Below are positions 1 through 64,000 of a DNA stretch of 64,000 nt, piece by piece. The stretch is from positions 1,055,015-1,119,014 of the forward strand of contig JACQXA010000004.1 in the NCBI GenBank assembly GCA_016208975.1, written 5' to 3'. The notes under the pieces are model-generated. The model saw only the letters and a program-made list of their open reading frames with translations. It was not told the DNA's origin and did no database searches. The DNA comes from Nitrospinota bacterium (GTDB lineage: Bacteria; Nitrospinota_A; UBA7883; JACRLM01). Both the position numbers and the translations under genes were made by a program. Numbering within the stretch: the first letter of the stretch is position 1; every line of letters begins with the position of its first letter.

Positions 1-1
1 G

Positions 2-91
2 GTGATGGGCTCCATAGCTCGAGGCGAAGGGGCCTTGTCCAGGCCGGAGGCGTTGTTCGTGATTATTGATCAAATAGCGTCACAGGGATAA
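2..91 (+). CDS. 3' end of an unidentified gene (partial)
   Basis: One frame is open from the left edge to a TAA at 89-91, three bases before the next start codon. The last residues read ...RPEALFVIIDQIASQG. Only about 29 codons are visible and I do not recognise a family. The tight spacing to the glycosyltransferase downstream suggests that the two are co-transcribed. Another frame also stays open to base 71, so the choice of frame is not certain. Confidence 0.3.
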   Translation: MMGSIARGEGALSRPEALFVIIDQIASQG

Positions 92-94
92 CCC

Positions 95-1828
95 ATGGGC
101 AGAAACATCCTTGTGTTAAACCTTACCCGGATGGGGGACCTCATCCAGACCACTCCGCTTATCCGTGGCCTGCGGGAGAAGGAGCCGGGTTGCAGGATAA
201 CCATGCTGGCCAACGACAGGTTCGCTGGAATATTAAAGTTTGTCGACGGCATAGACGAGCTGGTGACTTTCGACATCCATGGGTTTGGCGCGCCCGGCGG
301 CGGCGAGGAACTGGACGTTCTGGCGCTGTACGAATATCTGGACGGGCTCATACATAACCTTATGGAGCGCGGGTTCGACATCATAATCAACCTCAGCCAT
401 TCAAAAATATCCGCGGTGCTTTCCATGCTCATCGGCGCGCCGGACGTGCGGGGGTTCCTTTCCACACCGCGCGGCGAGCGGCTGGTGAAAAACCCGTGGC
501 TTGTATATTTCACCGCGTTTTTGGCCTTCCGCCGGTACAACCGGTTCAACCTGGTGGACATGTACATGCGCGGCGCCGGGGTGGAGCCTTCCGCCGGTAC
601 AAGGCTCCACTTGAATCCGGACACTTCCGTTGATGAGTCTGTAAAGGCGGAGATGGTCATTCATGACATCAAACCCGGCCAGATCGTAATAGGGTTGCAA
701 GCCGGGGCCAGCCGGGAGGAGAGGCGATGGGAACCGGCGAATTTCGCGAAGGTGGGGGATGCGCTGGCGGAAAAGTATGGCGCCAAAATTGTCCTTTTCG
801 GCGCCGCCCAGGAGAAAAAACTGGGGGACGAAATTACCTCAACTATGAAATACCCGGCCGTAAATCTCATGGGCCAAACCAGCCTTCCCCAATTGGTGGC
901 GTGGGTCAAACACATAAACCTCCTGGTCACCAACGACACCGGCACCATGCACATCGCCGCCGCATTAGGCACGCCCATCGTGTCGCTGTTCTTCGTCCAC
1001 GCCCGTTGCGAGGAAACAGGGCCTTATTGCGCCGGGGCTATGGCGCTTCAGGCGGACATCCCTTGCGCCCCATGCTCCCACCAGGCTACGTGTGATCATT
1101 ACTCATGCCTTAAATACATTACGGCGGAAGATGTGACGGCTGTCTGTGAAAGCGCTATTACAAAGTCGGGCGCGCCTCTGGATGCGGCGGGCCTTTTCGG
1201 CCGAGTCAGACTTTATGCAAGCTCATTGGGGGAAAGCGGCGGGGTGGAGTTTGTCCCGCTGAAAAAATACCCCATGGATAAATATGAACTATTCGCCTAT
1301 TTGTATGAACCACTGTTCCTGCAAGGGCTTGGGCATTGGGATTCGCCGGAGAAGATTGCTTCTGGTTCCGGTTTGTTCAACGACGCCGTATTAAAACTGC
1401 AGGAGCGGTTTAAGGCTCCAGACGGGGAACAATTGAAAATATGGCTAAACCGCGCGAGGGAAGGCGCCGAAAAGTTAATAACGCTGGCGGAGGAGACTGT
1501 CTCTATCACCGGTTCAATTGTGAAAGGGGACGTTGGAAAAAACTCCATGGATCCGGCGAAAATGGCGGAAACGATCCAGAGGATTGATACACAGGCGGGA
1601 ATTATGGCCAGAACATACGACGCGGTAAGCCCCCTGATTTACACATACCGGCGAAGGCAGGAAAACTTCGAGGGGGAAGACCCGAAAAATATCGCCCGGC
1701 AGGCCAGCCTGGCCGCCCGGTGGCTTATGGCCATGGCTGGAGCTTTTAATGTCGGGTTGTCCGCCGTTGAGAGGGGTTTTTTAGTGACTGGAACTGACAA
1801 GAATATTTCGACGCCGATCGGAGGATGA
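95..1828 (+). CDS. GT9 heptosyltransferase-like protein with C-terminal extension
   Basis: The first ~350 residues look like an ADP-heptose:LPS heptosyltransferase (GT9, GT-B fold). The N-terminus reads ILVLNLTRMGDLIQTTPLI, and a nucleotide-sugar binding region has NDTGTMHIAAALGTP near residue 280. A Cys cluster (CAPC...C...C) follows at about residues 330-345; a similar cluster is present in the second GT9 of this window. GT9 enzymes are usually near 350 residues, whereas this one has 577. The remaining ~220 residues are predicted helical, without a family I can name. The family transfers heptose or related sugars onto a cytoplasmic-face acceptor, usually LPS core. The stop codon overlaps the ATG-rich start region of the lipoprotein downstream. 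The sugar and acceptor cannot be read from sequence. Confidence 0.8.
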   Translation: MGRNILVLNLTRMGDLIQTTPLIRGLREKEPGCRITMLANDRFAGILKFVDGIDELVTFDIHGFGAPGGGEELDVLALYEYLDGLIHNLMERGFDIIINLSHSKISAVLSMLIGAPDVRGFLSTPRGERLVKNPWLVYFTAFLAFRRYNRFNLVDMYMRGAGVEPSAGTRLHLNPDTSVDESVKAEMVIHDIKPGQIVIGLQAGASREERRWEPANFAKVGDALAEKYGAKIVLFGAAQEKKLGDEITSTMKYPAVNLMGQTSLPQLVAWVKHINLLVTNDTGTMHIAAALGTPIVSLFFVHARCEETGPYCAGAMALQADIPCAPCSHQATCDHYSCLKYITAEDVTAVCESAITKSGAPLDAAGLFGRVRLYASSLGESGGVEFVPLKKYPMDKYELFAYLYEPLFLQGLGHWDSPEKIASGSGLFNDAVLKLQERFKAPDGEQLKIWLNRAREGAEKLITLAEETVSITGSIVKGDVGKNSMDPAKMAETIQRIDTQAGIMARTYDAVSPLIYTYRRRQENFEGEDPKNIARQASLAARWLMAMAGAFNVGLSAVERGFLVTGTDKNISTPIGG

Positions 1829-1836
1829 CAAGTTAT

Positions 1837-2523
1837 ATGGAGCCCGTAAAAAATAAACTGTTGGCGGCGGTTATGGCGATGACGCTGTCATTGGCCGGGT
1901 GCGGCCTGGAAAACAAGATAAACGAAACCTTGAATCCCCCCGTGGCGGACACCAGCCCCAAGGCGGTGTTCGCCGTGGATGGCGGAGTGTCCAAGGTGGG
2001 CGCCCAGATAACCCTGGACGGCTCTTACAGCTACGACCCGCAGGCCAAAAGCATTACATACGCGTGGACTTTGGAGCCCCCCAGGGGGAGCGTGGCGGCG
2101 CTGGGTTCAGCCACATCCACCATTACATCCTTCACCGCCGATAAAGGGGGCTATTATTTGGTTTCCCTCCAGGTTACCAACAGCGGCGGCGCGGTTAGCG
2201 AGGTGGAATCTTACACGGTGTCCATCGAAGGTACGGATTCCAACCACCCGCCCGTGGCCCAGGCCGGAGCCGACCTGACCGTTACCGCCCCCGATGTGGC
2301 TATCCTTGACGGCTCTCTGAGCTATGACGCCGACGGGGACAATCTGCGATACACCTGGACGCTGATCAGCCAGCCATCCACCTCCACCGCGGCTACGGTA
2401 AGCGACACTTCGTCGCACACGGCGTTCCTGTACCCGGACGTGGCTGGCACATACACCATGCGCCTGGTGGTGGACGACGGTACGGACAGCGACCAGGATT
2501 TCGTGGTGGTGACGGCGAATTAG
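1837..2523 (+). CDS. PKD/REJ-type lipoprotein
   Basis: The N-terminus MEPVKNKLLAAVMAMTLSLAGC is a lipoprotein signal peptide with an LAGC lipobox, so the mature protein should be lipid-anchored. Two Ig-like repeats follow, each with the PKD hallmark of a Gly-Ser-Tyr-Asp turn (DGSYSYDPQAKSITYAWTL, then DGSLSYDADGDNLRYTWTL). Such domains serve in surface binding or as spacers. An upstream ATG at 1825 overlaps the previous stop. I prefer 1837 because GGAGG at 1820-1824 lies 12 bases before it, while it would touch the 1825 codon. The gene is probably co-transcribed with the GT9 gene. The ligand is unknown. Confidence 0.75.
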   Translation: MEPVKNKLLAAVMAMTLSLAGCGLENKINETLNPPVADTSPKAVFAVDGGVSKVGAQITLDGSYSYDPQAKSITYAWTLEPPRGSVAALGSATSTITSFTADKGGYYLVSLQVTNSGGAVSEVESYTVSIEGTDSNHPPVAQAGADLTVTAPDVAILDGSLSYDADGDNLRYTWTLISQPSTSTAATVSDTSSHTAFLYPDVAGTYTMRLVVDDGTDSDQDFVVVTAN

Positions 2524-2943
2524 AAAACCGCGCCCACAGCGAGAAACCATTATATATCAACGGGGTGGCTTTTAGCGTTTATCCGGCGGCTATTATCTCA
2601 ATTTCATCTCAACTTTTCTCAAATTGAGATATACATGCCTTAGAATATAAATATGCCTGCTAGATGAACTGTAAGCGGAATAAAAAACAATCGAGGCTCC
2701 CGGACGACCCCCATCAATGCTCTCTTCCGCCGCCTACAAGGACGGCCTTATAAGCCCCAACCGGGGCCGGACCATGATGCCCGTCCGCGCGCCTCGAAAC
2801 GAGGGTTACTTTGACAATTAGATGTTTTGCTTCTTCCGGCCACCCCTGACCTCTCGGGGTTCCTGCCTCCGGCTGTCCTCTACTTTCACCCTCAACTTTA
2901 ATGTAAGACTTGGCTCACTACATGTCAAATTGACAAACAAAAA
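2524..2943. other. Intergenic stretch without a recognisable gene
   Basis: This 420-bp stretch separates the lipoprotein from the first fold-back element. The first part is AT-rich and holds a perfect inverted repeat at 2595-2630. From about 2690 it becomes GC-rich, and a short plus-strand frame reads like protein (..SSAAYKDGLISPNRGRTMM.. ending in TAG near 2821). It has no start context or family match I recognise, so it may be a gene or mobile-element remnant. Confidence 0.4.
2595..2630. repeat. Perfect inverted repeat, 10-bp arms
   Basis: Arms ATCTCAATTT (2595-2604) and AAATTGAGAT (2621-2630) are separated by 16 bases. No T-tract follows, so it is not a standard terminator. It could be an operator or just a hairpin downstream of the lipoprotein gene. 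Confidence 0.5.
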
Positions 2944-3094
2944 GGTAGTGTCTCAGTTTGAAAGTACAGGGGAGATTCTTCACTTACGCTCAGAATGACA
3001 ATATAAAAGCCGTTGATCACATTGTCATCCTGAGCGAAGCGCAAGCGAAGTGAAGGATCTGTCTATTATTTGAGATTCAAACTGAGACACCACC
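2944..3094 (+). mobile_element. MITE-like fold-back element, copy A
   Basis: A 151-bp imperfect palindrome begins GGTAGTGTCTCAGTTTGAA and ends with its inverted counterpart TTCAAACTGAGACACCACC. The two halves can fold on each other around an AT-rich centre (ATAAAAGCCGTTGAT). It is flanked by the perfect 8-bp direct repeat AACAAAAA (2936-2943 and 3095-3102), as expected of a target-site duplication. It codes for nothing convincing. It lies between the convergent ends of the lipoprotein gene and aclA. Confidence 0.85.
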
Positions 3095-3097
3095 AAC

Positions 3098-3130
3098 AAA
3101 AAGCCGCCGGATTTTTTCCGGCGGCTTTTT
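3098..3130 (-). terminator. Rho-independent terminator of aclBA
   Basis: The stem GCCGCCGGA/TCCGGCGGC (3103-3111 with 3117-3125) is bracketed by A-runs and T-runs on both sides, so it could work in both directions. It lies 42 bases beyond the aclA stop codon. The A-tract on its left overlaps the right-hand target duplication of MITE copy A. Confidence 0.9.
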
Positions 3131-3172
3131 GCGATTCAACCTGGCGCCCGTCAAAAGCGCCAGCCTTGGAAG

Positions 3173-5002
3173 TTACTTCCTGTTGGGCACTTCCCGCCTG
3201 CGGGGGGTGGCGAAGTTCACCAGGTAGTTATACATCCTGATAAGCCTGCCGCCTTCGCGTTTCTGGTCGGTCCAGTGGCCGATCATGCCGATGGTGCGGG
3301 CCAATACGAAGAACCCGTTCAGCGACTCTTCCGGGAACCCAAGGTCCACCAGCACGCAGGCCATGCAACCGTCCACGTTCAGGATAAGGTTATCCTTCTT
3401 CGTGGTGGTGATGGCCTCCACCGCCAGCGCGTAATCCAGCGTGGGGGTTCTAAGCCCCAGCTCTTTTACGCTCTGCTTGAGCACCTGCACCCGCTTGTCG
3501 GGATTTTTAAGGGACTTCACCCTGTGGCCGATACCGGGGACCGGGCCCACGTTCTGCTTCATATGGGCCAGGAAGCCGGGGATGTCGTTGGGATAGCTAT
3601 TGAGCCCGAAACGGAAATACTTGGCCGCGTCGGTCACCGCGCCGCCGAACCTGGGCCCGATCATGATAAGCCCCGCCGCCACGGACTGCGAAAGGCCGAT
3701 GCCCGCGCAGGCGGCTATGATCGTGCCCAGCGCGCCGGAGACGCAGGGGCCATGGTCCGCCGCCAGCATGAGGATGCGTTTGATTATCTCCGCTTCCTTG
3801 TCGCTCACCAGCTTCTTGTTCCACAGCAGGCCGATGATGTGCGTAATGTCGTACCCCTTCTCGATAAGCTCGGAAGCGGCGTAACCGCAGTAGAGCGGCT
3901 CGTCCCCCCGGTCGTCGGAGATGGTGGTCTTGAACAGGGGCTGTACCATGATGTCGCCTTCCTTTATGGCGTCCTCGGCCCTCTTGGGAAGGTCGGGTAG
4001 CCGGGAGGCGGGAATCTCGTCGATCTCCTTTATCTGGCCGGTGGCTTTCAGGTCTTCGTAAACCTGCTTTATGGTGGCCCCCAGGTCGCCGAAAGTGGGG
4101 GGCACGATGGCCCCGGCTCTCCGGAGCTTGTCGCTCTTGGAACGGGCCGAGCCTTCCCCGTGCATGCCTTCCTTCGCGCCTGCGTGGCCGAACTTCATGC
4201 CCTTGGGCAGGTGTTCCTGGCAATAACCCGACACCACACCCACAAGCTTTATCCGGCGCGGTTTCGCCGCGTACCATTCAGCCGCCTTGTCTTCCAGGTC
4301 TCCGCCCATTTCGCCGACGATCACCACCGCCTTGGTCTGCGGGTCGTTCTCGAACATGTCGAGGTAGGTGATAAAATCGGTGACGGGGTAAGCGTCGCCG
4401 CCAACGCCGATAGTGGTTGTAATACCATCGGCGAACTGGGAGCACAGCCACATGATCTCGTTGGAAAGCCCGCCGGACTTGGTGATTACGCCAAAAGAGC
4501 CGGGCCTGTAAAGTTTGGAGAGTTTCAGGTTGTTGTACTCGCCGCCGATAACGCCCAACCGGCATTTCCCGGCGGACAGCACGCCTATGGACGACGGGCC
4601 GTTTAGCACCTTCCCCAGCTTGCGGGAGTTCTTTATGAGAAGCTTCGCGTCCCGCTCCGGCACCCCTTCGGTGATCATGGAGACGAACTTTATCTTCTCG
4701 TTCTCCAGCGCCTCCATACAGCCCTGGTATGCGCGGTTGGCCCCGATGTACACCAGCGCCGTGTTCGTCTCCGGATGGTTGTCGGTGACCTCTTTCACCG
4801 ACTTGTATATCGGCACGGCCAGGAACTGCGAGCCGTAGTTTATCTCGGCGGTCTTGCCCGCGTCCGGCGGATAAACGAACGCCGTTACGTTATATGGTAT
4901 GGAGCTGAGGTAGCAGAACTCCGCCATGCGCTTGGCGGCGTTCACGCCGGCCACCCCGCCCATGATCACTACCCTGGTATTCTCGTCGGCGACAATGCTC
5001 AT
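3173..5002 (-). CDS. aclA: ATP-citrate lyase, large (alpha) subunit
   Basis: With AclB it cleaves citrate, using ATP and CoA, to acetyl-CoA and oxaloacetate, the step that makes the TCA cycle run in the CO2-fixing direction. Residues 1-330 form a succinyl-CoA-synthetase-like CoA-binding/ligase part; the phosphohistidine is expected at H273 in FGHAGA. Residues ~345-609 form a citrate-synthase-like lyase part with ADHGPCVSGA (H417), IGPRFGGA and GHRVKSLKNPDKRV (H493). The 609 residues match the green-sulfur-bacterial type of AclA (about 608). The fused lyase domain argues against the separate citryl-CoA synthetase and citryl-CoA lyase system. It is four bases downstream of aclB and is followed by a strong terminator. 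Confidence 0.95.
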   Translation of the reverse strand: MSIVADENTRVVIMGGVAGVNAAKRMAEFCYLSSIPYNVTAFVYPPDAGKTAEINYGSQFLAVPIYKSVKEVTDNHPETNTALVYIGANRAYQGCMEALENEKIKFVSMITEGVPERDAKLLIKNSRKLGKVLNGPSSIGVLSAGKCRLGVIGGEYNNLKLSKLYRPGSFGVITKSGGLSNEIMWLCSQFADGITTTIGVGGDAYPVTDFITYLDMFENDPQTKAVVIVGEMGGDLEDKAAEWYAAKPRRIKLVGVVSGYCQEHLPKGMKFGHAGAKEGMHGEGSARSKSDKLRRAGAIVPPTFGDLGATIKQVYEDLKATGQIKEIDEIPASRLPDLPKRAEDAIKEGDIMVQPLFKTTISDDRGDEPLYCGYAASELIEKGYDITHIIGLLWNKKLVSDKEAEIIKRILMLAADHGPCVSGALGTIIAACAGIGLSQSVAAGLIMIGPRFGGAVTDAAKYFRFGLNSYPNDIPGFLAHMKQNVGPVPGIGHRVKSLKNPDKRVQVLKQSVKELGLRTPTLDYALAVEAITTTKKDNLILNVDGCMACVLVDLGFPEESLNGFFVLARTIGMIGHWTDQKREGGRLIRMYNYLVNFATPRRREVPNRK

Positions 5003-5006
5003 CGGC

Positions 5007-6212
5007 TTACTTGCCCTCCCCTTGCAAAGCGAACTTCACGATGTCGGTAAGCGGAGTGTAACGGTCGTACACGTGGATGTCGAAACCCTCGTCGGCCAGG
5101 TTCCTCATGTACTCCAGCCCCACGGCCTCGTTGGGGCCGCCCCTGCGGACCCATATCTTCACACCGTTGAGCTTGCCTTCCTCTTTGGCCTTCCGGAAAC
5201 CCGCTATAATGCCGGTAAAGGTGGCCTTCACGTCGGTGAAGTTGGCTATGGCGCCGCCCACTATGATGTGCTTTATGCCGGGTAGGGAGCATACCTTGTC
5301 CGTCAGCGCCTCCACCGCCCACGCGGGGGGATCGCCGGAATACTCCGCGTAATTGGCTATGGAGCCGCCGGTGGCTATCACCGCGTCGGAATAGAACACC
5401 GATGCGCCGCCGCCCGCTGGTAACAGCGCCACCGTGCCGCCGGGGATCTCGATGAGTTTCACCGAGCCCTTCACGCGGCTGTCTATCTCCATTATGGTCT
5501 TCTCGTTGTCGGTGTATGCCCGGCCGAACTCCGAGGCGAAAGAGAAGTTCCAGTCCGAATGGCGGAACCTGGCGTCGTTATCCAGCAGGATGACCGCGTC
5601 CAGGGCGCAAAGCTTGCCATCGGCGGGATTGATGGTAAGAGGGTTTATCTCCATGTAGGAGCCGTCCTCGTTGTCGTAACACTCGAAGAGGCGGGAGGCG
5701 AACTTTTTCATCTTCTCCACCATCTCCCCGGTAAAACCGGCCTCTTTGGCCAGTTTCTCCAGCTGATCGTCTGTGGCCTTGTCGCCCACCTCTACGAAGG
5801 TGCGTTTCACCTTGTCCCAGTTGGACTCCACCTCGATGCCGCCGAACTTGGCCATCAGTATCTCGGCGCCCTCGCGGGTGGATTTTACCGCAAGGTAGTA
5901 CTCTTCCTTGTGCGGTATCATTTCGGAGATGATCACCTGGGATATGATGAGGCCGTTCACGTCCCTGCCCAGGATATCCTTGGCGGCGGCCATGGCGCCA
6001 TCAATATCCAAATCAACTTTCACAAGCCCCAGCTTCATGCGGGAGCCGATGGCCTCGTGAGCTTTCACCACCATCTTGCATTCGCGCATCCATTTGTTGG
6101 AATGGACCAGCGAATCAATCTGGTCCAGCGAGGAGATGACAACGTGACGCGGGGTGTATATGCCCCACTTGTTGAACAACTCCATTCCGGGGCCTTCCAA
6201 GACCTTGCCCAT
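5007..6212 (-). CDS. aclB: ATP-citrate lyase, small (beta) subunit
   Basis: This 401-residue protein matches the length of bacterial AclB (about 398). The N-terminal ~240 residues are an ATP-grasp domain with an NPLTINPADGKLCALDA-type segment near residue 185. The C-terminal part is the citrate-binding domain, with VRRGGPNEAVGLEYM near residue 360. It provides the nucleotide- and citrate-binding half of the lyase. The start is supported by AGGAGG eight bases before the ATG. The gene is first of a two-gene aclBA unit and has a ~190-base leader below a plausible promoter. Succinyl-CoA synthetase beta is the main alternative, but the neighbour with the fused lyase domain excludes it. Confidence 0.94.
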   Translation of the reverse strand: MGKVLEGPGMELFNKWGIYTPRHVVISSLDQIDSLVHSNKWMRECKMVVKAHEAIGSRMKLGLVKVDLDIDGAMAAAKDILGRDVNGLIISQVIISEMIPHKEEYYLAVKSTREGAEILMAKFGGIEVESNWDKVKRTFVEVGDKATDDQLEKLAKEAGFTGEMVEKMKKFASRLFECYDNEDGSYMEINPLTINPADGKLCALDAVILLDNDARFRHSDWNFSFASEFGRAYTDNEKTIMEIDSRVKGSVKLIEIPGGTVALLPAGGGASVFYSDAVIATGGSIANYAEYSGDPPAWAVEALTDKVCSLPGIKHIIVGGAIANFTDVKATFTGIIAGFRKAKEEGKLNGVKIWVRRGGPNEAVGLEYMRNLADEGFDIHVYDRYTPLTDIVKFALQGEGK

Positions 6213-6411
6213 GGGAACCCTCCTAGTAGAACCGGTAAAGTTTTTAACTATAAGACAACCGTAACCACCGGCGCCTCATCCATAGCGATCCCGCGGCCGC
6301 GCTGGCGCCCTTCCTTCGCAACCACCGCCTTTTTAAAGCGGCGAAAACCGGCGGAATGGGGAAAGAAACCCGCGTCGTCGTGGAACCTTATGCGTGGCGC
6401 GCAAGCAGGAA

Positions 6412-6440
6412 AGTTTAATTTGCCCAGGAAAAAAAGTCAA
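6412..6440 (-). promoter_or_regulatory. Candidate sigma-70 promoter of aclBA
   Basis: On the minus strand TTGACT (6440-6435) is followed after 17 bases by TAAACT (6417-6412), 4 of 6 matches to each of the canonical -10 bases that matter. Transcription would start near 6405 and leave a leader of about 190 bases before aclB. No other gene start lies in this 302-bp gap. Confidence 0.45.
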
Positions 6441-6514
6441 CTTTACCGCGAAAACAGCTTTACGGGGATTTGTTCAATAACTGGAACAATATTACCGGTG
6501 AGCGTTTGGCCAAC

Positions 6515-7861
6515 TCATCCCCAACAAATTTCCGCTGGGCTTCCGGCGCCGGTGAATTTAACCTCCGCCGCCATAAAATTTCCCGGTACCCAAAGTATCT
6601 GGCTACCCACGGCCAATACGGGCATCTGCTCCCGCTCACTTAAAGGAACTTTCCTGTCTATCAGGAACGTTTTTAGAGTTTTGCGGCCGGTCGTGTTGGG
6701 CAGTCTCAAGTAATCGCCCGTCATCCGCAATCTGAACACCGCCCCTTCGGGAACCGCCGGTGGATTGATAACCTGCGCCGCCTCCGGCCCGGCCGGGCTT
6801 CGAACCAATAGCGGCTTTCCGGAAACTTCCGCGATTAACGGGAATGTGAAAGGTATCGGCCCCATCGCGGGTTTCGCGCTTTTTGGCGCGATATGAAGCC
6901 CGCCGTGATCCAGCCTGGCCTGATAATCCCCCGGCAACGATGTGTATGAACCCAGTTTTCGAGACATAACCAGATGGGCCACCGCTTCCACATGAGTGAT
7001 AGCCAGTTGTGTAATGTCCAGCCCGGCCATGGATGCCGCCAGCCGGATGACGCAGTTTCGAACCGCTTCCGGCTCCAGGGATAATGCGCCAGCGTCCAGC
7101 GTCACAGGGTCTTTCTTGCGCAGGATGACGCGCTGAAGCTTTTCAGCGGCGATGGACTCTATCACCTCGTTCTGGCTTTTAACGATCCCCATGAATCTGG
7201 ATATCGCCTCCACCGCCGATGGCTCCACCGATAATAGCGCCGGAACCAGATGATGCCGCACACGGTTTCTCAGATAATCGTCCCCTTCGTTGGTCGGGTC
7301 CTGAACGCATTTATGACCGTTTATGGCAAGCCAATCCAGAATCTCACCCTTGCGGGTTTCTATAAGGGGCCTGATGAACCGCCCCCGGGCGGGGGGGATG
7401 CCGCCGAAGGCTCCCGGCCCTGCGCCGCGCAGAAGGCGCATCAGGGCTGTCTCCACGTTATCGTCTTTTGTGTGGCCGGTGGCGATTACGTCGGCGAACC
7501 CCTCGTCCACCAACCTTTCGAAAAAACCGTAACGCCATTTCCTGGCCGTGTCCTGAATTGCCTTATACGGCTTTGGAGACTGGTTTCTTTCCGCGGCGAA
7601 GGGCATGGACATCTCAGCGGCCAAATTCCGCGCGAAAGCGGCGTCGTCCACCGATGATGGACGAAGGGCATGGTCGTAATGGCATGCTTTCAGCGCGATG
7701 TCCAGCGCCCCGGCCAATCCCGCCAATACATGCAGGAGCGCCACAGAGTCCGGCCCGCCGGAGAGGGCCACGCACACCCGCTGGCCGGGTTTTACCATGC
7801 CGTGTTTTTTGATAACCCTCAGGGCCGTCGAGACGAACGGATCAAGCCGAGATTTTTCCAT
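6515..7861 (-). CDS. tilS: tRNA(Ile)-lysidine synthase
   Basis: TilS adds lysine to C34 of the CAU-anticodon isoleucine tRNA, using ATP, so that it reads AUA codons. The N-terminal PP-loop ATPase motif SGGPDSVALLH is near residue 34. ATGHTKDDNVETALMRLLRG and the DPTNEGDDYLRNRVRHHLVP segment are typical of the family. A C-terminal TilS domain with GRKTLKTFLIDRKVPLSERE and VGSQILWVPG closes the protein at 448 residues, a normal length for the long form. Genes in this window use AUA often despite high GC, which fits an active TilS. The gene stands alone on the minus strand, facing a divergently transcribed nitroreductase across MITE copy B. Confidence 0.93.
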   Translation of the reverse strand: MEKSRLDPFVSTALRVIKKHGMVKPGQRVCVALSGGPDSVALLHVLAGLAGALDIALKACHYDHALRPSSVDDAAFARNLAAEMSMPFAAERNQSPKPYKAIQDTARKWRYGFFERLVDEGFADVIATGHTKDDNVETALMRLLRGAGPGAFGGIPPARGRFIRPLIETRKGEILDWLAINGHKCVQDPTNEGDDYLRNRVRHHLVPALLSVEPSAVEAISRFMGIVKSQNEVIESIAAEKLQRVILRKKDPVTLDAGALSLEPEAVRNCVIRLAASMAGLDITQLAITHVEAVAHLVMSRKLGSYTSLPGDYQARLDHGGLHIAPKSAKPAMGPIPFTFPLIAEVSGKPLLVRSPAGPEAAQVINPPAVPEGAVFRLRMTGDYLRLPNTTGRKTLKTFLIDRKVPLSEREQMPVLAVGSQILWVPGNFMAAEVKFTGAGSPAEICWG

Positions 7862-7912
7862 CCGCTAATTCTAAGGCTTTTTGAACCGCCACCGCCAGTA
7901 GGGGCCGGTTAT

Positions 7913-8067
7913 GGTGGTGTATCAGTTTGAATCTCAAATAAATAATAGACAGATCCCTCACTTCGCTTGCGCTTCTCTCAGGATGACAATGTTATCAACG
8001 GCTTTTATATTGTCATTCTGAGCGTAAGTGAAGAATCTCCCCTGAACTTTCAAACCGGGACACTACC
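7913..8067 (-). mobile_element. MITE-like fold-back element, copy B
   Basis: A 155-bp copy, inverted relative to copy A (it begins with the GGTGGTG end). Several changes mark it as older: GGTGGTGTATCAG instead of GTGTCCCAG, and a four-base duplication in the AAATAATAG part. The flanking octamers ccggttat and ctatttat match at only 5 of 8 bases. It occupies the divergent upstream region of tilS and the nitroreductase gene. Confidence 0.8.
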
Positions 8068-8176
8068 CTATTTATGAATATCCTTATAACAGGATAACAA
8101 GCCAACCCTGACAGGCGCGGAATAGTACTATAAAATATGAAATATATGGCCAGCATAAAAGGGAGGTGAGCCGCCC

Positions 8177-8764
8177 ATGAGCCCGATCGAAAATCAACGC
8201 AAGGCCGGTTACCCGATTGACCCCATGTTTCTGGACCGCTGGTCGCCACGGGCTATGGAGCCCGCGCCCATCACCCGGGAAGAGATTTACACCCTGTTCG
8301 AAGCGGCCCGGTGGGCTCCATCCTGTTTCAACGAACAGCCCTGGAGGTTTATCTATGCAATGCGCGATGAAAACGGGTTCGGCAAGCTTCTGGGCCTTCT
8401 AACCGAAGGCAACAAAGTGTGGGCGAAGAACGCCTCGGCACTGATATTCGTCGCGTCCAGCAAGATTTTCGCCCACAACGGCAAACCCAACCGTAGCCAC
8501 ATGCTGGACGCGGGCGCGGCCTGGATGTCTTTGGCGTTGCAGGCGCGGAAAATGGGGATGTACGCCCACGCCATGGCCGGGTTCGACGTGGAGCGCTCCT
8601 ACGGTGAGCTTAACGTTCCCCGCGACGGGTACGATATGGGATGCGCCATAGCCGTGGGGAGATATGGCGACGCGTCTGCCTTGCCGCCGGATTTGCGGGA
8701 GCGGGAAAAACCGAGCCAAAGAAATCCGTTGGAAACCCTGGTTTTCGAGGGGGCCATGCCCTGA
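8177..8764 (+). CDS. Nitroreductase-family FMN oxidoreductase
   Basis: The sequence PIDPMFLDRWSPRAM near residue 18 and EAARWAPSCFNEQPWRFIYA near residue 45 are typical of the FMN-binding nitroreductase fold. A second FMN-contacting segment (LDAGAAWMSLALQARKMGMYAHAM) lies near residue 115. Members are usually homodimers that reduce nitroaromatics, quinones or flavins with NAD(P)H; the true substrate is not predictable. At 195 residues it is a normal short member. The start is backed by GGGAGGTGAG 9-15 bases before the ATG. It is a single gene; MITE copy B ends about 110 bases upstream. Confidence 0.88.
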   Translation: MSPIENQRKAGYPIDPMFLDRWSPRAMEPAPITREEIYTLFEAARWAPSCFNEQPWRFIYAMRDENGFGKLLGLLTEGNKVWAKNASALIFVASSKIFAHNGKPNRSHMLDAGAAWMSLALQARKMGMYAHAMAGFDVERSYGELNVPRDGYDMGCAIAVGRYGDASALPPDLREREKPSQRNPLETLVFEGAMP

Positions 8765-8785
8765 CAATCTAAAGCCGCCATAATG

Positions 8786-9481
8786 TCACATGGTGGCGGC
8801 GTGCATGACCTTCACGAAATCCAGCGCCGGGGTGAATTCCTTCGCCAGAAACGCAATCAAGTCCCCCTTTGTGGCCATGGCGGCGGGATATTCCCTGGTC
8901 ACAAAAAAACCTTTCTGTTTTAAAAGAGCGGCGTGTTTATGGTTCGGATCGAACCCGCCAGGAACTTTTTTCAAAGCCTCGCCACCGGCGGTAAATCCCG
9001 CATCCACAGCCTTTTTCAGCGCCACCGAAAGTTTGCCACCCATTTTTTCCGCCACGTTCCTGCGGTATGCGGAAAGCTCCGGTTCCTGCATCAGGTATAT
9101 CCCGCAACCTATCAGAACTTGACGCGCGTCCATCTGGAAATATAGCCCGGAAGCGCGTAGTTTCTCCCGCCCGCCCAGCCATAAATATGCCCCGGCGTGG
9201 GTTTTATAGGGGCTTTTATCCTTGGAAAACCGGGTGTCGCGGTTTATGCGGAAAATGGAGCCGTTCACCCTGGGGTCGGCATTTAGCCCCGGCAGTTTTT
9301 TACCGCCCAGCCGGGCGCCCAAAGCCATCACCATGAATTTTAGGGGCTCCAGCACATTCTGGTCGTAATCTTTCCTGTGGGCGTCGAACCATGCTTTGCT
9401 GTTGTCTTTCTCAAGCCCCCGGAAGAAGGTTAAAGCCTCCTTGGGAAAGGCGAACGGAGCGCTCTCTTTTTTCGCGGCCAT
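8786..9481 (-). CDS. DUF2461 family protein
   Basis: The protein matches the DUF2461 (TIGR02453) family: FPKEALTFFRGLEKDNSKAWFDAHRKDY near the N-terminus, then RVNGSIFRINRDTRFSKDKSPYKTHAGAYLW near residue 72, both hallmarks of the family. It has 231 residues, the usual length, with no signal peptide or membrane segment, so it should be cytoplasmic. The biochemical role of the family is not established. The 3' end is convergent with the nitroreductase, only 21 bases away. Confidence 0.88.
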   Translation of the reverse strand: MAAKKESAPFAFPKEALTFFRGLEKDNSKAWFDAHRKDYDQNVLEPLKFMVMALGARLGGKKLPGLNADPRVNGSIFRINRDTRFSKDKSPYKTHAGAYLWLGGREKLRASGLYFQMDARQVLIGCGIYLMQEPELSAYRRNVAEKMGGKLSVALKKAVDAGFTAGGEALKKVPGGFDPNHKHAALLKQKGFFVTREYPAAMATKGDLIAFLAKEFTPALDFVKVMHAATM

Positions 9482-9502
9482 ATTTTATATACCCCCAAAA
9501 AG

Positions 9503-9534
9503 AAAAGGCCGCGTTTATTCAACACGGCCTTTTT
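9503..9534 (-). terminator. Rho-independent terminator of the CsgG-like gene
   Basis: Stem AAGGCCGYGT/ACACGGCCTT with a short AT-rich loop lies just 22 bases beyond the stop of the minus-strand CsgG-like gene, with TTTTCTTTTT after it on that strand. The plus-strand side also carries T residues. Confidence 0.75.
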
Positions 9535-9555
9535 CCATGTTCCGGTTTACTCCCG

Positions 9556-10275
9556 TCACTCGTCCAGCTTCAAAGACTCCTTGGTCTTCTTCTTCCGCTT
9601 GACCTCTTTGGCCTTGTAATCGGCTATGCAGGAGTCCTTGTCCACCATCATGCACTCCAGGTATTCGGTGATCTCTATGATGCAGGCGCGGATGGCCTTG
9701 CCCGCCGGGGTCTTCTCTTTGCCCCCCAAGGCGCCGGAGAAACCGCCCTTGGAAATCCCCAGCGACAGCCCGCCGCCGGAAGACTTGCCCTCTATGGTGC
9801 GGGAGAACTCCACATCGCCGGTGGTGGTGTTCACCACGCGCAGGTCCACCGCCATATACGCGTCTTCCTTGCTTCCGCCCAGCGAAATGCCGCCGAAAGA
9901 CATGGCGCCGCCGGTCTCGGCCACATCTTCCTCATACGCCGAAACGGTGGCTATCACCAGGTAATCGGCCCCGGTTATCTTGCCTATCTTGGCGGCCTTC
10001 TTGGGGGCCACGCGGCCCGAGGCGCCCAGGTCCTGCTCCCGGAGGACCGAGTCCAGCTTTTTGCGCTCCACAACCTTGAACTTGCCGGTGGAGGATAGTT
10101 CGTTGGAGAGCATGCCCGAAAGCTCATGCCCCACGCCGCCACGCCACCAGGCGGCGTGCGTGTCGTTCCGGAACTCGTCCACGCCTATGGATATTTTCTC
10201 CTCAGCCAAAGCCGCCCCCGCCACAACAAACACCGCCGCGCAGGCGATAACAATGGCCCTGATAGACGCTGTCAT
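9556..10275 (-). CDS. CsgG-family secreted/outer-membrane protein
   Basis: A signal peptide (TASIRAIVIACAAVFVVAGAALAEE) leads into a CsgG-like domain: ISIGVDEFRNDTHAAWWRGGVGHELSGML, then KFKVVERKKLDSVLREQDLG and KITGADYLVIATVSAYEED. CsgG-like domains occur in the curli secretion pore and in many periplasmic proteins of unknown role, often beside lipoproteins. There is no Cys lipobox here, unlike true CsgG, and no curli genes nearby, so a curli role is not supported. I choose the ATG at 10275 because GGGAGG is six bases before it; a GTG at 10281 overlaps that site. The C-terminal end is Lys-rich (KAKEVKRKKKTKESLKLDE). Confidence 0.75.
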   Translation of the reverse strand: MTASIRAIVIACAAVFVVAGAALAEEKISIGVDEFRNDTHAAWWRGGVGHELSGMLSNELSSTGKFKVVERKKLDSVLREQDLGASGRVAPKKAAKIGKITGADYLVIATVSAYEEDVAETGGAMSFGGISLGGSKEDAYMAVDLRVVNTTTGDVEFSRTIEGKSSGGGLSLGISKGGFSGALGGKEKTPAGKAIRACIIEITEYLECMMVDKDSCIADYKAKEVKRKKKTKESLKLDE

Positions 10276-10388
10276 AACCACCCTCCCAGTATAAGTTTGT
10301 AAGCCCCTTAAGGCCTTAAATTGGCTGGAATTATATCACGCTCCACTTTAGATAAGCATTTATCCATGGCGCGAATTCCGGATTTTGG

Positions 10389-10417
10389 TTGACACTTACG
10401 GCCCCGCGAATAATAAT
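10389..10417 (+). promoter_or_regulatory. Promoter of rpsT
   Basis: TTGACA (10389-10394) matches the -35 consensus fully, and AATAAT (10412-10417) matches five of six -10 bases, with a 17-base spacer. Transcription would begin near 10424 and give a leader of about 27 bases. Confidence 0.7.
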
Positions 10418-10450
10418 TATTGTTTTTGTAATTTTCTGGAGCTACATACT

Positions 10451-10717
10451 GTGCCGAATCACAAGTCCGCAGAGAAAAGGGACCGGCAGAATAAAAAGCG
10501 TAAACTGCGCAACACCGTGGCCCGCGCCTCCGCCCGCACGGCCGTAAAAAAGGCCCGCACGGCCATAGACGCCGGACAGAAGGAAGAGGGTTTCGCCGCT
10601 TTGAAAGAGGCGATGAAAACCTTGCAGACCGCCGCGTCCAAAGGTGTTATCCACAAGAATAACGCCGCCCGCAGGATTTCCCGGCTGGCCCAAAAGCTGG
10701 CGACCGCCGGAAAATAA
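10451..10717 (+). CDS. rpsT: 30S ribosomal protein S20
   Basis: The 88-residue product begins PNHKSAEKRDRQNKKRKLRN and continues with Lys/Arg/Ala-rich helices (ASARTAVKKARTAID, HKNNAARRISRLAQKL), the standard S20 sequence. S20 binds 16S rRNA early in 30S assembly. The frame stays open upstream, but the only sensible start is GTG at 10451: GGAG lies 9 bases before it, and the promoter places the transcript start between it and any upstream ATG. A non-ATG start is known for S20 in E. coli (UUG), where it takes part in autoregulation. The gene is monocistronic, with its own promoter and a hairpin after the stop. Confidence 0.95.
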   Translation: MPNHKSAEKRDRQNKKRKLRNTVARASARTAVKKARTAIDAGQKEEGFAALKEAMKTLQTAASKGVIHKNNAARRISRLAQKLATAGK

Positions 10718-10743
10718 CCGGAGGTTTTGCGCCTGGCCTCCGG
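10718..10743 (+). terminator. Probable terminator of rpsT
   Basis: Perfect arms CCGGAGG (10718-10724) and CCTCCGG (10737-10743) begin right after the rpsT stop codon. Only CTTTA follows, a weak T-tract, so it may instead protect the 3' end. Confidence 0.5.
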
Positions 10744-10792
10744 CTTTACCTGGCCGGGGGCGAGGGGTCAACCTTGCCTCGTTTAACGGCTA

Positions 10793-11836
10793 TCAGCCGT
10801 TCTTTATCATTTTGGCCGTCATCGCCGGCAATATAACCTCCGGACCGGCTTTGGCCAGCATCATATTCATGTTGGCCTCCAGTATCCCTCTCAAAGCGCT
10901 CAGGGCATGTTCCTGGGGCCATTTATCGGCGTCTTTCCACAGGTCGCCCAACAACTTTTTCTGAAACGGGGTGGCCGGGCCGGGCATGGCGTCGGCAAAA
11001 GCGTCGAAAGGCTCTTTCTTGACTTTGGCGTCCCGCGCGGCGGAGAGCCGCAAAACCTCCGTGGTCAGCGTTTTTAATATCACCTGGGCGGGCTGGTTGT
11101 GGTTTAACAGGTTTTCAAGCAAACCCGCGCTTTCTACAATGTCCCGTTTTCTCACCGCCCTCAAAAAATCCCACAGGCTCTCCTCGCGCTGGTCGCCCAC
11201 CATGGACTCCACCATCTCCATGGTTATCTCCTCCCCATCGCCAGCGTAGAGCGACAGTTTTTCGATCTCCCCCTCCAGCCGCGCCAAATCCCCATCCATA
11301 AGCTCGCCCAGTGTTTGCGCGGCCTGGGGGGTTATTGCGCAACCCCGCCGCTGGACGCCTGCGCGGATCCATTTCACCAGTTCCTCCCCCTTGGGGCTGG
11401 TGAATTCCACCACCGGCCCGCATTTCGCCGCCTCGCTGAACAACTTTGATTTTTTAAAGGTCTGCGATGTGATGGTGACGATGAGGGCGCATTGCTGGTT
11501 TGGATTCGACAGATAGCCGGACAGGATTTCGTCTGATTCCTTGTCCAGCGATTCAATCGTCCCCAGCCAAACCACCTTGCCCCCGCCGAACATGGAAATG
11601 GTGTTCAACTGGGCCACGATATTGCCAGCGGTGGTTTCCTCCGGCCCGTCGCCCAGTTTAAAGCTTCTGAAATAATTGTCCGGCCCGCCCACCAGGGGCA
11701 AAAGAAGCTCCTTCACCCTCATGGCGGCGTCTTCCATCCGTTTGGAGTCCGGGCCGTGGAAGACGTAAACGGGCTCCATCCGGAACTTTTGGCCTTCGAT
11801 GGCCGCCGCCAGCGCCGTGGGTGTGATTTGGGCCAT
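10793..11836 (-). CDS. holA: DNA polymerase III delta subunit
   Basis: HolA is the clamp-opening subunit of the clamp loader that places the sliding clamp on DNA. Residues 20-60 (PVYVFHGPDSKRMEDAAMRVKELLLP) and 95-140 (VVWLGTIESLDKESDEILSGYLSNPN) fit the divergent AAA+ N-terminal domain. The ITPQAAQTLGELMDGDLARLEGEIEKLSLYAG segment near residue 167 is the most recognisable family element, and the rest is the helical C-terminal collar domain. Length 347 residues is normal. The gene is 12 bases downstream of a metallophosphoesterase gene on the same strand, so they are probably co-transcribed; no functional link is obvious. Confidence 0.9.
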   Translation of the reverse strand: MAQITPTALAAAIEGQKFRMEPVYVFHGPDSKRMEDAAMRVKELLLPLVGGPDNYFRSFKLGDGPEETTAGNIVAQLNTISMFGGGKVVWLGTIESLDKESDEILSGYLSNPNQQCALIVTITSQTFKKSKLFSEAAKCGPVVEFTSPKGEELVKWIRAGVQRRGCAITPQAAQTLGELMDGDLARLEGEIEKLSLYAGDGEEITMEMVESMVGDQREESLWDFLRAVRKRDIVESAGLLENLLNHNQPAQVILKTLTTEVLRLSAARDAKVKKEPFDAFADAMPGPATPFQKKLLGDLWKDADKWPQEHALSALRGILEANMNMMLAKAGPEVILPAMTAKMIKNG

Positions 11837-11848
11837 CGGGTTTGGCCC

Positions 11849-12577
11849 TTAACGGCCCAATGCCAGCCGGTCTATAAGATAGCGGGGCAGGTCCACATCC
11901 GCCATTTTCTTCTGCACGGCGGCGATGTCGTAAGGAACCCTGTTGTAAGTTACCAGGCTGTTCTCGGAGTCGAAAAGTACCCAGCAGGCCTGGGTGTTGG
12001 AATCCCTCGGCTGGCCCACCGAGCCTATGTTGATGATGTATTTCTTGTCCGGTTTTAGCTGGTATTGCTTCTCCCGGTAAACCCGCACGCGGGTCGCGTC
12101 GTCATATTCCAGGATCAGCGGTTGATGGGAGTGGCCTATAAAACACAACTGCCCGTCTATGCTGTCGTAATTCTCCAGCGCTTCCTTCTGGGACATGATG
12201 TAATGCCATTCCTCCGGGCGGTACGGCGTGGAATGCGCCACCTGGAACCCGTCGAAACGGTCCACAGCCTTGGTGCGTTTCAAAAACTCCTTGTGCTCGT
12301 CCAGCAGGACGCTGGCTGTCCAGTCCACGGCCTGTTTGGCGTATGGATTGAAATAGTCGTCCGGGGTTTTGCCCACCACGGCCCAGTCGTGGTTGCCGCC
12401 CAGGGAAAGGTTGGCGGTATGAAGTAGCTTTTCAACACATTCGTTGGGGCTGGGGCCATATCCCACGATATCGCCTAAAAACAGAAGCCTGTCCGCCTCA
12501 TTCCGGTCTATATCGGCCAGCACGGCCTCGAACGCTTCGATGTTGGAGTGGATATCCGAAAAAAGGGCGTACCGCAT
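11849..12577 (-). CDS. Calcineurin-like metallophosphoesterase
   Basis: The N-terminus carries the metal-binding signature of the family: SDIHSNIEAFEAVL (D-x-H), LFLGDIVGYGPSPNECVE (GD), then GNHDW, and later AHSTPYRP and IGHSHQP with the closing GxH. These residues bind two metal ions. The family includes nucleoside- and protein-phosphatase activities and predicted diadenosine-tetraphosphatases; the substrate here is not predictable. At 242 residues it is a single domain with no signal peptide. It is the upstream gene of a two-gene unit with holA. Confidence 0.88.
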   Translation of the reverse strand: MRYALFSDIHSNIEAFEAVLADIDRNEADRLLFLGDIVGYGPSPNECVEKLLHTANLSLGGNHDWAVVGKTPDDYFNPYAKQAVDWTASVLLDEHKEFLKRTKAVDRFDGFQVAHSTPYRPEEWHYIMSQKEALENYDSIDGQLCFIGHSHQPLILEYDDATRVRVYREKQYQLKPDKKYIINIGSVGQPRDSNTQACWVLFDSENSLVTYNRVPYDIAAVQKKMADVDLPRYLIDRLALGR

Positions 12578-12703
12578 AGTTTTCGCCGTTATCCTTATGC
12601 TTTTCTTCTTCTGGTTCTAGACTAACATCACGCCGCCAAATTATACAATGCCGGGCGCCGCCATTCCATTTCAAAGGCCTTATGGGGTTTGCCACTAATA
12701 AGC

Positions 12704-12709
12704 TATAAT
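12704..12709 (+). promoter_or_regulatory. Possible -10 element (TATAAT)
   Basis: A perfect TATAAT lies 29 bases upstream of the gene starting at 12738. No good -35 box sits at the right distance, so the promoter is only suggested. Confidence 0.35.
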
Positions 12710-12737
12710 ACAGCGCCAGTTCCATTTAAGCAGTTTC

Positions 12738-13325
12738 ATGAAGAGAAACATAAAAGTAAAAGCCCGGCGGGACAGCGCCGAAAAAAAACTTGTCCAGGTT
12801 ATCGAAGGCACCATAATCCACCAGCGCCAGCGGGAGCTTTCCCCGGGCCGGTGGGACATGGCCGTGTTCGGCCCCTCGCGGGACGGCAAAGAGGCCGTTC
12901 TGCGGGTATGCGTGGCGGAGCACATGCTTATCCAGAAGGCCCCCGCTTACCTGGCCGCCGTCGGCGACCCTGAAATGGTGGGCTATTCGGGCATGATGCC
13001 CATTGAAGAGCTGGCCGGGGGCGACCTGCCGGAAGACCTTATGGGGCTGGACATTTACCATATGGCCCCCCTGCGGCCTTTAAACATCATAGAACGGAGG
13101 GTGGCCCCCGGCCTAGCCGCCATGAGGGACATGGCGATGGAGGAGTTCGGCGGCAAGAACATCGCCATAATAGAAACACCGGACGAGGCGGCGTGGAGCC
13201 TGTCGGCCATCAAATATTTAAACGAGCTGGACGAGGCGTTTCCCGACCCGCTGATGAGCGCCATCCGCTCCACCATGAGGGACACGTCGCTGGATTTCAG
13301 CGCGCCGGGCCGTTACCTGCACTAA
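12738..13325 (+). CDS. Uncharacterised 195-residue protein
   Basis: I do not recognise a family. The N-terminus is basic (MKRNIKVKARRDSAEKKLV); the middle is mixed alpha/beta (RWDMAVFGPSRDGKEAVLRVCVAEHMLIQKAPAYLAAVG); the C-terminus is acidic and helical and ends SAPGRYLH. There is no signal peptide or membrane segment, so it is probably cytoplasmic. Coding character is convincing: codon use is like the neighbours, a TATAAT stands upstream, and the frame is the only long one on this strand. It precedes the envelope polysaccharide genes by 60 bases, so it may be transcribed with them, but its function cannot be inferred. Confidence 0.7.
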   Translation: MKRNIKVKARRDSAEKKLVQVIEGTIIHQRQRELSPGRWDMAVFGPSRDGKEAVLRVCVAEHMLIQKAPAYLAAVGDPEMVGYSGMMPIEELAGGDLPEDLMGLDIYHMAPLRPLNIIERRVAPGLAAMRDMAMEEFGGKNIAIIETPDEAAWSLSAIKYLNELDEAFPDPLMSAIRSTMRDTSLDFSAPGRYLH

Positions 13326-13385
13326 CGGAGGGCTTGGGCCAAAGCCGCGCAGGCTTTTCCCGGCGCCGCGTGGTAAAATCTTCCA

Positions 13386-14429
13386 ATGACCCCTAATGAC
13401 ATCCGGCTTCCCGACCGGCCCAGAATCCTGGTGGCGCGAACCGACAGAATAGGCGACGTTACGCTCTCCCTGCCGGTTTTCACTTCGCTGAAGATGGCGT
13501 TCCCCCGGTCGCGGATTTGCGCTCTTACGCGTAGCTACACGGCGCCCCTTCTGCGCCAGCGGCCCGATGTGGACGAGGTGATAGAATATGATTCGCCAAC
13601 GGCCCATATACCCAGGGGGCGGTTCCTCCCTCTGCTGGACAGGATCAAGAAGGAAAAATTCAACGTGGCCATAGCGCTATACTCGAATTTTTCCGTGGGG
13701 GCCTTGATTTATCTGGCGGGGATCCCCACGCGGATAGGCCCGGCCACAAAACTGGCGCAGATTTTTTACAATATCCGGATACGCCAGCGCAGGTCCAGCT
13801 CCACCCGCCACGAGGCGGACCATAACCTGGACCTGCTGAAACCGCTGGGCGTGGAACCGGTGCGGGTGCCTTTTGTGCTACCCCCGGCCAGTTCGCCGGT
13901 GACTTTTGCGCGGTTGGAAGGCAAACCTCTTGTGGGTATCCATCCGGGTAGCGGCGGCTCGTCCCGCAACTGGGCGCCGGAACGGTACGCCCAGCTGGCG
14001 CGGGAACTTTTCGACGCGGGCATGGACGTGGTGATAACCGGGGCGCCCCGGGAAAAGACCCTGGTGGAGCGGGTGGCGGCGGAATCGGGCCGCCCCGTGA
14101 CGCGATATTTGAACGAAGGGACGCTGATGGACCTGGCGGGCGTTTTGGCGCAGTTCGACGTGTTTGTGGCCGGTAGCACCGGGCCACTGCACCTGGCCTC
14201 CGCCGCGGGCACTCCGGTGGTGGGGCTGTACTGCCCCATATTCGTTTGCCTGCCCCAGCGGTGGGGCCCCATCGGCCCTAAAGACACGGCGCTGGTTCCC
14301 AACGTGGAGCCATGCGAAAGATGCGTGTCCGAGAAATGCCCCCATTTCGATTGTATGGACAAGATTGACGTGGAACTGGTGAAAAACACCGTACTAGGCA
14401 AGGTCGCCGTTATGGAGCTTCCGCGTTAA
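13386..14429 (+). CDS. GT9 lipopolysaccharide heptosyltransferase
   Basis: A standard-length (347 residues) GT-B enzyme of the WaaC/WaaF class. It starts with PRILVARTDRIGDVTLSLPVF, the acceptor-side glycine-rich region. Residues near 180 read KPLVGIHPGSGGSSRNWAPERYAQLA, and VAGSTGPLHLASAAGTPVVGLYCP near 260 forms the ADP-sugar site. A Cys cluster (CERC...C...C) ends the domain, as in the first GT9. It should add heptose, or a similar ADP-activated sugar, to the inner core of LPS at the cytoplasmic face. Its stop overlaps the msbA start by one base (TAATG), so core synthesis and lipid A-core export appear coupled. Confidence 0.87.
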   Translation: MTPNDIRLPDRPRILVARTDRIGDVTLSLPVFTSLKMAFPRSRICALTRSYTAPLLRQRPDVDEVIEYDSPTAHIPRGRFLPLLDRIKKEKFNVAIALYSNFSVGALIYLAGIPTRIGPATKLAQIFYNIRIRQRRSSSTRHEADHNLDLLKPLGVEPVRVPFVLPPASSPVTFARLEGKPLVGIHPGSGGSSRNWAPERYAQLARELFDAGMDVVITGAPREKTLVERVAAESGRPVTRYLNEGTLMDLAGVLAQFDVFVAGSTGPLHLASAAGTPVVGLYCPIFVCLPQRWGPIGPKDTALVPNVEPCERCVSEKCPHFDCMDKIDVELVKNTVLGKVAVMELPR

Positions 14430-16156
14430 TGGGGCTCTACCGCAGGCTTCTTTCATACCTGGCGCCATATAAGAGCAGGTTTATCGTCGCTTCCATTTTC
14501 ATGATGGCCGTTTCGGCCTCGTCGGGTGGCGCGGCGTACATAATCCAGCCCATTCTCGACGACATTTTCATGAGCAAGGACGCCCGCATGCTGTCCCTGC
14601 TACCGCTGGGGGTGGTGGCCATTTACCTTGTGCGGGGCGTGGGCCGCTATGTGGCCTCGTCCATTATGCAGACCATCGGCCAGCTGGCCGTGCGGGACAT
14701 CCGCAATGACCTCTTCTCCCGGCTCCAGCGTCTATCGGTGTCGTTTTTCGCCTCACGGCAGACCGGCCAGCTTATGAGCCGGGTGACCAACGACGTGACG
14801 GTCATCCAGGACGCTGTCTCCATCGTGGTTTACGACTTTATCCGGGAATCGCTCACCATGGTGGCCCTCCTGTGCGTGGTGTTCTACTGGGACTATAAAA
14901 TGGCCCTCGTTTCCCTGGCGGTGATACCCCTGTCCGGCGCCCTTATCCAGAGGCTGGGGCGCTCGTTGCGTGTGGTGTCCAAAGAGTCGCAGGAAAAGCT
15001 GGCGGACCTTACCGCCATTTTGCACGAAACATTCACAGGCGTGCGGGTGGTGCAGGCCTTCGGCATGGAAGACTACGAGGTGGGCCGCTTCAAGGGCAAG
15101 AACCAGGAATATTACGACACCCTCCGCCGAACCATAAAAATTAACGAGCTGTCCAGCCCCTTGCTGGAGTTCCTTGGGGCTTTCGGTATCGCCGCCATTA
15201 TCTACTACGGCGGTAGTCAGGTTATTTCCGGGCAAACCACCGTGGGCGCCTTCTTCTCGTTTCTTACGGCCCTGTTCATGCTTTACGCCCCGATAGCCAA
15301 ACTGTCCCGGGTGAACAACAAGATCCAGCAGGCCATGGCGGCGGCCCACCGGATTTTCGATCTGATGGACACGCCACCGGCCATCACGGAAAAACCGGGA
15401 GCCCTGGAGCTTCCCCGGTTGAAAAACGTGATTACCTTTAACCGGGTGGGTTTCGCTTACGACCACAACGCCCACGTGATAAAAGATTTTTCCCTAACGG
15501 TGAACAAGGGGGAGATGGTGGCCCTGGTGGGCGCTTCCGGCGCGGGAAAAACCACGCTGGTGAACCTTATCCCCAGGTTTCTGGATGTAACCGGCGGTTC
15601 GGTGGCTTTCGACGGGGTGGACATCCGCGACGCGACGCTCCAGTCGCTCCGGGGCCAGATAGGCATAGTGACGCAGGAAGTGTTCCTGTTCCACGACACC
15701 GTGAGGAACAACATAGCCTACGGCAGGCAAGACGCCACCGCCGAAGAGGTGGAGGCCGCCGCCCGCGCCGCCTACGCCCACGAGTTCATCATGGAGCTTC
15801 CTGACGGGTACGGCGCCCAGATAGGTGAACGGGGCGTAAGGCTCTCCGGCGGCCAGCGGCAACGGCTTTCCATAGCCAGGGCCATAATGAAAAACCCGGC
15901 GGTGATGGTTTTGGACGAGGCCACTTCCGCGCTGGACTCCGAATCGGAAAAAATAGTGCAAAAAGCGCTTTTAAACCTGCTGGCCGGGCGTACCACTTTC
16001 GTAATAGCCCACAGGCTGTCCACGGTGCTTTCGGCCCACAGGATAATAGTTATGGACAAGGGGGAAATCGCCGAGACCGGAACCCACGAGGAGCTGTTGG
16101 AGCGGGGCGGAATGTACCGCAGGCTGTTCGAGCTCCAGTTCGCCGTGGAACCCTAG
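14429..16156 (+). CDS. msbA: MsbA-type lipid A-core ABC flippase
   Basis: A half-transporter of 575 residues with a six-helix membrane domain (about 15-310) fused to an ATPase domain (about 330-575), the usual MsbA/LmrA size. It has Walker A GASGAGKTT, Q-loop IVTQEVFLFHDTVRNNIAYG, signature LSGGQRQRLSIARAIMKNPAVMVLDEATSALD and the H-loop IAHRLSTV. MsbA flips lipid A-core across the inner membrane with ATP hydrolysis. The direct coupling to a heptosyltransferase supports that substrate, but related exporters of lipids or drugs cannot be fully excluded. Confidence 0.88.
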   Translation: MGLYRRLLSYLAPYKSRFIVASIFMMAVSASSGGAAYIIQPILDDIFMSKDARMLSLLPLGVVAIYLVRGVGRYVASSIMQTIGQLAVRDIRNDLFSRLQRLSVSFFASRQTGQLMSRVTNDVTVIQDAVSIVVYDFIRESLTMVALLCVVFYWDYKMALVSLAVIPLSGALIQRLGRSLRVVSKESQEKLADLTAILHETFTGVRVVQAFGMEDYEVGRFKGKNQEYYDTLRRTIKINELSSPLLEFLGAFGIAAIIYYGGSQVISGQTTVGAFFSFLTALFMLYAPIAKLSRVNNKIQQAMAAAHRIFDLMDTPPAITEKPGALELPRLKNVITFNRVGFAYDHNAHVIKDFSLTVNKGEMVALVGASGAGKTTLVNLIPRFLDVTGGSVAFDGVDIRDATLQSLRGQIGIVTQEVFLFHDTVRNNIAYGRQDATAEEVEAAARAAYAHEFIMELPDGYGAQIGERGVRLSGGQRQRLSIARAIMKNPAVMVLDEATSALDSESEKIVQKALLNLLAGRTTFVIAHRLSTVLSAHRIIVMDKGEIAETGTHEELLERGGMYRRLFELQFAVEP

Positions 16157-16191
16157 AGGCTTACCCCCAATAAAGAAATTATGGAGTTGAT

Positions 16192-17172
16192 ATGATTAAA
16201 AAGGCCCTGTTTTCGCTGGCCGCCCTGTTTCTTGCGGCCGCCACATTCATAGCCTGCGATGGCAATTTCACCCAGGAAGTGCTCACGGGCGGCACAGAGG
16301 TTCCCTACGAAAAGATGGGTGTGGTGATGTTCACCGGCAACCGCACGGTGGGTTCGCTCCAGACCCAGATGAGCGACGTAAAAGCGCTCAAGATAAACTA
16401 TGCGCGAACCACCTTCTGGTTCGACACGGGCTACATGCCCTACCGGGGCGCAAGCCCGAATTTCACCCGGTTCGACGACGCGTTGAGCGCCGCTGAATCA
16501 GCAGGGGTGGAGCTTCTGCCGATCCTGGGCTACGTTCCCAGCTGGCTCCAGGGCAGTGGCGACTGGAAATCGGTTTACATAAACGATTACGTTATTCCCG
16601 TGGTAAGCCGGTACAAGGGCCGGGTGAAATATTGGGAAATATGGAACGAGCCGGACGAGATGACCTATAACTCCCTCAACGGTTCGGCGGACGATTATTT
16701 CGACCTTCTGAAAATGGCTTCCTCGGCCATCCACTCCATAGACCCTTCGGCCTACATTGTGTCCGCCGCCTCGGCCAACATCACCGCCGACGGCATTTCC
16801 AAATGGGAATGGACCCAACGCCTGATAGACCTGGGCCTGGCCAATTACGCCGACGTGCTCAATGTCCATTATTACGCCGACATGGAGTTCGAGCTTAGCT
16901 CCATCGGCGGCCCCATGGTGACAAACTCCGGCTTACGGGTATGGGTGACAGAAACAGGCAAATCTGGCCAAAGCTCCCAGAAGGATTATTTCGAGGCCAA
17001 CATGGCATACATAGAAAAATCCATCGCCCCCGAACGCATCTATTGGTATTGCTATGTGCAGGGTGAAGGGGCGGGAGAGGAGAGCCCGCCGGACTCATCT
17101 TACGGGCTGGTGACAACCTATGGCGGCTTCCGTTACGAGTCGTCCCTCTACACTCACCTGAAAACCCGGTGA
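16192..17172 (+). CDS. Lipoprotein with clan-A glycoside hydrolase fold
   Basis: A lipoprotein-like signal peptide ends at C22 (TFIAC). The rest is a (beta/alpha)8 domain resembling GH39/GH5-type enzymes such as PslG. The acid/base Glu is E153 in WEIWNEPDEM, and the nucleophile is expected at E254 in VWVTETG. The WNEP and HYY motifs agree. Such enzymes often trim or bind an exopolysaccharide in the periplasm. Here it sits between msbA and an O-antigen ligase-like gene, so it probably acts on the local surface polysaccharide; the bond and substrate cannot be told. A weak GGAG precedes the ATG. Length 326 residues is normal. Confidence 0.78.
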   Translation: MIKKALFSLAALFLAAATFIACDGNFTQEVLTGGTEVPYEKMGVVMFTGNRTVGSLQTQMSDVKALKINYARTTFWFDTGYMPYRGASPNFTRFDDALSAAESAGVELLPILGYVPSWLQGSGDWKSVYINDYVIPVVSRYKGRVKYWEIWNEPDEMTYNSLNGSADDYFDLLKMASSAIHSIDPSAYIVSAASANITADGISKWEWTQRLIDLGLANYADVLNVHYYADMEFELSSIGGPMVTNSGLRVWVTETGKSGQSSQKDYFEANMAYIEKSIAPERIYWYCYVQGEGAGEESPPDSSYGLVTTYGGFRYESSLYTHLKTR

Positions 17173-17209
17173 GTAGCGGGGAACCTTCAGACATGCCGGG
17201 GTTGCGAAA

Positions 17210-18409
17210 ATGGCTGAACCGTCCATAGACCCCACCGGAAGGTGGGACACCGCCTGCTGGGCCTTTACCGCCCTGTTCTGCGTGGCGGATTTTATCTCCA
17301 TCTCCGTGGCGCAAATGGCCGCAACGGGGATGGGGGTATGTTTCCTTGGCCGGTGGATCAATACCGGCCAGCGCCCGAACCTGCCGCCGGTTCTTTGGCC
17401 CGTGGCGCTTTTCGTGGGCGTATCCATTGTGGCGGCGCTATTCTCGCTGGATGCGATGGAGTCCATCGTTGACTCCAAGGACCTGCTTCATCTATTCATC
17501 CTCTTCGCCGTGTACGATTATTTCGTCCGGCGGCCCGGCAAGGCCGTTTTGGCGTTGAAGATAATGGCGGGGGCGGGCGGGGCCGTTTCGGTATATGGAC
17601 TGGCCCAGGCCATGGGCCGGGGGGTGGACATCTATAACCGCATATCCGGTTTCCAGGACATTTACATGACCTTCGCGGGGTTGTTGATGATGGCCGTGAT
17701 GGCGGGCGGGGCGGTGATTCTTTTCCATCGCGGCGGCCTGAAAGACGGATGGATAGCCATGGCGGTGGCCATAATGATTTCGGCGGTCTTCGTGTCTCTC
17801 ACAAGGAACGCGGTGGTGGGTTTGTTCGCGGGGGCCGTGGCGTTGCTGGCGCTGAAAAACCGGTGGACCGTGGCGGCCCTGCCGGTGGTGGCCCTTGTGG
17901 CGCTGACCCTCTCCCCATCCCATGTGCGGGACCGGGTGGTGAGTATCGCGGACATGAGCAACGAGACCAACCGGGAACGGTTCAACCTTTGGGCCGCGGG
18001 GCTGGAGATAATCCGGGACAACCCGGTTCTGGGCGTGGGGCAAAACTCTTTCCCGCTGGTATATCCCGCGTACCGCAGGCCGGACGTGAAAGAGCCGAAC
18101 ATTTCGCACCTGCACAACAACTTTATCCAGATAGGCGCCGAGCGGGGCCTGGCGGGGCTTGGGGCATGGATATCGGTATGGGCCGTGGCGCTTTGGAAAA
18201 TGGGCTCCGCCTTCCGCATGACATCGGACACAGGTATGAAAACTTCGCTGGCCGCTGGCGGCGCTGGGGTTCTGGCGTTCCTTTCAGCGGGGATGTTCGA
18301 GTACAATTTCGGCGACGCGGAGATACAAATGTTGTTCTATCTTTTCATGGCCATGGGGCTGGCGGCGGCCAAACCTGCGGAGGACGCGATAAAAGGGCCC
18401 ACCGGCTAA
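17210..18409 (+). CDS. O-antigen ligase/polymerase-family membrane protein
   Basis: A multispanning protein (about ten to twelve helices over 399 residues) of the Wzy/WaaL class. The diagnostic periplasmic loop contains HLHNNFIQIGAERGLAGLGAW near residue 300, the conserved Wzy_C motif, preceded by ENPNL-like RDNPVLGVGQNSFPLVYP. It would join O-antigen to lipid A-core or polymerise a repeat unit. It is 37 bases from the glycosidase-like lipoprotein and is probably in the same operon. WaaL and Wzy cannot be told apart from sequence alone. Confidence 0.8.
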   Translation: MAEPSIDPTGRWDTACWAFTALFCVADFISISVAQMAATGMGVCFLGRWINTGQRPNLPPVLWPVALFVGVSIVAALFSLDAMESIVDSKDLLHLFILFAVYDYFVRRPGKAVLALKIMAGAGGAVSVYGLAQAMGRGVDIYNRISGFQDIYMTFAGLLMMAVMAGGAVILFHRGGLKDGWIAMAVAIMISAVFVSLTRNAVVGLFAGAVALLALKNRWTVAALPVVALVALTLSPSHVRDRVVSIADMSNETNRERFNLWAAGLEIIRDNPVLGVGQNSFPLVYPAYRRPDVKEPNISHLHNNFIQIGAERGLAGLGAWISVWAVALWKMGSAFRMTSDTGMKTSLAAGGAGVLAFLSAGMFEYNFGDAEIQMLFYLFMAMGLAAAKPAEDAIKGPTG

Positions 18410-18505
18410 AAAAAACCCTTCATTAAACCCTTGACGCAAAGCTATTACTGGAGCATCGTAATTACATCAAACGTTCTAGACCCGGAACAAAAAGAGCCTT
18501 TCATC

Positions 18506-18868
18506 ATGGAATCCGCCGAACTGGATTATTTTAAGAAACTGCTCAACCAGCAGAAACTCTCCATTATGGAAGAGTCCGCCGCCACTGTGAAAAACGGCGC
18601 TTTCGGCGTTAAAGGGGAAGAGTTGCCCGACGTGGTGGACCGTTCCTCGCTGGAGACCGACCGCAACTTCACCCTGCGCCTGATGGAGCGGGAAGGAAAC
18701 CTGCTAAAAAAGATAAACGAGGCGCTGGAACGGATAGATCAGGGCCGGTTCGGCGTTTGCGACGAGTGCGGCGGGGGTATCAGCTCCGAACGGCTGAAAG
18801 CCCGCCCCGTGGCCACCCTGTGCATCGCCTGCAAAGAAGCGCAGGAGCGGGTGGAAAAAAAGGGTTGA
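18506..18868 (+). CDS. DksA/TraR-family zinc-finger regulator
   Basis: The 120-residue protein ends with the C4 zinc finger CDECGGGISSERLKARPVATLCIACK, following a coiled-coil N-terminal part that begins MESAELDYFKKLLNQQKLSI. DksA-type proteins bind the secondary channel of RNA polymerase and alter promoter choice with ppGpp. I take ATG 18506 rather than the upstream ATG in the same frame (18431): the extra 25 residues look unlike the family and hold no other domain. It is shorter than E. coli DksA (151), which is common outside Proteobacteria. Whether it is a true DksA or a DksA-like protein is open. Confidence 0.82.
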   Translation: MESAELDYFKKLLNQQKLSIMEESAATVKNGAFGVKGEELPDVVDRSSLETDRNFTLRLMEREGNLLKKINEALERIDQGRFGVCDECGGGISSERLKARPVATLCIACKEAQERVEKKG

Positions 18869-18895
18869 TCCACCCACTCCCTCCAGATAACCCGG

Positions 18896-19525
18896 TCAGG
18901 CGTTCTCTTCAATGATGGCAAGCTTTTTAAGCCTGACCATGGCCATTTTCACCTTGGACGTAAACCGCCACTGAAGCTCGCCACCTTGCCTCAATTCATC
19001 CATCTTGGCCGGGCCCAGGTTATAGGCCTCCAGGGCCAGCGACAGGTTCCCGTATCTGCGAATCATCTTGGCCAGGTAATACGAGCCTATCTGCAGGTTG
19101 GTGTCCACATCGTGCAAACTGGCGGCCTTTTTGCTGGACATGGATAACTCCTCAGCCAGGTACTGGGCCACGAAGGGGCGAATCTGCATAAGCCCCTTGG
19201 CGCCCACGCTGGAAACAGCGCCTCTGTCGAATCCGCTTTCAATCTCTATAAGCGCCAGGAGCAAATAAGGGTCGTGCCCGTCTATTCTGCTGTATCTGGA
19301 CACCGAACGGGCGATAAGGCCCCTTTCCTCTTCTGATAGATCGCCAGCCTTGGTCTGCAACACCTTTAAAAGGGTGTCCTCGGGAGGCGTCTTTTGGAGC
19401 CGGTCTAAAGCCCGGTCATACCTGGCTTCGTACATGGATGACTCATTGGCCGCTACCAGCCCTGCCAGTACCGTCGTGAACAGGCAGACGAGGAGAGACA
19501 AAGGAAAAGCTATTCTGATTATCAT
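18896..19525 (-). CDS. Lytic transglycosylase (SLT domain)
   Basis: A 209-residue protein with a hydrophobic N-terminal signal (IAFPLSLLVCLFTTVLAGLVAA) and a goose-type SLT domain. The catalytic Glu is in ALIEIESGFDRGAVSSVGAKGLMQIRPFVAQYLAEEL, with the GAKGLMQI motif behind it. DTNLQIGSYYLAKMIRRYGNLSLALEAYNLGP is the second family block. It cleaves the glycan strands of murein to 1,6-anhydromuropeptides in the periplasm. No lipobox Cys is present. It may serve cell-wall turnover or insertion of envelope machines; no direct neighbour tells which. Confidence 0.88.
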   Translation of the reverse strand: MIIRIAFPLSLLVCLFTTVLAGLVAANESSMYEARYDRALDRLQKTPPEDTLLKVLQTKAGDLSEEERGLIARSVSRYSRIDGHDPYLLLALIEIESGFDRGAVSSVGAKGLMQIRPFVAQYLAEELSMSSKKAASLHDVDTNLQIGSYYLAKMIRRYGNLSLALEAYNLGPAKMDELRQGGELQWRFTSKVKMAMVRLKKLAIIEENA

Positions 19526-19804
19526 GCTTGGCCTCGCTTTCCAGTTGGGGGGTTGATAATGGTTGGAACGGTTCTTGTACTACGTTTGCGCGGGACGCTT
19601 AACTGAGGGTCTTAATACTGTTTCATAATTAATAATGAGTTCAAACTATACTGGCCCAAAGGCATGAAGTCAACGATTATACGGCGCAAAGTTTGATAAC
19701 GGCATATAATACAATATGATAAAATTTATGTGGGTGGATTGGCGGGTTGGATGCCCCTGTCAAATCGTTGGCGTTGGAAGACCTTTGGGTAAAATCGGAG
19801 TGTC

Positions 19805-22071
19805 ATGATCGTCAAATGTCCGAGATGCTCGGCGCGTTATAAAATTGACGCCCAGACCATCCCTGATGAGGGGATGTACGCCAAGTGCGCCAAGTGTGAG
19901 AATGTTTTTTTCGCCCGGAAACGTTCCGACGAAGAGGTGGCCCGTCTCCGGGAAAAACGGAGGAAGGGGCCGGAGCTTCACACCCCCACCGCCACCCCGG
20001 AGCCAACCCGGAAAGAATCCCGGGTTACAGCGCCAGAACCCGTGCCTGCCGAATCGGGCGTAGCGCCACAGAGCGCAAGAGAAACAGATTATCAATCAAC
20101 GGGTTTAGAGGAAACCGAGCGCGAGGTTTCTCCAAACGCCCCAGAAATGGAAGCCATTTCAGCCAGCGAAGAGCCTGTTAGCCCCCTTTCTCAGGACGCC
20201 ATAGAAGCGTTGATGTCCGCTAGCACGCCCAAACCGGAACCAGCCAAGCCGGAACCCGCTGGCCCCCTGGGTCAGGATGACATAGCGGCGATTCTGGCCG
20301 CCAACGCCCCGAAACCCGAACCGGTTAAGGAAACCCCGTCATCGGGTGTGATGTCGCAGGATGATATTGAAGCCCTGTTATCGGCCAACGCTCCCAAGCC
20401 GGAACCCGCTGGCCCCCTGGGTCAGGATGACATAGCGGCGATTCTGGCCGCCAACGCCCCGAAACCCGAACCGGTTAAGGAAACCCCGTCATCGGGTCGC
20501 AGGATGACATTGAAGCCCTGCTGTCGGCCAACGCTCCCAAGCAGGAACCCGCTCCGGCCCCGGCCAAGGAAGAGCCAGCGGGCGCCATGTCCCAGGATGA
20601 CATTGAATCCCTGCTCAGCGCTAACAAACCCCTGGATATCGATCTGGATAAAACGCCAGTGGCGGTTTCCCCAACTCGCGGGGTTCAGGATGATATAGAC
20701 GCTTTACTGGCGGATAACGCCCCAGGTCATCTGGAAAAAGCTTCAGGCGCCAAAGCCGCAACATCCCAGCAGGACGAGATTGACGCCCTGTTGATGTCCG
20801 CTTTGGGCAAACCGGCGCCAGAGCCCACAGCGCCACCCCCGGGTAAAGAGAAAAAAGAGGGGCAAATCATTTCCCAGGACGACCTGGACGCCCTTCTGGC
20901 CAAGCCAGTAGCGGCGGTAGCCGAAGAAAAGAAAAAACCCGACGAGCTGGTATCCCAAGACGATCTGGACGCGCTTCTTTCAGGGATGGGCGCATCAACT
21001 GTTGAACCGGCCGCCACAGAAGCCGCCCCAGCCGAAGAAGGGCTTATATCGCAAGATACGCTGGACGCCATCCTTATGGAGGCCCAGCATGGCGATATCG
21101 AAAAGGCGGCGGAATCCATAGCCCCGGCGTTCCAGGGTGAACACGACGACGATCTGGAAAAGCTTCTGGCCGGTGGGGAAGATTCATTGGGAGAAGCCCT
21201 TTTCGATGGCGGGGCCAAGGCTGTGTCCCAGGCTGAACAATCTCTGGATGAGATGCTCTCTTCAGATGAAACTTTAATGGCGGTGGCTCCGGATCCCGGG
21301 TTTCACGAGCCGGGCGATGAAACCACCATTTCCGCGCCCAGGCCTTTCGCCATGGGAGCGGCCCATTTACCGGAAGAAGAACATGAGGAACACGAAGAAA
21401 CCGCCAGAAAAGCCTTCAAACTACCCTCGTTCGTTACCGCCATTCCCGGCAAAATAAAAGAGGCGATGGGCTGGCTGAAAGGAAAAATACCGGCCATTCC
21501 GAAAATCTCCCTGCCGTTCATAAAAACGGCCTTGGCCAAACTGCCGCCGAAAATGGCGGGGGTTGTGGCGGGTTTGGCCGGAGCCATGGTTCTTGGCGCA
21601 TTGGGTGGCGGTTACTGGTTCTTCTTCGGCGGCTCGGAACCGGAGTCTGCCCAAGTGGCCCAGCTTGAAAAGGGCTCTACGCCAGAGGGTGGCGAGCTTG
21701 GCAAGGAAGGGGCCAACGCGCCTGCGGCTCCGGTAGTAGCGCCGGTGTCGGTGGACGCCGGAAGCGGCCCCATGGTGAAATTCTCTGTTTACCTGCCGGT
21801 GGAGTTCGACATGGAGGCGTCCCGCGTGATGAACATGGACGTGGAGCTGATATTCGATTCGGAAACCATGGCGGGCATAGTCCGTCAACGGCTGTTTTTC
21901 ACCTCCACCACCGTGGAGAAGTTCATAGACACTTTCTTTGAAGACAAGTTCTACGAGGAAACGGTGTTCGTTCAGGACAAACTGGAGGAATACCTGGCCC
22001 AAAACCTGAAAACCGTGGAGCAGTTCGCCGGATTAAAAGACGTGCGCCTCACAAACTTCAACCTGAACTGA
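19805..22071 (+). pseudogene. Frameshifted zinc-ribbon / FliM-motif-repeat / FliL-like protein
   Basis: The reading frame starts at ATG 19805 and breaks at about 20498, then continues in another frame to 22071; restoring 7 bases would give about 757 residues. Residues 1-40 form an MJ0042-type zinc ribbon (CPRC...CAKC). Then come eleven copies of a motif like SQDDIDALLS in an Ala/Pro/Glu-rich linker, the same motif as the FliM N-terminus that binds phosphorylated CheY. Near the end, a transmembrane helix (AGVVAGLAGAMVLGALGGGY) leads into a ~100-residue FliL-like domain ending DVRLTNFNLN. The break is a 7-base deletion at the end of a 102-base direct duplication. No ribosome-binding site supports a separate downstream start at 20587. 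It could be a real inactivated gene, a phase-variable locus or an assembly error. Confidence 0.75.
20246..20497 (+). repeat. 102-bp exact direct duplication
   Basis: Bases 20246-20347 and 20396-20497 are identical over 102 positions, offset by 150. Each copy encodes a PLGQDDIAAILAAN unit. After the first copy the sequence runs GTGATGTCGCAGGATGA, after the second it runs straight into CGCAGGATGA, a loss of GTGATGT. Exact identity inside an otherwise diverged repeat array suggests recent slippage or unequal exchange. Confidence 0.9.
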
Positions 22072-22089
22072 CATTCCTTCCCGCGGCGC

Positions 22090-22240
22090 GGTAGTGTCCC
22101 AGTTTGAAAGTACAGGGGAGATTCTTCACTTACGCCCAGAATGGCAATATAAAAGCCGTTGATAACATTGTCATCATGAGTGAAGCGCAAGCGAAGTGAA
22201 GGATCTGTCTATTATTTGAGATTCAAACTGGGACACCACC
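22090..22240 (+). mobile_element. MITE-like fold-back element, copy C
   Basis: A 151-bp copy in the same orientation as copy A. Both ends are intact: GGTAGTGTCCCAGTTTGAA and its inverted partner ending GGACACCACC. Flanking octamers cgcggcgc and catggcgc agree at 6 of 8 bases (last five identical), which may be an eroded 8-bp target duplication. It lies between the frameshifted repeat gene and gatB. Confidence 0.85.
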
Positions 22241-22352
22241 CATGGCGCATATTGCGCCCTTACCCGGCCCCAAATTTTGTATAATAACCTATTGTTTTCA
22301 AGGCCAACACGGGCCGGGGCCAATACAACGCCCCCCATCGCTGGAGAACTTA

Positions 22353-23795
22353 ATGGATTACGAAACAGTTATCGGGCTGGAAGTGCACGTCCAGCTTTCT
22401 ACCGACTCAAAGCTTTTCTGCGCCTGCTCCACAAAGTTCGGCGCGGATCCCAACGGCAACACATGTCCCATTTGCCTGGGCATGCCGGGCGTCTTGCCTG
22501 TCCTGAACCGCGAGGTGGTGAAACGGGCGGTGATGGTGGGGCTGGCCACGGGTTGCTCCATAACGCCGCTGTCCCGGTTCGCCCGGAAAAACTATTTCTA
22601 CCCGGATCTGCCAAAGGGATACCAGATATCCCAATACGACGAGCCCATCTGCCAGCATGGCAAGGTGGAGATATCGTTGAACGGCCAGCCGAAAACCATA
22701 GGCCTCACCCGGATACACATGGAAGAAGACGCGGGCAAGCTTATCCACGGCGAGAACCTGGGGCATCCGGACTCCAGCTATGTGGATTTGAACCGGGCCT
22801 GTGTGCCGTTGCTTGAGATCGTGTCGGAACCGGACCTGCGCTCGTCGGAAGAGGCAAAGCGGTATGTGGAGAAGTTGAAGACCATCCTGGAGTATCTGGA
22901 CGTTTCGGACTGCAACATGGAGGAAGGCTCCCTTCGGGTGGACGCCAACGTTTCCATCCGCCCCATGGGCGCCGAGAAGTTCGGCACCCGGGCGGAACTG
23001 AAAAACATGAACTCGTTCCGGTTCCTCACCCGCGCCATAGACTATGAAGTTGAACGGCAAAAGAACATCCTGGAAGACGGTGGTAGCGTGGTTCAGGAAA
23101 CAAGGCTTTATGACCCGGACAGGAACATCACCCTCTCCATGCGCGGCAAGGAAGAGGCGCACGATTACCGCTATTTCCCGGAGCCGGACTTGACCCCCCT
23201 GTGCGTGGAGAAAGAGTGGATTGAGGAGATAAGGGGCGCCCTGCCGGAACTGCCCGACGCGAAAAGGGACAGGTTCATGGCCCAATACGCCCTGCCACAG
23301 TACGACGCCGAGGTGCTTACAGCCAGCCGGGGCGTGGCGGATTTTTTCGAGCAGACCGCCAAAGGGGTTAAAAACCCCAAGCTGGCCTCCAACTGGGTGA
23401 TGAGCGACGTTTTGCGCATTTTAAACGATTCAGGCGTTTCCGCCGCCGACTGCCCGGTGAAACCGGCCATGCTGGCGGAAATGATAAGCCTGATAGAGCA
23501 AGACGTGATAAGCGGCAAGATAGCCAAAACCGTCTTCGAGGAAATGGAAAAAAGCGGCGCCTCCCCGAAAAAGATCGTGGAGGAAAAGGGCTTGGTGCAG
23601 ATCACCGACACTTCCGCCATCGAAGCCGAGATAGACAAGGTTCTGGCCGCCAACCCCTCGCAGGTGGCGGAGTACAAGGCCGGCAAGACCAAGGTGGCCG
23701 GTTTCTTCGTGGGGCAGATTATGCGGGCCACCAAGGGAAAAGCCAACCCGGATCTTGTGAACAAACTTCTGGCCGAAAAGCTTGAGAAAGCCTGA
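22353..23795 (+). CDS. gatB: Asp-tRNA(Asn)/Glu-tRNA(Gln) amidotransferase subunit B
   Basis: GatB is the kinase and tRNA-binding subunit of GatCAB, which converts Glu-tRNA(Gln) or Asp-tRNA(Asn) to the amidated form. The 480-residue product begins [23 protein letters not shown] and shows the family blocks [42 protein letters not shown] and [11 protein letters not shown], with the GatB/YqeY-type helical tail (residues ~330-480). I start at ATG 22353, with GGAG seven bases before it; the frame stays open upstream into the MITE but has no support there. gatA and gatC are not in the window. The 3' end overlaps rsgA by 14 bases. Confidence 0.95.
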
Positions 23796-24678
23796 GCGGG
23801 AAGAAGAAAAAACCGGACTTGTCATAGCCCATTACGGCCTTCGGGCCCACATACGCGTGGGCGGCGAAACGCTGGAGCTAAAACCGCCCCGCGGCCAGGA
23901 ATGGGCCGTGGGCGACAGCATAGTTTTTGAAAAAGGCCGCCCGAAAAAAATCCTGGAACGGCGCAACGCCCTCATCCGCATCGGCGCCAACGGCAAGGAG
24001 CAGGCGCTGGCGGCCAATCTGGATTTGCTTCTCATCGTCACCGCCTGCGGCGAGGCGTTCAAACCGGGGCTGATAGACCGGTTCCTGGTGTCATCGGCCC
24101 ATATGGGCATCCCGGCGGCCATAGTGGTGAACAAGATGGATATCCCCGAAGCCGCCGAATTCCTAACCGCCGCCCGCGAATACGAAAATTACGGCTATAA
24201 CGTCCTGCCCGTGAGCGCCCTTTCAGGCTCCGGTATTGACGGGTTGACCGCCATGCTCAACCACAAAGTCACGGCGCTGGTGGGCCATTCCGGCGTTGGC
24301 AAAACCTCCATCACCAACAGGCTTGTGCCCGGCCTTAACCGGCTGGTGGGCGAGGTGAACGTGAAGACCGAGGCTGGCCGCCACGTTACCACCGTTTCGA
24401 TATTTGTGGACCTGCCCGGCGGCGGGGCCATTATAGACTCACCCGGCATCCGCCAGTTTGTCCCCACGGGGATTGACGAGCGGGATGCGGCCCATTATTT
24501 CCCCGGTTTTGCGCCATACCGCGGGATGTGCAAGTTCCGCGACTGCATGCACATGGCCGAGCCGGGTTGCGCCATACGCCAGGCTGTGGAAGACAAATCG
24601 TTGAGCGACGAAAGGTACAGGAGTTATTTGAGAATCATCCAGTCCATCCGGGAGCGGGCGGAGCCGGACTGGGCGTAA
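23782..24678 (+). CDS. rsgA: Small ribosomal subunit biogenesis GTPase RsgA
   Basis: RsgA binds the 30S subunit late in assembly and hydrolyses GTP. The order of motifs is circularly permuted as in the family: NKMD (G4) near residue 117, [10 protein letters not shown] (G1) near 170, then DSPG (G3) near 215. A zinc knuckle follows ([15 protein letters not shown]-x4-C-x-H-x5-C). The start is a TTG at 23782 that overlaps the gatB stop region; no ATG or GTG occurs close enough to the first conserved residues. At 298 residues the protein is of normal length. Translation is probably coupled to gatB. Confidence 0.93.
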
Positions 24679-24720
24679 TGGTATGTCATCCTGGCATGAC
24701 AGTATTGGCGTCCCGCATCA

Positions 24721-24810
24721 TGTCATCCCGGCCAAGCGGAGCGCGAGCCGGGATCAGGGCCTAAAGAGCGTGATCCCGGATAGCCGTCTTTGACGGCTTC
24801 CGGGATGACA
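24721..24810. repeat. GTCATCCCGG-type palindromic repeat
   Basis: The outer arms TGTCATCCCGG and CCGGGATGACA pair exactly over 11 bases. Inner arms CCGGGATC/GATCCCGG and GCCGTC/GACGGC pair as well. It lies between the convergent ends of rsgA and a glycosyltransferase gene, where it may also act as a two-way terminator. Related sequences lie at 59786-59891, 60228-60293 and 63315-63350. Confidence 0.7.
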
Positions 24811-24843
24811 ATGTGTGGCGCAAAAAATGTTTCTGGGTAATCT

Positions 24844-25890
24844 TCAACCGCCAATAACAGACATCAGCGTGTTTTTAAAATTGTCCGTCATCTTCTGTCT
24901 GCCGAAATATTCGAACCTTTCCCGCTGGCTTTCAACCACCCGCGTTTTCAGCGCCGGGTCGTTTTTCACTTCCCACATAAGCTCCGCCACTTCCAGCGGG
25001 TTGAACCGGTCCACCGTAACGCCGGAATTCCCCATGGTGTAGGCCACGCCGGTCTGTTTTAGCGCCACCACCGGCAGGCCGAACTTCATGGCCTCAAGCA
25101 GAGGGATGCAGAATCCCTCATGGCGGCTCAGGCATAGAAAAAGGCTTGCGCCCGCGAAATATCCCCCCAGCGCTTCATCGGCCACGGGGCCTGTGAATAT
25201 CACGTCCGACAGGTCCAGCCCGGCGGCCAAATTTTTCAGCGACCGGTAATAAAGCCCGTTGGGGTCGTACCCGCCCACCATGATAAGCCTGGAATCCGGG
25301 TCCAGATGCCGCTTGTAATGGTGGAACGTGGTTATCAAATCCTCGTGCCGCTTGTTGGGCGCCACCCGGCCCACGAAAAGAATGTTGGTCTTCCCGTCGT
25401 TATAATAATGGTTGCCGGAATCGGTCATCCTGTCGAAGTCGAGGATATATGGGACCACGGCGGTCCTGGCGAATCCCAGCGTTTTTAACTCGTCCTCGTT
25501 ATAGGCCGACCCGGCCATGGCGAATTTCACCCGCCCGGCGAACAGGCCCAACAGCTCCCGTCCTTCCTGGCACCGTTGGGCCGCCTCCCGGTCGTATCCG
25601 TCGAAGAACTCCGCCGGGGTGATGTTGTGATACATGAGTATCACGTTGCGCCCATGTTCCAGCGCGTACCAGTTCACCGGCGAGCCGGTGGAGTAGTGGT
25701 AGATAAGCCACGAGCCGTCCGGTTCTTTTTCGTATTCACGGTAGTCCCGCGCCGTAAGTTTCGGATGCACCACATCCGCGAATATGTCCGACTCGTACCC
25801 CCAAGAGCGCAGAAGCCGGTTGAATTCCACTACGGTGTTGCCTATGGCGTCGCCGTACCAGAAGTTCGGGAGCATCTGATGGATCTTCAC
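24844..25890 (-). CDS. GT4-family glycosyltransferase
   Basis: A 348-residue GT-B enzyme. The donor-binding half has ILFVGRVAPNKRHEDLI near residue 170 and FLCLSRHEGFCIPLLEAMKFGLPVVA near residue 255, the EX7E motif typical of GT4. The N-terminus MKIHQMLPNFWYGDAIGNTVVEFNRLLRSWG is the acceptor half. It starts with GTG at 25890 in a four-base overlap with the second GT4 gene upstream. Its neighbours (another GT4 and a Wzt exporter ATPase) place it in a surface polysaccharide pathway; sugar and linkage are unknown. Confidence 0.85.
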   Translation of the reverse strand: MKIHQMLPNFWYGDAIGNTVVEFNRLLRSWGYESDIFADVVHPKLTARDYREYEKEPDGSWLIYHYSTGSPVNWYALEHGRNVILMYHNITPAEFFDGYDREAAQRCQEGRELLGLFAGRVKFAMAGSAYNEDELKTLGFARTAVVPYILDFDRMTDSGNHYYNDGKTNILFVGRVAPNKRHEDLITTFHHYKRHLDPDSRLIMVGGYDPNGLYYRSLKNLAAGLDLSDVIFTGPVADEALGGYFAGASLFLCLSRHEGFCIPLLEAMKFGLPVVALKQTGVAYTMGNSGVTVDRFNPLEVAELMWEVKNDPALKTRVVESQRERFEYFGRQKMTDNFKNTLMSVIGG

Positions 25891-27089
25891 CGGTCGAACC
25901 CCAGCTCTTCAGTCATCCGCAGAAACCGTTTGAACCGGGCGCATATAATGTCCCAGGTGTAATTGCTCTCCACATAGGCCTTGCCCGCCTGGCCCATCCT
26001 TCCGGCCCTGTCCGGGTCTTCCAATATGTATTCGACACTTTCGGCGAACTCCGCGAAGCTTTCAAACGCCAGCCCGCCGCCGGATTTTTCCACATGCTCC
26101 CGGGTGGCCTCGCAATTTTTATGGACCAGCACGGGGCGCCCCACCCACCAGGATTCCATCATCACCAGCGAGAAACTTTCGTTCAGCGACGGCTGGCAGA
26201 GCATGGTGGCGGCGGCGTAAGCGTCTTTCTTGTCCTCAAGAGGCACAAACCCCAAATCCTTCACGCGGCCCGCCGCCGCTTCGGGTATGTCCACCTCGCC
26301 CGGCCCTATGAGGGCCAAATTAAGGTTCGCCTTGCGGTTGGCGGTTATGTACCGGGTGAAATACTCCAGCAGAAGCGGCGTGTTCTTGGTGGCGTCGCGC
26401 CTGCCCACGTAAAGGATGAACGGCGTGTCGCCCATCCCGTATTTCCCGCGGAACCTTTTTCCGTCCGCGTCTTCTATCCTGTCCACCCCTTCGCCCATCA
26501 ACACCGGCTCGGAGTAGGGCATGCCGCCGTAAAGGTTTTGGGCCAGCCGCATTTCGGCAGGGGAGTTGAACAGCGCCGCGTTCACCCGGCGGAACATCCG
26601 TTTTGTCACCTCCAGCCGGGCGTATCCTTCATCATGCAGACAGGGGATGAGGAACGATTTGTATGGCACTATGGAAGAACCCCACAGCGACGTGCCGAAA
26701 AGGTAGGGCATGAAAAAGTAGAGCCGCCCCTTGTGGTTGTTCCCGATGAACTCATACATGGCGTCGGAGTTTATGGCGTTGTGGACGTAGTCCAGCTCCT
26801 CGTCTATGGTGATGGGTTCCCCGGCGATTATTTTCAGGTTCACCGGCACGAACACGTCGGTGTCCACCGGCCTGGGGTGGAACCTGCGTACGGTTACGCC
26901 GTTGACGCAATACACCCCCGCCTCGTAATAAACGCTATTCCAGTGGGACGTGAAATCTTTAAGCGTGGTGGTTAGCACCTCCACGTCCACCCCGCGCACG
27001 GTGAGGCTTTCGGCCAGCCTTCTGCAATGGTTCTCGGCTCCGCCGCCTATGTTGGCCCCGTAGAAGGGTATTACGAAAGATACTTTCAC
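25887..27089 (-). CDS. GT4-family glycosyltransferase
   Basis: A 400-residue GT-B protein beginning MKVSFVIPFYGANIGGGAENHCRRLAESL, with the Gly-rich acceptor loop of GT4 enzymes. The donor half reads PFILYVGRRDATKNTPLLLEYF near residue 237 and CQPSLNESFSLVMMESWWVGRPVLVH near residue 305 (EX7E). It starts with GTG at 27089, overlapping the end of wzt, and overlaps the next GT4 at its own end. The three genes therefore look like one translationally coupled unit making and exporting a glycan. There is no signal peptide, consistent with work at the cytoplasmic face. Confidence 0.85.
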   Translation of the reverse strand: MKVSFVIPFYGANIGGGAENHCRRLAESLTVRGVDVEVLTTTLKDFTSHWNSVYYEAGVYCVNGVTVRRFHPRPVDTDVFVPVNLKIIAGEPITIDEELDYVHNAINSDAMYEFIGNNHKGRLYFFMPYLFGTSLWGSSIVPYKSFLIPCLHDEGYARLEVTKRMFRRVNAALFNSPAEMRLAQNLYGGMPYSEPVLMGEGVDRIEDADGKRFRGKYGMGDTPFILYVGRRDATKNTPLLLEYFTRYITANRKANLNLALIGPGEVDIPEAAAGRVKDLGFVPLEDKKDAYAAATMLCQPSLNESFSLVMMESWWVGRPVLVHKNCEATREHVEKSGGGLAFESFAEFAESVEYILEDPDRAGRMGQAGKAYVESNYTWDIICARFKRFLRMTEELGFDR

Positions 27090-28366
27090 CGGGCCGCCTC
27101 TTCGGATGGCAAATACCTCTGGCCGTTTATCACCCAGGAATGGGGCGGGCGGAAAACCCCCACGTCCTTAAACTTCGAACGCACGGTGAAGTCGTACATC
27201 TGGTCGTGATAGTCATAAGCGTGGCCGTCTTTGGCGTGGACGGCCACCGACAGGGTGTATGCGCCGTCCACCAGGTCCAGCCGGTCCACGGTGAAGGCCA
27301 CGCTTCCCTGGCCATCCACGAAGTCTATGTCTATACCCTCGATGTGGGTGTTGGTGCCGTAACAGTTGGCGCCGTCTTTCCTGTTTATGCCGATGCCGAA
27401 AACCGGCTCGGCCACCTTGCGGTGGGCGCGGTAATCCACCGACACGGTCAATGCCTCACCCGAGGGGAAAACGCGTCGTTCCTCTTTGGCGCCGTCCGTC
27501 AGACGCACGCCGGTTATTTCCACCTCGCCGGAGCCCCAGCGGTTGGCGGTCTCAACGATTTCGGCGTGGGGCGCATGGTCTTTTTCAAGCGCGTCCAGGT
27601 TTTCTTTTTCGGCCACGGTGGCAAGATAGGCGTCCACCACGCGGTTGGGTTTGCCTATCATCTTCACCGCGCCGCTGTCTATCCACACAGCGCCGTCGCA
27701 CCATCGCTTTACTTCGTCGAGGTTGTGGGTGACCAGCAGTATGGTCTTGCCGGATTTCTTGAACGACTCCATTTTCTCCTGGCACTTGTGGCCGAAAGCC
27801 TCGTCCCCCACGGCCAGCACCTCGTCCACCAGCAAAATGTCCGGGTCGGCGTGCACCGCCACCGAGAACCCCAGCCGCATGAACATGCCCGAAGAGTATG
27901 TCCGCACCGGGTTGTCTATAAAATCCCAAAGCTCGGCGAAAGAAACGATGTCGTCGAACTTTTCCTGTATCTTTTTGCGGGGCAGGCCCAGGATTGAGGC
28001 GTTTATGAAAATGTTCTCCCGGCCCGAGAATTCCGGGTGGAACCCGGCGCCAAGCTCTATCAAGGCGGAAACCACGCCGCTGGTTTTCACATGGCCCTGG
28101 TCCGGCCTGTATATCCCGGCCACCAGCTTTAGAAGGGTGGATTTGCCCGAGCCGTTGCGGCCTATAAGCCCCCAGGTGCTTCCGGCGGGCACGGAAAAAC
28201 TGATGTCCCGCAGGGCGTCGAAATGGTTATCGTCCGCGGGTTTGGGCGATTTCCCCCCTTTACCGGTCACTAAAGACACAAGGGCGCCCTTCAGCGTGCC
28301 ATAATTGCCCTTCACGGACACCTTGCGGAACGTTTTGAAAACGCCCGAAAGCTCTATCGCGGTCAT
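27086..28366 (-). CDS. O-antigen ABC exporter ATPase (Wzt-like)
   Basis: Residues ~1-250 form an ABC ATPase: Walker A GLIGRNGSGKSTLLKL, Q-loop region, signature YSSGMFMRLGFSVAVHADPDILLVDE, then D-loop EVLAVGD and an H in LVTHNLDEV. Residues ~265-426 form an immunoglobulin-like C-terminal domain (SVDYRAHRKVAEPVFGIGINRKDG) typical of Wzt proteins, which recognises the non-reducing end of the O-antigen. The partner permease Wzm, normally adjacent, is missing: upstream is a truncated MITE and hicBA, downstream are two GT4 genes. The ATG start is plain. The permease may be elsewhere or lost. Confidence 0.87.
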   Translation of the reverse strand: MTAIELSGVFKTFRKVSVKGNYGTLKGALVSLVTGKGGKSPKPADDNHFDALRDISFSVPAGSTWGLIGRNGSGKSTLLKLVAGIYRPDQGHVKTSGVVSALIELGAGFHPEFSGRENIFINASILGLPRKKIQEKFDDIVSFAELWDFIDNPVRTYSSGMFMRLGFSVAVHADPDILLVDEVLAVGDEAFGHKCQEKMESFKKSGKTILLVTHNLDEVKRWCDGAVWIDSGAVKMIGKPNRVVDAYLATVAEKENLDALEKDHAPHAEIVETANRWGSGEVEITGVRLTDGAKEERRVFPSGEALTVSVDYRAHRKVAEPVFGIGINRKDGANCYGTNTHIEGIDIDFVDGQGSVAFTVDRLDLVDGAYTLSVAVHAKDGHAYDYHDQMYDFTVRSKFKDVGVFRPPHSWVINGQRYLPSEEAAR

Positions 28367-28474
28367 TGCGCCCTTATTGATGTTGATGATTTGCCGGAAA
28401 CCCGTAACGGGGCCGTTAAATAACCCCTAATGATACCACGGCTTTGGGTTTTCCCGGCCTTGACTCCGGGCGGG

Positions 28475-28615
28475 GGTGGTGTCTCAGTTTGAATCTCAAA
28501 TAATAGACAGATCCTTCACTTCGCTTGCGCTTCGCTCAGGATGACAATGTTATCAACGGCTTTTATATTGTCATTCTGAGCGTAAGTGAAGAATCTCCCC
28601 TGTACTTTCAAACTA
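28475..28615 (-). mobile_element. MITE-like fold-back element, copy D (truncated)
   Basis: 141 bp, in the inverted orientation. The GGTGGTGTCTCAG end is intact, but the other end stops at CTTTCAAACT and lacks the last ~11 bases (usually GGGACACTACC). No target duplication can be seen. It lies between wzt and hicA, and is the only copy clearly missing an end. Confidence 0.85.
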
Positions 28616-28701
28616 GCATTGAATTGTGAATCACGCCGAATGTCGAACCGATTTGGCTGGCTGGGCTGTTTTCAGCGTTAACAGGAAATAAAGCTGGATT
28701 A

Positions 28702-28932
28702 TCATTGCTTTATCGACTTGATGTAGTCATCCGTGGAAAGCTCTATTTCCTTGAGGATTTCCCGTATCAACGGTCTGGCAAGATCGCGCCCTGGATGGTT
28801 TGGAACTGTTGTGGTTCTGCCGTCGGGGTGGCGGTAAAATGCGTGACTTCCTTTCTGGCGCGCCTTAATAAAACCCAGTCCGCCCAGAAGCCTGTCCATC
28901 GTCTTGAAGTTGACGACAGGAAGTTTACTCAA
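28702..28932 (-). CDS. hicA: HicA-family toxin
   Basis: A 76-residue HicA/YcfA-like mRNA interferase. It shows VVNFKTMDRLLGGLGFIKARQKGSHAFYRHPDGRTTTVPNH, with the key His of the family in GSHAF and the NHPG turn. HicA toxins cleave mRNA and tmRNA when not bound by HicB. The start is TTG at 28932, overlapping the hicB stop (TTGA), so it is made by coupled translation from the antitoxin mRNA. It is a complete, plausible toxin. HicBA modules are often accessory or phage-defence related; no phage genes are visible here. Confidence 0.88.
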   Translation of the reverse strand: MSKLPVVNFKTMDRLLGGLGFIKARQKGSHAFYRHPDGRTTTVPNHPGRDLARPLIREILKEIELSTDDYIKSIKQ

Positions 28933-29153
28933 GCGGAAACCTCTATTTGTTGCAAGCCAACGAAGCGTGGCAGGTCGTCAAGATCTCCACGCTCCTTGTA
29001 TTCCTCAAGGCAAAGCTCCAGCGCTTCCTTCAAGTTCTCTTTCAGTTCGTCGAGACTTGAGCCCTGGGAATGAGCCCCGGTAATGCCCGGAATTACGCCT
29101 ACATACAGCTTTGTTTCAGGGTCGAATTCAATATATGCTGTGAAGGTTTTCAC
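28929..29153 (-). CDS. hicB: HicB-family antitoxin
   Basis: A 74-residue short HicB (MKTFTAYIEFDPETKLYVGVIPGITGAHSQGSSLDELKENLKEALELCLEEY), partially RNase-H-like fold that masks HicA. Unlike many HicB proteins it has no visible C-terminal DNA-binding domain, so it may rely on another factor for autoregulation or bind DNA weakly. The start is GTG at 29153, five bases after AAGGAGG. The promoter region (29160-29185) contains TATACTGTTGACTATA on the minus strand, with TATA ends in inverted order, a possible operator. hicB precedes hicA, the less common order. Confidence 0.85.
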   Translation of the reverse strand: MKTFTAYIEFDPETKLYVGVIPGITGAHSQGSSLDELKENLKEALELCLEEYKERGDLDDLPRFVGLQQIEVSA

Positions 29154-29220
29154 GGCGGCCTCCTTGTATAGTCAACAGTATAGCGTAATCACCCAGCTAC
29201 GGCACAGGCTATATGATTAA

Positions 29221-29251
29221 CGCTTCCCCGGGGTCGCCCGACCCCGGTTCC
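29221..29251. repeat. Solitary 31-bp palindromic repeat unit
   Basis: CGCTTCCCCGGGGTCGCCCG and the adjoining bases form a hairpin GGGGTCG/CGACCCC. It has the same length and layout as units 1 and 4 of the 59888-60015 tandem array. It lies between hicB and lepA. Confidence 0.7.
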
Positions 29252-29278
29252 CAGGTCACAGTATTGCGGATTTGAACA

Positions 29279-29307
29279 TTGCCCATCCGCTCTGGTAACA
29301 TTATATA
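29279..29307 (+). promoter_or_regulatory. Candidate promoter of lepA
   Basis: TTGCCC (29279-29284) and TATATA (29302-29307) with a 17-base spacer precede the lepA start at 29345. The -35 box is weak, so this is a low-confidence assignment. Confidence 0.35.
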
Positions 29308-29344
29308 TTTGAGTCAATCTTGCGGAAGATATAGCTGTAACTGA

Positions 29345-31138
29345 ATGAACATACGTAATTTCTCCATCATCGCCCACATAGACCACGGCAAGTCCACCCT
29401 GGCCGACAGGCTTTTGCAGACAACCGGCGCCGTGTCGGACAGGGAGATGAAGGAACAGATCCTCGACTCCATGGACATAGAGCGCGAACGGGGCATAACC
29501 ATAAAAGCGCAAACCGCCCGCCTGGGCTATAAGGCCAAAGACGGGCAGGAGTACGTGCTCAACCTCATAGACACCCCGGGCCATGTGGACTTCTCTTACG
29601 AGGTGTCCCGGAGCCTTGCGGCCTGCGAAGGGGTGATACTGGTGGTGGACGCCAGCCAGGGGGTGGAGGCGCAAACCCTGGCCAACGTGCATCTGGCCAT
29701 GGAGAACGACCTGGTTATGATCCCCGTGATAAACAAGATAGACCTTCCCTCGGCGGATGTGGAAGGAGTGAAACAACAGATAAAAGAGATAATCGGCCTG
29801 CCGCCGGAAGATGTTATTTTAGCCTCGGCCAAGGCGGGCATCGGCATAGAGGACATTCTGGAGGCGGTGGTGGCCCGCATCCCCGCGCCCAAGCGCGACC
29901 TGGACGCCAAACCCCGCGCCCTGCTGGTGGACTCGTGGTACGACCAGTACCAGGGCGTGGTGTCGCTCATCCGCATGGTGGACGGGGTGATAAGCAAGAA
30001 GGACAAGATACTGTTCCTCTCCACCGGCTCCGAACACGAGATAGACAACATGGGTGTTTTCACCCCCAAGGCGCGGCCGGTAAACCAGCTTACCGCCGGG
30101 GAGGTGGGCTTTTTCACCGGCGCCATAAGGACCATAGCCGACGCGAAAGTTGGAGACACGGTGACGCTGGCCCGCAACGGCTCCAAAGAGGCCCTGCCCG
30201 GTTTCGTGGAGGCCAAGCCCATGGTGTTCTCGGGCCTTTATCCCACCGACAGCGACGAGTATGAGCCCCTGCGCGACGCCCTGGCCAAGCTGAGGCTTAA
30301 CGACAGCTCTTTCTCCTACGAGCCGGAAAACTCTTTGGCTTTAGGGTTCGGGTTCCGGTGCGGCTTTTTAGGCCTTTTGCACATGGGCATCATAAGGGAG
30401 CGGCTGGAGCGGGAGTTCAACCTGTCGCTCATCTCCACGGCGCCCACGGTGGTGTACCGGGTGACGATGAACAGCGGCGACGTTATAACGGTGGACAACC
30501 CGGCCAACCTGCCCGGCCCCAACGAGCGGGTCAGCATCACCGAGCCGGTGATAGAGGCCACCATAATCCTGCCCGAAGAATATATCGGCCCGGTGATGAC
30601 CCTTTGCCGGGAACGGCGGGGCCATCAGAAGAAGATGGAATACATCACCACCAAGCGGGTTTCGCTGGTTTACACCCTGCCGTTGAACGAGATCGTGCTG
30701 GATTTCTTCGACAAGCTAAAATCCATAACCAAAGGCTACGCATCCATGGATTATGAGCTGGCGGGCTATCAGGAGGCGGACCTGGTGAAGCTGGACCTGC
30801 TGGTGAACGGCGAGCCGGTAGACACCTTATCGGCCATAGTCCACAAAGACAAATCCTACAACGTGGGGCGCGACCTTACCGAGCGGATGCAGGAGCTTAT
30901 CCCCCGCCAGATGTTCGACATCGCCATCCAGGCGGCCATAGGCTCCAAGATAATTTCGCGCACCACAGTGAAAGCCCTGCGCAAGAACGTGCTGGCCAAA
31001 TGCTACGGCGGCGACATTACCCGCAAACGCAAGCTTTTGGAGAAGCAGAAGGAAGGCAAGAAACGGATGAAAAGCATCGGCCGGGTGGAAATACCCCACG
31101 AGGCGTTCCTTGCCATATTAAAGACCGATGGCAAATAA
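29345..31138 (+). CDS. lepA: Elongation factor 4 (LepA)
   Basis: LepA is a translational GTPase related to EF-G that helps ribosomes under ionic or other stress and in initiation. G motifs are in order: [15 protein letters not shown] (G1), [25 protein letters not shown] (G3), [10 protein letters not shown] (G4) and a G5 region SAKAG. The C-terminal domain unique to LepA is present ([13 protein letters not shown]-like segment near 445 and [30 protein letters not shown] near 567). At 597 residues it is the standard length. It lies directly before lepB, the classical order, with 16 bases between. Confidence 0.97.
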
Positions 31139-31154
31139 GTGAAAGGAAGAGACA

Positions 31155-31772
31155 TTGGCCGCGCGTGATCCGAAAAACCCGGAGGGGGAGGCCGTAGCCG
31201 CCCAAACGGCGCAGGAGTCATCGCTTTGGAAAGAGTACGCCAAGGCGATTGTGGTGGCCGTGTTTTTAGCGGTGGTCATCAGGACCTTCGTGGCGCAGGC
31301 GTTCAAGATCCCTTCCGAATCCATGGTAAGCACGCTTCTGGTGGGTGACCATCTGCTGGTGAACAAGCTTCTGTACCGGTTCGAAAAACCCCAGCGGGGC
31401 GACATAATAGTGTTCCGCTACCCCATGGAGCCGGACAGGGATTTCGTCAAAAGGGCCATCGGCCTGCCGGGGGAAACGGTGGAGATGAAGGGCAACACCG
31501 TTTACGTCAACGGCGAGGCCCTTGTGGAACCCTACGCCATTTACGAGCAAAACCCCCTGGCCGCCGGGGATGATTACCATTTCGGCCCCGTCACCGTGCC
31601 CGATGGGCATCTTTTCATGATGGGGGACAACCGCAACAACAGCCAGGACAGCCGGTATTGGGGCATGCTGGATATGAACCTTATCCACGGCAAGGCGTTT
31701 ATCATCCACTGGTCCTGGCTGGACAACACCTTCGGCGTCCGCTGGGACAGGATAGGCAAACTGCTTAAATAG
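31155..31772 (+). CDS. lepB: Signal peptidase I
   Basis: SPase I removes signal peptides from exported proteins at the outer face of the inner membrane. A single TM helix (AIVVAVFLAVVIRTFVAQAF) is followed by the catalytic Ser56 in KIPSESMVSTL, and the general base Lys99 in DFVKRAIGLPGE. The last conserved block is HLFMMGDNRNNSQDSRYWG. The start is TTG 31155 with AGGA about 8 bases upstream. At 205 residues it is a compact member. It is coupled with lepA and would process the signal peptides of the secreted and lipid-anchored proteins in this region. Confidence 0.93.
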   Translation: MAARDPKNPEGEAVAAQTAQESSLWKEYAKAIVVAVFLAVVIRTFVAQAFKIPSESMVSTLLVGDHLLVNKLLYRFEKPQRGDIIVFRYPMEPDRDFVKRAIGLPGETVEMKGNTVYVNGEALVEPYAIYEQNPLAAGDDYHFGPVTVPDGHLFMMGDNRNNSQDSRYWGMLDMNLIHGKAFIIHWSWLDNTFGVRWDRIGKLLK

Positions 31773-31775
31773 CCC

Positions 31776-32609
31776 TCAATCCTTCTCCCGGGACATTACC
31801 CTGTCCATGGCCCAAAAGGGTAGCGCCCGCTTAAGCCATACGGCCCCGTAAGTGGCCAGTGTCACATAATATCTCCGTTTCGGCCTGGGGTTTTCAATGG
31901 CGTGGATTATCTTCGCCGCCACCGCTTCGGGCTGTAACGTGAAGGGCGAGATGGGGCCCTTCTTTTTGAACCGGCCCTCCCATTTCATATAAAACTCGTG
32001 GTGGGGACTCTTTGCCGGTTCGATATGTTTTTGAAAAGCTTTATAGGCGTTCTCCCGGAATTTGGTGGCGATGGGCCCCGGCTCCACCAGCGACACCTGC
32101 ACGCCGGAGTTTTTCAGCTCCAGCCGCAACGTGTCGGTAATGCCTTCCAGCGCGAACTTCGAGGCGTTGTAAGCCCCCCGGAACGGCGCGGCCACCAGCC
32201 CCAGCACCGAGCTTACCATCACAACCCTTCCATCCCCCTTTGCGCGCATGAGGGGTATAACAAGGTTCGTAAGCTCCATCGTCCCGAAAAGGTTCGTTTC
32301 AAACTGCTCCCTCAACGCGTCCCGCGAAAGGTCTTCCACGGCGCCGGGCTGGCCATAGGCGGCGTTGTTGACCAATGCGTGTATGGAGCCTCCGGTTTTT
32401 ACTTCGATGGTTTTTACGGCGGCGCGGATGGAAGCGGGATCGCAAAGGTCCAGCTGTCCGCTTTCCAGCCCCATGTCCCGCAGGCGGGCCACATCTTCCG
32501 GCTTGCGGGCGGTGGCGAACACCCTGTGGCCCCGTTTGGCCAGCTCCTGGGCGGCTGATAACCCTATGCCCGAGGAGCAACCGGTGATCAGGATGTTCTT
32601 GGCGGCCAT
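31776..32609 (-). CDS. Short-chain dehydrogenase/reductase
   Basis: A Rossmann-fold SDR of 277 residues: TGCSSGIGLSAAQELAKRGHRVFA (TGxxxGIG cofactor loop), LVNNAAYG (NNAG motif), and the active-site YNASKFALEGITD (YxxxK). It would reduce or oxidise a carbonyl/alcohol with NAD(P)H; the Arg/Ala after the second strand does not settle NADH versus NADPH. A C-terminal RxxxR-like extension (PRPKRRYYVTLATYGAVWLKRAL) near residue 255 is seen in some envelope-associated SDRs. It is 17 bases after a GT2 gene and convergent with lepB. Substrate unknown. Confidence 0.85.
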   Translation of the reverse strand: MAAKNILITGCSSGIGLSAAQELAKRGHRVFATARKPEDVARLRDMGLESGQLDLCDPASIRAAVKTIEVKTGGSIHALVNNAAYGQPGAVEDLSRDALREQFETNLFGTMELTNLVIPLMRAKGDGRVVMVSSVLGLVAAPFRGAYNASKFALEGITDTLRLELKNSGVQVSLVEPGPIATKFRENAYKAFQKHIEPAKSPHHEFYMKWEGRFKKKGPISPFTLQPEAVAAKIIHAIENPRPKRRYYVTLATYGAVWLKRALPFWAMDRVMSREKD

Positions 32610-32626
32610 GTTTCGCGGGAGGGCCT

Positions 32627-33328
32627 TCAGCGGAAAATGTTGTATTTCACTATGCAGTAGAGGGCGCGGAAGGCGTCTTTTATGCCTATCTTCTTGCCCT
32701 CCTCGTATGTGCGGCCATAGTAGGAAATGCCCACCTCGTATATGGAAACACCCAGCCGGGCCACCTTGGCGGTTATCTCCGGCTCGAACCCGAACCGGCC
32801 CTCCTCTATCCTGATGCGTTTTATCACGTCCGCCTTGAACACCTTGTAGCAGGTCTCCATGTCGGTGAGGTTCAGGTTGGTGGCCATGTTCGAAAGCAGG
32901 GTGAGGATTTTATTGGCCACCATGTGCCAGAAGAAAAGCACCCGGTGGGGCTTGTCGCTTATGAAACGGGAACCGAACACCACGTCGGCCTTGCCGCCCA
33001 GGATAGGCTCTATCAACAGGGGGTATTCCCCCGGATCATATTCCAGGTCGGCGTCCTGGATGATTATTATGTCGCCGGTCACCATGTCAAACCCCGTCTG
33101 GAGCGCCGCGCCTTTGCCTTTGTTCACCGTGTGGCGGGTGGTTTTTATGGCCGGATATTTTTGGGTGAGCCGCTGGAGCGCTTCCGGCGTGGCGTCTCTG
33201 GAGGCGTCATCCACAACGATCAATTCAGGTTCATGGGTTTGCCATATCCGCTGGCCCAGCACGGTCTCCACTATCTTTTCGACGGTGGACTCCTCGTTGT
33301 AGCAGGGGATCACTACGCTTATCTTCAA
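32627..33328 (-). CDS. GT2-family glycosyltransferase (DPM-like)
   Basis: A 233-residue GT-A enzyme close to dolichyl/undecaprenyl-phosphate mannosyltransferases: ISVVIPCYNEESTVEKIVETVLGQ at the N-terminus, LIVVDDASRDATPEALQ, IIQDADLEYDPGEYPLLIEPIL (DAD, DXD-type) and DMETCYKVFKADVIKR near residue 155. No C-terminal membrane helices are present. It probably moves a sugar from a nucleotide donor to a polyprenyl phosphate. The start is TTG 33328, with AAGGAGG five bases before it. It likely shares a transcript with the SDR gene. Confidence 0.85.
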   Translation of the reverse strand: MKISVVIPCYNEESTVEKIVETVLGQRIWQTHEPELIVVDDASRDATPEALQRLTQKYPAIKTTRHTVNKGKGAALQTGFDMVTGDIIIIQDADLEYDPGEYPLLIEPILGGKADVVFGSRFISDKPHRVLFFWHMVANKILTLLSNMATNLNLTDMETCYKVFKADVIKRIRIEEGRFGFEPEITAKVARLGVSIYEVGISYYGRTYEEGKKIGIKDAFRALYCIVKYNIFR

Positions 33329-33480
33329 TCCGGCCTCCTTGGCTTATTCGCAGTTAGCGCGACAGCCTAGGATAAAGCCAGTAGGGGTATTGCCGCAACC
33401 GGTGGGATCGTTTTTATATGGGGTCTGGATAAAGTTGTCATGGTGAGCCTGCCGAACCAAGACCTAGATGTCTGCGTCAC

Positions 33481-33508
33481 AAAAAAAGCCCCCGGTAAAC
33501 CCGGGGGC
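33481..33508 (-). terminator. Rho-independent terminator of the Fe-S carrier gene
   Basis: Perfect arms GCCCCCGG/CCGGGGGC with a five-base loop and a seven-T run on the minus strand, 23 bases beyond the erpA-like gene's stop. Confidence 0.92.
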
Positions 33509-33530
33509 CGTATGGGCTGGTATTAACTGG

Positions 33531-33863
33531 TTAACAGCCGGATTTGCCGCAACCGCAACCGCCGTTCCCGCCGCTCTTTATGGTGTTGGGGTTGTTGAAA
33601 ACAAAAGTGGAGCCGTGGGCGCCGTCCACATAGTCTATCTCCGTGCCGTCGAGCAGGGGAAGGGATTGGTTGTCCACCACCACGGTGACGCCGTTGGTCT
33701 GGAAAGTTGAATCGCCATCGTAAGAAACGTCAAAACCCATCTGGTATTGCGGGCCTGAACACCCGCCGCCCACCACGGCTATGCGAACGCTTTTGTCACT
33801 AGCCTTGGTCTCGTCCTGAATCTTCTTTATCCTGTCCGCCGCGTTCGGGCTAACTGTTATCAT
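33531..33863 (-). CDS. A-type iron-sulfur carrier (IscA/ErpA/HesB family)
   Basis: A 110-residue protein beginning MITVSPNAADRIKKIQDETK. The three Fe-S ligand cysteines of the family are in GGGCSGPQYQMGF and GNGGCGCGKSGC at the C-terminus. Such carriers hand Fe-S clusters to apo-enzymes, or store them. I choose ATG 33863, with GGAG eight bases before; an in-frame ATG at 33887 would add eight residues of no family character and would itself encode the ribosome-binding site. It is a single gene with its own terminator; no isc or suf genes are next to it. ErpA, IscA and SufA cannot be told apart. Confidence 0.9.
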   Translation of the reverse strand: MITVSPNAADRIKKIQDETKASDKSVRIAVVGGGCSGPQYQMGFDVSYDGDSTFQTNGVTVVVDNQSLPLLDGTEIDYVDGAHGSTFVFNNPNTIKSGGNGGCGCGKSGC

Positions 33864-33972
33864 CCACTTCGCTCCTTTTGTGTTCATCGCCGGCGCCCCG
33901 CGCTCGATCCGCCGTACCGGGGATAGCCAACTTATTAATTGTACCGCTCAAAATGTGTCAATGCAAACCGGG

Positions 33973-34123
33973 GGTGGTGTCCCAGTTTGAATCTCAAATA
34001 ACAGACAGATCCTTCACTTCGCTTGCGCTTCGCCCAGGATGACAATGTTATCAACGGCTTTTATATTGTCATTCTGAGCGTAAGTGAAGAATCTCCCCTG
34101 TACTTTCAAACTGAAACACTGCC
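33973..34123 (-). mobile_element. MITE-like fold-back element, copy E
   Basis: 151 bp, inverted orientation. The right end is eroded (CTGAAACACTGCC instead of CTGGGACACTACC), and no target duplication remains at the flanks. It ends 61 bases before tRNA-His. Confidence 0.8.
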
Positions 34124-34184
34124 GGATAATGAAACTTCTTGATTTGTCCGCGCATTTCGGATTACCTTGTTTTTCTACATCGGT

Positions 34185-34261
34185 GGTGGGCGTAGCTCAG
34201 CTGGTAGAGCACTGGATTGTGGCTCCAGGTGTCGAGGGTTCAATCCCCTTCGTCCACCCCA
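34185..34261 (+). tRNA. tRNA-His (anticodon GTG)
   Basis: A complete cloverleaf: acceptor GTGGGCG/CGTCCAC, anticodon arm CTGGA-TTGTGGC-TCCAG with anticodon GTG, T arm with GTTCAATC, and an encoded CCA. The extra G at position -1 (34185), facing C73, is the identity element of histidine tRNAs. It lies 61 bases from MITE copy E and just upstream of the ATP synthase promoter region. Confidence 0.96.
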
Positions 34262-34296
34262 TTTATTCCCCTTCGTGAAAAAACTCATCTTTACCG

Positions 34297-34325
34297 TTGA
34301 AAAACCGGCCCGGAAGGACTACACT
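34297..34325 (+). promoter_or_regulatory. Candidate promoter of the ATP synthase operon
   Basis: TTGAAA (34297-34302) and TACACT (34320-34325) are spaced by 17 bases. Transcription from here would give a leader of about 120 bases that includes a strong hairpin. Confidence 0.5.
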
Positions 34326-34335
34326 TTCAGGTTTT

Positions 34336-34362
34336 AGCGCCCGGGAAAATCCCAAGGGCGCT
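34336..34362 (+). promoter_or_regulatory. Leader hairpin of the ATP synthase operon
   Basis: Arms AGCGCCC (34336-34342) and GGGCGCT (34356-34362) pair perfectly, and GGG/CCC pair inside. No T-tract follows, so it is not a standard terminator. It could stabilise the message or serve in regulation. It lies about 90 bases before the first gene. Confidence 0.5.
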
Positions 34363-34451
34363 GTAAATTAATGGTTCTTGCGAATTACCCAGCCGTTCCG
34401 GGCAAAATTGCGCCCGGCTGGCGCGGAACTCGCGGGGTTGGTAACAGGCTA

Positions 34452-34880
34452 ATGATAGAGATCAATTTCACGCTGGCCATACAGGCCGTGAACTTTCTTT
34501 TGATGCTGTGGTTCCTCAACGCGTTCGTCTTCAAGCCCATACTTCGCGTGGTGGCCGAACGGGAGAAGAAGTTTAAGACCATGGAGCAGGAAGGCAAAGG
34601 CCTGGCCGAGCGGTGCGACAACGCCCTCACCCAATACGAAAGCAAGCTTGCCCAGATTAAAAAAGACGCGGCGGAAATAACCGGCGGCGCCCGGCGCGGG
34701 GCCCAGGAAGCCTCGGCCAAAATAATGGAAGACGCCCGCGGCCGGTTCAAACAGGCCGTGGAAAAAGCCCGGCTGGACATTCAAAAAGACGCCGACACCG
34801 CTTCCGAACAGCTTAAAAAAGATGTAAACGCCCTGGCCCAGGGCATGGCCGCCAAGATAATCGGAAGGAGCGTAAATTGA
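34452..34880 (+). CDS. ATP synthase subunit b' (first b-type subunit)
   Basis: A 142-residue peripheral stalk protein with an N-terminal membrane helix (INFTLAIQAVNFLLMLWFLNAFVF) and a long charged helix ending SEQLKKDVNALAQGMAAKIIGRSVN. Together with the following b subunit it forms the stator heterodimer found in some bacterial families with two b-type genes. The frame is open further upstream, but ATG 34452 is the first codon that gives the family N-terminus. It overlaps the next gene by four bases (ATTGA). Confidence 0.85.
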   Translation: MIEINFTLAIQAVNFLLMLWFLNAFVFKPILRVVAEREKKFKTMEQEGKGLAERCDNALTQYESKLAQIKKDAAEITGGARRGAQEASAKIMEDARGRFKQAVEKARLDIQKDADTASEQLKKDVNALAQGMAAKIIGRSVN

Positions 34881-35449
34881 AAATGAAACGCTTGCCGGTC
34901 CTGGCCGGTCTGGCCATAGCCACGGCGGCCGGGACGGCCCACGCCTCCGGCATACCCATGGCCACAGAATGGGACATGGCCCGCGACGGCGGCAGGATAC
35001 TGAACTCCCTGGTGGTTTTGGGGGCGGTGGTTTACCTGGTTATCCGTTACGGCGCGCCGGTGTTCAGGAAACGGGCCGAAGACATCATGGCCCGGTTCGC
35101 AAGGTACGAAGAGGCCCGGGAACAGGCCGCGGCGAAGCTGAAAGAATATGAAGAGCGGCTGGCCAGGATAGAAATAGAGGCCTCCAGGATAAGGGGCGAT
35201 GCCGAGGCCGAGGGCGAACTTATAAAGAAGAAAGCCGCCGGGCAGGCCGAGGAAGCCGCAAAACGCATGATAGACAAGGCGGCCGAGCAGATAGAGCTGG
35301 AAGCGGCCAAGGCCCGTGAAAAACTTATGAATGAGGCGATGGAAGCCGCAGTAAACGCCGCCGAGGAGATTTTAAAGAAAAACCTCGGCCCGGAAGACCA
35401 CAAGCGGGTGGTCAAGAGCTTCCTGGCCGGCATGGAGAAGGTGAATTGA
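34877..35449 (+). CDS. atpF: ATP synthase subunit b
   Basis: A 190-residue peripheral stalk subunit: a short hydrophobic leader (LPVLAGLAIATAAGTAHA), then a membrane helix (LNSLVVLGAVVYLVIRYG), then a long alpha-helix rich in E, K and A. The leader-like start is longer than usual and reads like a signal peptide, as in some deltaproteobacterial b subunits. The start is TTG 34877, with GGAG six bases upstream; ATG 34883 is possible but lies too far. Together with b' it links F1 to Fo. The last bases overlap atpH by four. Confidence 0.85.
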   Translation: MKMKRLPVLAGLAIATAAGTAHASGIPMATEWDMARDGGRILNSLVVLGAVVYLVIRYGAPVFRKRAEDIMARFARYEEAREQAAAKLKEYEERLARIEIEASRIRGDAEAEGELIKKKAAGQAEEAAKRMIDKAAEQIELEAAKAREKLMNEAMEAAVNAAEEILKKNLGPEDHKRVVKSFLAGMEKVN

Positions 35450-35982
35450 AAGACATACCTGTGGCGCGGCGGTACGCCAAGGCTCTGCTTTCCGCGGTTT
35501 CGGAGCCTTCGGCCCTTGATGGGGCCTTGGGCGACATTAAAAACCTGGCGGCCCTATATGAAGAAAGCCGGGCGCTGAAAGTGACGTTGAACAATCCGGC
35601 GTTTTCGGCGACCGATAAACGGACTGCGCTGGACGCGGTATTGGCTGAAATGGGCGCTGGCGATAAATCCGGCTCCACGGCGCGGCTGTTGCTTGAAAGC
35701 GGCAGGATAGGGCTTCTGCCCGCCATCGCCGCCGAGCTGGAGCTGATGGTGTTCGAAAAACTTGGCCGGGTGAAGGTTTCCATCACCTCGGCGTTGCCCC
35801 TTTCCGCCGACGAGGAAAAAGACCTTTCCGGGGCGGTGGGCAAGATGACCGGCAAGAAAGCCGTGATAAGCGTGAAAACCGATCCTTCGCTTCTGGGCGG
35901 GATCGTGGTGAAAATAGGGAGCTCCGTTTACGACGGTAGCGTGAAGAACCAGCTGAAGGCCTTGAGAGTTAGCCTTAACTGA
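35446..35982 (+). CDS. atpH: ATP synthase subunit delta
   Basis: 178 residues: an N-terminal helical bundle (KDIPVARRYAKALLSAVSEPSALDGALGDIKNL) and a C-terminal domain ending KTDPSLLGGIVVKIGSSVYDGSVKNQLKALRVSLN. The RRYAKALL start and the GGIVVKIGSSVYDGSVKNQL end are family marks. It caps F1 and binds the b stalk. The start is TTG overlapping the atpF stop. Confidence 0.93.
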   Translation: MKDIPVARRYAKALLSAVSEPSALDGALGDIKNLAALYEESRALKVTLNNPAFSATDKRTALDAVLAEMGAGDKSGSTARLLLESGRIGLLPAIAAELELMVFEKLGRVKVSITSALPLSADEEKDLSGAVGKMTGKKAVISVKTDPSLLGGIVVKIGSSVYDGSVKNQLKALRVSLN

Positions 35983-36003
35983 AATTTAGGGGCGATTGGC
36001 AAG

Positions 36004-37512
36004 ATGGGTATAAAAGCGGAAGAAATTAGCTCGATCATAAAACAGAAAATCGAGGGCTTCGAGAAGAAGCTGGAGCTCAAAGAGGTTGGCACTGTCATCT
36101 CCGTCGGCGACGGCATAGCCCGGCTCTACGGCCTTGAGAACTGCATGTACGGCGAGATGCTGGAGTTCCCCGGCGGCGTGACCGGCATGGCGCTCAACCT
36201 TGAGGAAGACAACGTGGGCGCCGTTCTTTTCGGCGGCGACGAGGCCATCATCGAAGGTGATGAGGTTAAACGCACGGGCAGGATATTCGAGGTTCCCATA
36301 GGCATGGAGCTGGTGGGCCGGGTGGTGAACTCCATCGGCCAGCCGCTGGACGGCAGGGGCCCCATAAACGCCAAGGCGTTCGGCCCCATCGAAAGGATAG
36401 CCCCCGGCGTTATCGACCGTAAATCGGTGCACGAGCCGTTGCAGACCGGCATCAAGGCCATAGACGCCATGATACCCATAGGCCGCGGCCAGCGCGAACT
36501 TATCATCGGAGACCGGCAGACCGGCAAGACCGCCATCGCGCTGGACACCATACTCAACCAGAAAGGCCTGGACGTTTACTGCATATACGTGGCCGTAGGG
36601 CAGAAACGCTCCAACGTGGCCCAGGTGGTGAAAATACTGGAAGACCACGGCGCCATGGAATATACCACCGTGGTGGCCGCCACCGCTTCCGACCCGGCCC
36701 CCATGCAGTACATCGCCCCTTACGCCGGATGCGCCATAGGCGAGTGGTTCCGGGACAACGGCAAGCACGCCCTCATAATATTCGACGATCTCTCCAAGCA
36801 GGCCGTGGCGTACCGCCAGCTTTCCCTGCTGTTGCGCCGTCCGCCGGGCCGCGAGGCGTATCCCGGCGACGTGTTCTACTGCCACAGCCGCCTGCTGGAG
36901 CGCGCGGCCAAGCTCAACGACAAGCTGGGCGCCGGTTCGCTGACCGCCCTGCCCATAATAGAGACGCAGGCGGGCGACGTTTCGGCGTACATCCCCACTA
37001 ACGTCATATCAATTACGGACGGCCAGATTTACCTGGAGCCGGACCTGTTCTACGCCGGTATCCGGCCCGCGGTCAACGTGGGCATATCGGTTTCCCGCGT
37101 GGGCGGAGCCGCCCAGATAAAAGCCACCAAACAGGTGGCCGGCCGCCTGAGGCTGGACCTGGCCCAGTACCGCGAACTGGCGGCCTTCGCGGCCTTCGGT
37201 TCGGACCTGGACGAGGGCACCCAGCGCCAGCTCAACCGGGGCGCCCGGATGGTGGAGATACTAAAACAGGGGCAGTACAAGCCCATGTCCATAGACCGCC
37301 AGGTAATTATCATTTACTGCGGCGTCAACGGCCTGCTGGACGATCTGCCCATCGCCTCCCTGGCCCGGTTCGAGGAGGAGTTCCTGGCGTTCTGCGACTC
37401 CAAGTATCCCCAGATAGGCCAGGGTGTCCTGAAGGAAAAGCAGATCACCAAGGAAATCGAAGATGATCTGAAAAAAGCCGTAGCCGAATTTAAGGCAAGG
37501 TTCGAGAAGTAA
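36004..37512 (+). CDS. atpA: ATP synthase subunit alpha
   Basis: The regulatory, non-catalytic subunit of F1. [44 protein letters not shown] starts it, followed by P-loop [15 protein letters not shown] near residue 170, the [24 protein letters not shown] block near 282, and a normal C-terminal helical domain. The length of 502 residues matches the family. It is 21 bases from atpH and 23 from atpG. Confidence 0.98.
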
Positions 37513-37535
37513 CCGAAAGCGATTGAAGGAAGCCC

Positions 37536-38402
37536 ATGGCGAACCTTAAGGACATAAAACGGCGGATAGGCTCCGTCAAGAACACCCAGCAGATCACCAA
37601 GGCCATGAAACTGGTGGCCGCGGCGAAGCTCCGCAGGGCCCAGGAGGCCGTGGTGCTGGCCAGGCCATACGCCGAGAAGCTGGCCGAAGTGATGGAAGGG
37701 GTGGCCGCCCGCTCCCGGGAGGACGTCCACCCTCTGCTAAAGCGGCGGGAGGTGAAAAAGGCCCTCATCGTGGTGATGTCCGGCGACAAGGGTTTGTGCG
37801 GCCCCTTCAATAGCAACGTGTTCAAGGCCACGCAGAAGATAATTGCCGACCTTTCGGCCAAAGGGGCCGAGGTGTCGCTGATCATTTCCGGCAAGAAGGG
37901 GGTGGACTTCTTCAAGCGCAGGAAACTGCAAATCCGCCAGGTTTACCTGGATTACGGGAAGAACCTTGGTTACGAGCTGGCCCGCTCCATGGCGGGGCTG
38001 GCGGCCAGCGTGTTCCTGGAGGAAGAGGCGGACCAGGTTTACATGGTCTTCAACAAGTTCAGGAACGTGGTGGTGCAGGAGCCCAGGACAATCCAGCTTC
38101 TGCCCGTGGCCCTTCCCAAACGGGACGAACACGGCCAGGCGCCGGTGGATTTCGAGTATGAGCCTTCCGCCCATGAGATAGTGGGGGAGATACTGAAAAA
38201 ATATATCGAAAGCCAGGTGTTCCAGGGGCTTTTGGAGTCGTCCGCGTCGGAAAACGGCGCCAGGATGACCGCTATGGACGCGGCCACCAAGAACGCCAAG
38301 GAAATGATAGCCGCGCTTACCCTTTCGTACAACCGCGCCAGGCAGGCGGCGATCACCACGGGCATCATCGAGGTGGTCTCTGGCGCCGACGCCATAAGCT
38401 AA
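37536..38402 (+). CDS. atpG: ATP synthase subunit gamma
   Basis: The rotor shaft of F1. MANLKDIKRRIGSVKNTQQITKAMKLVAAAKLRRAQEAV is the N-terminal coiled-coil helix. The C-terminal helix (SENGARMTAMDAATKNAKEMIAALTLSYNRARQAAITTGIIEVVSGADAIS) closes the shaft. The Rossmann-like middle carries LIVVMSGDKGLCGPFNSNV. 288 residues, normal for the family. Confidence 0.97.
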   Translation: MANLKDIKRRIGSVKNTQQITKAMKLVAAAKLRRAQEAVVLARPYAEKLAEVMEGVAARSREDVHPLLKRREVKKALIVVMSGDKGLCGPFNSNVFKATQKIIADLSAKGAEVSLIISGKKGVDFFKRRKLQIRQVYLDYGKNLGYELARSMAGLAASVFLEEEADQVYMVFNKFRNVVVQEPRTIQLLPVALPKRDEHGQAPVDFEYEPSAHEIVGEILKKYIESQVFQGLLESSASENGARMTAMDAATKNAKEMIAALTLSYNRARQAAITTGIIEVVSGADAIS

Positions 38403-38431
38403 TAAAAGAACAGCGCAAAAACGGAATTTGA

Positions 38432-39862
<1,431 letters not shown>

Positions 39863-39865
39863 GAG

Positions 39866-40303
39866 ATGGCTGATAACTCTAGCCCCACAAGCCTGAACCT
39901 GCAGGTGGTGACACCCCAGGGTATGGTGGAGGACGTTTCGGTGGGCATGGTAACCCTTCCCGGCGTGGAAGGCGATTTCAGCGTATTGCCGGGTCACGCG
40001 CCGTTAATTTCCATCCTGGCCCCGGGCGTTATCGTTTACCAGGAGGGGGGGATGCCCCGCCTTTTAAGCGTATCGGGCGGTTTCGCCGAGGTAACCGCCG
40101 GGCGTGTTCTGGTGCTGGCTCGAACCTGCGAAGGCAAGGACGATATAGACCTGGCCCGGGCGGAGAAATCCATCACGGACAGCGAGGAACGGCTCCTCAC
40201 CATGTCGTATGAGAGCGAGGAGAGGGCCCACGCCGAGGAGCGTTTGGCCAGGGGCAAGGCTCGCGCCGCCGTGGTAAAAGGGGAGACGCCTTACAACCTG
40301 TAA
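39866..40303 (+). CDS. atpC: ATP synthase subunit epsilon
   Basis: 145 residues: a beta-sandwich N-terminal domain (LNLQVVTPQGMVEDVSVGMVTLPGVEGDFSVLPGHAPLISILAPGVIVY) and a C-terminal helical hairpin (RAEKSITDSEERLLTMSYESEERAHAEERLARGKARAAVV). It couples rotation to Fo and can inhibit ATP hydrolysis. It starts three bases after atpD and ends the operon; the terminator is 24 bases beyond. atpI, atpB (a) and atpE (c) are not in this window. Confidence 0.96.
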   Translation: MADNSSPTSLNLQVVTPQGMVEDVSVGMVTLPGVEGDFSVLPGHAPLISILAPGVIVYQEGGMPRLLSVSGGFAEVTAGRVLVLARTCEGKDDIDLARAEKSITDSEERLLTMSYESEERAHAEERLARGKARAAVVKGETPYNL

Positions 40304-40326
40304 GCGGCTTGACGACTTTTAAAATC

Positions 40327-40365
40327 AGGCGGATGCGGTATTAACCGGTCCGCCTTTTTCTTTTT
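40327..40365 (+). terminator. Rho-independent terminator of the ATP synthase operon
   Basis: Stem AGGCGGA/TCCGCCT around a GGT/ACC inner stem is followed by TTTTTCTTTTT, directly after atpC. Confidence 0.9.
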
Positions 40366-40582
40366 CCCGGGGGTTTACGGATTATACAAGGTAGCCGCCG
40401 GCGCAAACCAACTTAAGACGAGATAGGCTAGGATAGTCAAAGCAGGCTTAAAACGACCGGCGGCTTCCTTGAACCTGTTATTTTTAGCCATTTTGCCGGA
40501 CGCATGGTATATCTTTAGTCATATTTTTCTTTTTAAATTGGCGTTTCGCCATGCAATTCCGGGCCGATTCTGGAGATGAAGA

Positions 40583-41668
40583 TTGGATCGCAAACTTGAG
40601 GTGGTGGAATTCACAAACCACCTGGGTATCGGCGGAACCGAAAAGACCATTTACACATTCCTGAAACATCTGGACAGGGAGCGGTTCCACGCCACAGTGG
40701 TGGCCACATCTTCCGACGGCGAAAGGGGTTGGGAAACCGCCATCCAGGGGTTGGGGGTGGAGGTGGTAATCGCCGGGGAATCGGGGCTGGCCGAGACCCT
40801 GCGGAACATAAAGCCGGACATTTTCCACATCCACAGGGCCGGGTGGCCCGAGCAGGGGCCCATAACCACCGCCAAACAGGCGGGCGTCCCCGTGGTGATA
40901 GAGCATAACGTGTTCGGCCGGGTGGACAACACCCCCGAAAACGCCATGATAGACAGCCACATCTTCGTATCCTACAGTTGCGCCTGGCGCTACCAGATGT
41001 GGCTGGGCAAACCGTTGACCGGCCTTGGGTATCAGGTTCTTTACAACCCTGTGGATATGGACGAGTTCGACCGCTCCGGTTTGTTCATCCACCGGGATTT
41101 CACGGCAAAATCCATCGGCAGGCTTGGCCGGGCCGATGACACCAAATGGGATTTTACGTTTCTTGAAGCGTTACCATTAATAGCGGGCGAGCATCCTGAT
41201 GTAAAGTTCCATGTTATGGGTATCACCCCGGCGGTGGAAGGCAAAATAAAACAGATGGGGCTGGAGAGCGTACTCAAGGTTTATCCACCCACCGCCGATC
41301 CCGCCAAAATCATGGAGTTTTACGCGGACATTTCGGTGTTCACCCATTTCGCCTCCATGGGGGAGACTTTCGGCATCGTGCTGGCGGAAGCCATGGCGGC
41401 CAGGCTTCCAGTGGTCACACACTACACGCCGCCATTCATAGATAACGCCCAAACGGAACTGGTGAACGACGGATACAATGGATTTGTGGCCCGCACGCCG
41501 GAGATATACGCCGACGCGGTTTGCTATTTCCTGTCCTCGCCGGATTCGGCCAAAAGGGTGGGGGAGAATGGTTACGCCAAAGCCCGGTCATCATATTCGG
41601 CCCCCGGGCTTACCCGTGGGCTTGAAAACATTTTTGCCCAAACCGCAATCTGGAAAAATAACCTTTGA
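40583..41668 (+). CDS. GT4-family glycosyltransferase
   Basis: 361 residues. The N-terminus (KLEVVEFTNHLGIGGTEKTIYTFLKHLDRERFHATVV) has the GGTE loop of GT4 enzymes. The donor half includes FTHFASMGETFGIVLAEAMAARLPVVTHYTPPFID (EX7E). The start is TTG 40583 with GGAG seven bases before. No signal peptide. It stands alone after the ATP synthase operon and ~100 bases before the cytochrome gene; the pathway it belongs to is unclear. The acceptor half is longer than average. Confidence 0.83.
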   Translation: MDRKLEVVEFTNHLGIGGTEKTIYTFLKHLDRERFHATVVATSSDGERGWETAIQGLGVEVVIAGESGLAETLRNIKPDIFHIHRAGWPEQGPITTAKQAGVPVVIEHNVFGRVDNTPENAMIDSHIFVSYSCAWRYQMWLGKPLTGLGYQVLYNPVDMDEFDRSGLFIHRDFTAKSIGRLGRADDTKWDFTFLEALPLIAGEHPDVKFHVMGITPAVEGKIKQMGLESVLKVYPPTADPAKIMEFYADISVFTHFASMGETFGIVLAEAMAARLPVVTHYTPPFIDNAQTELVNDGYNGFVARTPEIYADAVCYFLSSPDSAKRVGENGYAKARSSYSAPGLTRGLENIFAQTAIWKNNL

Positions 41669-41768
41669 TAAAATGGTCCATGACTTAGGTCATGGACGAG
41701 GCGTGAACCGGAAGTTATATTCAACCGCCATAACGCTTCTATCGGCAAGGCTTAACGGGAGGCTGGCA

Positions 41769-42236
41769 ATGTTTGTATCTTTAAACATCGTTTCAGTGTT
41801 AATCGCGCTGTTCGTATTCGTGGGAAATGGCCCCAGGGCGTGGGCGGAACAGCGCTCTCATGAGCATTCATTGCCCGGCCATGGCGAGAAAACCACCCCT
41901 AAAAAAGATCTGACCATGATCCAGGTGATGCAAGACCTGGCCATGAGTTTTAACAGGCTCCAGTCGGGCATCCTGTCCGGCAACCGGCTGATGATAGAAG
42001 AAGGCGCCCGGAGCATTGCGGAGCATCCCATGCCCGCAGGAGGGCCCAAACCTTACATAAAGAAAAACGCGGACAAAATAGCCGAAGTGTTGCCCGGCAT
42101 GGATGAGGCTGTCCACCATACAGCCGTAGAGCTAAAAGAGAAGGCGGCCACCGCCAGTCTGTTAGAAATGCAGGGGATGGCTAATAAACTGGCCAGCGGA
42201 TGCGTGGCCTGCCACGATTTCTTCAGGGATAAATAA
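41769..42236 (+). CDS. Cytochrome c'-like monoheme protein
   Basis: 155 residues with a cleavable signal peptide (MFVSLNIVSVLIALFVFVGNGPRAWAEQ) and a single heme-binding CVACH near the C-terminus (SGCVACHDFFRDK). The heme at the end of a four-helix bundle is the cytochrome c' layout; the helices at ~60-145 fit (IQVMQDLAMSFNRLQSGILSG; EVLPGMDEAVHHTAVELKEKA). Such proteins bind NO or serve in electron transfer or as sensors. GGGAGG lies six bases before the ATG. The upstream frame stays open but carries no conserved part. The 3' end overlaps a convergent HAD gene by 14 bases. A true c' fold needs structural or profile checks. Confidence 0.75.
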   Translation: MFVSLNIVSVLIALFVFVGNGPRAWAEQRSHEHSLPGHGEKTTPKKDLTMIQVMQDLAMSFNRLQSGILSGNRLMIEEGARSIAEHPMPAGGPKPYIKKNADKIAEVLPGMDEAVHHTAVELKEKAATASLLEMQGMANKLASGCVACHDFFRDK

Positions 42237-42798
42237 GCGGTTTCAGCCAAATAGCCAGCCGTGCCAGAGCCGCCTGGGGCAACGTTACAAGCTTCAAGGC
42301 GGTTCTGGTTATAAGGTTATCTTCCAAACTCGCCCGCAGTACATAAACCGGGATGGCGCCGTTCTCCACAGCCATCAGGATACCTGTTAAAACTCCATCA
42401 TCCACCACGGCTATTTGCGATACTTCCACCCCGGCGGCTCGCGACGCCATCATTAACCCTTCCGGATCCGGCTTCCGGCGCGCCACCAGATAATTGACCT
42501 TGGGATACAACCGGCCATAAGCTTCTTTACGGGTCTCCATGGCCCGTTTGGTGTTGGACAGCACGAACACCCGCCCATCCCCGAACGCCTCCAGCATTTT
42601 TTCTATAACGCCGGAGCCGGTGGCGTCTGGCGTGGCGCTCCAGATGGGGCCCAGCACGCCGTCATGGTCCAATATCACCACCTTGGCGCCAAGGCTTTTT
42701 AAATAACCAGCATCCAGGTTTTCCAGGGTAACGGGGCCGCGTAACAATGGGGCCAGGGTGTTGGTGTGGGGCAGAAGCCGTTTAAAAGTGGAGCGCAT
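42223..42798 (-). CDS. YqeG-like HAD-IIIA phosphatase
   Basis: 191 residues. The first HAD motif is ILDHDGVLGPIW (DxDGV), with SNTKRAMETRKEAYGRLYP and ARRKPDPEGLMMASRAAGV for motifs II-III, and VVDDGVLTGILMAVENGA for motif IV. The family is close to YqeG/Gep4, which dephosphorylate phosphatidylglycerophosphate in some organisms; here the substrate is not predicted with certainty. The C-terminal helices (KLVTLPQAALARLAIWLKPLIYP) are hydrophobic. The 3' end overlaps the cytochrome gene. Confidence 0.8.
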   Translation of the reverse strand: MRSTFKRLLPHTNTLAPLLRGPVTLENLDAGYLKSLGAKVVILDHDGVLGPIWSATPDATGSGVIEKMLEAFGDGRVFVLSNTKRAMETRKEAYGRLYPKVNYLVARRKPDPEGLMMASRAAGVEVSQIAVVDDGVLTGILMAVENGAIPVYVLRASLEDNLITRTALKLVTLPQAALARLAIWLKPLIYP

Positions 42799-43051
42799 AT
42801 TCCTTTATTTAATACCGGGTTACATATACTAACCCATCCTGCGCGGCTATGTTTGCGGGACTTTTGTCCAGGCATGTCCGGTTTCAAACCACTTGTGGAC
42901 AAATGGCCGCGCATTATCAGGACATATTTTTGTTATTAATATTTGTACCGCAGGACAACCTTTGGAAATAACGCGCGTTAATAAAAACGGCATGGCCTAT
43001 GCTCTCTTACCGTTGCGGCTGGCAGATATTAACAACGAAAGCGAGGCTAAC

Positions 43052-43873
43052 ATGAAAAGCGGTAAATGGAAATTAACTTCCGCCGCGATTGCCCTTTTTC
43101 TCACGGCATGCGGCTCTTCTGGCGGAAGCGACATGACATCGGAAGAGACACGCCCGGTGAACGGCTCTCTGTCGGGAAATGTGGGTTCTGTAAAATCCGT
43201 GGAAGCGGTCCGCGTAAGCGACGGCGCCCGGTTCGCCGCTGATGTGTCGTCCAACTCCTCGGCCAAAATGACGGCGCTCACATCCACGGCGCCTTCCAAC
43301 AGCTTCACCCTGTCCCTCCCGGTGAACGCCTCTTACACCCTTAACATAGTGGCCGCCGACAACACGTTGCTGGCTTCGTTGCAGTTCGCGGCCAACTCCG
43401 CCGGAACCGCCACCACCAACACTTTCACCGTGTCGCCGAATCCGGCCCCATCCGCTACAACCGGCTCCACGGCCACAACGGCCATAGACCTGGGGAACAT
43501 AACGGTTCCGGCCACCACCAGCGCAACTACCACTGGAACCACAACTTCATCCACCGCCGTGGCGGTTGTAACGCCGCAGTTCAACCCCTTGTCGCAGGAT
43601 GACGAGGATGACGACGGCGTGGCCGACCTGGATGACGACGATTACATGGCCACAGGCGTTACCTCATCCACCACAGGCGGCTCAAGTTCGTCCAGCGGCT
43701 CGATGGACGATGATGACGATTCCGTAAGTGACGACCCGGATGATGATTCGGCGGGCGATGATCCGGACAGTGATGACCCTGACGATGATGACGACCAGGA
43801 CGCGGATGAAGATTCTTCCCCGGCTGGCCAGTCCGCCTCTAGTCCGGCGAACGGCGGGAGCCACGACGACTAA
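43052..43873 (+). CDS. Asp-rich lipoprotein
   Basis: A lipoprotein signal ends at LTACGSSGGSD. The first ~180 residues are Ser/Thr/Ala-rich (GATTGSTATTAIDLGNITVPA); residues ~180-273 are an acidic tract of DDDD, DDGD and DSDD runs (DDEDDDGVADLDDDDYMATG near residue 187), resembling thrombospondin type 3 calcium-binding repeats and low-complexity Ca2+ sinks. It probably binds Ca2+ at the cell surface, but no fold is recognised. I take ATG 43052 with GAGG nine bases before; the upstream open frame has no lipoprotein signal. Acidic codons (GAT, GAC) dominate the tract. Confidence 0.78.
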   Translation: MKSGKWKLTSAAIALFLTACGSSGGSDMTSEETRPVNGSLSGNVGSVKSVEAVRVSDGARFAADVSSNSSAKMTALTSTAPSNSFTLSLPVNASYTLNIVAADNTLLASLQFAANSAGTATTNTFTVSPNPAPSATTGSTATTAIDLGNITVPATTSATTTGTTTSSTAVAVVTPQFNPLSQDDEDDDGVADLDDDDYMATGVTSSTTGGSSSSSGSMDDDDDSVSDDPDDDSAGDDPDSDDPDDDDDQDADEDSSPAGQSASSPANGGSHDD

Positions 43874-43895
43874 CCTTTTGAGGCGCAGGGGGAAT

Positions 43896-43928
43896 GGCCG
43901 GCGGGCGTAATGCCCCCGGCCTTTTTTT
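43896..43928 (+). terminator. Rho-independent terminator of the Asp-rich lipoprotein gene
   Basis: Stem GGCCGGCGGGC/GCCCCCGGCC with one mismatch, followed by T7. It lies 22 bases after the stop and just before the convergent gspN end. Confidence 0.88.
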
Positions 43929-43936
43929 ATTGAAGC

Positions 43937-44887
43937 TTATCTTATGGAAGGAGCCTCGGCGGTTCCGGTTATTTTCACCGTCACGCCGCCGTCCGCGTTT
44001 CTGGGGAAGAACGAGAGCAGGGGTTTTAGCTTTTCGTCCAGCGGGCCTGAAAACTTCAGGTTAGCTTTTAAGTTAAGCCGGGAAAACCTTGGGTTCGGGT
44101 TCAACAATATTTCGCCCAGAACCGACACCTCCAGCATGGGGCTTTTCAACTCCAGCCGGTCCACGGCAAGTGTCCCTGATTTTAGCGACACTTCCATCAC
44201 GCCGGAATCCAGGGGAATGTCCCCCATGTCGGCCACCAGCACTTTGGACAGGCTAACGCTTCCGGCATCCAAGGCCAGTTTCATGGCGCCTTCCCCTTTC
44301 ATGGGGTCCATCCCCTCGAAAGAAAATGCGCCGCTCCCGGTAAGCCTGCCGCTAACTTTACCCATGGTGGATTTTTGCAGGACCGGAAGAAGGGCGGGAT
44401 TAACGCCCTCCATCTCTATTTGCACATCGGCCATGTTCCTTTCGAACAGGCGCTGGCCGCCGCTTATGTCTATGGCGCCATCCAGCGTTTCAAGGTAGGC
44501 GCAAAAACCTTTGCGGAATGTGAGGGCCGACGTCACCGGAAATTTTAGTTTGGCCTGGGTGGCGGATAATATTTCCTGATTCCCGGAAGGGCTTGGCGCG
44601 TATATGGTAAGCCCCGCAAGCTTTACGCCCAGAGGCGGGGCCAGCGCGGCCTCATCGGCTTTCACTTTCACCGGCATGCCTTCCGTGGCCCTGTCCACCA
44701 GCGAAAGTAACGCTTCCGACGGGAACCTTATGTACAAAAACAGCAGGAACGCCGCCACGAAGAAAATGAAGTACCCGCCGAACCGGGCCATTTCCGGCCT
44801 GTCCGCGAGGGTCTTGGTAACGCGCCACGGCTTCGCCTTCAGCGCCAGCCTGAAAAGCTTCATAACAAGTTCCACGGCTTTTTTCAT
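43937..44887 (-). CDS. gspN: Type II secretion protein GspN
   Basis: 316 residues with one N-terminal membrane helix (GGYFIFFVAAFLLFLYIRFP) and a long periplasmic part, the usual GspN size and layout. The C-terminus ends DGGVTVKITGTAEAPSIR. GspN is an accessory inner-membrane component of the T2SS in some lineages; its exact role is not established. It overlaps gspM by four bases and ends the operon. Confidence 0.82.
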   Translation of the reverse strand: MKKAVELVMKLFRLALKAKPWRVTKTLADRPEMARFGGYFIFFVAAFLLFLYIRFPSEALLSLVDRATEGMPVKVKADEAALAPPLGVKLAGLTIYAPSPSGNQEILSATQAKLKFPVTSALTFRKGFCAYLETLDGAIDISGGQRLFERNMADVQIEMEGVNPALLPVLQKSTMGKVSGRLTGSGAFSFEGMDPMKGEGAMKLALDAGSVSLSKVLVADMGDIPLDSGVMEVSLKSGTLAVDRLELKSPMLEVSVLGEILLNPNPRFSRLNLKANLKFSGPLDEKLKPLLSFFPRNADGGVTVKITGTAEAPSIR

Positions 44888-45435
44888 TTGGCCAGCTCAT
44901 ATCCGGCTATGGTCATGGAAACATCCAGCAACGAGGGGTCTTTAAACTGTGGTTTTATGGAAACCCGTTTAACCCTCAACACTCCTTGCGCGTCCTTGAG
45001 CGACTGGATGAACATCAGCAGGCGCGGCAGACCCACTTTTTCCATGGAGATTTCCAGCGTGGATTCCCTGAACTCCCCCATCAGCACAGGTTGCTGGGGG
45101 GACATGCCGGTGACATTCTCCCGCACACCACCGGCCTGCGTAAGCCCCTCTATCTCGGACAAGGGTGAGACGCCCGCGGGGTTTTTCTTCAACCGCGCCG
45201 TAAAACTTGTCAGGTCGGCTTTTAGCCTGGCGGCTCTCACCGCCAGGCCTTTCACCTCCATCAGCTCTTCGGCCTTGGCTTCGATCTTGTGTTTCATGGA
45301 TTCGCGTTTTTCCACCACCGGCTCGTAAACGCCCACCCACAGGAATGTGAGTAGCGCCATAATCCCGCCGCCAGATACTAACCAGCGCTCCCGGGGGGCC
45401 ATATTCTGGTACGCCGTAATTATCTTGTTAAACAC
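44884..45435 (-). CDS. gspM: Type II secretion protein GspM
   Basis: 183 residues: a short cytoplasmic N-terminus, a membrane helix (SGGGIMALLTFLWVGVYEP), and a periplasmic ferredoxin-like domain (ADLTSFTARLKKNPAGVSPL; GVLRVKRVSIKPQFKDPSLLDVSMTIAGYEL). GspM recruits and stabilises GspL. It starts with GTG 45435 and lies 12 bases after gspL. Confidence 0.85.
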   Translation of the reverse strand: MFNKIITAYQNMAPRERWLVSGGGIMALLTFLWVGVYEPVVEKRESMKHKIEAKAEELMEVKGLAVRAARLKADLTSFTARLKKNPAGVSPLSEIEGLTQAGGVRENVTGMSPQQPVLMGEFRESTLEISMEKVGLPRLLMFIQSLKDAQGVLRVKRVSIKPQFKDPSLLDVSMTIAGYELAK

Positions 45436-45447
45436 CTTTAACCTCCA

Positions 45448-46911
45448 TCACCGGGCGGTTTCTATGGTCATGCGGAACTCCACCGTGCCAGGGGCTATGG
45501 CGGCTTTAACGCTATCCACCACGGCTTTCCTTACCCAACCCAGCTTCTCGATGTTTTTGCGGAACGCCTCCACCTTGTCGAACGATTCCGTGCGGCCGGT
45601 TAACGAAATATGGCCCCATTCGTACACAAACTCGTCCAGGTCCAGCCTGGCGCCTTCCGGGGCTGAACTGGTTATGCCGTAAAACCGCTCCAGGAACGGG
45701 TCCCGCTCCCCCACGGCGGAGCCCAGGGCGCCAGCCTGTTTCTCCATGGCGTCCAGCGCCCCTTTTAGCTGGGATATTTCCGACACGATGTTGGTAACCT
45801 CGGGCATGGCTTTCTGGAACTCGGCGCGAACCTGGCCTTTGAGGCCGTCGTATTTGGCCGACAGGCTGATCCCCTCGGCGATATAAGCGGCCAGCATGGA
45901 AACCGCCAATACGCCCGCCAGCGCCATGGCCACCAGCACATGCCGCCGCCCTCCGGTAAAGCCCCGCTTCTTCCGGAACTCGTTCTTGCGCAGGTTTATT
46001 TCTTTCATCCCCCCGCCTTTAACCGCCAGCAGGGCCGCCCCCAAAGCCCCCGCGAACACCGGGCCCGCCGATGACCCGGCTTTCAACCCCTCCACCTGGG
46101 CCGTAGCCGCCGAGTCCGGCAGGTTCACGCGGCCCGAGGGCATGCCCAAATCCTCCCCCAGCCATTGGACGAACTTCGCGTCGGCGCCCGGCTCGCCGCA
46201 AACCAGCGCCCCGGCCACCTTCTGCGTCACTGCTTTGCGCCTGGCCGCTTCCGCCGCCAGATAGACGGAACAGGCCACGGTTTTCGCGAATTCCTTGCGG
46301 CCGTCCTTGTCATCCTCGCGGGCCACGGCCGCGTCCGCCGCGGGTTCCGCCGTGTGGACGAAGACCGGTTTGCCGCTCTCCATTATCACTATGGTGGTGA
46401 ATTCCATCCCGGCGTCCACCAGCGCCGTGCCTCCGCCGGAAGCGGATACATGCCCGGTGGATTCCGCCAGCGCGAAGGGCAAGGGGATAACGTAATCGGG
46501 GTCTATCCCGGCTTCCGCCAAACCGCCGAGGAATTTTGCCAGCTCCTCTTTTGGCGTCATCACGGCTAAAACCCTTGTCTTGCCGTCCGGGGCGGGGCTA
46601 TCGGAGAACCCGCATACCAGCTGGCCCGCGTCGAACACCGTCAGCGACTCCAGCTCAAACGGCAACACCTCCTCTATGCGTTTACGGTCGGCGAAAGGCA
46701 GTTCCAGCGCCCGGCAGGAGAGCAGGTTTTGCGGGTATATCACCGCCACCGCGTCTTCCCCGGGGTCGAACCCCATGGAGGCCAGCGGCCCGCCGATGCC
46801 AGCCGCCAGCGGCGCATATAAAAGCTTCTTCACCGAATGGCCGCGCCACTGCTTTTCTATCTGCGCTATTTTTATCGAATGGGCTCCGATTTCCAGTCCA
46901 AATACGTTCAT
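45448..46911 (-). CDS. gspL: Type II secretion protein GspL
   Basis: 487 residues. Residues 1-~330 form the actin-like cytoplasmic domain shared with PilM (MNVFGLEIGAHSIKIAQIEKQWRG; VLPFELESLTVFDAGQLVCGF). A membrane helix (HVLVAMALAGVLAVSMLAAYI) is near residue 340; the rest is periplasmic, PilN-like (PFLERFYGITSSAPEGARLDLDEFVYEWGHISL). It couples the ATPase GspE to the inner-membrane platform. I take ATG 46911, overlapping the gspK stop (ATGA), rather than the TTG three bases upstream. Confidence 0.88.
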   Translation of the reverse strand: MNVFGLEIGAHSIKIAQIEKQWRGHSVKKLLYAPLAAGIGGPLASMGFDPGEDAVAVIYPQNLLSCRALELPFADRKRIEEVLPFELESLTVFDAGQLVCGFSDSPAPDGKTRVLAVMTPKEELAKFLGGLAEAGIDPDYVIPLPFALAESTGHVSASGGGTALVDAGMEFTTIVIMESGKPVFVHTAEPAADAAVAREDDKDGRKEFAKTVACSVYLAAEAARRKAVTQKVAGALVCGEPGADAKFVQWLGEDLGMPSGRVNLPDSAATAQVEGLKAGSSAGPVFAGALGAALLAVKGGGMKEINLRKNEFRKKRGFTGGRRHVLVAMALAGVLAVSMLAAYIAEGISLSAKYDGLKGQVRAEFQKAMPEVTNIVSEISQLKGALDAMEKQAGALGSAVGERDPFLERFYGITSSAPEGARLDLDEFVYEWGHISLTGRTESFDKVEAFRKNIEKLGWVRKAVVDSVKAAIAPGTVEFRMTIETAR

Positions 46912-47840
46912 CAAAACACCTTGTAGAATATCGTGTCCGCCGAGGCCGCGCCGCGCCGGTAAACCGCTCTTATGGTTTTAGTGGTCTCCCCGAACGTGGC
47001 CTGGGTTTCGGCGGAGTAATAATCGCTTCTCACGTCTATGGCAAGGGCTATCCGGGGATAAATGTCGTTCATGCCCGGTATCCGTTTAATGTCCTCCCGC
47101 GCGGTGAACGGTTTTGCAAGCCGCTCCCGGATTATCCCCGCCACCACCTCTTGCGTCATGTCCTCATCCAGGGCGGCCAGAGCCATGTCCGTGGCGGTGT
47201 TTACGTTTATCTTGGTGGAAGACCACACCGTCACATGGGGCCTCAGCTTGCCTATCACCTCCGGGGTGAACCCTTTAATCAGCCCCAGCTCGTCCACAGA
47301 ATCCAGCTTCGCGTTCTTTATCCGGTACGGTTTCTTGAGCGAAAGGTAATAACCCTCCTCGGCCCCCCGTGGAAGCTGGTCGGCGTTGGAATCCTCCCAG
47401 TCCACCAAAGCGTCGCAAAGGTTCTCGTCCATATCCAGCCTTTTCAGCAACCGGCGGAATATCTCTATCCAGCGGTCTTCGGGCCAGCCCCGGTCGGTGG
47501 TGAGCAGGTTCAGGTCCACCTTGCCCGACTCGTCCTGGATGTTCACCGACACGAACTCGCCGTCTATGGGCACGGCCAGAATCCCCTGCGCCCATTCTTC
47601 CGTGAGTGTGTCGTGGGGAATACCGCTCCTGGCGTCTTCCACCAGCACGAGTTTCGCGGCGGCCTGGCCCGAGCGGGCGGCGTACAGGGCCTTTGTCTCG
47701 TCGCGGTATCCCGCCGCCAGGGCGGACTGTATCCACGCCTGGTAGAAGAAATCGAACACGCCTATGGTGAGCAGGGCCACAACGGTTATGGTCAATATCA
47801 GGGCCATGCCGTCTTGCCCTTGCAGGGGTCTGGCGTTCAC
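46911..47840 (-). CDS. gspK: Type II secretion minor pseudopilin GspK
   Basis: 309 residues: a prepilin peptidase site G-MALILTITVVALLTIGVFDFFYQ, so the mature protein starts at Met; the Glu5 of other pseudopilins is replaced, as is normal for GspK. The large helical domain (RLLKRLDMDENLCDALVDWEDSNADQLPRGAEEGYY) contains a calcium-type loop DSNAD-like site. It starts the pseudopilus tip with GspI and GspJ. GTG 47840 overlaps the gspJ stop. Confidence 0.9.
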   Translation of the reverse strand: MNARPLQGQDGMALILTITVVALLTIGVFDFFYQAWIQSALAAGYRDETKALYAARSGQAAAKLVLVEDARSGIPHDTLTEEWAQGILAVPIDGEFVSVNIQDESGKVDLNLLTTDRGWPEDRWIEIFRRLLKRLDMDENLCDALVDWEDSNADQLPRGAEEGYYLSLKKPYRIKNAKLDSVDELGLIKGFTPEVIGKLRPHVTVWSSTKINVNTATDMALAALDEDMTQEVVAGIIRERLAKPFTAREDIKRIPGMNDIYPRIALAIDVRSDYYSAETQATFGETTKTIRAVYRRGAASADTIFYKVF

Positions 47841-48481
47841 CGCGCGCCTCCCACGGGAATGAGCGCCCGCCTTGTTACGGCGTGGCCCTTCCCGTCATCC
47901 AGCGAAAACTCCAGCGACACGGTATTGGGAAGTTTTTTTGACTGGCGCGAATCGTGGCCGTCCGCCCAGTTCACGCCATCGCCGAACCGGAGGTTGAAAG
48001 ATTTTATCCGGTCGGTCACGTCCAGCTTTTCCCCCATCTCCCGGGCCATGGCCAGGTCGGTCACGTAAGGGTTCTCGCTCCGGTATAGGGTGTATAGCTT
48101 CGTCTTGTCGTCGTACTCCACGTTCCAGGTGATAAGCGCCTCGTCGGATGAGGACTCGGCCAGCATGGCCCTTCTGCCAAACCCCGTAAAGGATATTTCG
48201 TCCGTGGCGGCCTCATGGGTCTTCAAATCCTTCGCCGCGAAAATGGCCTGGGTCTGGTTGTTGGGGTATAGCGAGGCCGACGCCAGGTCGTCCGTAAGTT
48301 TTCGTATGATGAACCGCGCCTCGTGATAAACCCGCGCCCGCTCCTCCACCCCCTGGCCCGCCGAGAGGGTCACCGCGAACGCCTCGAACACCATTGCCGA
48401 CACGATGGTGAGTATCGCCGCGGCGATAAGCGTTTCCAGCAGGGTGAACCCGCCATGGCCCATTATCCTTTTCCCGTTCAT
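47837..48481 (-). CDS. gspJ: Type II secretion minor pseudopilin GspJ
   Basis: 214 residues. Prepilin site HGG-FTLLETLIAAAILTIVSAMVFEAF with Glu5. The globular domain contains ARVYHEARFIIRKLTDDLASASLYPNN and FGRRAMLAESSSDEALITWNVEYD. It forms the tip complex with GspI and GspK. Overlaps gspI by four bases. Confidence 0.92.
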   Translation of the reverse strand: MNGKRIMGHGGFTLLETLIAAAILTIVSAMVFEAFAVTLSAGQGVEERARVYHEARFIIRKLTDDLASASLYPNNQTQAIFAAKDLKTHEAATDEISFTGFGRRAMLAESSSDEALITWNVEYDDKTKLYTLYRSENPYVTDLAMAREMGEKLDVTDRIKSFNLRFGDGVNWADGHDSRQSKKLPNTVSLEFSLDDGKGHAVTRRALIPVGGAR

Positions 48482-48855
48482 CTGGCTACGTAAGCCCTCA
48501 GGCCTGTGATGGGCGTTTCCCTGTCATCCCCTGCGCGGAACACGGAGATTCCCACCTCCCACACGTTTGGAAACGGCGTTTCTTTCACTTCGGCCCGCCA
48601 CTGGAACCACGGAAAATCGTCCCGTCTCCTTTTTTCGGAAACGCCAGCTTCCGGCAACGGCTCCATCTGCATCCTTTCCATCTCTTCCCGGGCCATCGTC
48701 ACCGCGTCGGTAAGTTTCGCGGCGTCGTCTGTCATCGTCATGGCCCGGCCGTGGGCGGTAAGCAGTGTCACCAGCGATATGGACAGTATGGCCAGCGCCA
48801 CCATGATCTCCAGCAGGGTGAACCCCGCTTCAGACCTTATTGCGTTCCGCCGCAT
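48478..48855 (-). CDS. gspI: Type II secretion minor pseudopilin GspI
   Basis: 125 residues with prepilin site EAG-FTLLEIMVALAILSISLVTLL. The C-terminal part (WFQWRAEVKETPFPNVWEVGISVF) matches the small GspI domain, which nucleates the tip with GspJ and GspK. It starts 26 bases inside the gspH end. Confidence 0.92.
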   Translation of the reverse strand: MRRNAIRSEAGFTLLEIMVALAILSISLVTLLTAHGRAMTMTDDAAKLTDAVTMAREEMERMQMEPLPEAGVSEKRRRDDFPWFQWRAEVKETPFPNVWEVGISVFRAGDDRETPITGLRAYVAR

Positions 48856-49354
48856 GATACCCTTCCAGCGCCTCCACCCGGCCAGTAAGGGAATGGACTA
48901 TCAGCGTCATCTCGTTGCCTCCGTTATCCGCAAGATGAAACACCGCATAGTCCGCAAACCCTCCGGGAAAACAGTGCACCACCGCCTTGCCCGCCGCCAC
49001 ATTCCCCTGGCTGGCCGTTTCCGCCGACGTTATCCGCACATTAGCAGGCAACTTCGTCCGCTTTGCGAAGGCCAGCTCCGTCTCCTCGAACTGGTTATCC
49101 CTGTTCAGCCGCGACACATAAAACTCGTTGGCGCCCAGGTCGAACGTTAACCGGTATGTCAACTGGGTCGCCGCGGACCTGTCGTACACATAGGTTATGG
49201 TTCCACCCAGCTTGCGGGCGGCGTATTTAAGCCGCGCCGCGCCCACGTCCGGCAGGCGGGGCAGTAACGCCCCCGCCACGATGACGATGATCACGATGAC
49301 CACCATCATCTCGATAAGCGTAAACCCGCCTTTGTGGCGCAATGGGTTTTTCAT
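48830..49354 (-). CDS. gspH: Type II secretion minor pseudopilin GspH
   Basis: 174 residues; prepilin site KGG-FTLIEMMVVIVIIVIVAGALLPRLP with Glu5. The rest fits GspH, which links the tip to the main pilin stack (YDRSAATQLTYRLTFDLGANEFYVSRL). Longer than many GspH proteins but recognisable. It overlaps gspI by 26 bases, unusual in the otherwise tight four-base overlaps of this operon. Confidence 0.85.
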   Translation of the reverse strand: MKNPLRHKGGFTLIEMMVVIVIIVIVAGALLPRLPDVGAARLKYAARKLGGTITYVYDRSAATQLTYRLTFDLGANEFYVSRLNRDNQFEETELAFAKRTKLPANVRITSAETASQGNVAAGKAVVHCFPGGFADYAVFHLADNGGNEMTLIVHSLTGRVEALEGYHAAERNKV

Positions 49355-49376
49355 GGGCGCGCTACGCCTTCGCGGC

Positions 49377-49817
49377 TTACTCTATCTCCCAGCTGTTGAT
49401 GTCGGCGTTCTTCCCCTCGCCCCCCTGTTCCCCGTCAGAGCCGAAAGAGACGATCTCATATTCGCCGTGGGAGCCTGGGCTGAGATATACATACTCGCTC
49501 CCCCACGGGTCTTTGGGCACTTTGGGCAGATACCCGCCCTCGCGCCATGCGTTGGGTATCTGTCCGCTTACGGGCTTTTGGACCAGCGCCAGCAAACCCA
49601 TCTCTGTGGTGGGGTAGGCGCCGTTGTCTATCTTGTACATGTGCAGGGCCGTCTCGATGGATTTTATGTCCACCTTGGCCTTGGCCATGCGGGCCTCCTC
49701 TGGCCGCCCCATTATCCTGGGCACTATCACCGTGGCGAGAATCCCCAGGATCACCACCACCACCAGTATTTCTATGAGCGTAAATCCGCGCCGCCCAATC
49801 CGGTTAAACTGTCTCAT
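49377..49817 (-). CDS. gspG: Type II secretion major pseudopilin GspG
   Basis: 146 residues with prepilin site [67 protein letters not shown], nearly a textbook GspG. The loop near [32 protein letters not shown] has the calcium-binding acidic residues of the family. It forms the body of the pseudopilus that pushes substrate through the secretin. The start ATG 49817 is normal. Confidence 0.97.
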
Positions 49818-49838
49818 CCAAGCCTCCTCACAATAAAG

Positions 49839-51056
49839 CTATTGAGCCATCTGGCTAAGTTCGAATATGGGAAGAAGAATAGCCATCACTATAAAACCCA
49901 CTACGGCGCCCATCACCACTATCAGCGCCGGTTCCACCAAAGAGGTCATGGCCGAAAGGGCCGTCTCCACCTCGAAATCGTAAGCGTCGGAAATCTTCTC
50001 AAGCATCTCCGCCAGCGACCCGGTTTTCTCCCCGGCGCTTATCATCTGCGTCACCAGCGGCGGGAACAGCCCGCTCCGTTTCAGCGGGTCGGCCATGGCC
50101 TGGCCCTCGGTGATGTTCACCACCGCCTGTTCCACCGCTTTTTCAATGAGCGCGTTGCCGGTTATCTTACCGGTAACTTTCAGCGAATCAATAAGCGGCA
50201 CCCCGCCCGTAAGAAGGGTGGATAGCGACCGGGAGAACCGCGCTATGGAGGCGTACTGTACCAGCGGGCCGAACACCGGAACCTTCAATATCACCTCGTC
50301 GAACTTGGCGCGCCCCTCCGGGGTTTTCACCCACCGGGCGAACCAGTAGCCGCCTCCGGCGATCGCCAAAATCACAACCCACCACCATGACGCGAGGAAG
50401 TTGGACACGAACAGCAGTATCACCGTGGGCATGGGCAGGGCCTGCCGCATGTCCTCGAACATGGATTCCACCTTGGGCGTAACATAAGCCAGAAGGTAAA
50501 GCAGGACCCCGCCGCCGATAAGGGTCATAACCGCCGGGTATATCATGGCGGCGGTTATCCTGGCCTTCTGTCTCATCCGCGCCTCGCCGAATGTGGCCAG
50601 CCGCGCCAGGGTCTTGTCCAGCGAGCCGGATGTTTCGCCCGCGCGGATGAGGTTAACATACAGCTCATCGAAAGCCTGGGGATGCCCCGCCAGCGCCTCG
50701 GCCAGCGACGAGCCCTGCATGACCTTCTCACGGATGTCCGTGATTATTTTTCTAAACTTCACGCTCTGGGTCTGGGCCGCCAGCGCGTCCAAAGACTCCA
50801 TCACCGTAAGCCCCCCCATCTGCAACGTGGAAAGCTGGCGGGTGAATGTGGTTATGTCCTTGGCGGTGACCCGGTTCATCAGCGACGCCAGCGGGTTGCG
50901 GGCGAACTCTTTGCCGGCGGTGTCCTGCGACAGGGTTGTCACCATCACCCCATGCTGTTTGAGCTTGGCCCGGGCGGAACGCTGGGTGTCCGCGTCCACC
51001 ACCCCGGCGGCCTTTTTGCCCTGCGCGTCGTAACCCTGATATTCAAATACCGGCAT
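49839..51056 (-). CDS. gspF: Type II secretion inner-membrane platform GspF
   Basis: 405 residues of the usual length, with two GspF domains (ARLKQHGVMVTTLSQ; NLIRAGETSGSLDKTLARLATFGEARMRQKARI and its repeat MISAGEKTGSLAEMLEKISDAYDFEVE) and three membrane helices (near 168, 215 and 377). It is the polytopic core of the platform on which the pseudopilus assembles. It lies 10 bases after gspE and 21 before gspG. Confidence 0.96.
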   Translation of the reverse strand: MPVFEYQGYDAQGKKAAGVVDADTQRSARAKLKQHGVMVTTLSQDTAGKEFARNPLASLMNRVTAKDITTFTRQLSTLQMGGLTVMESLDALAAQTQSVKFRKIITDIREKVMQGSSLAEALAGHPQAFDELYVNLIRAGETSGSLDKTLARLATFGEARMRQKARITAAMIYPAVMTLIGGGVLLYLLAYVTPKVESMFEDMRQALPMPTVILLFVSNFLASWWWVVILAIAGGGYWFARWVKTPEGRAKFDEVILKVPVFGPLVQYASIARFSRSLSTLLTGGVPLIDSLKVTGKITGNALIEKAVEQAVVNITEGQAMADPLKRSGLFPPLVTQMISAGEKTGSLAEMLEKISDAYDFEVETALSAMTSLVEPALIVVMGAVVGFIVMAILLPIFELSQMAQ

Positions 51057-51066
51057 GGCCTAATAC

Positions 51067-52677
51067 TCAATCCCAATCCGACGTGACGCGGATAACCTCG
51101 GCCAGCGAAGTGGCACCGGATAAAACCGCCTCGGCGGCCTGCTCACGCATGGATTTAAACCCGCTGGCGGCGGCTTTCCTGCGGATGGTGGAAGAGTCCG
51201 CCCGGCCTATGATAAGCCCACGGATGTCATCGTCTATCATCAGTATCTCGTACAGGCCTGTACGCCCCCGGTAGCCGCTGTTGTTGCATTCGGCGCAACC
51301 TTCTGGGTTGTAAAACACCGCGTTTTCCGGCGCCATGGAAGGCTCCACCCCCAGTTGCAGAAGATGTTCCGCCCCGGGTTTATACGGGGTCTTGCACGAT
51401 GGGCAGAGGGACCGCACCAGCCTCTGCGCCACCGACGCTATGAGCGACGACGATATGAGGAACGGCTCTATACCCATGTCCACAAGCCGGGTCACCGCCC
51501 CCGCCGAATCGTTGGTGTGTATCGTGGAGAAAACCAGGTGGCCGGTGAGCGACGCCTGCACGGCTATCTGCGCCGTCTCCCTGTCGCGGATCTCGCCCAC
51601 CATTATCACGTCCGGGTCCTGCCTCAATATGGAGCGCAGGCCAGTGGCGAAAGTCAGCCCTATCTTGGTGTTCACCTGCATCTGGCCGATGCCGGGCAGT
51701 TGGTACTCCACCGGGTCTTCCACGGTGATGATGTTCTTGTCGGGCGAGTTTATTTCCGACAGCGCGGCGTAGAGCGTGGTGGTCTTGCCCGACCCTGTGG
51801 GGCCGGACACCAGAATGATGCCGTGGGGCGACCGGATTAGCCTCACCATTTTTTCCATCACCGCAGGCGGCATGCCAAGCTGTGGGAACCCCAGCATCAT
51901 GGTGGACTTGTCCAGAAGACGCATAACCACCCGCTCCCCGTGGGCCGTGGGGATGACGCTCACGCGCACGTCTATCTCTTTGCCGGCGATTACTATCTTC
52001 AGCCGCCCGTCCTGGGGCAGTCGTTTTTCCGCTATGTCCAGACCCGACATTACCTTGATGCGCGAGATGATTAAAGACTGGAATTTTTTCGGCGGCCGCA
52101 CCACGTTGCGCAACGCCCCGTCCACCCGGAACCGCACCACGAAATCCCGCTCGTAAGGCTCCATGTGGATGTCCGACGATTTTTCCTTGGCGGCCTCCAC
52201 CATGATGGAGTTCACCAGCCGGATAACAGGAGCCTCCGCCGAGGTCTCCAGCAGGTCTTCCGGCAGGGCGAGCGCCAGCGCCGAAAGGTCCGCCTCATCG
52301 GCCAGGTCTTCCATTATCTCTTTTGTGGAGTTGGCGGCCATGTCGTAGGCTTTGTTGATGGCTTTTAAAACCGTGTCGGCGGCGGCGGCCAGAAGGCTCA
52401 CCGGCGCGCCATAGGTAAGGCGCAGGTCCGCCAGCGGCTCCACGTCGAAGGGGCGGGCGGTGACGGCCAGCACTTTCCCGCCCTCCAGCCGCAGGGGCAA
52501 AATCAGGTTGTCCCGGGCGAACTGGAACGGGGTTTTGCCGATAAGCTCATGGTCCAGCGTGGTTACGTCCACGCTCTCCAGCCACGCAAGCCCCAGCCTT
52601 TCGGCCGCGGCCTTTAGCTCATCGCCGGGCAGGCCGGTATCCCGGGTATCGGCGGCCATGTCAGTTTTGCGTTCCAT
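51067..52677 (-). CDS. gspE: Type II secretion ATPase GspE
   Basis: 536 residues: N-terminal domain (1-~150), then the hexameric ATPase domain. Walker A GPTGSGKTTTLYAAL is near residue 290; the Asp box VTVEDPVEY, Walker B MVGEIRDRETA and His box THTND-like HTNDSAGAV follow; the zinc C4 (CPSC...CAEC) near residue 420 closes it, as in GspE. It drives pseudopilus extension. The start overlaps gspD by 17 bases; an in-frame ATG at 52659 is the alternative. Confidence 0.96.
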   Translation of the reverse strand: MERKTDMAADTRDTGLPGDELKAAAERLGLAWLESVDVTTLDHELIGKTPFQFARDNLILPLRLEGGKVLAVTARPFDVEPLADLRLTYGAPVSLLAAAADTVLKAINKAYDMAANSTKEIMEDLADEADLSALALALPEDLLETSAEAPVIRLVNSIMVEAAKEKSSDIHMEPYERDFVVRFRVDGALRNVVRPPKKFQSLIISRIKVMSGLDIAEKRLPQDGRLKIVIAGKEIDVRVSVIPTAHGERVVMRLLDKSTMMLGFPQLGMPPAVMEKMVRLIRSPHGIILVSGPTGSGKTTTLYAALSEINSPDKNIITVEDPVEYQLPGIGQMQVNTKIGLTFATGLRSILRQDPDVIMVGEIRDRETAQIAVQASLTGHLVFSTIHTNDSAGAVTRLVDMGIEPFLISSSLIASVAQRLVRSLCPSCKTPYKPGAEHLLQLGVEPSMAPENAVFYNPEGCAECNNSGYRGRTGLYEILMIDDDIRGLIIGRADSSTIRRKAAASGFKSMREQAAEAVLSGATSLAEVIRVTSDWD

Positions 52678-55258
52678 CGCCTTGTATAACCGGTTCCGCC
52701 GGTTTAGGCTCCATAGGCGGCTCCGCGATTAGTGGTTCCACGGCCGGGGGGGTAGCCGAAGGCTCCGCCGCTGGCGTATCCACCACCGGGACAGGCTCTG
52801 GCGCCGCCGAATCCACCGGAGCCGGGGCGCTCACTGCCGCAGGCTCAGGCTCGGCGGAAACCTCCGGGGCCGCAGGCGCGACAGCCGTTTCCAGGACCGG
52901 CGCCGGCGCGGGGACTATTTCCGGCATGGGCGCTTCAGAAACCGGGGCCGCCGGTTTTTCTTCCTTCAATTCCGGCGCGGGCTGAACTTCATTAACCTCC
53001 GGAGCCGATTTGTCCGCGCTAGGTTTTTTCAGGTAGCTCTTCTTGGCCGGTTCAGGTTTTATATCCTGACCTTTCCCTTTTTCTTTCACAGCCCCGCCAA
53101 AATCCCCAACCTCTTCGGGAGCCAGGGATAGTTTCCCGGCCTTTTCGCTGGTTATCCTGTCCATATCCTCGGCTTTGCCGATGATATGTGGCGTCAGGAA
53201 CACCAGCAGGTTGGTCTTCACCTTCTGTTTCTTGGTGGATTTGAACAGCCACCCCAATAAAGGTATGTCGCCGAACAGGGGCACTTTCACCTCGGTGTCG
53301 TTCAGGTCGTCGCTTATCAGGCCGCCTATCACGATGTTCTGCGTGTCCCGCACCACAACGGTGGTTTTAACGGAGCGGGTAAAGGTCATAATGTCCTTGG
53401 CTATCTGGTCTTCCACGGGAAGAACCGACGATATTTCCTGGTACACCGTAAGCCGCACGTCGTTGGACTCGGATATCTGCGGCTTTATCTTCAGCGTGAT
53501 ACCCACGTTCTTCCGCTCGAAGGTGGTAACCACGTTGCCGCCGGTGGTCTGCGACTGGCTGGTCTGGAACGGCACGTTGCGGGCGACGATTATCTCCGCC
53601 TCCTCGTTGTCGGTGGTCATGATGTTTGGGGTGGATAGCACGTTTATCCCCTGTTCCGACTGCATGGCGTGCAGAAGGGCGCCGATGTTCAGGAAATCCA
53701 CGCCGCCGAAGGATATGATGCCGTCCACCACGCCCACCGCCAGCCCCTGGGGCGAGTTGAGGGGGTTCTGCGCCACGGCGTTTATATTGCCGTAGTTCAC
53801 CCCGCCGAATCCCTGCACGCCGGACTCGGTGAAGTTGGAAGTGGTGCGCCACTCTATGCCGAACTCCTGGCTCTTGTCGGAGGTGACTTCCATTATGAGC
53901 GCCTCCACGAACACCTGCTTACGGCGCACGTCCAGTTTCTCTATCACCTGGTCCAGGGTCTCGTAATCCTCCACGCTGGCGGTTATCACCAGCGAGTTGG
54001 TGGCCTTGTCCGGCGTGATGGTCACCTTGTCCTGAAGCTTTATGGCGCCAGCGGGGGAGCCGCCCTTTGCCTGGGCCTGTTGCTGGGCCGTGGCCTGGCT
54101 GGATGTAAGGTTGTTCAACACCTTGGCCACGCTCTCGGCGTCGGCGTTTTTCAGGTAGCGCACGTTTATGCCGCCCCGGCCGACGGGGGGCTTGATGTCC
54201 AGCCGCTCCACAAGCTCGACAATCTGGTCGGTCTGGCCCTTGGTGGCCACAATCACCAAGGAGTTTATCCGCTCGTCCGGGATGATTTGCACATCGGATC
54301 CCGTCCACCCGCCTGTACCCGGGGGCGAACCGGTTGGCGCCGACGGCGTGGGCGCGGTGGCGGAACCTGAAGTGGTCCTTGCCCCTTTGCCTTTGAATAT
54401 TTTCTCCAGCTTCTCGGACATCTCCTTGGCCCCGGCGAACTGGAGCTGTACCACCGTTACCGATTCCTCGTTGGTGGGGGAGTCCAGCTGGTTGATGATG
54501 GCCAGAAGTTTTTCTATGTTGGAGGCGTAATCCACCACGATTATGGTGTTGGTCCCGGCGAAGGCGTTAATGAAGCTGTATGTGGGCACAAGCGGGCGCA
54601 ACACGTTCACCAGCTCGTCGGCCTTCACATGTTGAAGGGGGATGAGCCTTGTTATCATCCGGTCACCCATCTCCGCGCCGGGCCGGAACCCACCGCGCTG
54701 GCGCGCCTCGGCGGCGGGCACAACCTTCATCACCCGCCCGGCCTCTATGATGGAGTAGCCGTAAACTTCCAGCGTGGATTCCAGCAGGCGAAGGGCTTCC
54801 GGAGCCGAAACCATCTGCGGGGAAATGATGGTCACTTTCCCCTTCACCTTTTCGTCTATAACGAAGTTCTTGCCCGTAAGCTCGGCGATGAATTTCACCA
54901 CCATCTTCAAATCGGCGTCGTTGAAATCTATGTTTATCTTCTCGCCGGGTTTCAACGGCTCCACCCGCAAAGACATGTCCACCTTGGGCGAAAAACCCTG
55001 GGCCGGGGCTGGGGCCGGAGCCCCCATAGGCATGGGCTGTTCCCCTTTCATGAGCCGGGGCTGGTCCACCACCGGCGGCATGGACTGACCCCCTGGCGCA
55101 GGTTGAGGCGCGCCCTGGGCGGCCTCCGGCCCGCCAGCCTCTGGCGGAACCGGCTGGGCGAATGCAGGGCCGCCCGCGATGGTGGATAAATGAAAGGCCA
55201 AAGCGGTAATGAACGCCGTGGCCCGCGCCGCGCGTTTCTTTTTCATAAAGCCGGTCAT
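52661..55258 (-). CDS. gspD: Type II secretion secretin GspD
   Basis: The outer-membrane secretin channel: signal peptide (TAFITALAFHLSTIAGGPAFAQ), Pro/Gly/Gln-rich linker, then N0-N3 (INIDFNDADLKMVVKFIAELTGKNFVIDEKVKGKVTII; GTNTIIVVDYASNIEKLLAIINQLD; and similar), and the secretin core (IEVTS..; VGITLKIKPQISESNDVRLTVYQEISSV; VVVRDTQNIVIGGLISDDLNDTEVKVPLFGDIPLLGWLF). The last ~130 residues are a Pro/Ala/Glu-rich tail without known domain, unusual because most GspD end soon after the core or with a short S-domain. 865 residues. No pilotin gene is present in the window. Confidence 0.95.
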   Translation of the reverse strand: MTGFMKKKRAARATAFITALAFHLSTIAGGPAFAQPVPPEAGGPEAAQGAPQPAPGGQSMPPVVDQPRLMKGEQPMPMGAPAPAPAQGFSPKVDMSLRVEPLKPGEKINIDFNDADLKMVVKFIAELTGKNFVIDEKVKGKVTIISPQMVSAPEALRLLESTLEVYGYSIIEAGRVMKVVPAAEARQRGGFRPGAEMGDRMITRLIPLQHVKADELVNVLRPLVPTYSFINAFAGTNTIIVVDYASNIEKLLAIINQLDSPTNEESVTVVQLQFAGAKEMSEKLEKIFKGKGARTTSGSATAPTPSAPTGSPPGTGGWTGSDVQIIPDERINSLVIVATKGQTDQIVELVERLDIKPPVGRGGINVRYLKNADAESVAKVLNNLTSSQATAQQQAQAKGGSPAGAIKLQDKVTITPDKATNSLVITASVEDYETLDQVIEKLDVRRKQVFVEALIMEVTSDKSQEFGIEWRTTSNFTESGVQGFGGVNYGNINAVAQNPLNSPQGLAVGVVDGIISFGGVDFLNIGALLHAMQSEQGINVLSTPNIMTTDNEEAEIIVARNVPFQTSQSQTTGGNVVTTFERKNVGITLKIKPQISESNDVRLTVYQEISSVLPVEDQIAKDIMTFTRSVKTTVVVRDTQNIVIGGLISDDLNDTEVKVPLFGDIPLLGWLFKSTKKQKVKTNLLVFLTPHIIGKAEDMDRITSEKAGKLSLAPEEVGDFGGAVKEKGKGQDIKPEPAKKSYLKKPSADKSAPEVNEVQPAPELKEEKPAAPVSEAPMPEIVPAPAPVLETAVAPAAPEVSAEPEPAAVSAPAPVDSAAPEPVPVVDTPAAEPSATPPAVEPLIAEPPMEPKPAEPVIQGDGTQN

Positions 55259-56181
55259 TGCACCGTGAACCTCATGGATGTTTTTTGCGTTTTTCTTTCC
55301 AAGTCCAGATTGAACGTCGTCTCGTTGCGTAGGGCCTGGAAAAGCTCCAGCCCTTTCTCCGCCGAGTTTAACTCTATGCCGTTTATCCTCTTGACCACGT
55401 CCTGGTTTTGAAGCCCCACCTTGTCGAACAGCGAGTTCTTCTTTATGGCGAATATCTTGAACCCGTCGGTCTTGCCTTCCTTGTTGATGTTAGGCACGGC
55501 CCGCACTTCCGTTAACAGCTGGTTCATGGCCGCCATCTGGGAATCCAGATACCGTTTGGACACGGCGTATTCCGTGTCCGATATCTGGTTCACGTCCTGC
55601 CCCGCCGCCATGGCGCCCCTGGCCCCGGCCCGGCCCATTCCGCCCGGCCCTTCGGCGAACTCCACGTCTAAAGACTCCAGCTTGCCGCCCCGGTTAAGCA
55701 GTACCTTGTTACGAAGGATACCGGCTATCCGGGCGCCCAATACCGTATCCCCGGTTTTATAAAGTTTCTGTTCCCGGGTGTCTTTAGCCTCTATGGCCGC
55801 CAACCTGTAAACGCCGTGGGGATCTATCACCGTTCCCACAAGCCTTAGCCCCAGCGAGGTTTTAGGGGCCGAAAAAACCGCCATCCCCCCGGTATATGAA
55901 GCGGCAAACTCCCGCTGGCCAGCGCTGGACATATCCAGGGCCGATTGGGCGGAGTTGAAAATGTTGCGCTGGATAAGGGCCGTATAATCCTCCTCGGGCT
56001 GGAACGCCGCTTTGCGAGCCATGGGGGAAACAGAAGGGACTCCTGTGAAGGACATCCCAGAACTGCCTGATAATACGTCCCCTATAAAAAACGCCACGGC
56101 CCCGGCCAACACCCAGGCTATCCAGGCGATTATCGCCAGGTGGATAGCCGTCCAGCCTTTTTTAGGTATTCTTAACTTCAT
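55255..56181 (-). CDS. gspC: Type II secretion protein GspC
   Basis: An inner-membrane protein that ties the platform to the secretin. One membrane helix (AIHLAIIAWIAWVLAGAVAFFIGDVLS), an HR domain (residues ~80-180: SLGLRLVGTVIDPHGVYRLAAIEAKD) and a C-terminal PDZ-like domain (KNSLFDKVGLQNQDVVKRINGIELNS). About 308 residues from ATG 56181; a TTG just upstream is possible. It is the first gene of the operon and overlaps gspD by four bases. Confidence 0.9.
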   Translation of the reverse strand: MKLRIPKKGWTAIHLAIIAWIAWVLAGAVAFFIGDVLSGSSGMSFTGVPSVSPMARKAAFQPEEDYTALIQRNIFNSAQSALDMSSAGQREFAASYTGGMAVFSAPKTSLGLRLVGTVIDPHGVYRLAAIEAKDTREQKLYKTGDTVLGARIAGILRNKVLLNRGGKLESLDVEFAEGPGGMGRAGARGAMAAGQDVNQISDTEYAVSKRYLDSQMAAMNQLLTEVRAVPNINKEGKTDGFKIFAIKKNSLFDKVGLQNQDVVKRINGIELNSAEKGLELFQALRNETTFNLDLERKTQKTSMRFTVQ

Positions 56182-56336
56182 CAAACCAGTAATTATTTAA
56201 GATACAGCTCATTTAGTATTTTACGGACACGGTTTTTGTTTTTCGGGACTCGTAATAAAAAAGCAAGCGGCTTGAACGCTGGCGGGAAAACCGGGGCTTG
56301 CCGCAAACCGGTGGAATCTGGTGGCGGCTGGTATCA

Positions 56337-57347
56337 TCACCTCTTGAGCATGCCGCTCACATCCAGCCCCATGGCCTGTTCCGCCTCCGACAGGGTGGCG
56401 CGGGCCACTTTGCGGGCTTTTTCCGTGCCGTCAAACAGCGCCCCAAGGGCTTCATCGCTATGGGCGGACCAGTATTGCCGCTTTTCAACCAGCGGCCCAA
56501 TCCGTTCAAAAATATGCCCTTCTAACCGTTTTTTGCACTCCACACACCCGATTTTGGCCTGGGTGCATCCCTCTATGATCCATGGATGCTCCTCCGCAGG
56601 GGTGAAAACCTTGTGGAAGCTGTAAGCCACGCATTTTTCAGGGTCGCCAGGGTCGGTCCGTTTAACCCGGGCCGGGTCGGTAACGATATTCTTTATCTTG
56701 TGGGCCATCACCTCTTTCGGGTCTGAAAGATATATGGCGTTATTGTAAGATTTGCTCATCTTCCTGCCGTCCACGCCCGGCAGTTTGGGCGTCTCGCTCA
56801 TCAACGGCTGGGGCTCGGTGAAAACATGCCGCTTGTAGATGTCGTGGAACCTGCGGACAAGCTCCCGGGTAAGCTCCAGATGGGGCAGTTGGTCTATCCC
56901 TACCGGCACGAAATCGGCCTTGTACAGCACAATATCCGCCGCCTGAAGCACCGGGTATCCCAAAAACCCGTAGGTGTGGAGATCCCGGTTCTCCACCTGC
57001 TCCATTTTTTCCTTATAGCTTGGAACCCGCTCCAGCCATGGCAGGGGGGTTATCATCGAAAACAGAAGGTGGAGCACCGCGTGTTCCGGTATGAGCGACT
57101 GGACAAACATTACGCATTTGTCCGGGCTCAGCCCGGCGGAAAGCCAGTTTACCGCCAGGTCGGTCAGGTTTTCCTTTAACCTTCCCGTGTCCTCGTAATT
57201 GGAGGACAGGGCGTGCCAGTCCGCCGCGAAATAGTAACAGTCGTATTCTTCCTGAAGTTTAACCCAGTTGGTGAGAGCCCCCAACAGGTTGCCCAAATGG
57301 AGGTTTCCGGTGGTCTGCATTCCGGAAAGGACTCTTTTCTTGTTCAT
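56337..57347 (-). CDS. trpS: Tryptophanyl-tRNA synthetase
   Basis: Class I synthetase with the HIGH-like QTTGNLHLGNLLGAL near the N-terminus and KMSKS in VDGRKMSKSYNNAIYLSDPKEV. It has 336 residues, the usual compact bacterial length, and the family marks YPVLQAADIVLYKADFVPVGIDQLPHLELTRELVRRF. I take ATG 57347; an in-frame upstream extension carries no family residues. It sits between the site-2 protease gene (31 bases upstream) and gspC (155 bases), so it may share a transcript with them. Confidence 0.95.
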   Translation of the reverse strand: MNKKRVLSGMQTTGNLHLGNLLGALTNWVKLQEEYDCYYFAADWHALSSNYEDTGRLKENLTDLAVNWLSAGLSPDKCVMFVQSLIPEHAVLHLLFSMITPLPWLERVPSYKEKMEQVENRDLHTYGFLGYPVLQAADIVLYKADFVPVGIDQLPHLELTRELVRRFHDIYKRHVFTEPQPLMSETPKLPGVDGRKMSKSYNNAIYLSDPKEVMAHKIKNIVTDPARVKRTDPGDPEKCVAYSFHKVFTPAEEHPWIIEGCTQAKIGCVECKKRLEGHIFERIGPLVEKRQYWSAHSDEALGALFDGTEKARKVARATLSEAEQAMGLDVSGMLKR

Positions 57348-57378
57348 CGGATTGAAAACCTTGGCCTGGCGAAAATTT

Positions 57379-58080
57379 CTAAAGCAGGAATTGTAACACG
57401 CCATTTATCAGCGGGCGAATGGTCACGTCTATAATCCCCAGCGGGTTAAGGAACAGGATGAAAATGAGCAGAAACATCCCGAAAGGCTCTATCCTGGCGA
57501 AGGAAGAAGAATGGGGCTCCGGCAACAATCCGGTGACAATCCTGCCCCCGTCGGCCGGGGGTATGGGGATCAGGTTTATTATGGCCAGCACCGTGTTGAG
57601 GATCACGGAGAAATAGAGCATGTAAATTACCGGCACAATCACCATGCCGCCGATACCCATGGACTTGCCCTGCAGGTTGGCGTAAACCTCCATGAGCGAT
57701 TCGGGGCTTACGATGCCTATGAGCTTTAAAACCCCCGCCGAAAGCAGGGCCAGCAACACGTTTGTAACCGGGCCTGCCGCCGCCACCCACACCATGTCCC
57801 GCTTGGGGTTGCGCAGGTTGTAAAAATTCACCGGCACAGGCTTGGCGTAGGCGAAAAGGAATCCTGACAGCGTATAGAACAATATGGGAAGGATTATTGT
57901 GCCGAATATGTCCACATGGGCCATGGGGTTCAGCGTAAGCCTGCCCATCACCTTGGCGGTGTCATCACCCTTCAGATGGGCCATGTAACCGTGCGCCACC
58001 TCGTGAAGCGTAACCGCGAAGATTACCGGAAGGGCCATCACCGAGATGGACTGTATTATGTTGCTGATTTCGGGATCCAT
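57379..58080 (-). CDS. Site-2 protease family membrane protein (M50)
   Basis: 233 residues with the zinc HExxH in FAVTLHEVAHGYMAHLKGD near residue 32 and the second metal/peptide motif in INLIPIPPADGGRI (N-P-x-D-G-like), across several membrane helices. It should cleave membrane proteins within the bilayer. Many bacteria have such short, single-domain M50 proteins of unknown target. I prefer ATG 58080; a TTG at 58101 with closer sequence is possible. It is the first gene of a possible trpS transcript. Confidence 0.85.
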   Translation of the reverse strand: MDPEISNIIQSISVMALPVIFAVTLHEVAHGYMAHLKGDDTAKVMGRLTLNPMAHVDIFGTIILPILFYTLSGFLFAYAKPVPVNFYNLRNPKRDMVWVAAAGPVTNVLLALLSAGVLKLIGIVSPESLMEVYANLQGKSMGIGGMVIVPVIYMLYFSVILNTVLAIINLIPIPPADGGRIVTGLLPEPHSSSFARIEPFGMFLLIFILFLNPLGIIDVTIRPLINGVLQFLL

Positions 58081-58208
58081 GGAATTCAAAAACCGCTCCA
58101 ATTTATTTATAGCATCTTTCCATGGGCCCGGCGGCCAGGGAAGATTACAACGTTAAAATATTAATGATAACCTTCAAACCCGAACCCGCTCCACATTTAA
58201 TTTGATTT

Positions 58209-58357
58209 GGTGGTGTCCCAGTTTGAATATCAAATAATAGACAGATCCTTCACTTCGCTTGCGCTTCGCCCAGGATGACAATGTTATCAACGGCTATTAT
58301 TGTCATTCTGGGCGTAAGTGAAGAATCTCCCCTGTTCTTTTAAACTGGGACACTACC
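58209..58357 (-). mobile_element. MITE-like fold-back element, copy F
   Basis: 149 bp, inverted orientation, with both terminal repeats. It is flanked by the perfect 8-bp direct repeat TTTGATTT (58201-58208 and 58358-58365), a clear target-site duplication. It lies in the divergent region between the M50 gene and the PilZ genes. Confidence 0.9.
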
Positions 58358-58529
58358 TTTGATTTGCGCCGGTTAATGCGCTTTCAAACCTCCTCCGTTA
58401 TTGCGGCCCCAGCCCGCCGGGTGATAAAGTAAAAACTGGCCAGGCGGCGGAATTTAAAGAATTTCCTCCTAAAAACCGCCCGGCGCCCAGTTCGGATTAA
58501 CCCTGCGCCCGTTACCGCGGAGCAGGCGG

Positions 58530-59144
58530 GTGGAAGAGGGAATACCGCCGATGTTCGAAGCCGACATGGAAATCACGCTGGAGCGGGAGCGCGCTTCCGT
58601 GCGGGCGCATGTCCGGGGCTGGAAGGATGGGGGTTACATCCTGGTGGATGTCCCGGACGCGCGCTGGAAACAAAAGGATGAGAATCCTCTCGTGGCGCGT
58701 TTGGCTTCATCCGGCAAATATTACGGATTCACCACCCGCGCCATCGGGTTCATGCCCGAAATCAACCTTTTGATCCTCGAATATCCCGAGGACATCGTAG
58801 ACACGTCCTTGCGGACCGCAGAGCGGTTCACCATAACCCTCCCTGTCACCATGACCATGGCCGTAAAAGACAAGCGGTATGATTATCCAGGCCTTATTAC
58901 CGACATCAGCAAACATGGTTGCCGTATCGCCTGCGGCAGGCCCTTCAACGTAAGTGAAAGGCTGGCGCTGTCCGGCCAGTTCCCGCAAGGGGATAAATTT
59001 GAAAAGATCATGTTCACCATAATCAGCGCTTCCGGCGGGGAGGGGAAGTTTTTCTACGGCGGCCAGTTAACGTTCCCGGCAAAAGAGGATGAAAAGGCCT
59101 TGGTGGAGTTCATGAAAAGGGTGAAGATCGCCTATGGCCCATAA
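58530..59144 (+). CDS. PilZ-domain protein (YcgR-like)
   Basis: 204 residues: an N-terminal beta domain of the YcgR type (EITLERERASVRAHVRGWKDGGYILVDVPD), then PilZ. The c-di-GMP motifs are RTAERFTITLP (RxxxR) near residue 97 and DISKHGCRIA (D-x-S-x-x-G) near 129. Binding c-di-GMP would change its partner, such as the flagellar motor or an envelope machine. GTG 58530 is the start I chose, with GGAG eight bases before it; ATG 58551 is possible. It is followed after six bases by a second PilZ gene. Confidence 0.85.
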   Translation: MEEGIPPMFEADMEITLERERASVRAHVRGWKDGGYILVDVPDARWKQKDENPLVARLASSGKYYGFTTRAIGFMPEINLLILEYPEDIVDTSLRTAERFTITLPVTMTMAVKDKRYDYPGLITDISKHGCRIACGRPFNVSERLALSGQFPQGDKFEKIMFTIISASGGEGKFFYGGQLTFPAKEDEKALVEFMKRVKIAYGP

Positions 59145-59150
59145 ACACTT

Positions 59151-59765
59151 ATGGTGAAAGTTTTAAAGAATATCCGCCTGCCCATCGGCGAACGGTGCCA
59201 GATTCAAATTGACCAGGGCAAATACCCCTCCGCCATCCGGGGTTACGATTTTCCCCGGTACGCCCTGCTGGAGGGGCCTTTGTCCCATGGCAAACCCATG
59301 GTGGTGCCCGTGGGGCTTGTGTACGTGGTGCGTTATATACACAAGGGGCATGTGTACGGCTTTGAATCCCAGCTTGTGAGGGAATATTCCACCCCCATCC
59401 GGCTTTGGGTTATGAAATACCCGGACGAGGTGCAGATAATAAGCCTCCGGCAAAGCAAGCGCATATCCACTTACATTCCCGCCACGCTGGAAGTGAAAAA
59501 CCAGAAAAGGGAAGGCGCCCTGATAGACCTGAGCGAAGGTGGCGGCCTGTTCACCAGCAACGGCGGCGAGATTGAACAGGGCGCCGAGGGCCACATCTCC
59601 ATGACGTTGCCCAACGGCGAGGAAATAAAAAGCCTTTCATGCAAAGTGCGAAGCTCCGCCTATATCAACGGCAAACTTACGGCCGGAGTCTCCTTCAACC
59701 CCGCGCAGGAAGACCAATACAACCGGGTGAGGACTTTCTATTTCTCCGTGGCCGGGCAGATTTAA
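59151..59765 (+). CDS. PilZ-domain protein (YcgR-like)
   Basis: 204 residues, parallel in layout to its neighbour: an N-terminal YcgR-type beta domain (VKVLKNIRLPIGERCQIQI...) then PilZ with RQSKRISTYIPATLE (RxxxR) near residue 103 and DLSEGGGLFTS (D-x-S-x-x-G) near residue 124. It is probably a second c-di-GMP receptor of the same operon, possibly from an old duplication. No strong ribosome-binding site is visible, so translation may be coupled to the first gene. Confidence 0.83.
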   Translation: MVKVLKNIRLPIGERCQIQIDQGKYPSAIRGYDFPRYALLEGPLSHGKPMVVPVGLVYVVRYIHKGHVYGFESQLVREYSTPIRLWVMKYPDEVQIISLRQSKRISTYIPATLEVKNQKREGALIDLSEGGGLFTSNGGEIEQGAEGHISMTLPNGEEIKSLSCKVRSSAYINGKLTAGVSFNPAQEDQYNRVRTFYFSVAGQI

Positions 59766-59785
59766 CCTTTTTTCGTCGCTTACGC

Positions 59786-59891
59786 CATGTCATCCCGGAA
59801 GGCGCGAAAACGCCTATCCGGGATCAGGGCCTCGATGTCGAAACGGGTGAAGCCCGGATGCCGGATCAAGTCCGGCATGACAACATTCGCT
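59786..59891. repeat. GTCATCCCGG/CCGGCATGAC palindromic repeat
   Basis: Two hairpins in a row: TCCCGGAAGGCG/CGCCTATCCGGGA at 59792-59823, and ATGCCGGA/TCCGGCAT at 59858-59880. The last 66 bases recur exactly at 60228-60293. Confidence 0.8.
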
Positions 59892-60015
59892 TCCCAGTGG
59901 TCGCCCGACCACGGCTCCCGCTTCCCAGTGGCCGCCCCTGGCCACAGTTCCCGCTTCCCAGTGGCCGCCCCCGGCCACAGTTCCCGCTTCCCCGTGGTCG
60001 CCCGACCACGGCTCC
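59888..60015. repeat. Four tandem 31-33-bp palindromic units
   Basis: Units at 59888-59918, 59919-59951, 59952-59984 and 59985-60015 all begin CGCTTCCC and contain a GTGGTCG/CGACCAC or GTGGCCG/CGGCCAC hairpin. The two middle units are 33 bp, the outer ones 31. The 31-bp form also occurs singly at 29221-29251, and inverted at 60199-60226. Confidence 0.8.
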
Positions 60016-60122
60016 GATCCCTCACCTTTTCCCCTTGTGGGAGAAGGCCGGGATGAGGGGAATATAGGTTAATAATCCCTCCCCCCCAGTCCCCTCCCAT
60101 CGAGGGGAGGGGGGTGAAGAAG
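60016..60122. repeat. Two purine/pyrimidine palindromes (CCCTC...GAGGG type)
   Basis: CCCTCACC...GGATGAGGGG (60018-60061) and CCCTCCCCCC...GGGGAGGGGGG (60077-60115) form hairpins. They are of a general class of CCCTC-type repeats seen in many bacterial genomes. They are the third repeat type in this stretch. Confidence 0.6.
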
Positions 60123-60198
60123 AGGAGCTGGCCGGGCGATATCCAGTAGGGGCGTTTGCAAATCGCCCAAGGTAACTCAACGGGTTGCCAGCACAGGA

Positions 60199-60293
60199 AT
60201 CCGTGGTCGGGCGACCACGGGGAAGCAAGGGCCTCGATGTCGAAACGGGTGAAGCCCGGATGCCGGATCAAGTCCGGCATGACAACATTCGCT
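60199..60293. repeat. Inverted palindromic unit plus exact 66-bp duplication
   Basis: 60199-60226 is an inverted copy of the 31-bp unit. 60228-60293 is identical to 59826-59891, offset by 402 bases. Together they close the repeat island that began at 59786. Confidence 0.8.
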
Positions 60294-60356
60294 ACCCCGT
60301 GGCCGCCCCTGCGAAGGACCGGTGAAATAGTGGACGCATGATACAAACAACTATCG

Positions 60357-60506
60357 GTGGTGTCCCAGTTTGAATCTCAAATAACAGACAGATCCTTCAC
60401 TTCGCTTGCGCTTCGCTCAGGATGACAATGTTAGCAACGGCTTTTATATTGCCGTTCTGAGCGTAAGTGAAGAATCTCCCCTGTACTTTCAAACTGGGAC
60501 ACTACC
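60357..60506 (-). mobile_element. MITE-like fold-back element, copy G
   Basis: 150 bp, inverted orientation. The flanking octamers CAACTATC and AAACTATC match at 7 of 8 bases, a near-perfect target duplication. It ends 58 bases before tRNA-Ser. Confidence 0.88.
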
Positions 60507-60564
60507 AAACTATCTAAACCGTTCTGCGTATTTCATTGGTGTGCTATATTTTAATTTCACACAT

Positions 60565-60650
60565 GGAGGGGTGGCCGAGCGGTTTAAGGCGGCGGTCTTG
60601 AAAACCGTTGAACGAAAGTTCCGGGGGTTCGAATCCCTCCCCCTCCGCCA
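60565..60650 (+). tRNA. tRNA-Ser (anticodon TGA)
   Basis: Acceptor GGAGGGG/CCCCTCC with a G73 discriminator and encoded CCA. Anticodon arm CGGTC-TTGAAAA-ACCG-type with anticodon TGA, and the long variable arm (GTTGAACGAAAGTTCC) expected of a class II serine tRNA. The T arm has GTTCGAATC. Confidence 0.95.
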
Positions 60651-60725
60651 AAATAAACCATAAATATCAAATCTTTGTTGCATCTTCCGCATGCTTCATT
60701 TGCTAAAAACCACGTTTGGATATAA

Positions 60726-60881
60726 ATATTCCATGTAGTCAGGCCTGAGGCGGAACACGAGGTGGAATCGGACGCCATCTTCATGGGCCATGCCACTTAC
60801 AACCTTATGGCAAGCTTTTGGCCGACACCTTATGCCCGAGAGATGGATCCGAAAACGCCGGGCCTGATTTCTACCACATAA
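60726..60881 (+). pseudogene. Fragment of a RibD-C/DHFR-like reductase gene
   Basis: One frame reads HEVESDAIFMGHATYNLMAS followed by FWPTPYAREMDPKTPGLIST and a stop at 60881. This resembles the middle of dihydrofolate-reductase-like (RibD C-terminal domain) proteins, which read like D-x-x-L-x-G-R-x-T-Y-E-x-M-A-x-x-W-P. No start codon or flanking parts of the domain remain. It is probably a decayed gene remnant beside the tRNA. Confidence 0.55.
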
Positions 60882-61046
60882 AATGATCCAGTTGGTGGTA
60901 GAGGAATTTTTTCCGGACGCTCCGGATGGGCTTAAATTACAAAAAAGGAAACGCGCTAAACCTCTTTACGAATAAATAGCGAAATCTTGTTGACTTTCGT
61001 TTTTATTTCGACTATCTTTCCTATTAGCCATTTCTGGAGGCTAAGC

Positions 61047-61793
61047 GTGGATATGAACGGTATCGCTCCCGGTCATTCGCAGGTATATATGGCGCTCATT
61101 CATGGCGCCGGGTTGGGTAGCTGGGTATGGGAAAATTTAATTCCATATTTGAATTACCCGGCCATTGCCTTGGATTTTCCCGGCCGGGGCGCGGAGCCAT
61201 CCGATTTAAAACACCTTGGTTTTGAAGATTATGCGCAATCCGTGGCGGATGTTGTGGCATCGCTGGAAACGGATAACGTGGTTCTTGTGGGCCATTCCAT
61301 CGGCGGAGCGGTGGCCATGCGCGTAACCAACATGGTTCCCGAGAAAATCTCCTCTGTTGTTCTGGTGGGGGGCACGGTCCCCAAAAGCGGCCGATCGAAC
61401 CTTTCGGTATCCCCCTTTATAGAAAACGCCATGCTTAGGGTGATTTTCTTTTTTTCGCCCACGGTGAAACCGCCAGAAAATCTCATTAAACAGCTTTGCG
61501 CCGGGCTGGATGGCGCAACGGCGGACATGGTTTTGAGCAAATATAACCGGGAATCCGCCCGGTTATTTACCGACCCGGTGCAATGGAACCCTTTGCCGGA
61601 TTCTATTCCCGTTTATTACGTTAAAGATACGTATCTGGATCAGGACATACAGAATCAAATCGTAAGAAGAGTTAAAGCTGAAAAAGTGTTCAAGCTGGGT
61701 CACGGCCATTTGCCCATGCTGGAAACGCCGGAGGAACTGGGCGGGATAATAAATTTGGTGGCTGGAGGCGCCTTGGCGGGCGCTGGAGTATGA
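61047..61793 (+). CDS. Alpha/beta hydrolase
   Basis: 248 residues. The N-terminal strand and oxyanion region LIHGAGLGSWVWENLIPYLN, the nucleophile elbow LVGHSIGGAVAM, and the C-terminal catalytic HGHLPMLETPEEL fit the small esterase/lipase group of alpha/beta hydrolases. The catalytic Asp is probably in KDTYLDQ. Start chosen at GTG 61047 because GGAGG ends six bases before it; ATG 61053 and an upstream frame are alternatives. The 3' end overlaps the next gene by four bases. Substrate unknown. Confidence 0.85.
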   Translation: MDMNGIAPGHSQVYMALIHGAGLGSWVWENLIPYLNYPAIALDFPGRGAEPSDLKHLGFEDYAQSVADVVASLETDNVVLVGHSIGGAVAMRVTNMVPEKISSVVLVGGTVPKSGRSNLSVSPFIENAMLRVIFFFSPTVKPPENLIKQLCAGLDGATADMVLSKYNRESARLFTDPVQWNPLPDSIPVYYVKDTYLDQDIQNQIVRRVKAEKVFKLGHGHLPMLETPEELGGIINLVAGGALAGAGV

Positions 61794-62296
61794 AGAAAAA
61801 ACAGGATGCGCCGGAGGAATTGGTAAAAGCGCTAAACGCCGAAGCGGAGCTTTTATCGGCTTGGAACGCGTTGCGCCCAAGTTGCCGGACGGAGTACACG
61901 GCAATTGTGGCGGAAGCGAAAAACGCCGAAGCGCGGAAGAAGGCTGTTCAAAAGGTCATAAAGTTGACCACGGAATATTACAAGGGACATCCGGAAAAGC
62001 ATAAAACACCTTCCTCCACATCCCGCCTTAAACGGCCCCTTTACCCCATGCCGGAAGGTATCCGCAAAGCGTTAATAAATGCAGTGCTTTTGGAGGCGTA
62101 CAACAGCCGCCCGCCGTATCAGCGGAACGACTATATCGGCTGGATAACCCGCGCCAAGCGGGAAGAGACACGCCACAAACGGCTGTCGCAAATGCTGGAC
62201 GAGCTGGAGGGAGGAAAGTTTTATATGAACATGGCATACCATGCCGGTCAAAAAGCCGCCAAACGGGCAAAAACCGGAATGGGAAACAGAAAATGA
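61790..62296 (+). CDS. YdeI/OmdA-like protein with two OmdA motifs
   Basis: 168 residues that carry the motif of the YdeI/OmpD-associated family twice: LLSAWNALRPSCRTEYTAIVAEAKNAEARKKAVQKVI (near 20) and VLLEAYNSRPPYQRNDYIGWITRAKREETRHKRLSQMLDEL (near 95), each like ALxxLxPxxRxxYxxxIxxAKxxxTRxxRI. Members are found in bacteriocin protection and in many genomes with no known role. The internal duplication is seen directly. It is translationally coupled with the alpha/beta hydrolase. Confidence 0.7.
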   Translation: MKKKQDAPEELVKALNAEAELLSAWNALRPSCRTEYTAIVAEAKNAEARKKAVQKVIKLTTEYYKGHPEKHKTPSSTSRLKRPLYPMPEGIRKALINAVLLEAYNSRPPYQRNDYIGWITRAKREETRHKRLSQMLDELEGGKFYMNMAYHAGQKAAKRAKTGMGNRK

Positions 62297-62358
62297 AGTC
62301 CTTCGGATCCGCTCAGGATTGCCGCGTTATCGGCCGGGTTTTGGCCCTTTAGAACGAT

Positions 62359-62512
62359 TTGTCATCCTGAGCGAAGCGAAGGATCTCCCTTTCTTCGATA
62401 ATACTGGAGAGATTCTTCGGCTCTGCCTCAGAATGACAACGGCTAGGCGCCACAATGACAACATAGAAACCGTTGATTACATTGTCATCCTGAGCGTAAC
62501 TGAAGGATATGG
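62359..62512. repeat. Degenerate copy or relative of the fold-back element
   Basis: Two palindromic halves, TTGTCATCCTGAGCGAAGCG...CTCAGAATGACAAC (62359-62440) and a partial one with ACATAGAAACCGTTGATTACATTGTCATCCTGAGCG (62452-62500), share the internal words of the MITEs but lack their GGTRGTGTC ends. Confidence 0.65.
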
Positions 62513-62566
62513 TTTACGGTTAGCTGTTTTTGATCCTTACAACCGCCAATTTATGGGAGACGGACT

Positions 62567-62983
62567 GTGCTAATGAAACTTACGCCAAACATGATGGTTG
62601 AAAACGTCAACTCCACTTTGGAGTATTACACGGCCCAGCTCGGGTTTGAGCTTGTCATGGCCGTGCCGCAGGATTCGCGGGAGGTTCTTTTTGAGTTCAA
62701 CAGGGAACGGCCCCTGGTTTACGCCATGGTGAAAAAGGACGGAGCGGAACTGATGTTCCAGACCCGCGAAAGCCTTATGGAAGATGTGCCGGCGTTTACC
62801 GGGCAATCCATCGGCTCATCCGTCACGTTCTATATGGAAACGGACGACCTGGACGGTATTTTCCAGAAGCTTGGCCCATCGGTGGATGTGGTCAAAAAAC
62901 CTGAAACCACCTGGTATGGAATGCGGGAATTTTATATCCGCGATCTGAACGGCTACATTCTCGGGTTCGGCCAAAGGGCCTGA
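62567..62983 (+). CDS. VOC-family (glyoxalase-like) protein
   Basis: 138 residues with paired beta-alpha-beta-beta-beta modules: KLTPNMMVENVNSTLEYYTAQLGFELVMAVPQDSREVLFEF, and YMETDDLDGIFQKLGPSVDVVKKPETTWYGMREFYIRDLNGYILGF. The second half has the metal-site pattern E-x-x-x (REFYIRDLNGY). The family covers dioxygenases, glyoxalase and antibiotic-binding proteins; the role here is unknown. Start GTG 62567 is chosen because GGGAG is seven bases before it; ATG 62573 is possible. Confidence 0.85.
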   Translation: MLMKLTPNMMVENVNSTLEYYTAQLGFELVMAVPQDSREVLFEFNRERPLVYAMVKKDGAELMFQTRESLMEDVPAFTGQSIGSSVTFYMETDDLDGIFQKLGPSVDVVKKPETTWYGMREFYIRDLNGYILGFGQRA

Positions 62984-62987
62984 CTGT

Positions 62988-63254
62988 ATGGATCCGCGGG
63001 AAAAAGCCAGGGAGCTGATGACCATCCCCGGTGTGGGCAAAACCATCGCCGGGGATTTGCTGGAAATCGGCATACAGCATGTGCGGGACTTAAAGGGCAA
63101 AGACCATGAAGAGCTGTATGCCCATATGTGCGCCAGGGCTGGAACCCGTGTGGACCGGTGCATGCTTTACGTCATGCGTTGCGCGGTTTATTACGCCTCG
63201 AACACAAAGCATAAACCGGAGTTGTTGAAATGGTGGAACTGGAAGGACCGTTAG
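62988..63254 (+). CDS. Helix-hairpin-helix protein (Cdd1-like)
   Basis: 88 residues resembling the pathogenicity-locus Cdd1 family: an HhH motif LMTIPGVGKTIAGDLLEIGI followed by VRDLKGKDHEELYAHMCARAGTRVDRCMLYVMRCAVYYASN. The HhH would bind DNA or a partner protein. Starts four bases after the VOC gene, in the same operon. Confidence 0.82.
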   Translation: MDPREKARELMTIPGVGKTIAGDLLEIGIQHVRDLKGKDHEELYAHMCARAGTRVDRCMLYVMRCAVYYASNTKHKPELLKWWNWKDR

Positions 63255-63314
63255 CCTGTTTACAGCATTATTATCCGGGATGAGGTGAACAAACAATTAC
63301 AGGCGCTGGGTGGA

Positions 63315-63350
63315 CTTGTCATGCCGGGCTTGACCCGGCATCAGGACCTC
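63315..63350. repeat. Short palindrome of the GTCATGCCGG type
   Basis: Arms ATGCCGGG/CCCGGCAT with a five-base loop, part of the same family as the repeats at 24721 and 59858. Confidence 0.7.
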
Positions 63351-63445
63351 GCGTTTCCGTGGCGGCTTAACTTCGGTTGGATAACGTTGGTTGTAACTGG
63401 CTGTCGCGGATGCGCCACTGTCCAAACGGAACAAGCCGGATTTTT

Positions 63446-63596
63446 GGTAGTGTTTCAGTTTGAAAGTATAGGGGAGATTCTTCACTTACGATCAGAATGA
63501 CAATATAAAAGCCGTTGATAACATTGTCATCCTGAGCGAAGCGCAAGCGAAGTGAAGGATCTGTCTATTATTTGGGATTCATACTGGGACACCACC
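63446..63596 (+). mobile_element. MITE-like fold-back element, copy H
   Basis: 151 bp, orientation as copy A. Flanked by the perfect 8-bp direct repeat GGATTTTT (63438-63445 and 63597-63604). It precedes the partial NTF2-like gene by 22 bases and may affect its upstream region. Confidence 0.9.
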
Positions 63597-63618
63597 GGAT
63601 TTTTTGAAAGGTCAGCTA

Positions 63619-64000
63619 ATGGATCAAGCCATAAAAGATGAAGTGTGGGCCACCATTCAATACATGAATCGTCTGTGGACAGTAGAAAACAGGCCAGAAG
63701 AGCTTGCGAATTACTTCCACGAAAAAATGGTGGCAATAACCGCAACGGATAAACTCCGCGTCGAAGGCCGCGCGGCTTGCGTGGCTGGCTGGAAAGGTTT
63801 TGTGGAAGCCGCCAAGATCCATTATTGGAAAGAAATTGATCCCAAAGTGGAATTTTTCGGCGATGGCATTTTCGCCATCGTCACCTATTACTTCGACATG
63901 TCTTTCGACATGGGCGGAGCCACTATTAACATGAGCGGGCGCGACATGTTCGCGCTGGTGAAAGAGGATGGCAAATGGTGGGTGGTGGCGGACCAATTCT
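63619..64000 (+). CDS. NTF2-like/SnoaL-type protein (partial)
   Basis: The gene runs off the right edge after 127 codons. Segments NRPEELANYFHEKMVAITA and FGDGIFAIVTYYFDMSF, then MSGRDMFALVKEDGKWWVVADQF match the NTF2-like (DUF4440/SnoaL) barrel. Such small proteins bind or turn over small hydrophobic ligands. AAAGG lies eight bases before the ATG. The function cannot be named. Confidence 0.75.
   Translation, partial: MDQAIKDEVWATIQYMNRLWTVENRPEELANYFHEKMVAITATDKLRVEGRAACVAGWKGFVEAAKIHYWKEIDPKVEFFGDGIFAIVTYYFDMSFDMGGATINMSGRDMFALVKEDGKWWVVADQF

Follow-up and report, generated by a model that had tools for sequence, protein, structure and literature searches.

Both motor switching and flagellar number are controlled by proteins that recognise the short N-terminus of FliM, and FliL forms rings around the stator units. 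The N-terminal helix of FliM is bound by CheY and is a docking site of CheY-P (PMC11528121), and FlhG, the ATPase of flagellar number and placement, acts on FliM/N through this same N-terminus (review PMC12826062). The gene described here, which we call the array gene, repeats a FliM-like peptide about a dozen times and ends in a domain that is predicted to have the fold of FliL. It lies in the window, by which we mean the whole stretch of 64,000 nucleotides of Nitrospinota DNA that was analysed, and its features are as follows.

19805..22071, + strand: array gene, split over two reading frames by a single frame change at ~20480-20500 (overlapping ORFs)
19805..19912, + strand: MJ0042-type zinc ribbon, CxxC...CxxC (Pfam Zn_ribbon_4, TIGR02098)
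20189..20215, + strand: motif 1, SQDAIEALM
20270..20296, + strand: motif 2, GQDDIAAIL
20354..20380, + strand: motif 3, SQDDIEALL
20420..20446, + strand: motif 4, GQDDIAAIL
20478..20503, + strand: frame change within a near-duplicate repeat unit (from ORF frames)
20497..20523, + strand: motif 5, SQDDIEALL (second frame)
20590..20616, + strand: motif 6, SQDDIESLL
20683..20709, + strand: motif 7, VQDDIDALL
20767..20793, + strand: motif 8, QQDEIDALL
20872..20898, + strand: motif 9, SQDDLDALL
20953..20979, + strand: motif 10, SQDDLDALL
21049..21075, + strand: motif 11, SQDTLDAIL
21142..21168, + strand: degenerate 12th copy, HDDDLEKLL
~21553..21627, + strand: single membrane helix (hydropathy), flanked N-terminally (cytoplasmic side) by a lysine-rich segment
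21745..22068, + strand: FliL-fold (SPFH-like) domain, expected to be periplasmic (AlphaFold, Foldseek)

The open reading frame at 19805-20698 (+) overlaps another, in a different frame, that is open from ~20480 to 22071 (+), and when the gene is read through the frame change it encodes about 757 residues; the coordinates 19805-22071 and the frame-corrected product of 757 residues given in the original prediction both agree with this overlap. The parts follow in the order MJ0042 zinc ribbon, peptide array, one membrane helix and a C-terminal domain of about 105 residues. The N-terminal MJ0042 zinc ribbon that had been proposed is confirmed by Zn_ribbon_4 (E=7e-12), by TIGR02098 (38.5 bits, cut-off 20.9) and by two CxxC pairs. 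The cytoplasmic part of the protein is long and apparently disordered. We infer this disorder and the membrane topology, as we do the location at the motor, the client and the effect of the protein that are proposed below.

The window protein carries 11 strict FliM-type peptides and the degenerate twelfth one, which bears out the eleven FliM-like motifs that had been claimed. Among the strict copies, Q and D of the core are found in 11/11, A in 10/11 and the last L in 10/11, and the flanking columns are 4-40% identical. A degenerate pattern of 23 bases that encodes Q-[DE]-[DE]-x-D-[AS]-x-[LF], run on the host's own 2.97-Mb genome, gave six matches, four in the array gene, one at the FliM N-terminus and one in an apparently spurious ORF, and the reversed-control pattern gave none in the same genome. 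Since the genome-wide matches are confined to these places and the reversed control gave 0, the array motif is not chance. The strict tandem motif was found in 3 of 385 genomes, each time in the array gene, and again the reversed control gave 0. The FliM of the host starts MSQVLSQEEVDALLRG, in which the peptide reads LSQEEVDALL, and the array peptides are of the LSQxEIDALL type that is the sequence criterion of the FliM docking peptide. FliM domains had no significant match in a Pfam/NCBIfam scan of the window protein. In many homologues the array motif drifts from that of FliM (SDIDAIF, DLDGLM), and going by these sequences the drifted motifs may differ in affinity for the reader of the FliM site, or the client may be another protein.

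The FliL-like domain that had been seen by eye stood by fold and not by HMM. Pfam FliL (PF03748) did not match the window protein at E<=10 and NCBIfam likewise gave no significant FliL match; the best PF03748 score in the family, E=0.073, was not significant, hhalign of the C-terminal domain against the FliL of the phylum gave a weak E=0.13, and a PDB sequence-profile search with this domain gave nothing useful. An AlphaFold model of the domain was made from a 16-sequence alignment (pLDDT 84.5, pTM 0.76), and the top 11 PDB matches of this model in Foldseek were all FliL, from three species, with E from 1.5e-4 to 1.2e-3 and TM from 0.62 to 0.73. The structures matched were 6AHP/6AHQ, which we take to be Vibrio FliL, 7SGN of Helicobacter and the Campylobacter motor 9HMF. 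The next matches were stomatin-type SPFH domains, which are known fold relatives of FliL (PMC10127578). Thus, the C-terminal domain is predicted to have the FliL periplasmic fold while the sequence profiles stay non-significant for the window protein. The absence of a FliL profile match had been named beforehand as a result that would speak against the domain, and for Pfam this is literally what was found; we judged it to be outweighed because of the fold match. A second, separate FliL-family protein of 213 aa (E=2.4e-9) is encoded in the same genome (C4:1676831-1677121, L071), about 2 kb upstream of paired CheW-domain matches (1679215, 1679776), and many relatives have similar FliL2 copies.

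In a homologue that was assigned outside the phylum of the window, that of genome G315, Pfam FliN_N (PF16973) matched four stretches (DEDMWAKAFEEQ) with E=9.7e-12, and FliN_N in the homologue of G023 had E=0.0014, which is below the cut-off, as was Pfam FliL in the G315 homologue with E=0.004. FliN_N was absent from the window protein in the Pfam scan. The array of G315 repeats D-L-D-G-L-M at a spacing that equals that of E-I-D-A-L-L, and the FliN of G315 itself does not carry the W motif. On sequence grounds, that a single family carries peptides of both switch proteins of the C-ring would point to imitation of the switch and not to chance. Near the G315 array gene, beyond the transglycosylase-like gene described below and two genes away, is a gene that by eye resembles the N-terminus of FimV/HubP (L158:9311-10291). 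Elsewhere in G315 an ORF is built of near-identical repeats of ADNRSHRIVGRTRDSSLLNPGSLSKM (L155:8685-9227).

Homologues with a named record come from MAGs whose titles read Nitrospinota, Nitrospinales or Nitrospinaceae and, in a few cases, Nitrospirae. The sample from the phylum of the window was 24 genomes, 18 of which had FliM. The C-terminal domain was encoded in 16/24, and G010, where an N-terminal piece lies at a contig end in the matching gene neighbourhood, was counted as the 17th carrier. The array gene was therefore found in 17/18 genomes with FliM and in 0/6 without FliM; the one genome with FliM in which it was not detected, G020, is a fragmented assembly. G022, one of the FliM-less genomes, is probably flagellated because its genome is incomplete and its FlhF is over the cut-off, and when it is recounted as flagellated the figures become 17/19 and 0/5, with a Fisher p=5e-4 that is uncorrected for kinship, the absences of the array gene representing two or three lineages. 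In G007, G008 and G011 there were 11-15 CheW matches each, FliM, FlhF and FliL had none over the cut-off, and the array gene was absent. Tracking of chemosensory systems by the array gene was rejected on the basis of these CheW-rich non-flagellates, and therefore it is the flagellum that the gene follows and not chemosensing. A C-domain profile run over 385 genomes gave one further homologue, G315, which also has FliM, and the family has so far been found in Nitrospinota and one other lineage. Orthologues in organisms without CheY-type proteins, which would have told against the original prediction, were not seen among the Nitrospinota carriers as judged by FliM and CheW-type genes, nor in G315 as judged by FliM alone. 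The array gene is real, conserved and linked to the flagellum, and it has, very probably, a flagellar function.

The gene order in the window, with the neighbours named by eye, is dksA, a reverse-strand SLT transglycosylase-like gene, the array gene, gatB and rsgA. The array gene is 53 kb from fliM and outside any che cluster. The following features lie beside it or recur in the window.

18896..19525, - strand: divergent, syntenic SLT-type lytic transglycosylase-like gene (by eye)
19564..19579, + strand: sigma-54-like element TGGAACG-N4-TTGTA, ~240 bases upstream of the array gene
22090-22240, and ~2944, 7913, 28474, 33972, 58209, 60353 and 63446: intergenic repeat copies, the other seven 92-96% identical to that at 22090

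A similar sigma-54-like element is present at a similar upstream position in many flagellate homologues, and when compared with shuffles in a post hoc test it gave P of 0.003-0.04 in six genomes and weaker values in others, so that as a sequence element it is suggestive only. The intergenic repeat, of which there are eight copies in the window, is about 150 bases long and MITE-like, with 15-base terminal inverted repeats (GTGTCCCAGTTTGAA). In G006, a non-flagellate genome that is 99% complete, dksA-SLT-gatB-rsgA is intact but for the array gene, which is absent from its place between SLT and gatB. The original prediction is thus supported in part: the co-occurrence, this empty site in a non-flagellate and the FliN_N peptides of the deeper homologues all link the gene to the flagellar motor, and binding of CheY by the array and a role as a sink are proposals.

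How the protein might work follows from its parts, and we lean towards the reading that it is a flagellar-motor-associated docking scaffold with a FliL-fold anchor and multivalent C-ring docking peptides. By analogy with FliL, the periplasmic domain and the membrane helix would anchor it at the motor, the cytoplasmic part would display about a dozen FliM-N-terminus-type peptides beside the C-ring, joined in deeper relatives by FliN-type ones, and the zinc ribbon is probably an additional protein-docking module. The multivalent array would capture whichever protein normally binds the FliM N-terminus, and CheY-P captured there would serve as a local reservoir or a competitor and thereby shape switching. 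Judged by its peptides, the array probably docks a FliM-N-terminus binder, and because the FliM N-terminus docks CheY-P and FlhG, the array should hold one of them at the motor. If such a binder is docked, CheY would be the one that we expect on balance, and FlhG would be possible with clearly less probability. CheY-P would be the most likely client, both as the classical ligand and because holding it in a multivalent reservoir is a simple mechanism, and FlhG is the main rival, a serious one because of the HubP precedent, the flhF-flhG genes in the genome and the FliN-type peptides. More specifically, and as a tentative proposal, the protein could be a membrane-anchored multivalent switch decoy whose tandem FliM peptides, with FliN peptides in relatives, lie next to the stator and, with respect to CheY-P or FlhG, compete with the C-ring, buffer it or pre-load it.

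The same peptides could serve a different end if the protein were a HubP-like landmark or a C-ring assembly or counting factor, with the array recruiting or titrating FlhG and thereby setting flagellar number and place, and with the periplasmic domain marking the envelope site. FlhG works on FliM/N via the FliM N-terminus (PMC12826062), flhF and flhG, the latter with the DQAxxLR helix, lie in the fli cluster of the host genome, HubP is laid out in broadly the same way and interacts with FlhG (PMC8789113), the FimV-like gene of G315 is two genes from its array gene, and FliN-type peptides are more easily explained by a C-ring assembly factor than by a CheY sink alone. However, HubP/FimV are not homologous to the array protein as far as tested, LysM was without a match, the periplasmic part of HubP comes first, and in monotrichous species FlhG binds FliM and not FliN (review PMC12826062), and on the whole we hold this reading to be unlikely. 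Were the array just an acidic, low-complexity spacer of no specificity, with a convergent likeness to FliM, the protein would matter through its FliL domain only, as a third stator accessory of FliL type. This would agree with repeats that expand and drift freely between species and with FliL, which works without such an array on a cytoplasmic part of 2-28 residues (PMC10127578). A mere spacer is hard to reconcile, though, with Q and D that are invariant and A and L that are nearly so over the 11 copies while the linkers vary, with a motif that is common to FliM genome-wide, and with the FliN-type peptides, which are an independent motif from a second switch protein, and we consider it quite unlikely.

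The neighbourhood and the frame change bear on two further alternatives. The SLT gene is the divergent neighbour at every flagellate locus whose flank was inspected, except in G023, and is so in G315 as well, which could mean that the array protein is an envelope scaffold working with the lytic transglycosylase, for example in opening peptidoglycan for the flagellum. Yet SLT is kept in G006, where the array gene is gone, and in the non-flagellate G021, where it adjoins a 565-residue zinc-ribbon protein (L141:5489-7183) that has a C-terminal hydrophobic segment and neither a FliL domain nor a tandem array. Because it is kept in non-flagellates, SLT is probably not part of the array system; as a functional partner it was rejected, and the scaffold of this kind is highly improbable. 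The frame change at ~20480-20500 might be taken to mean that the window copy is a dead pseudogene, but its two halves are still open and homologous with no further disruption, the homologues across Nitrospinota (561-1591 aa) are uninterrupted, those that run through the array having no frame change, and the change sits in a near-exact repeat, which is an easy place for assembly errors. It could be a sequencing error in this repeat or real, and a dead gene is very unlikely.

A membrane protein that repeats the FliM peptide about a dozen times would lend itself naturally to buffering, amplifying or counting, and the decoy proposal, if true, implies a level of motor control or of flagellar counting that is not known in model bacteria. 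The peptide array is also a ready tool that could be moved into laboratory bacteria to probe the local supply of CheY-P or FlhG against switching or flagellar number, and the gene gives a further flagellar component to a phylum whose cell biology is little studied.

The original prediction knew of no described protein with this architecture, and our literature search found none, nor anything relevant on the motif string or on tandem FliM peptides as a CheY sink. Each part is known by itself, their combination is new, and the family is undescribed as far as we found. GltJ and the zinc ribbon-DUF3426-type proteins have, like the array protein, an N-terminal MJ0042 ribbon, a short-motif linker, one membrane helix and a periplasmic part; they are not known to have a FliM-like array or FliL fold. 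The array protein shares with FliL a single membrane helix followed by a periplasmic domain of the same fold and is tied to flagellated genomes, but its cytoplasmic part is of >500 residues compared to 2-28 in FliL (PMC10127578), it adds the zinc ribbon and the peptide array, sequence profiles do not join the two, and the host's own fliL sits beside fliM whereas the array gene is outside the flagellar operon. With the FliM N-terminal segment it shares the 9-residue core (SQxE/D-I/V-D-A-L-L) but has 11-12 such peptides in tandem, is a membrane protein and has no FliM body. Finally, HubP/FimV resemble it in having an acidic repetitive cytosolic region, one membrane helix, a periplasmic domain and a flagellar link, whereas the array protein is not homologous to them as far as tested, has no LysM in the Pfam scan and has the other membrane orientation.
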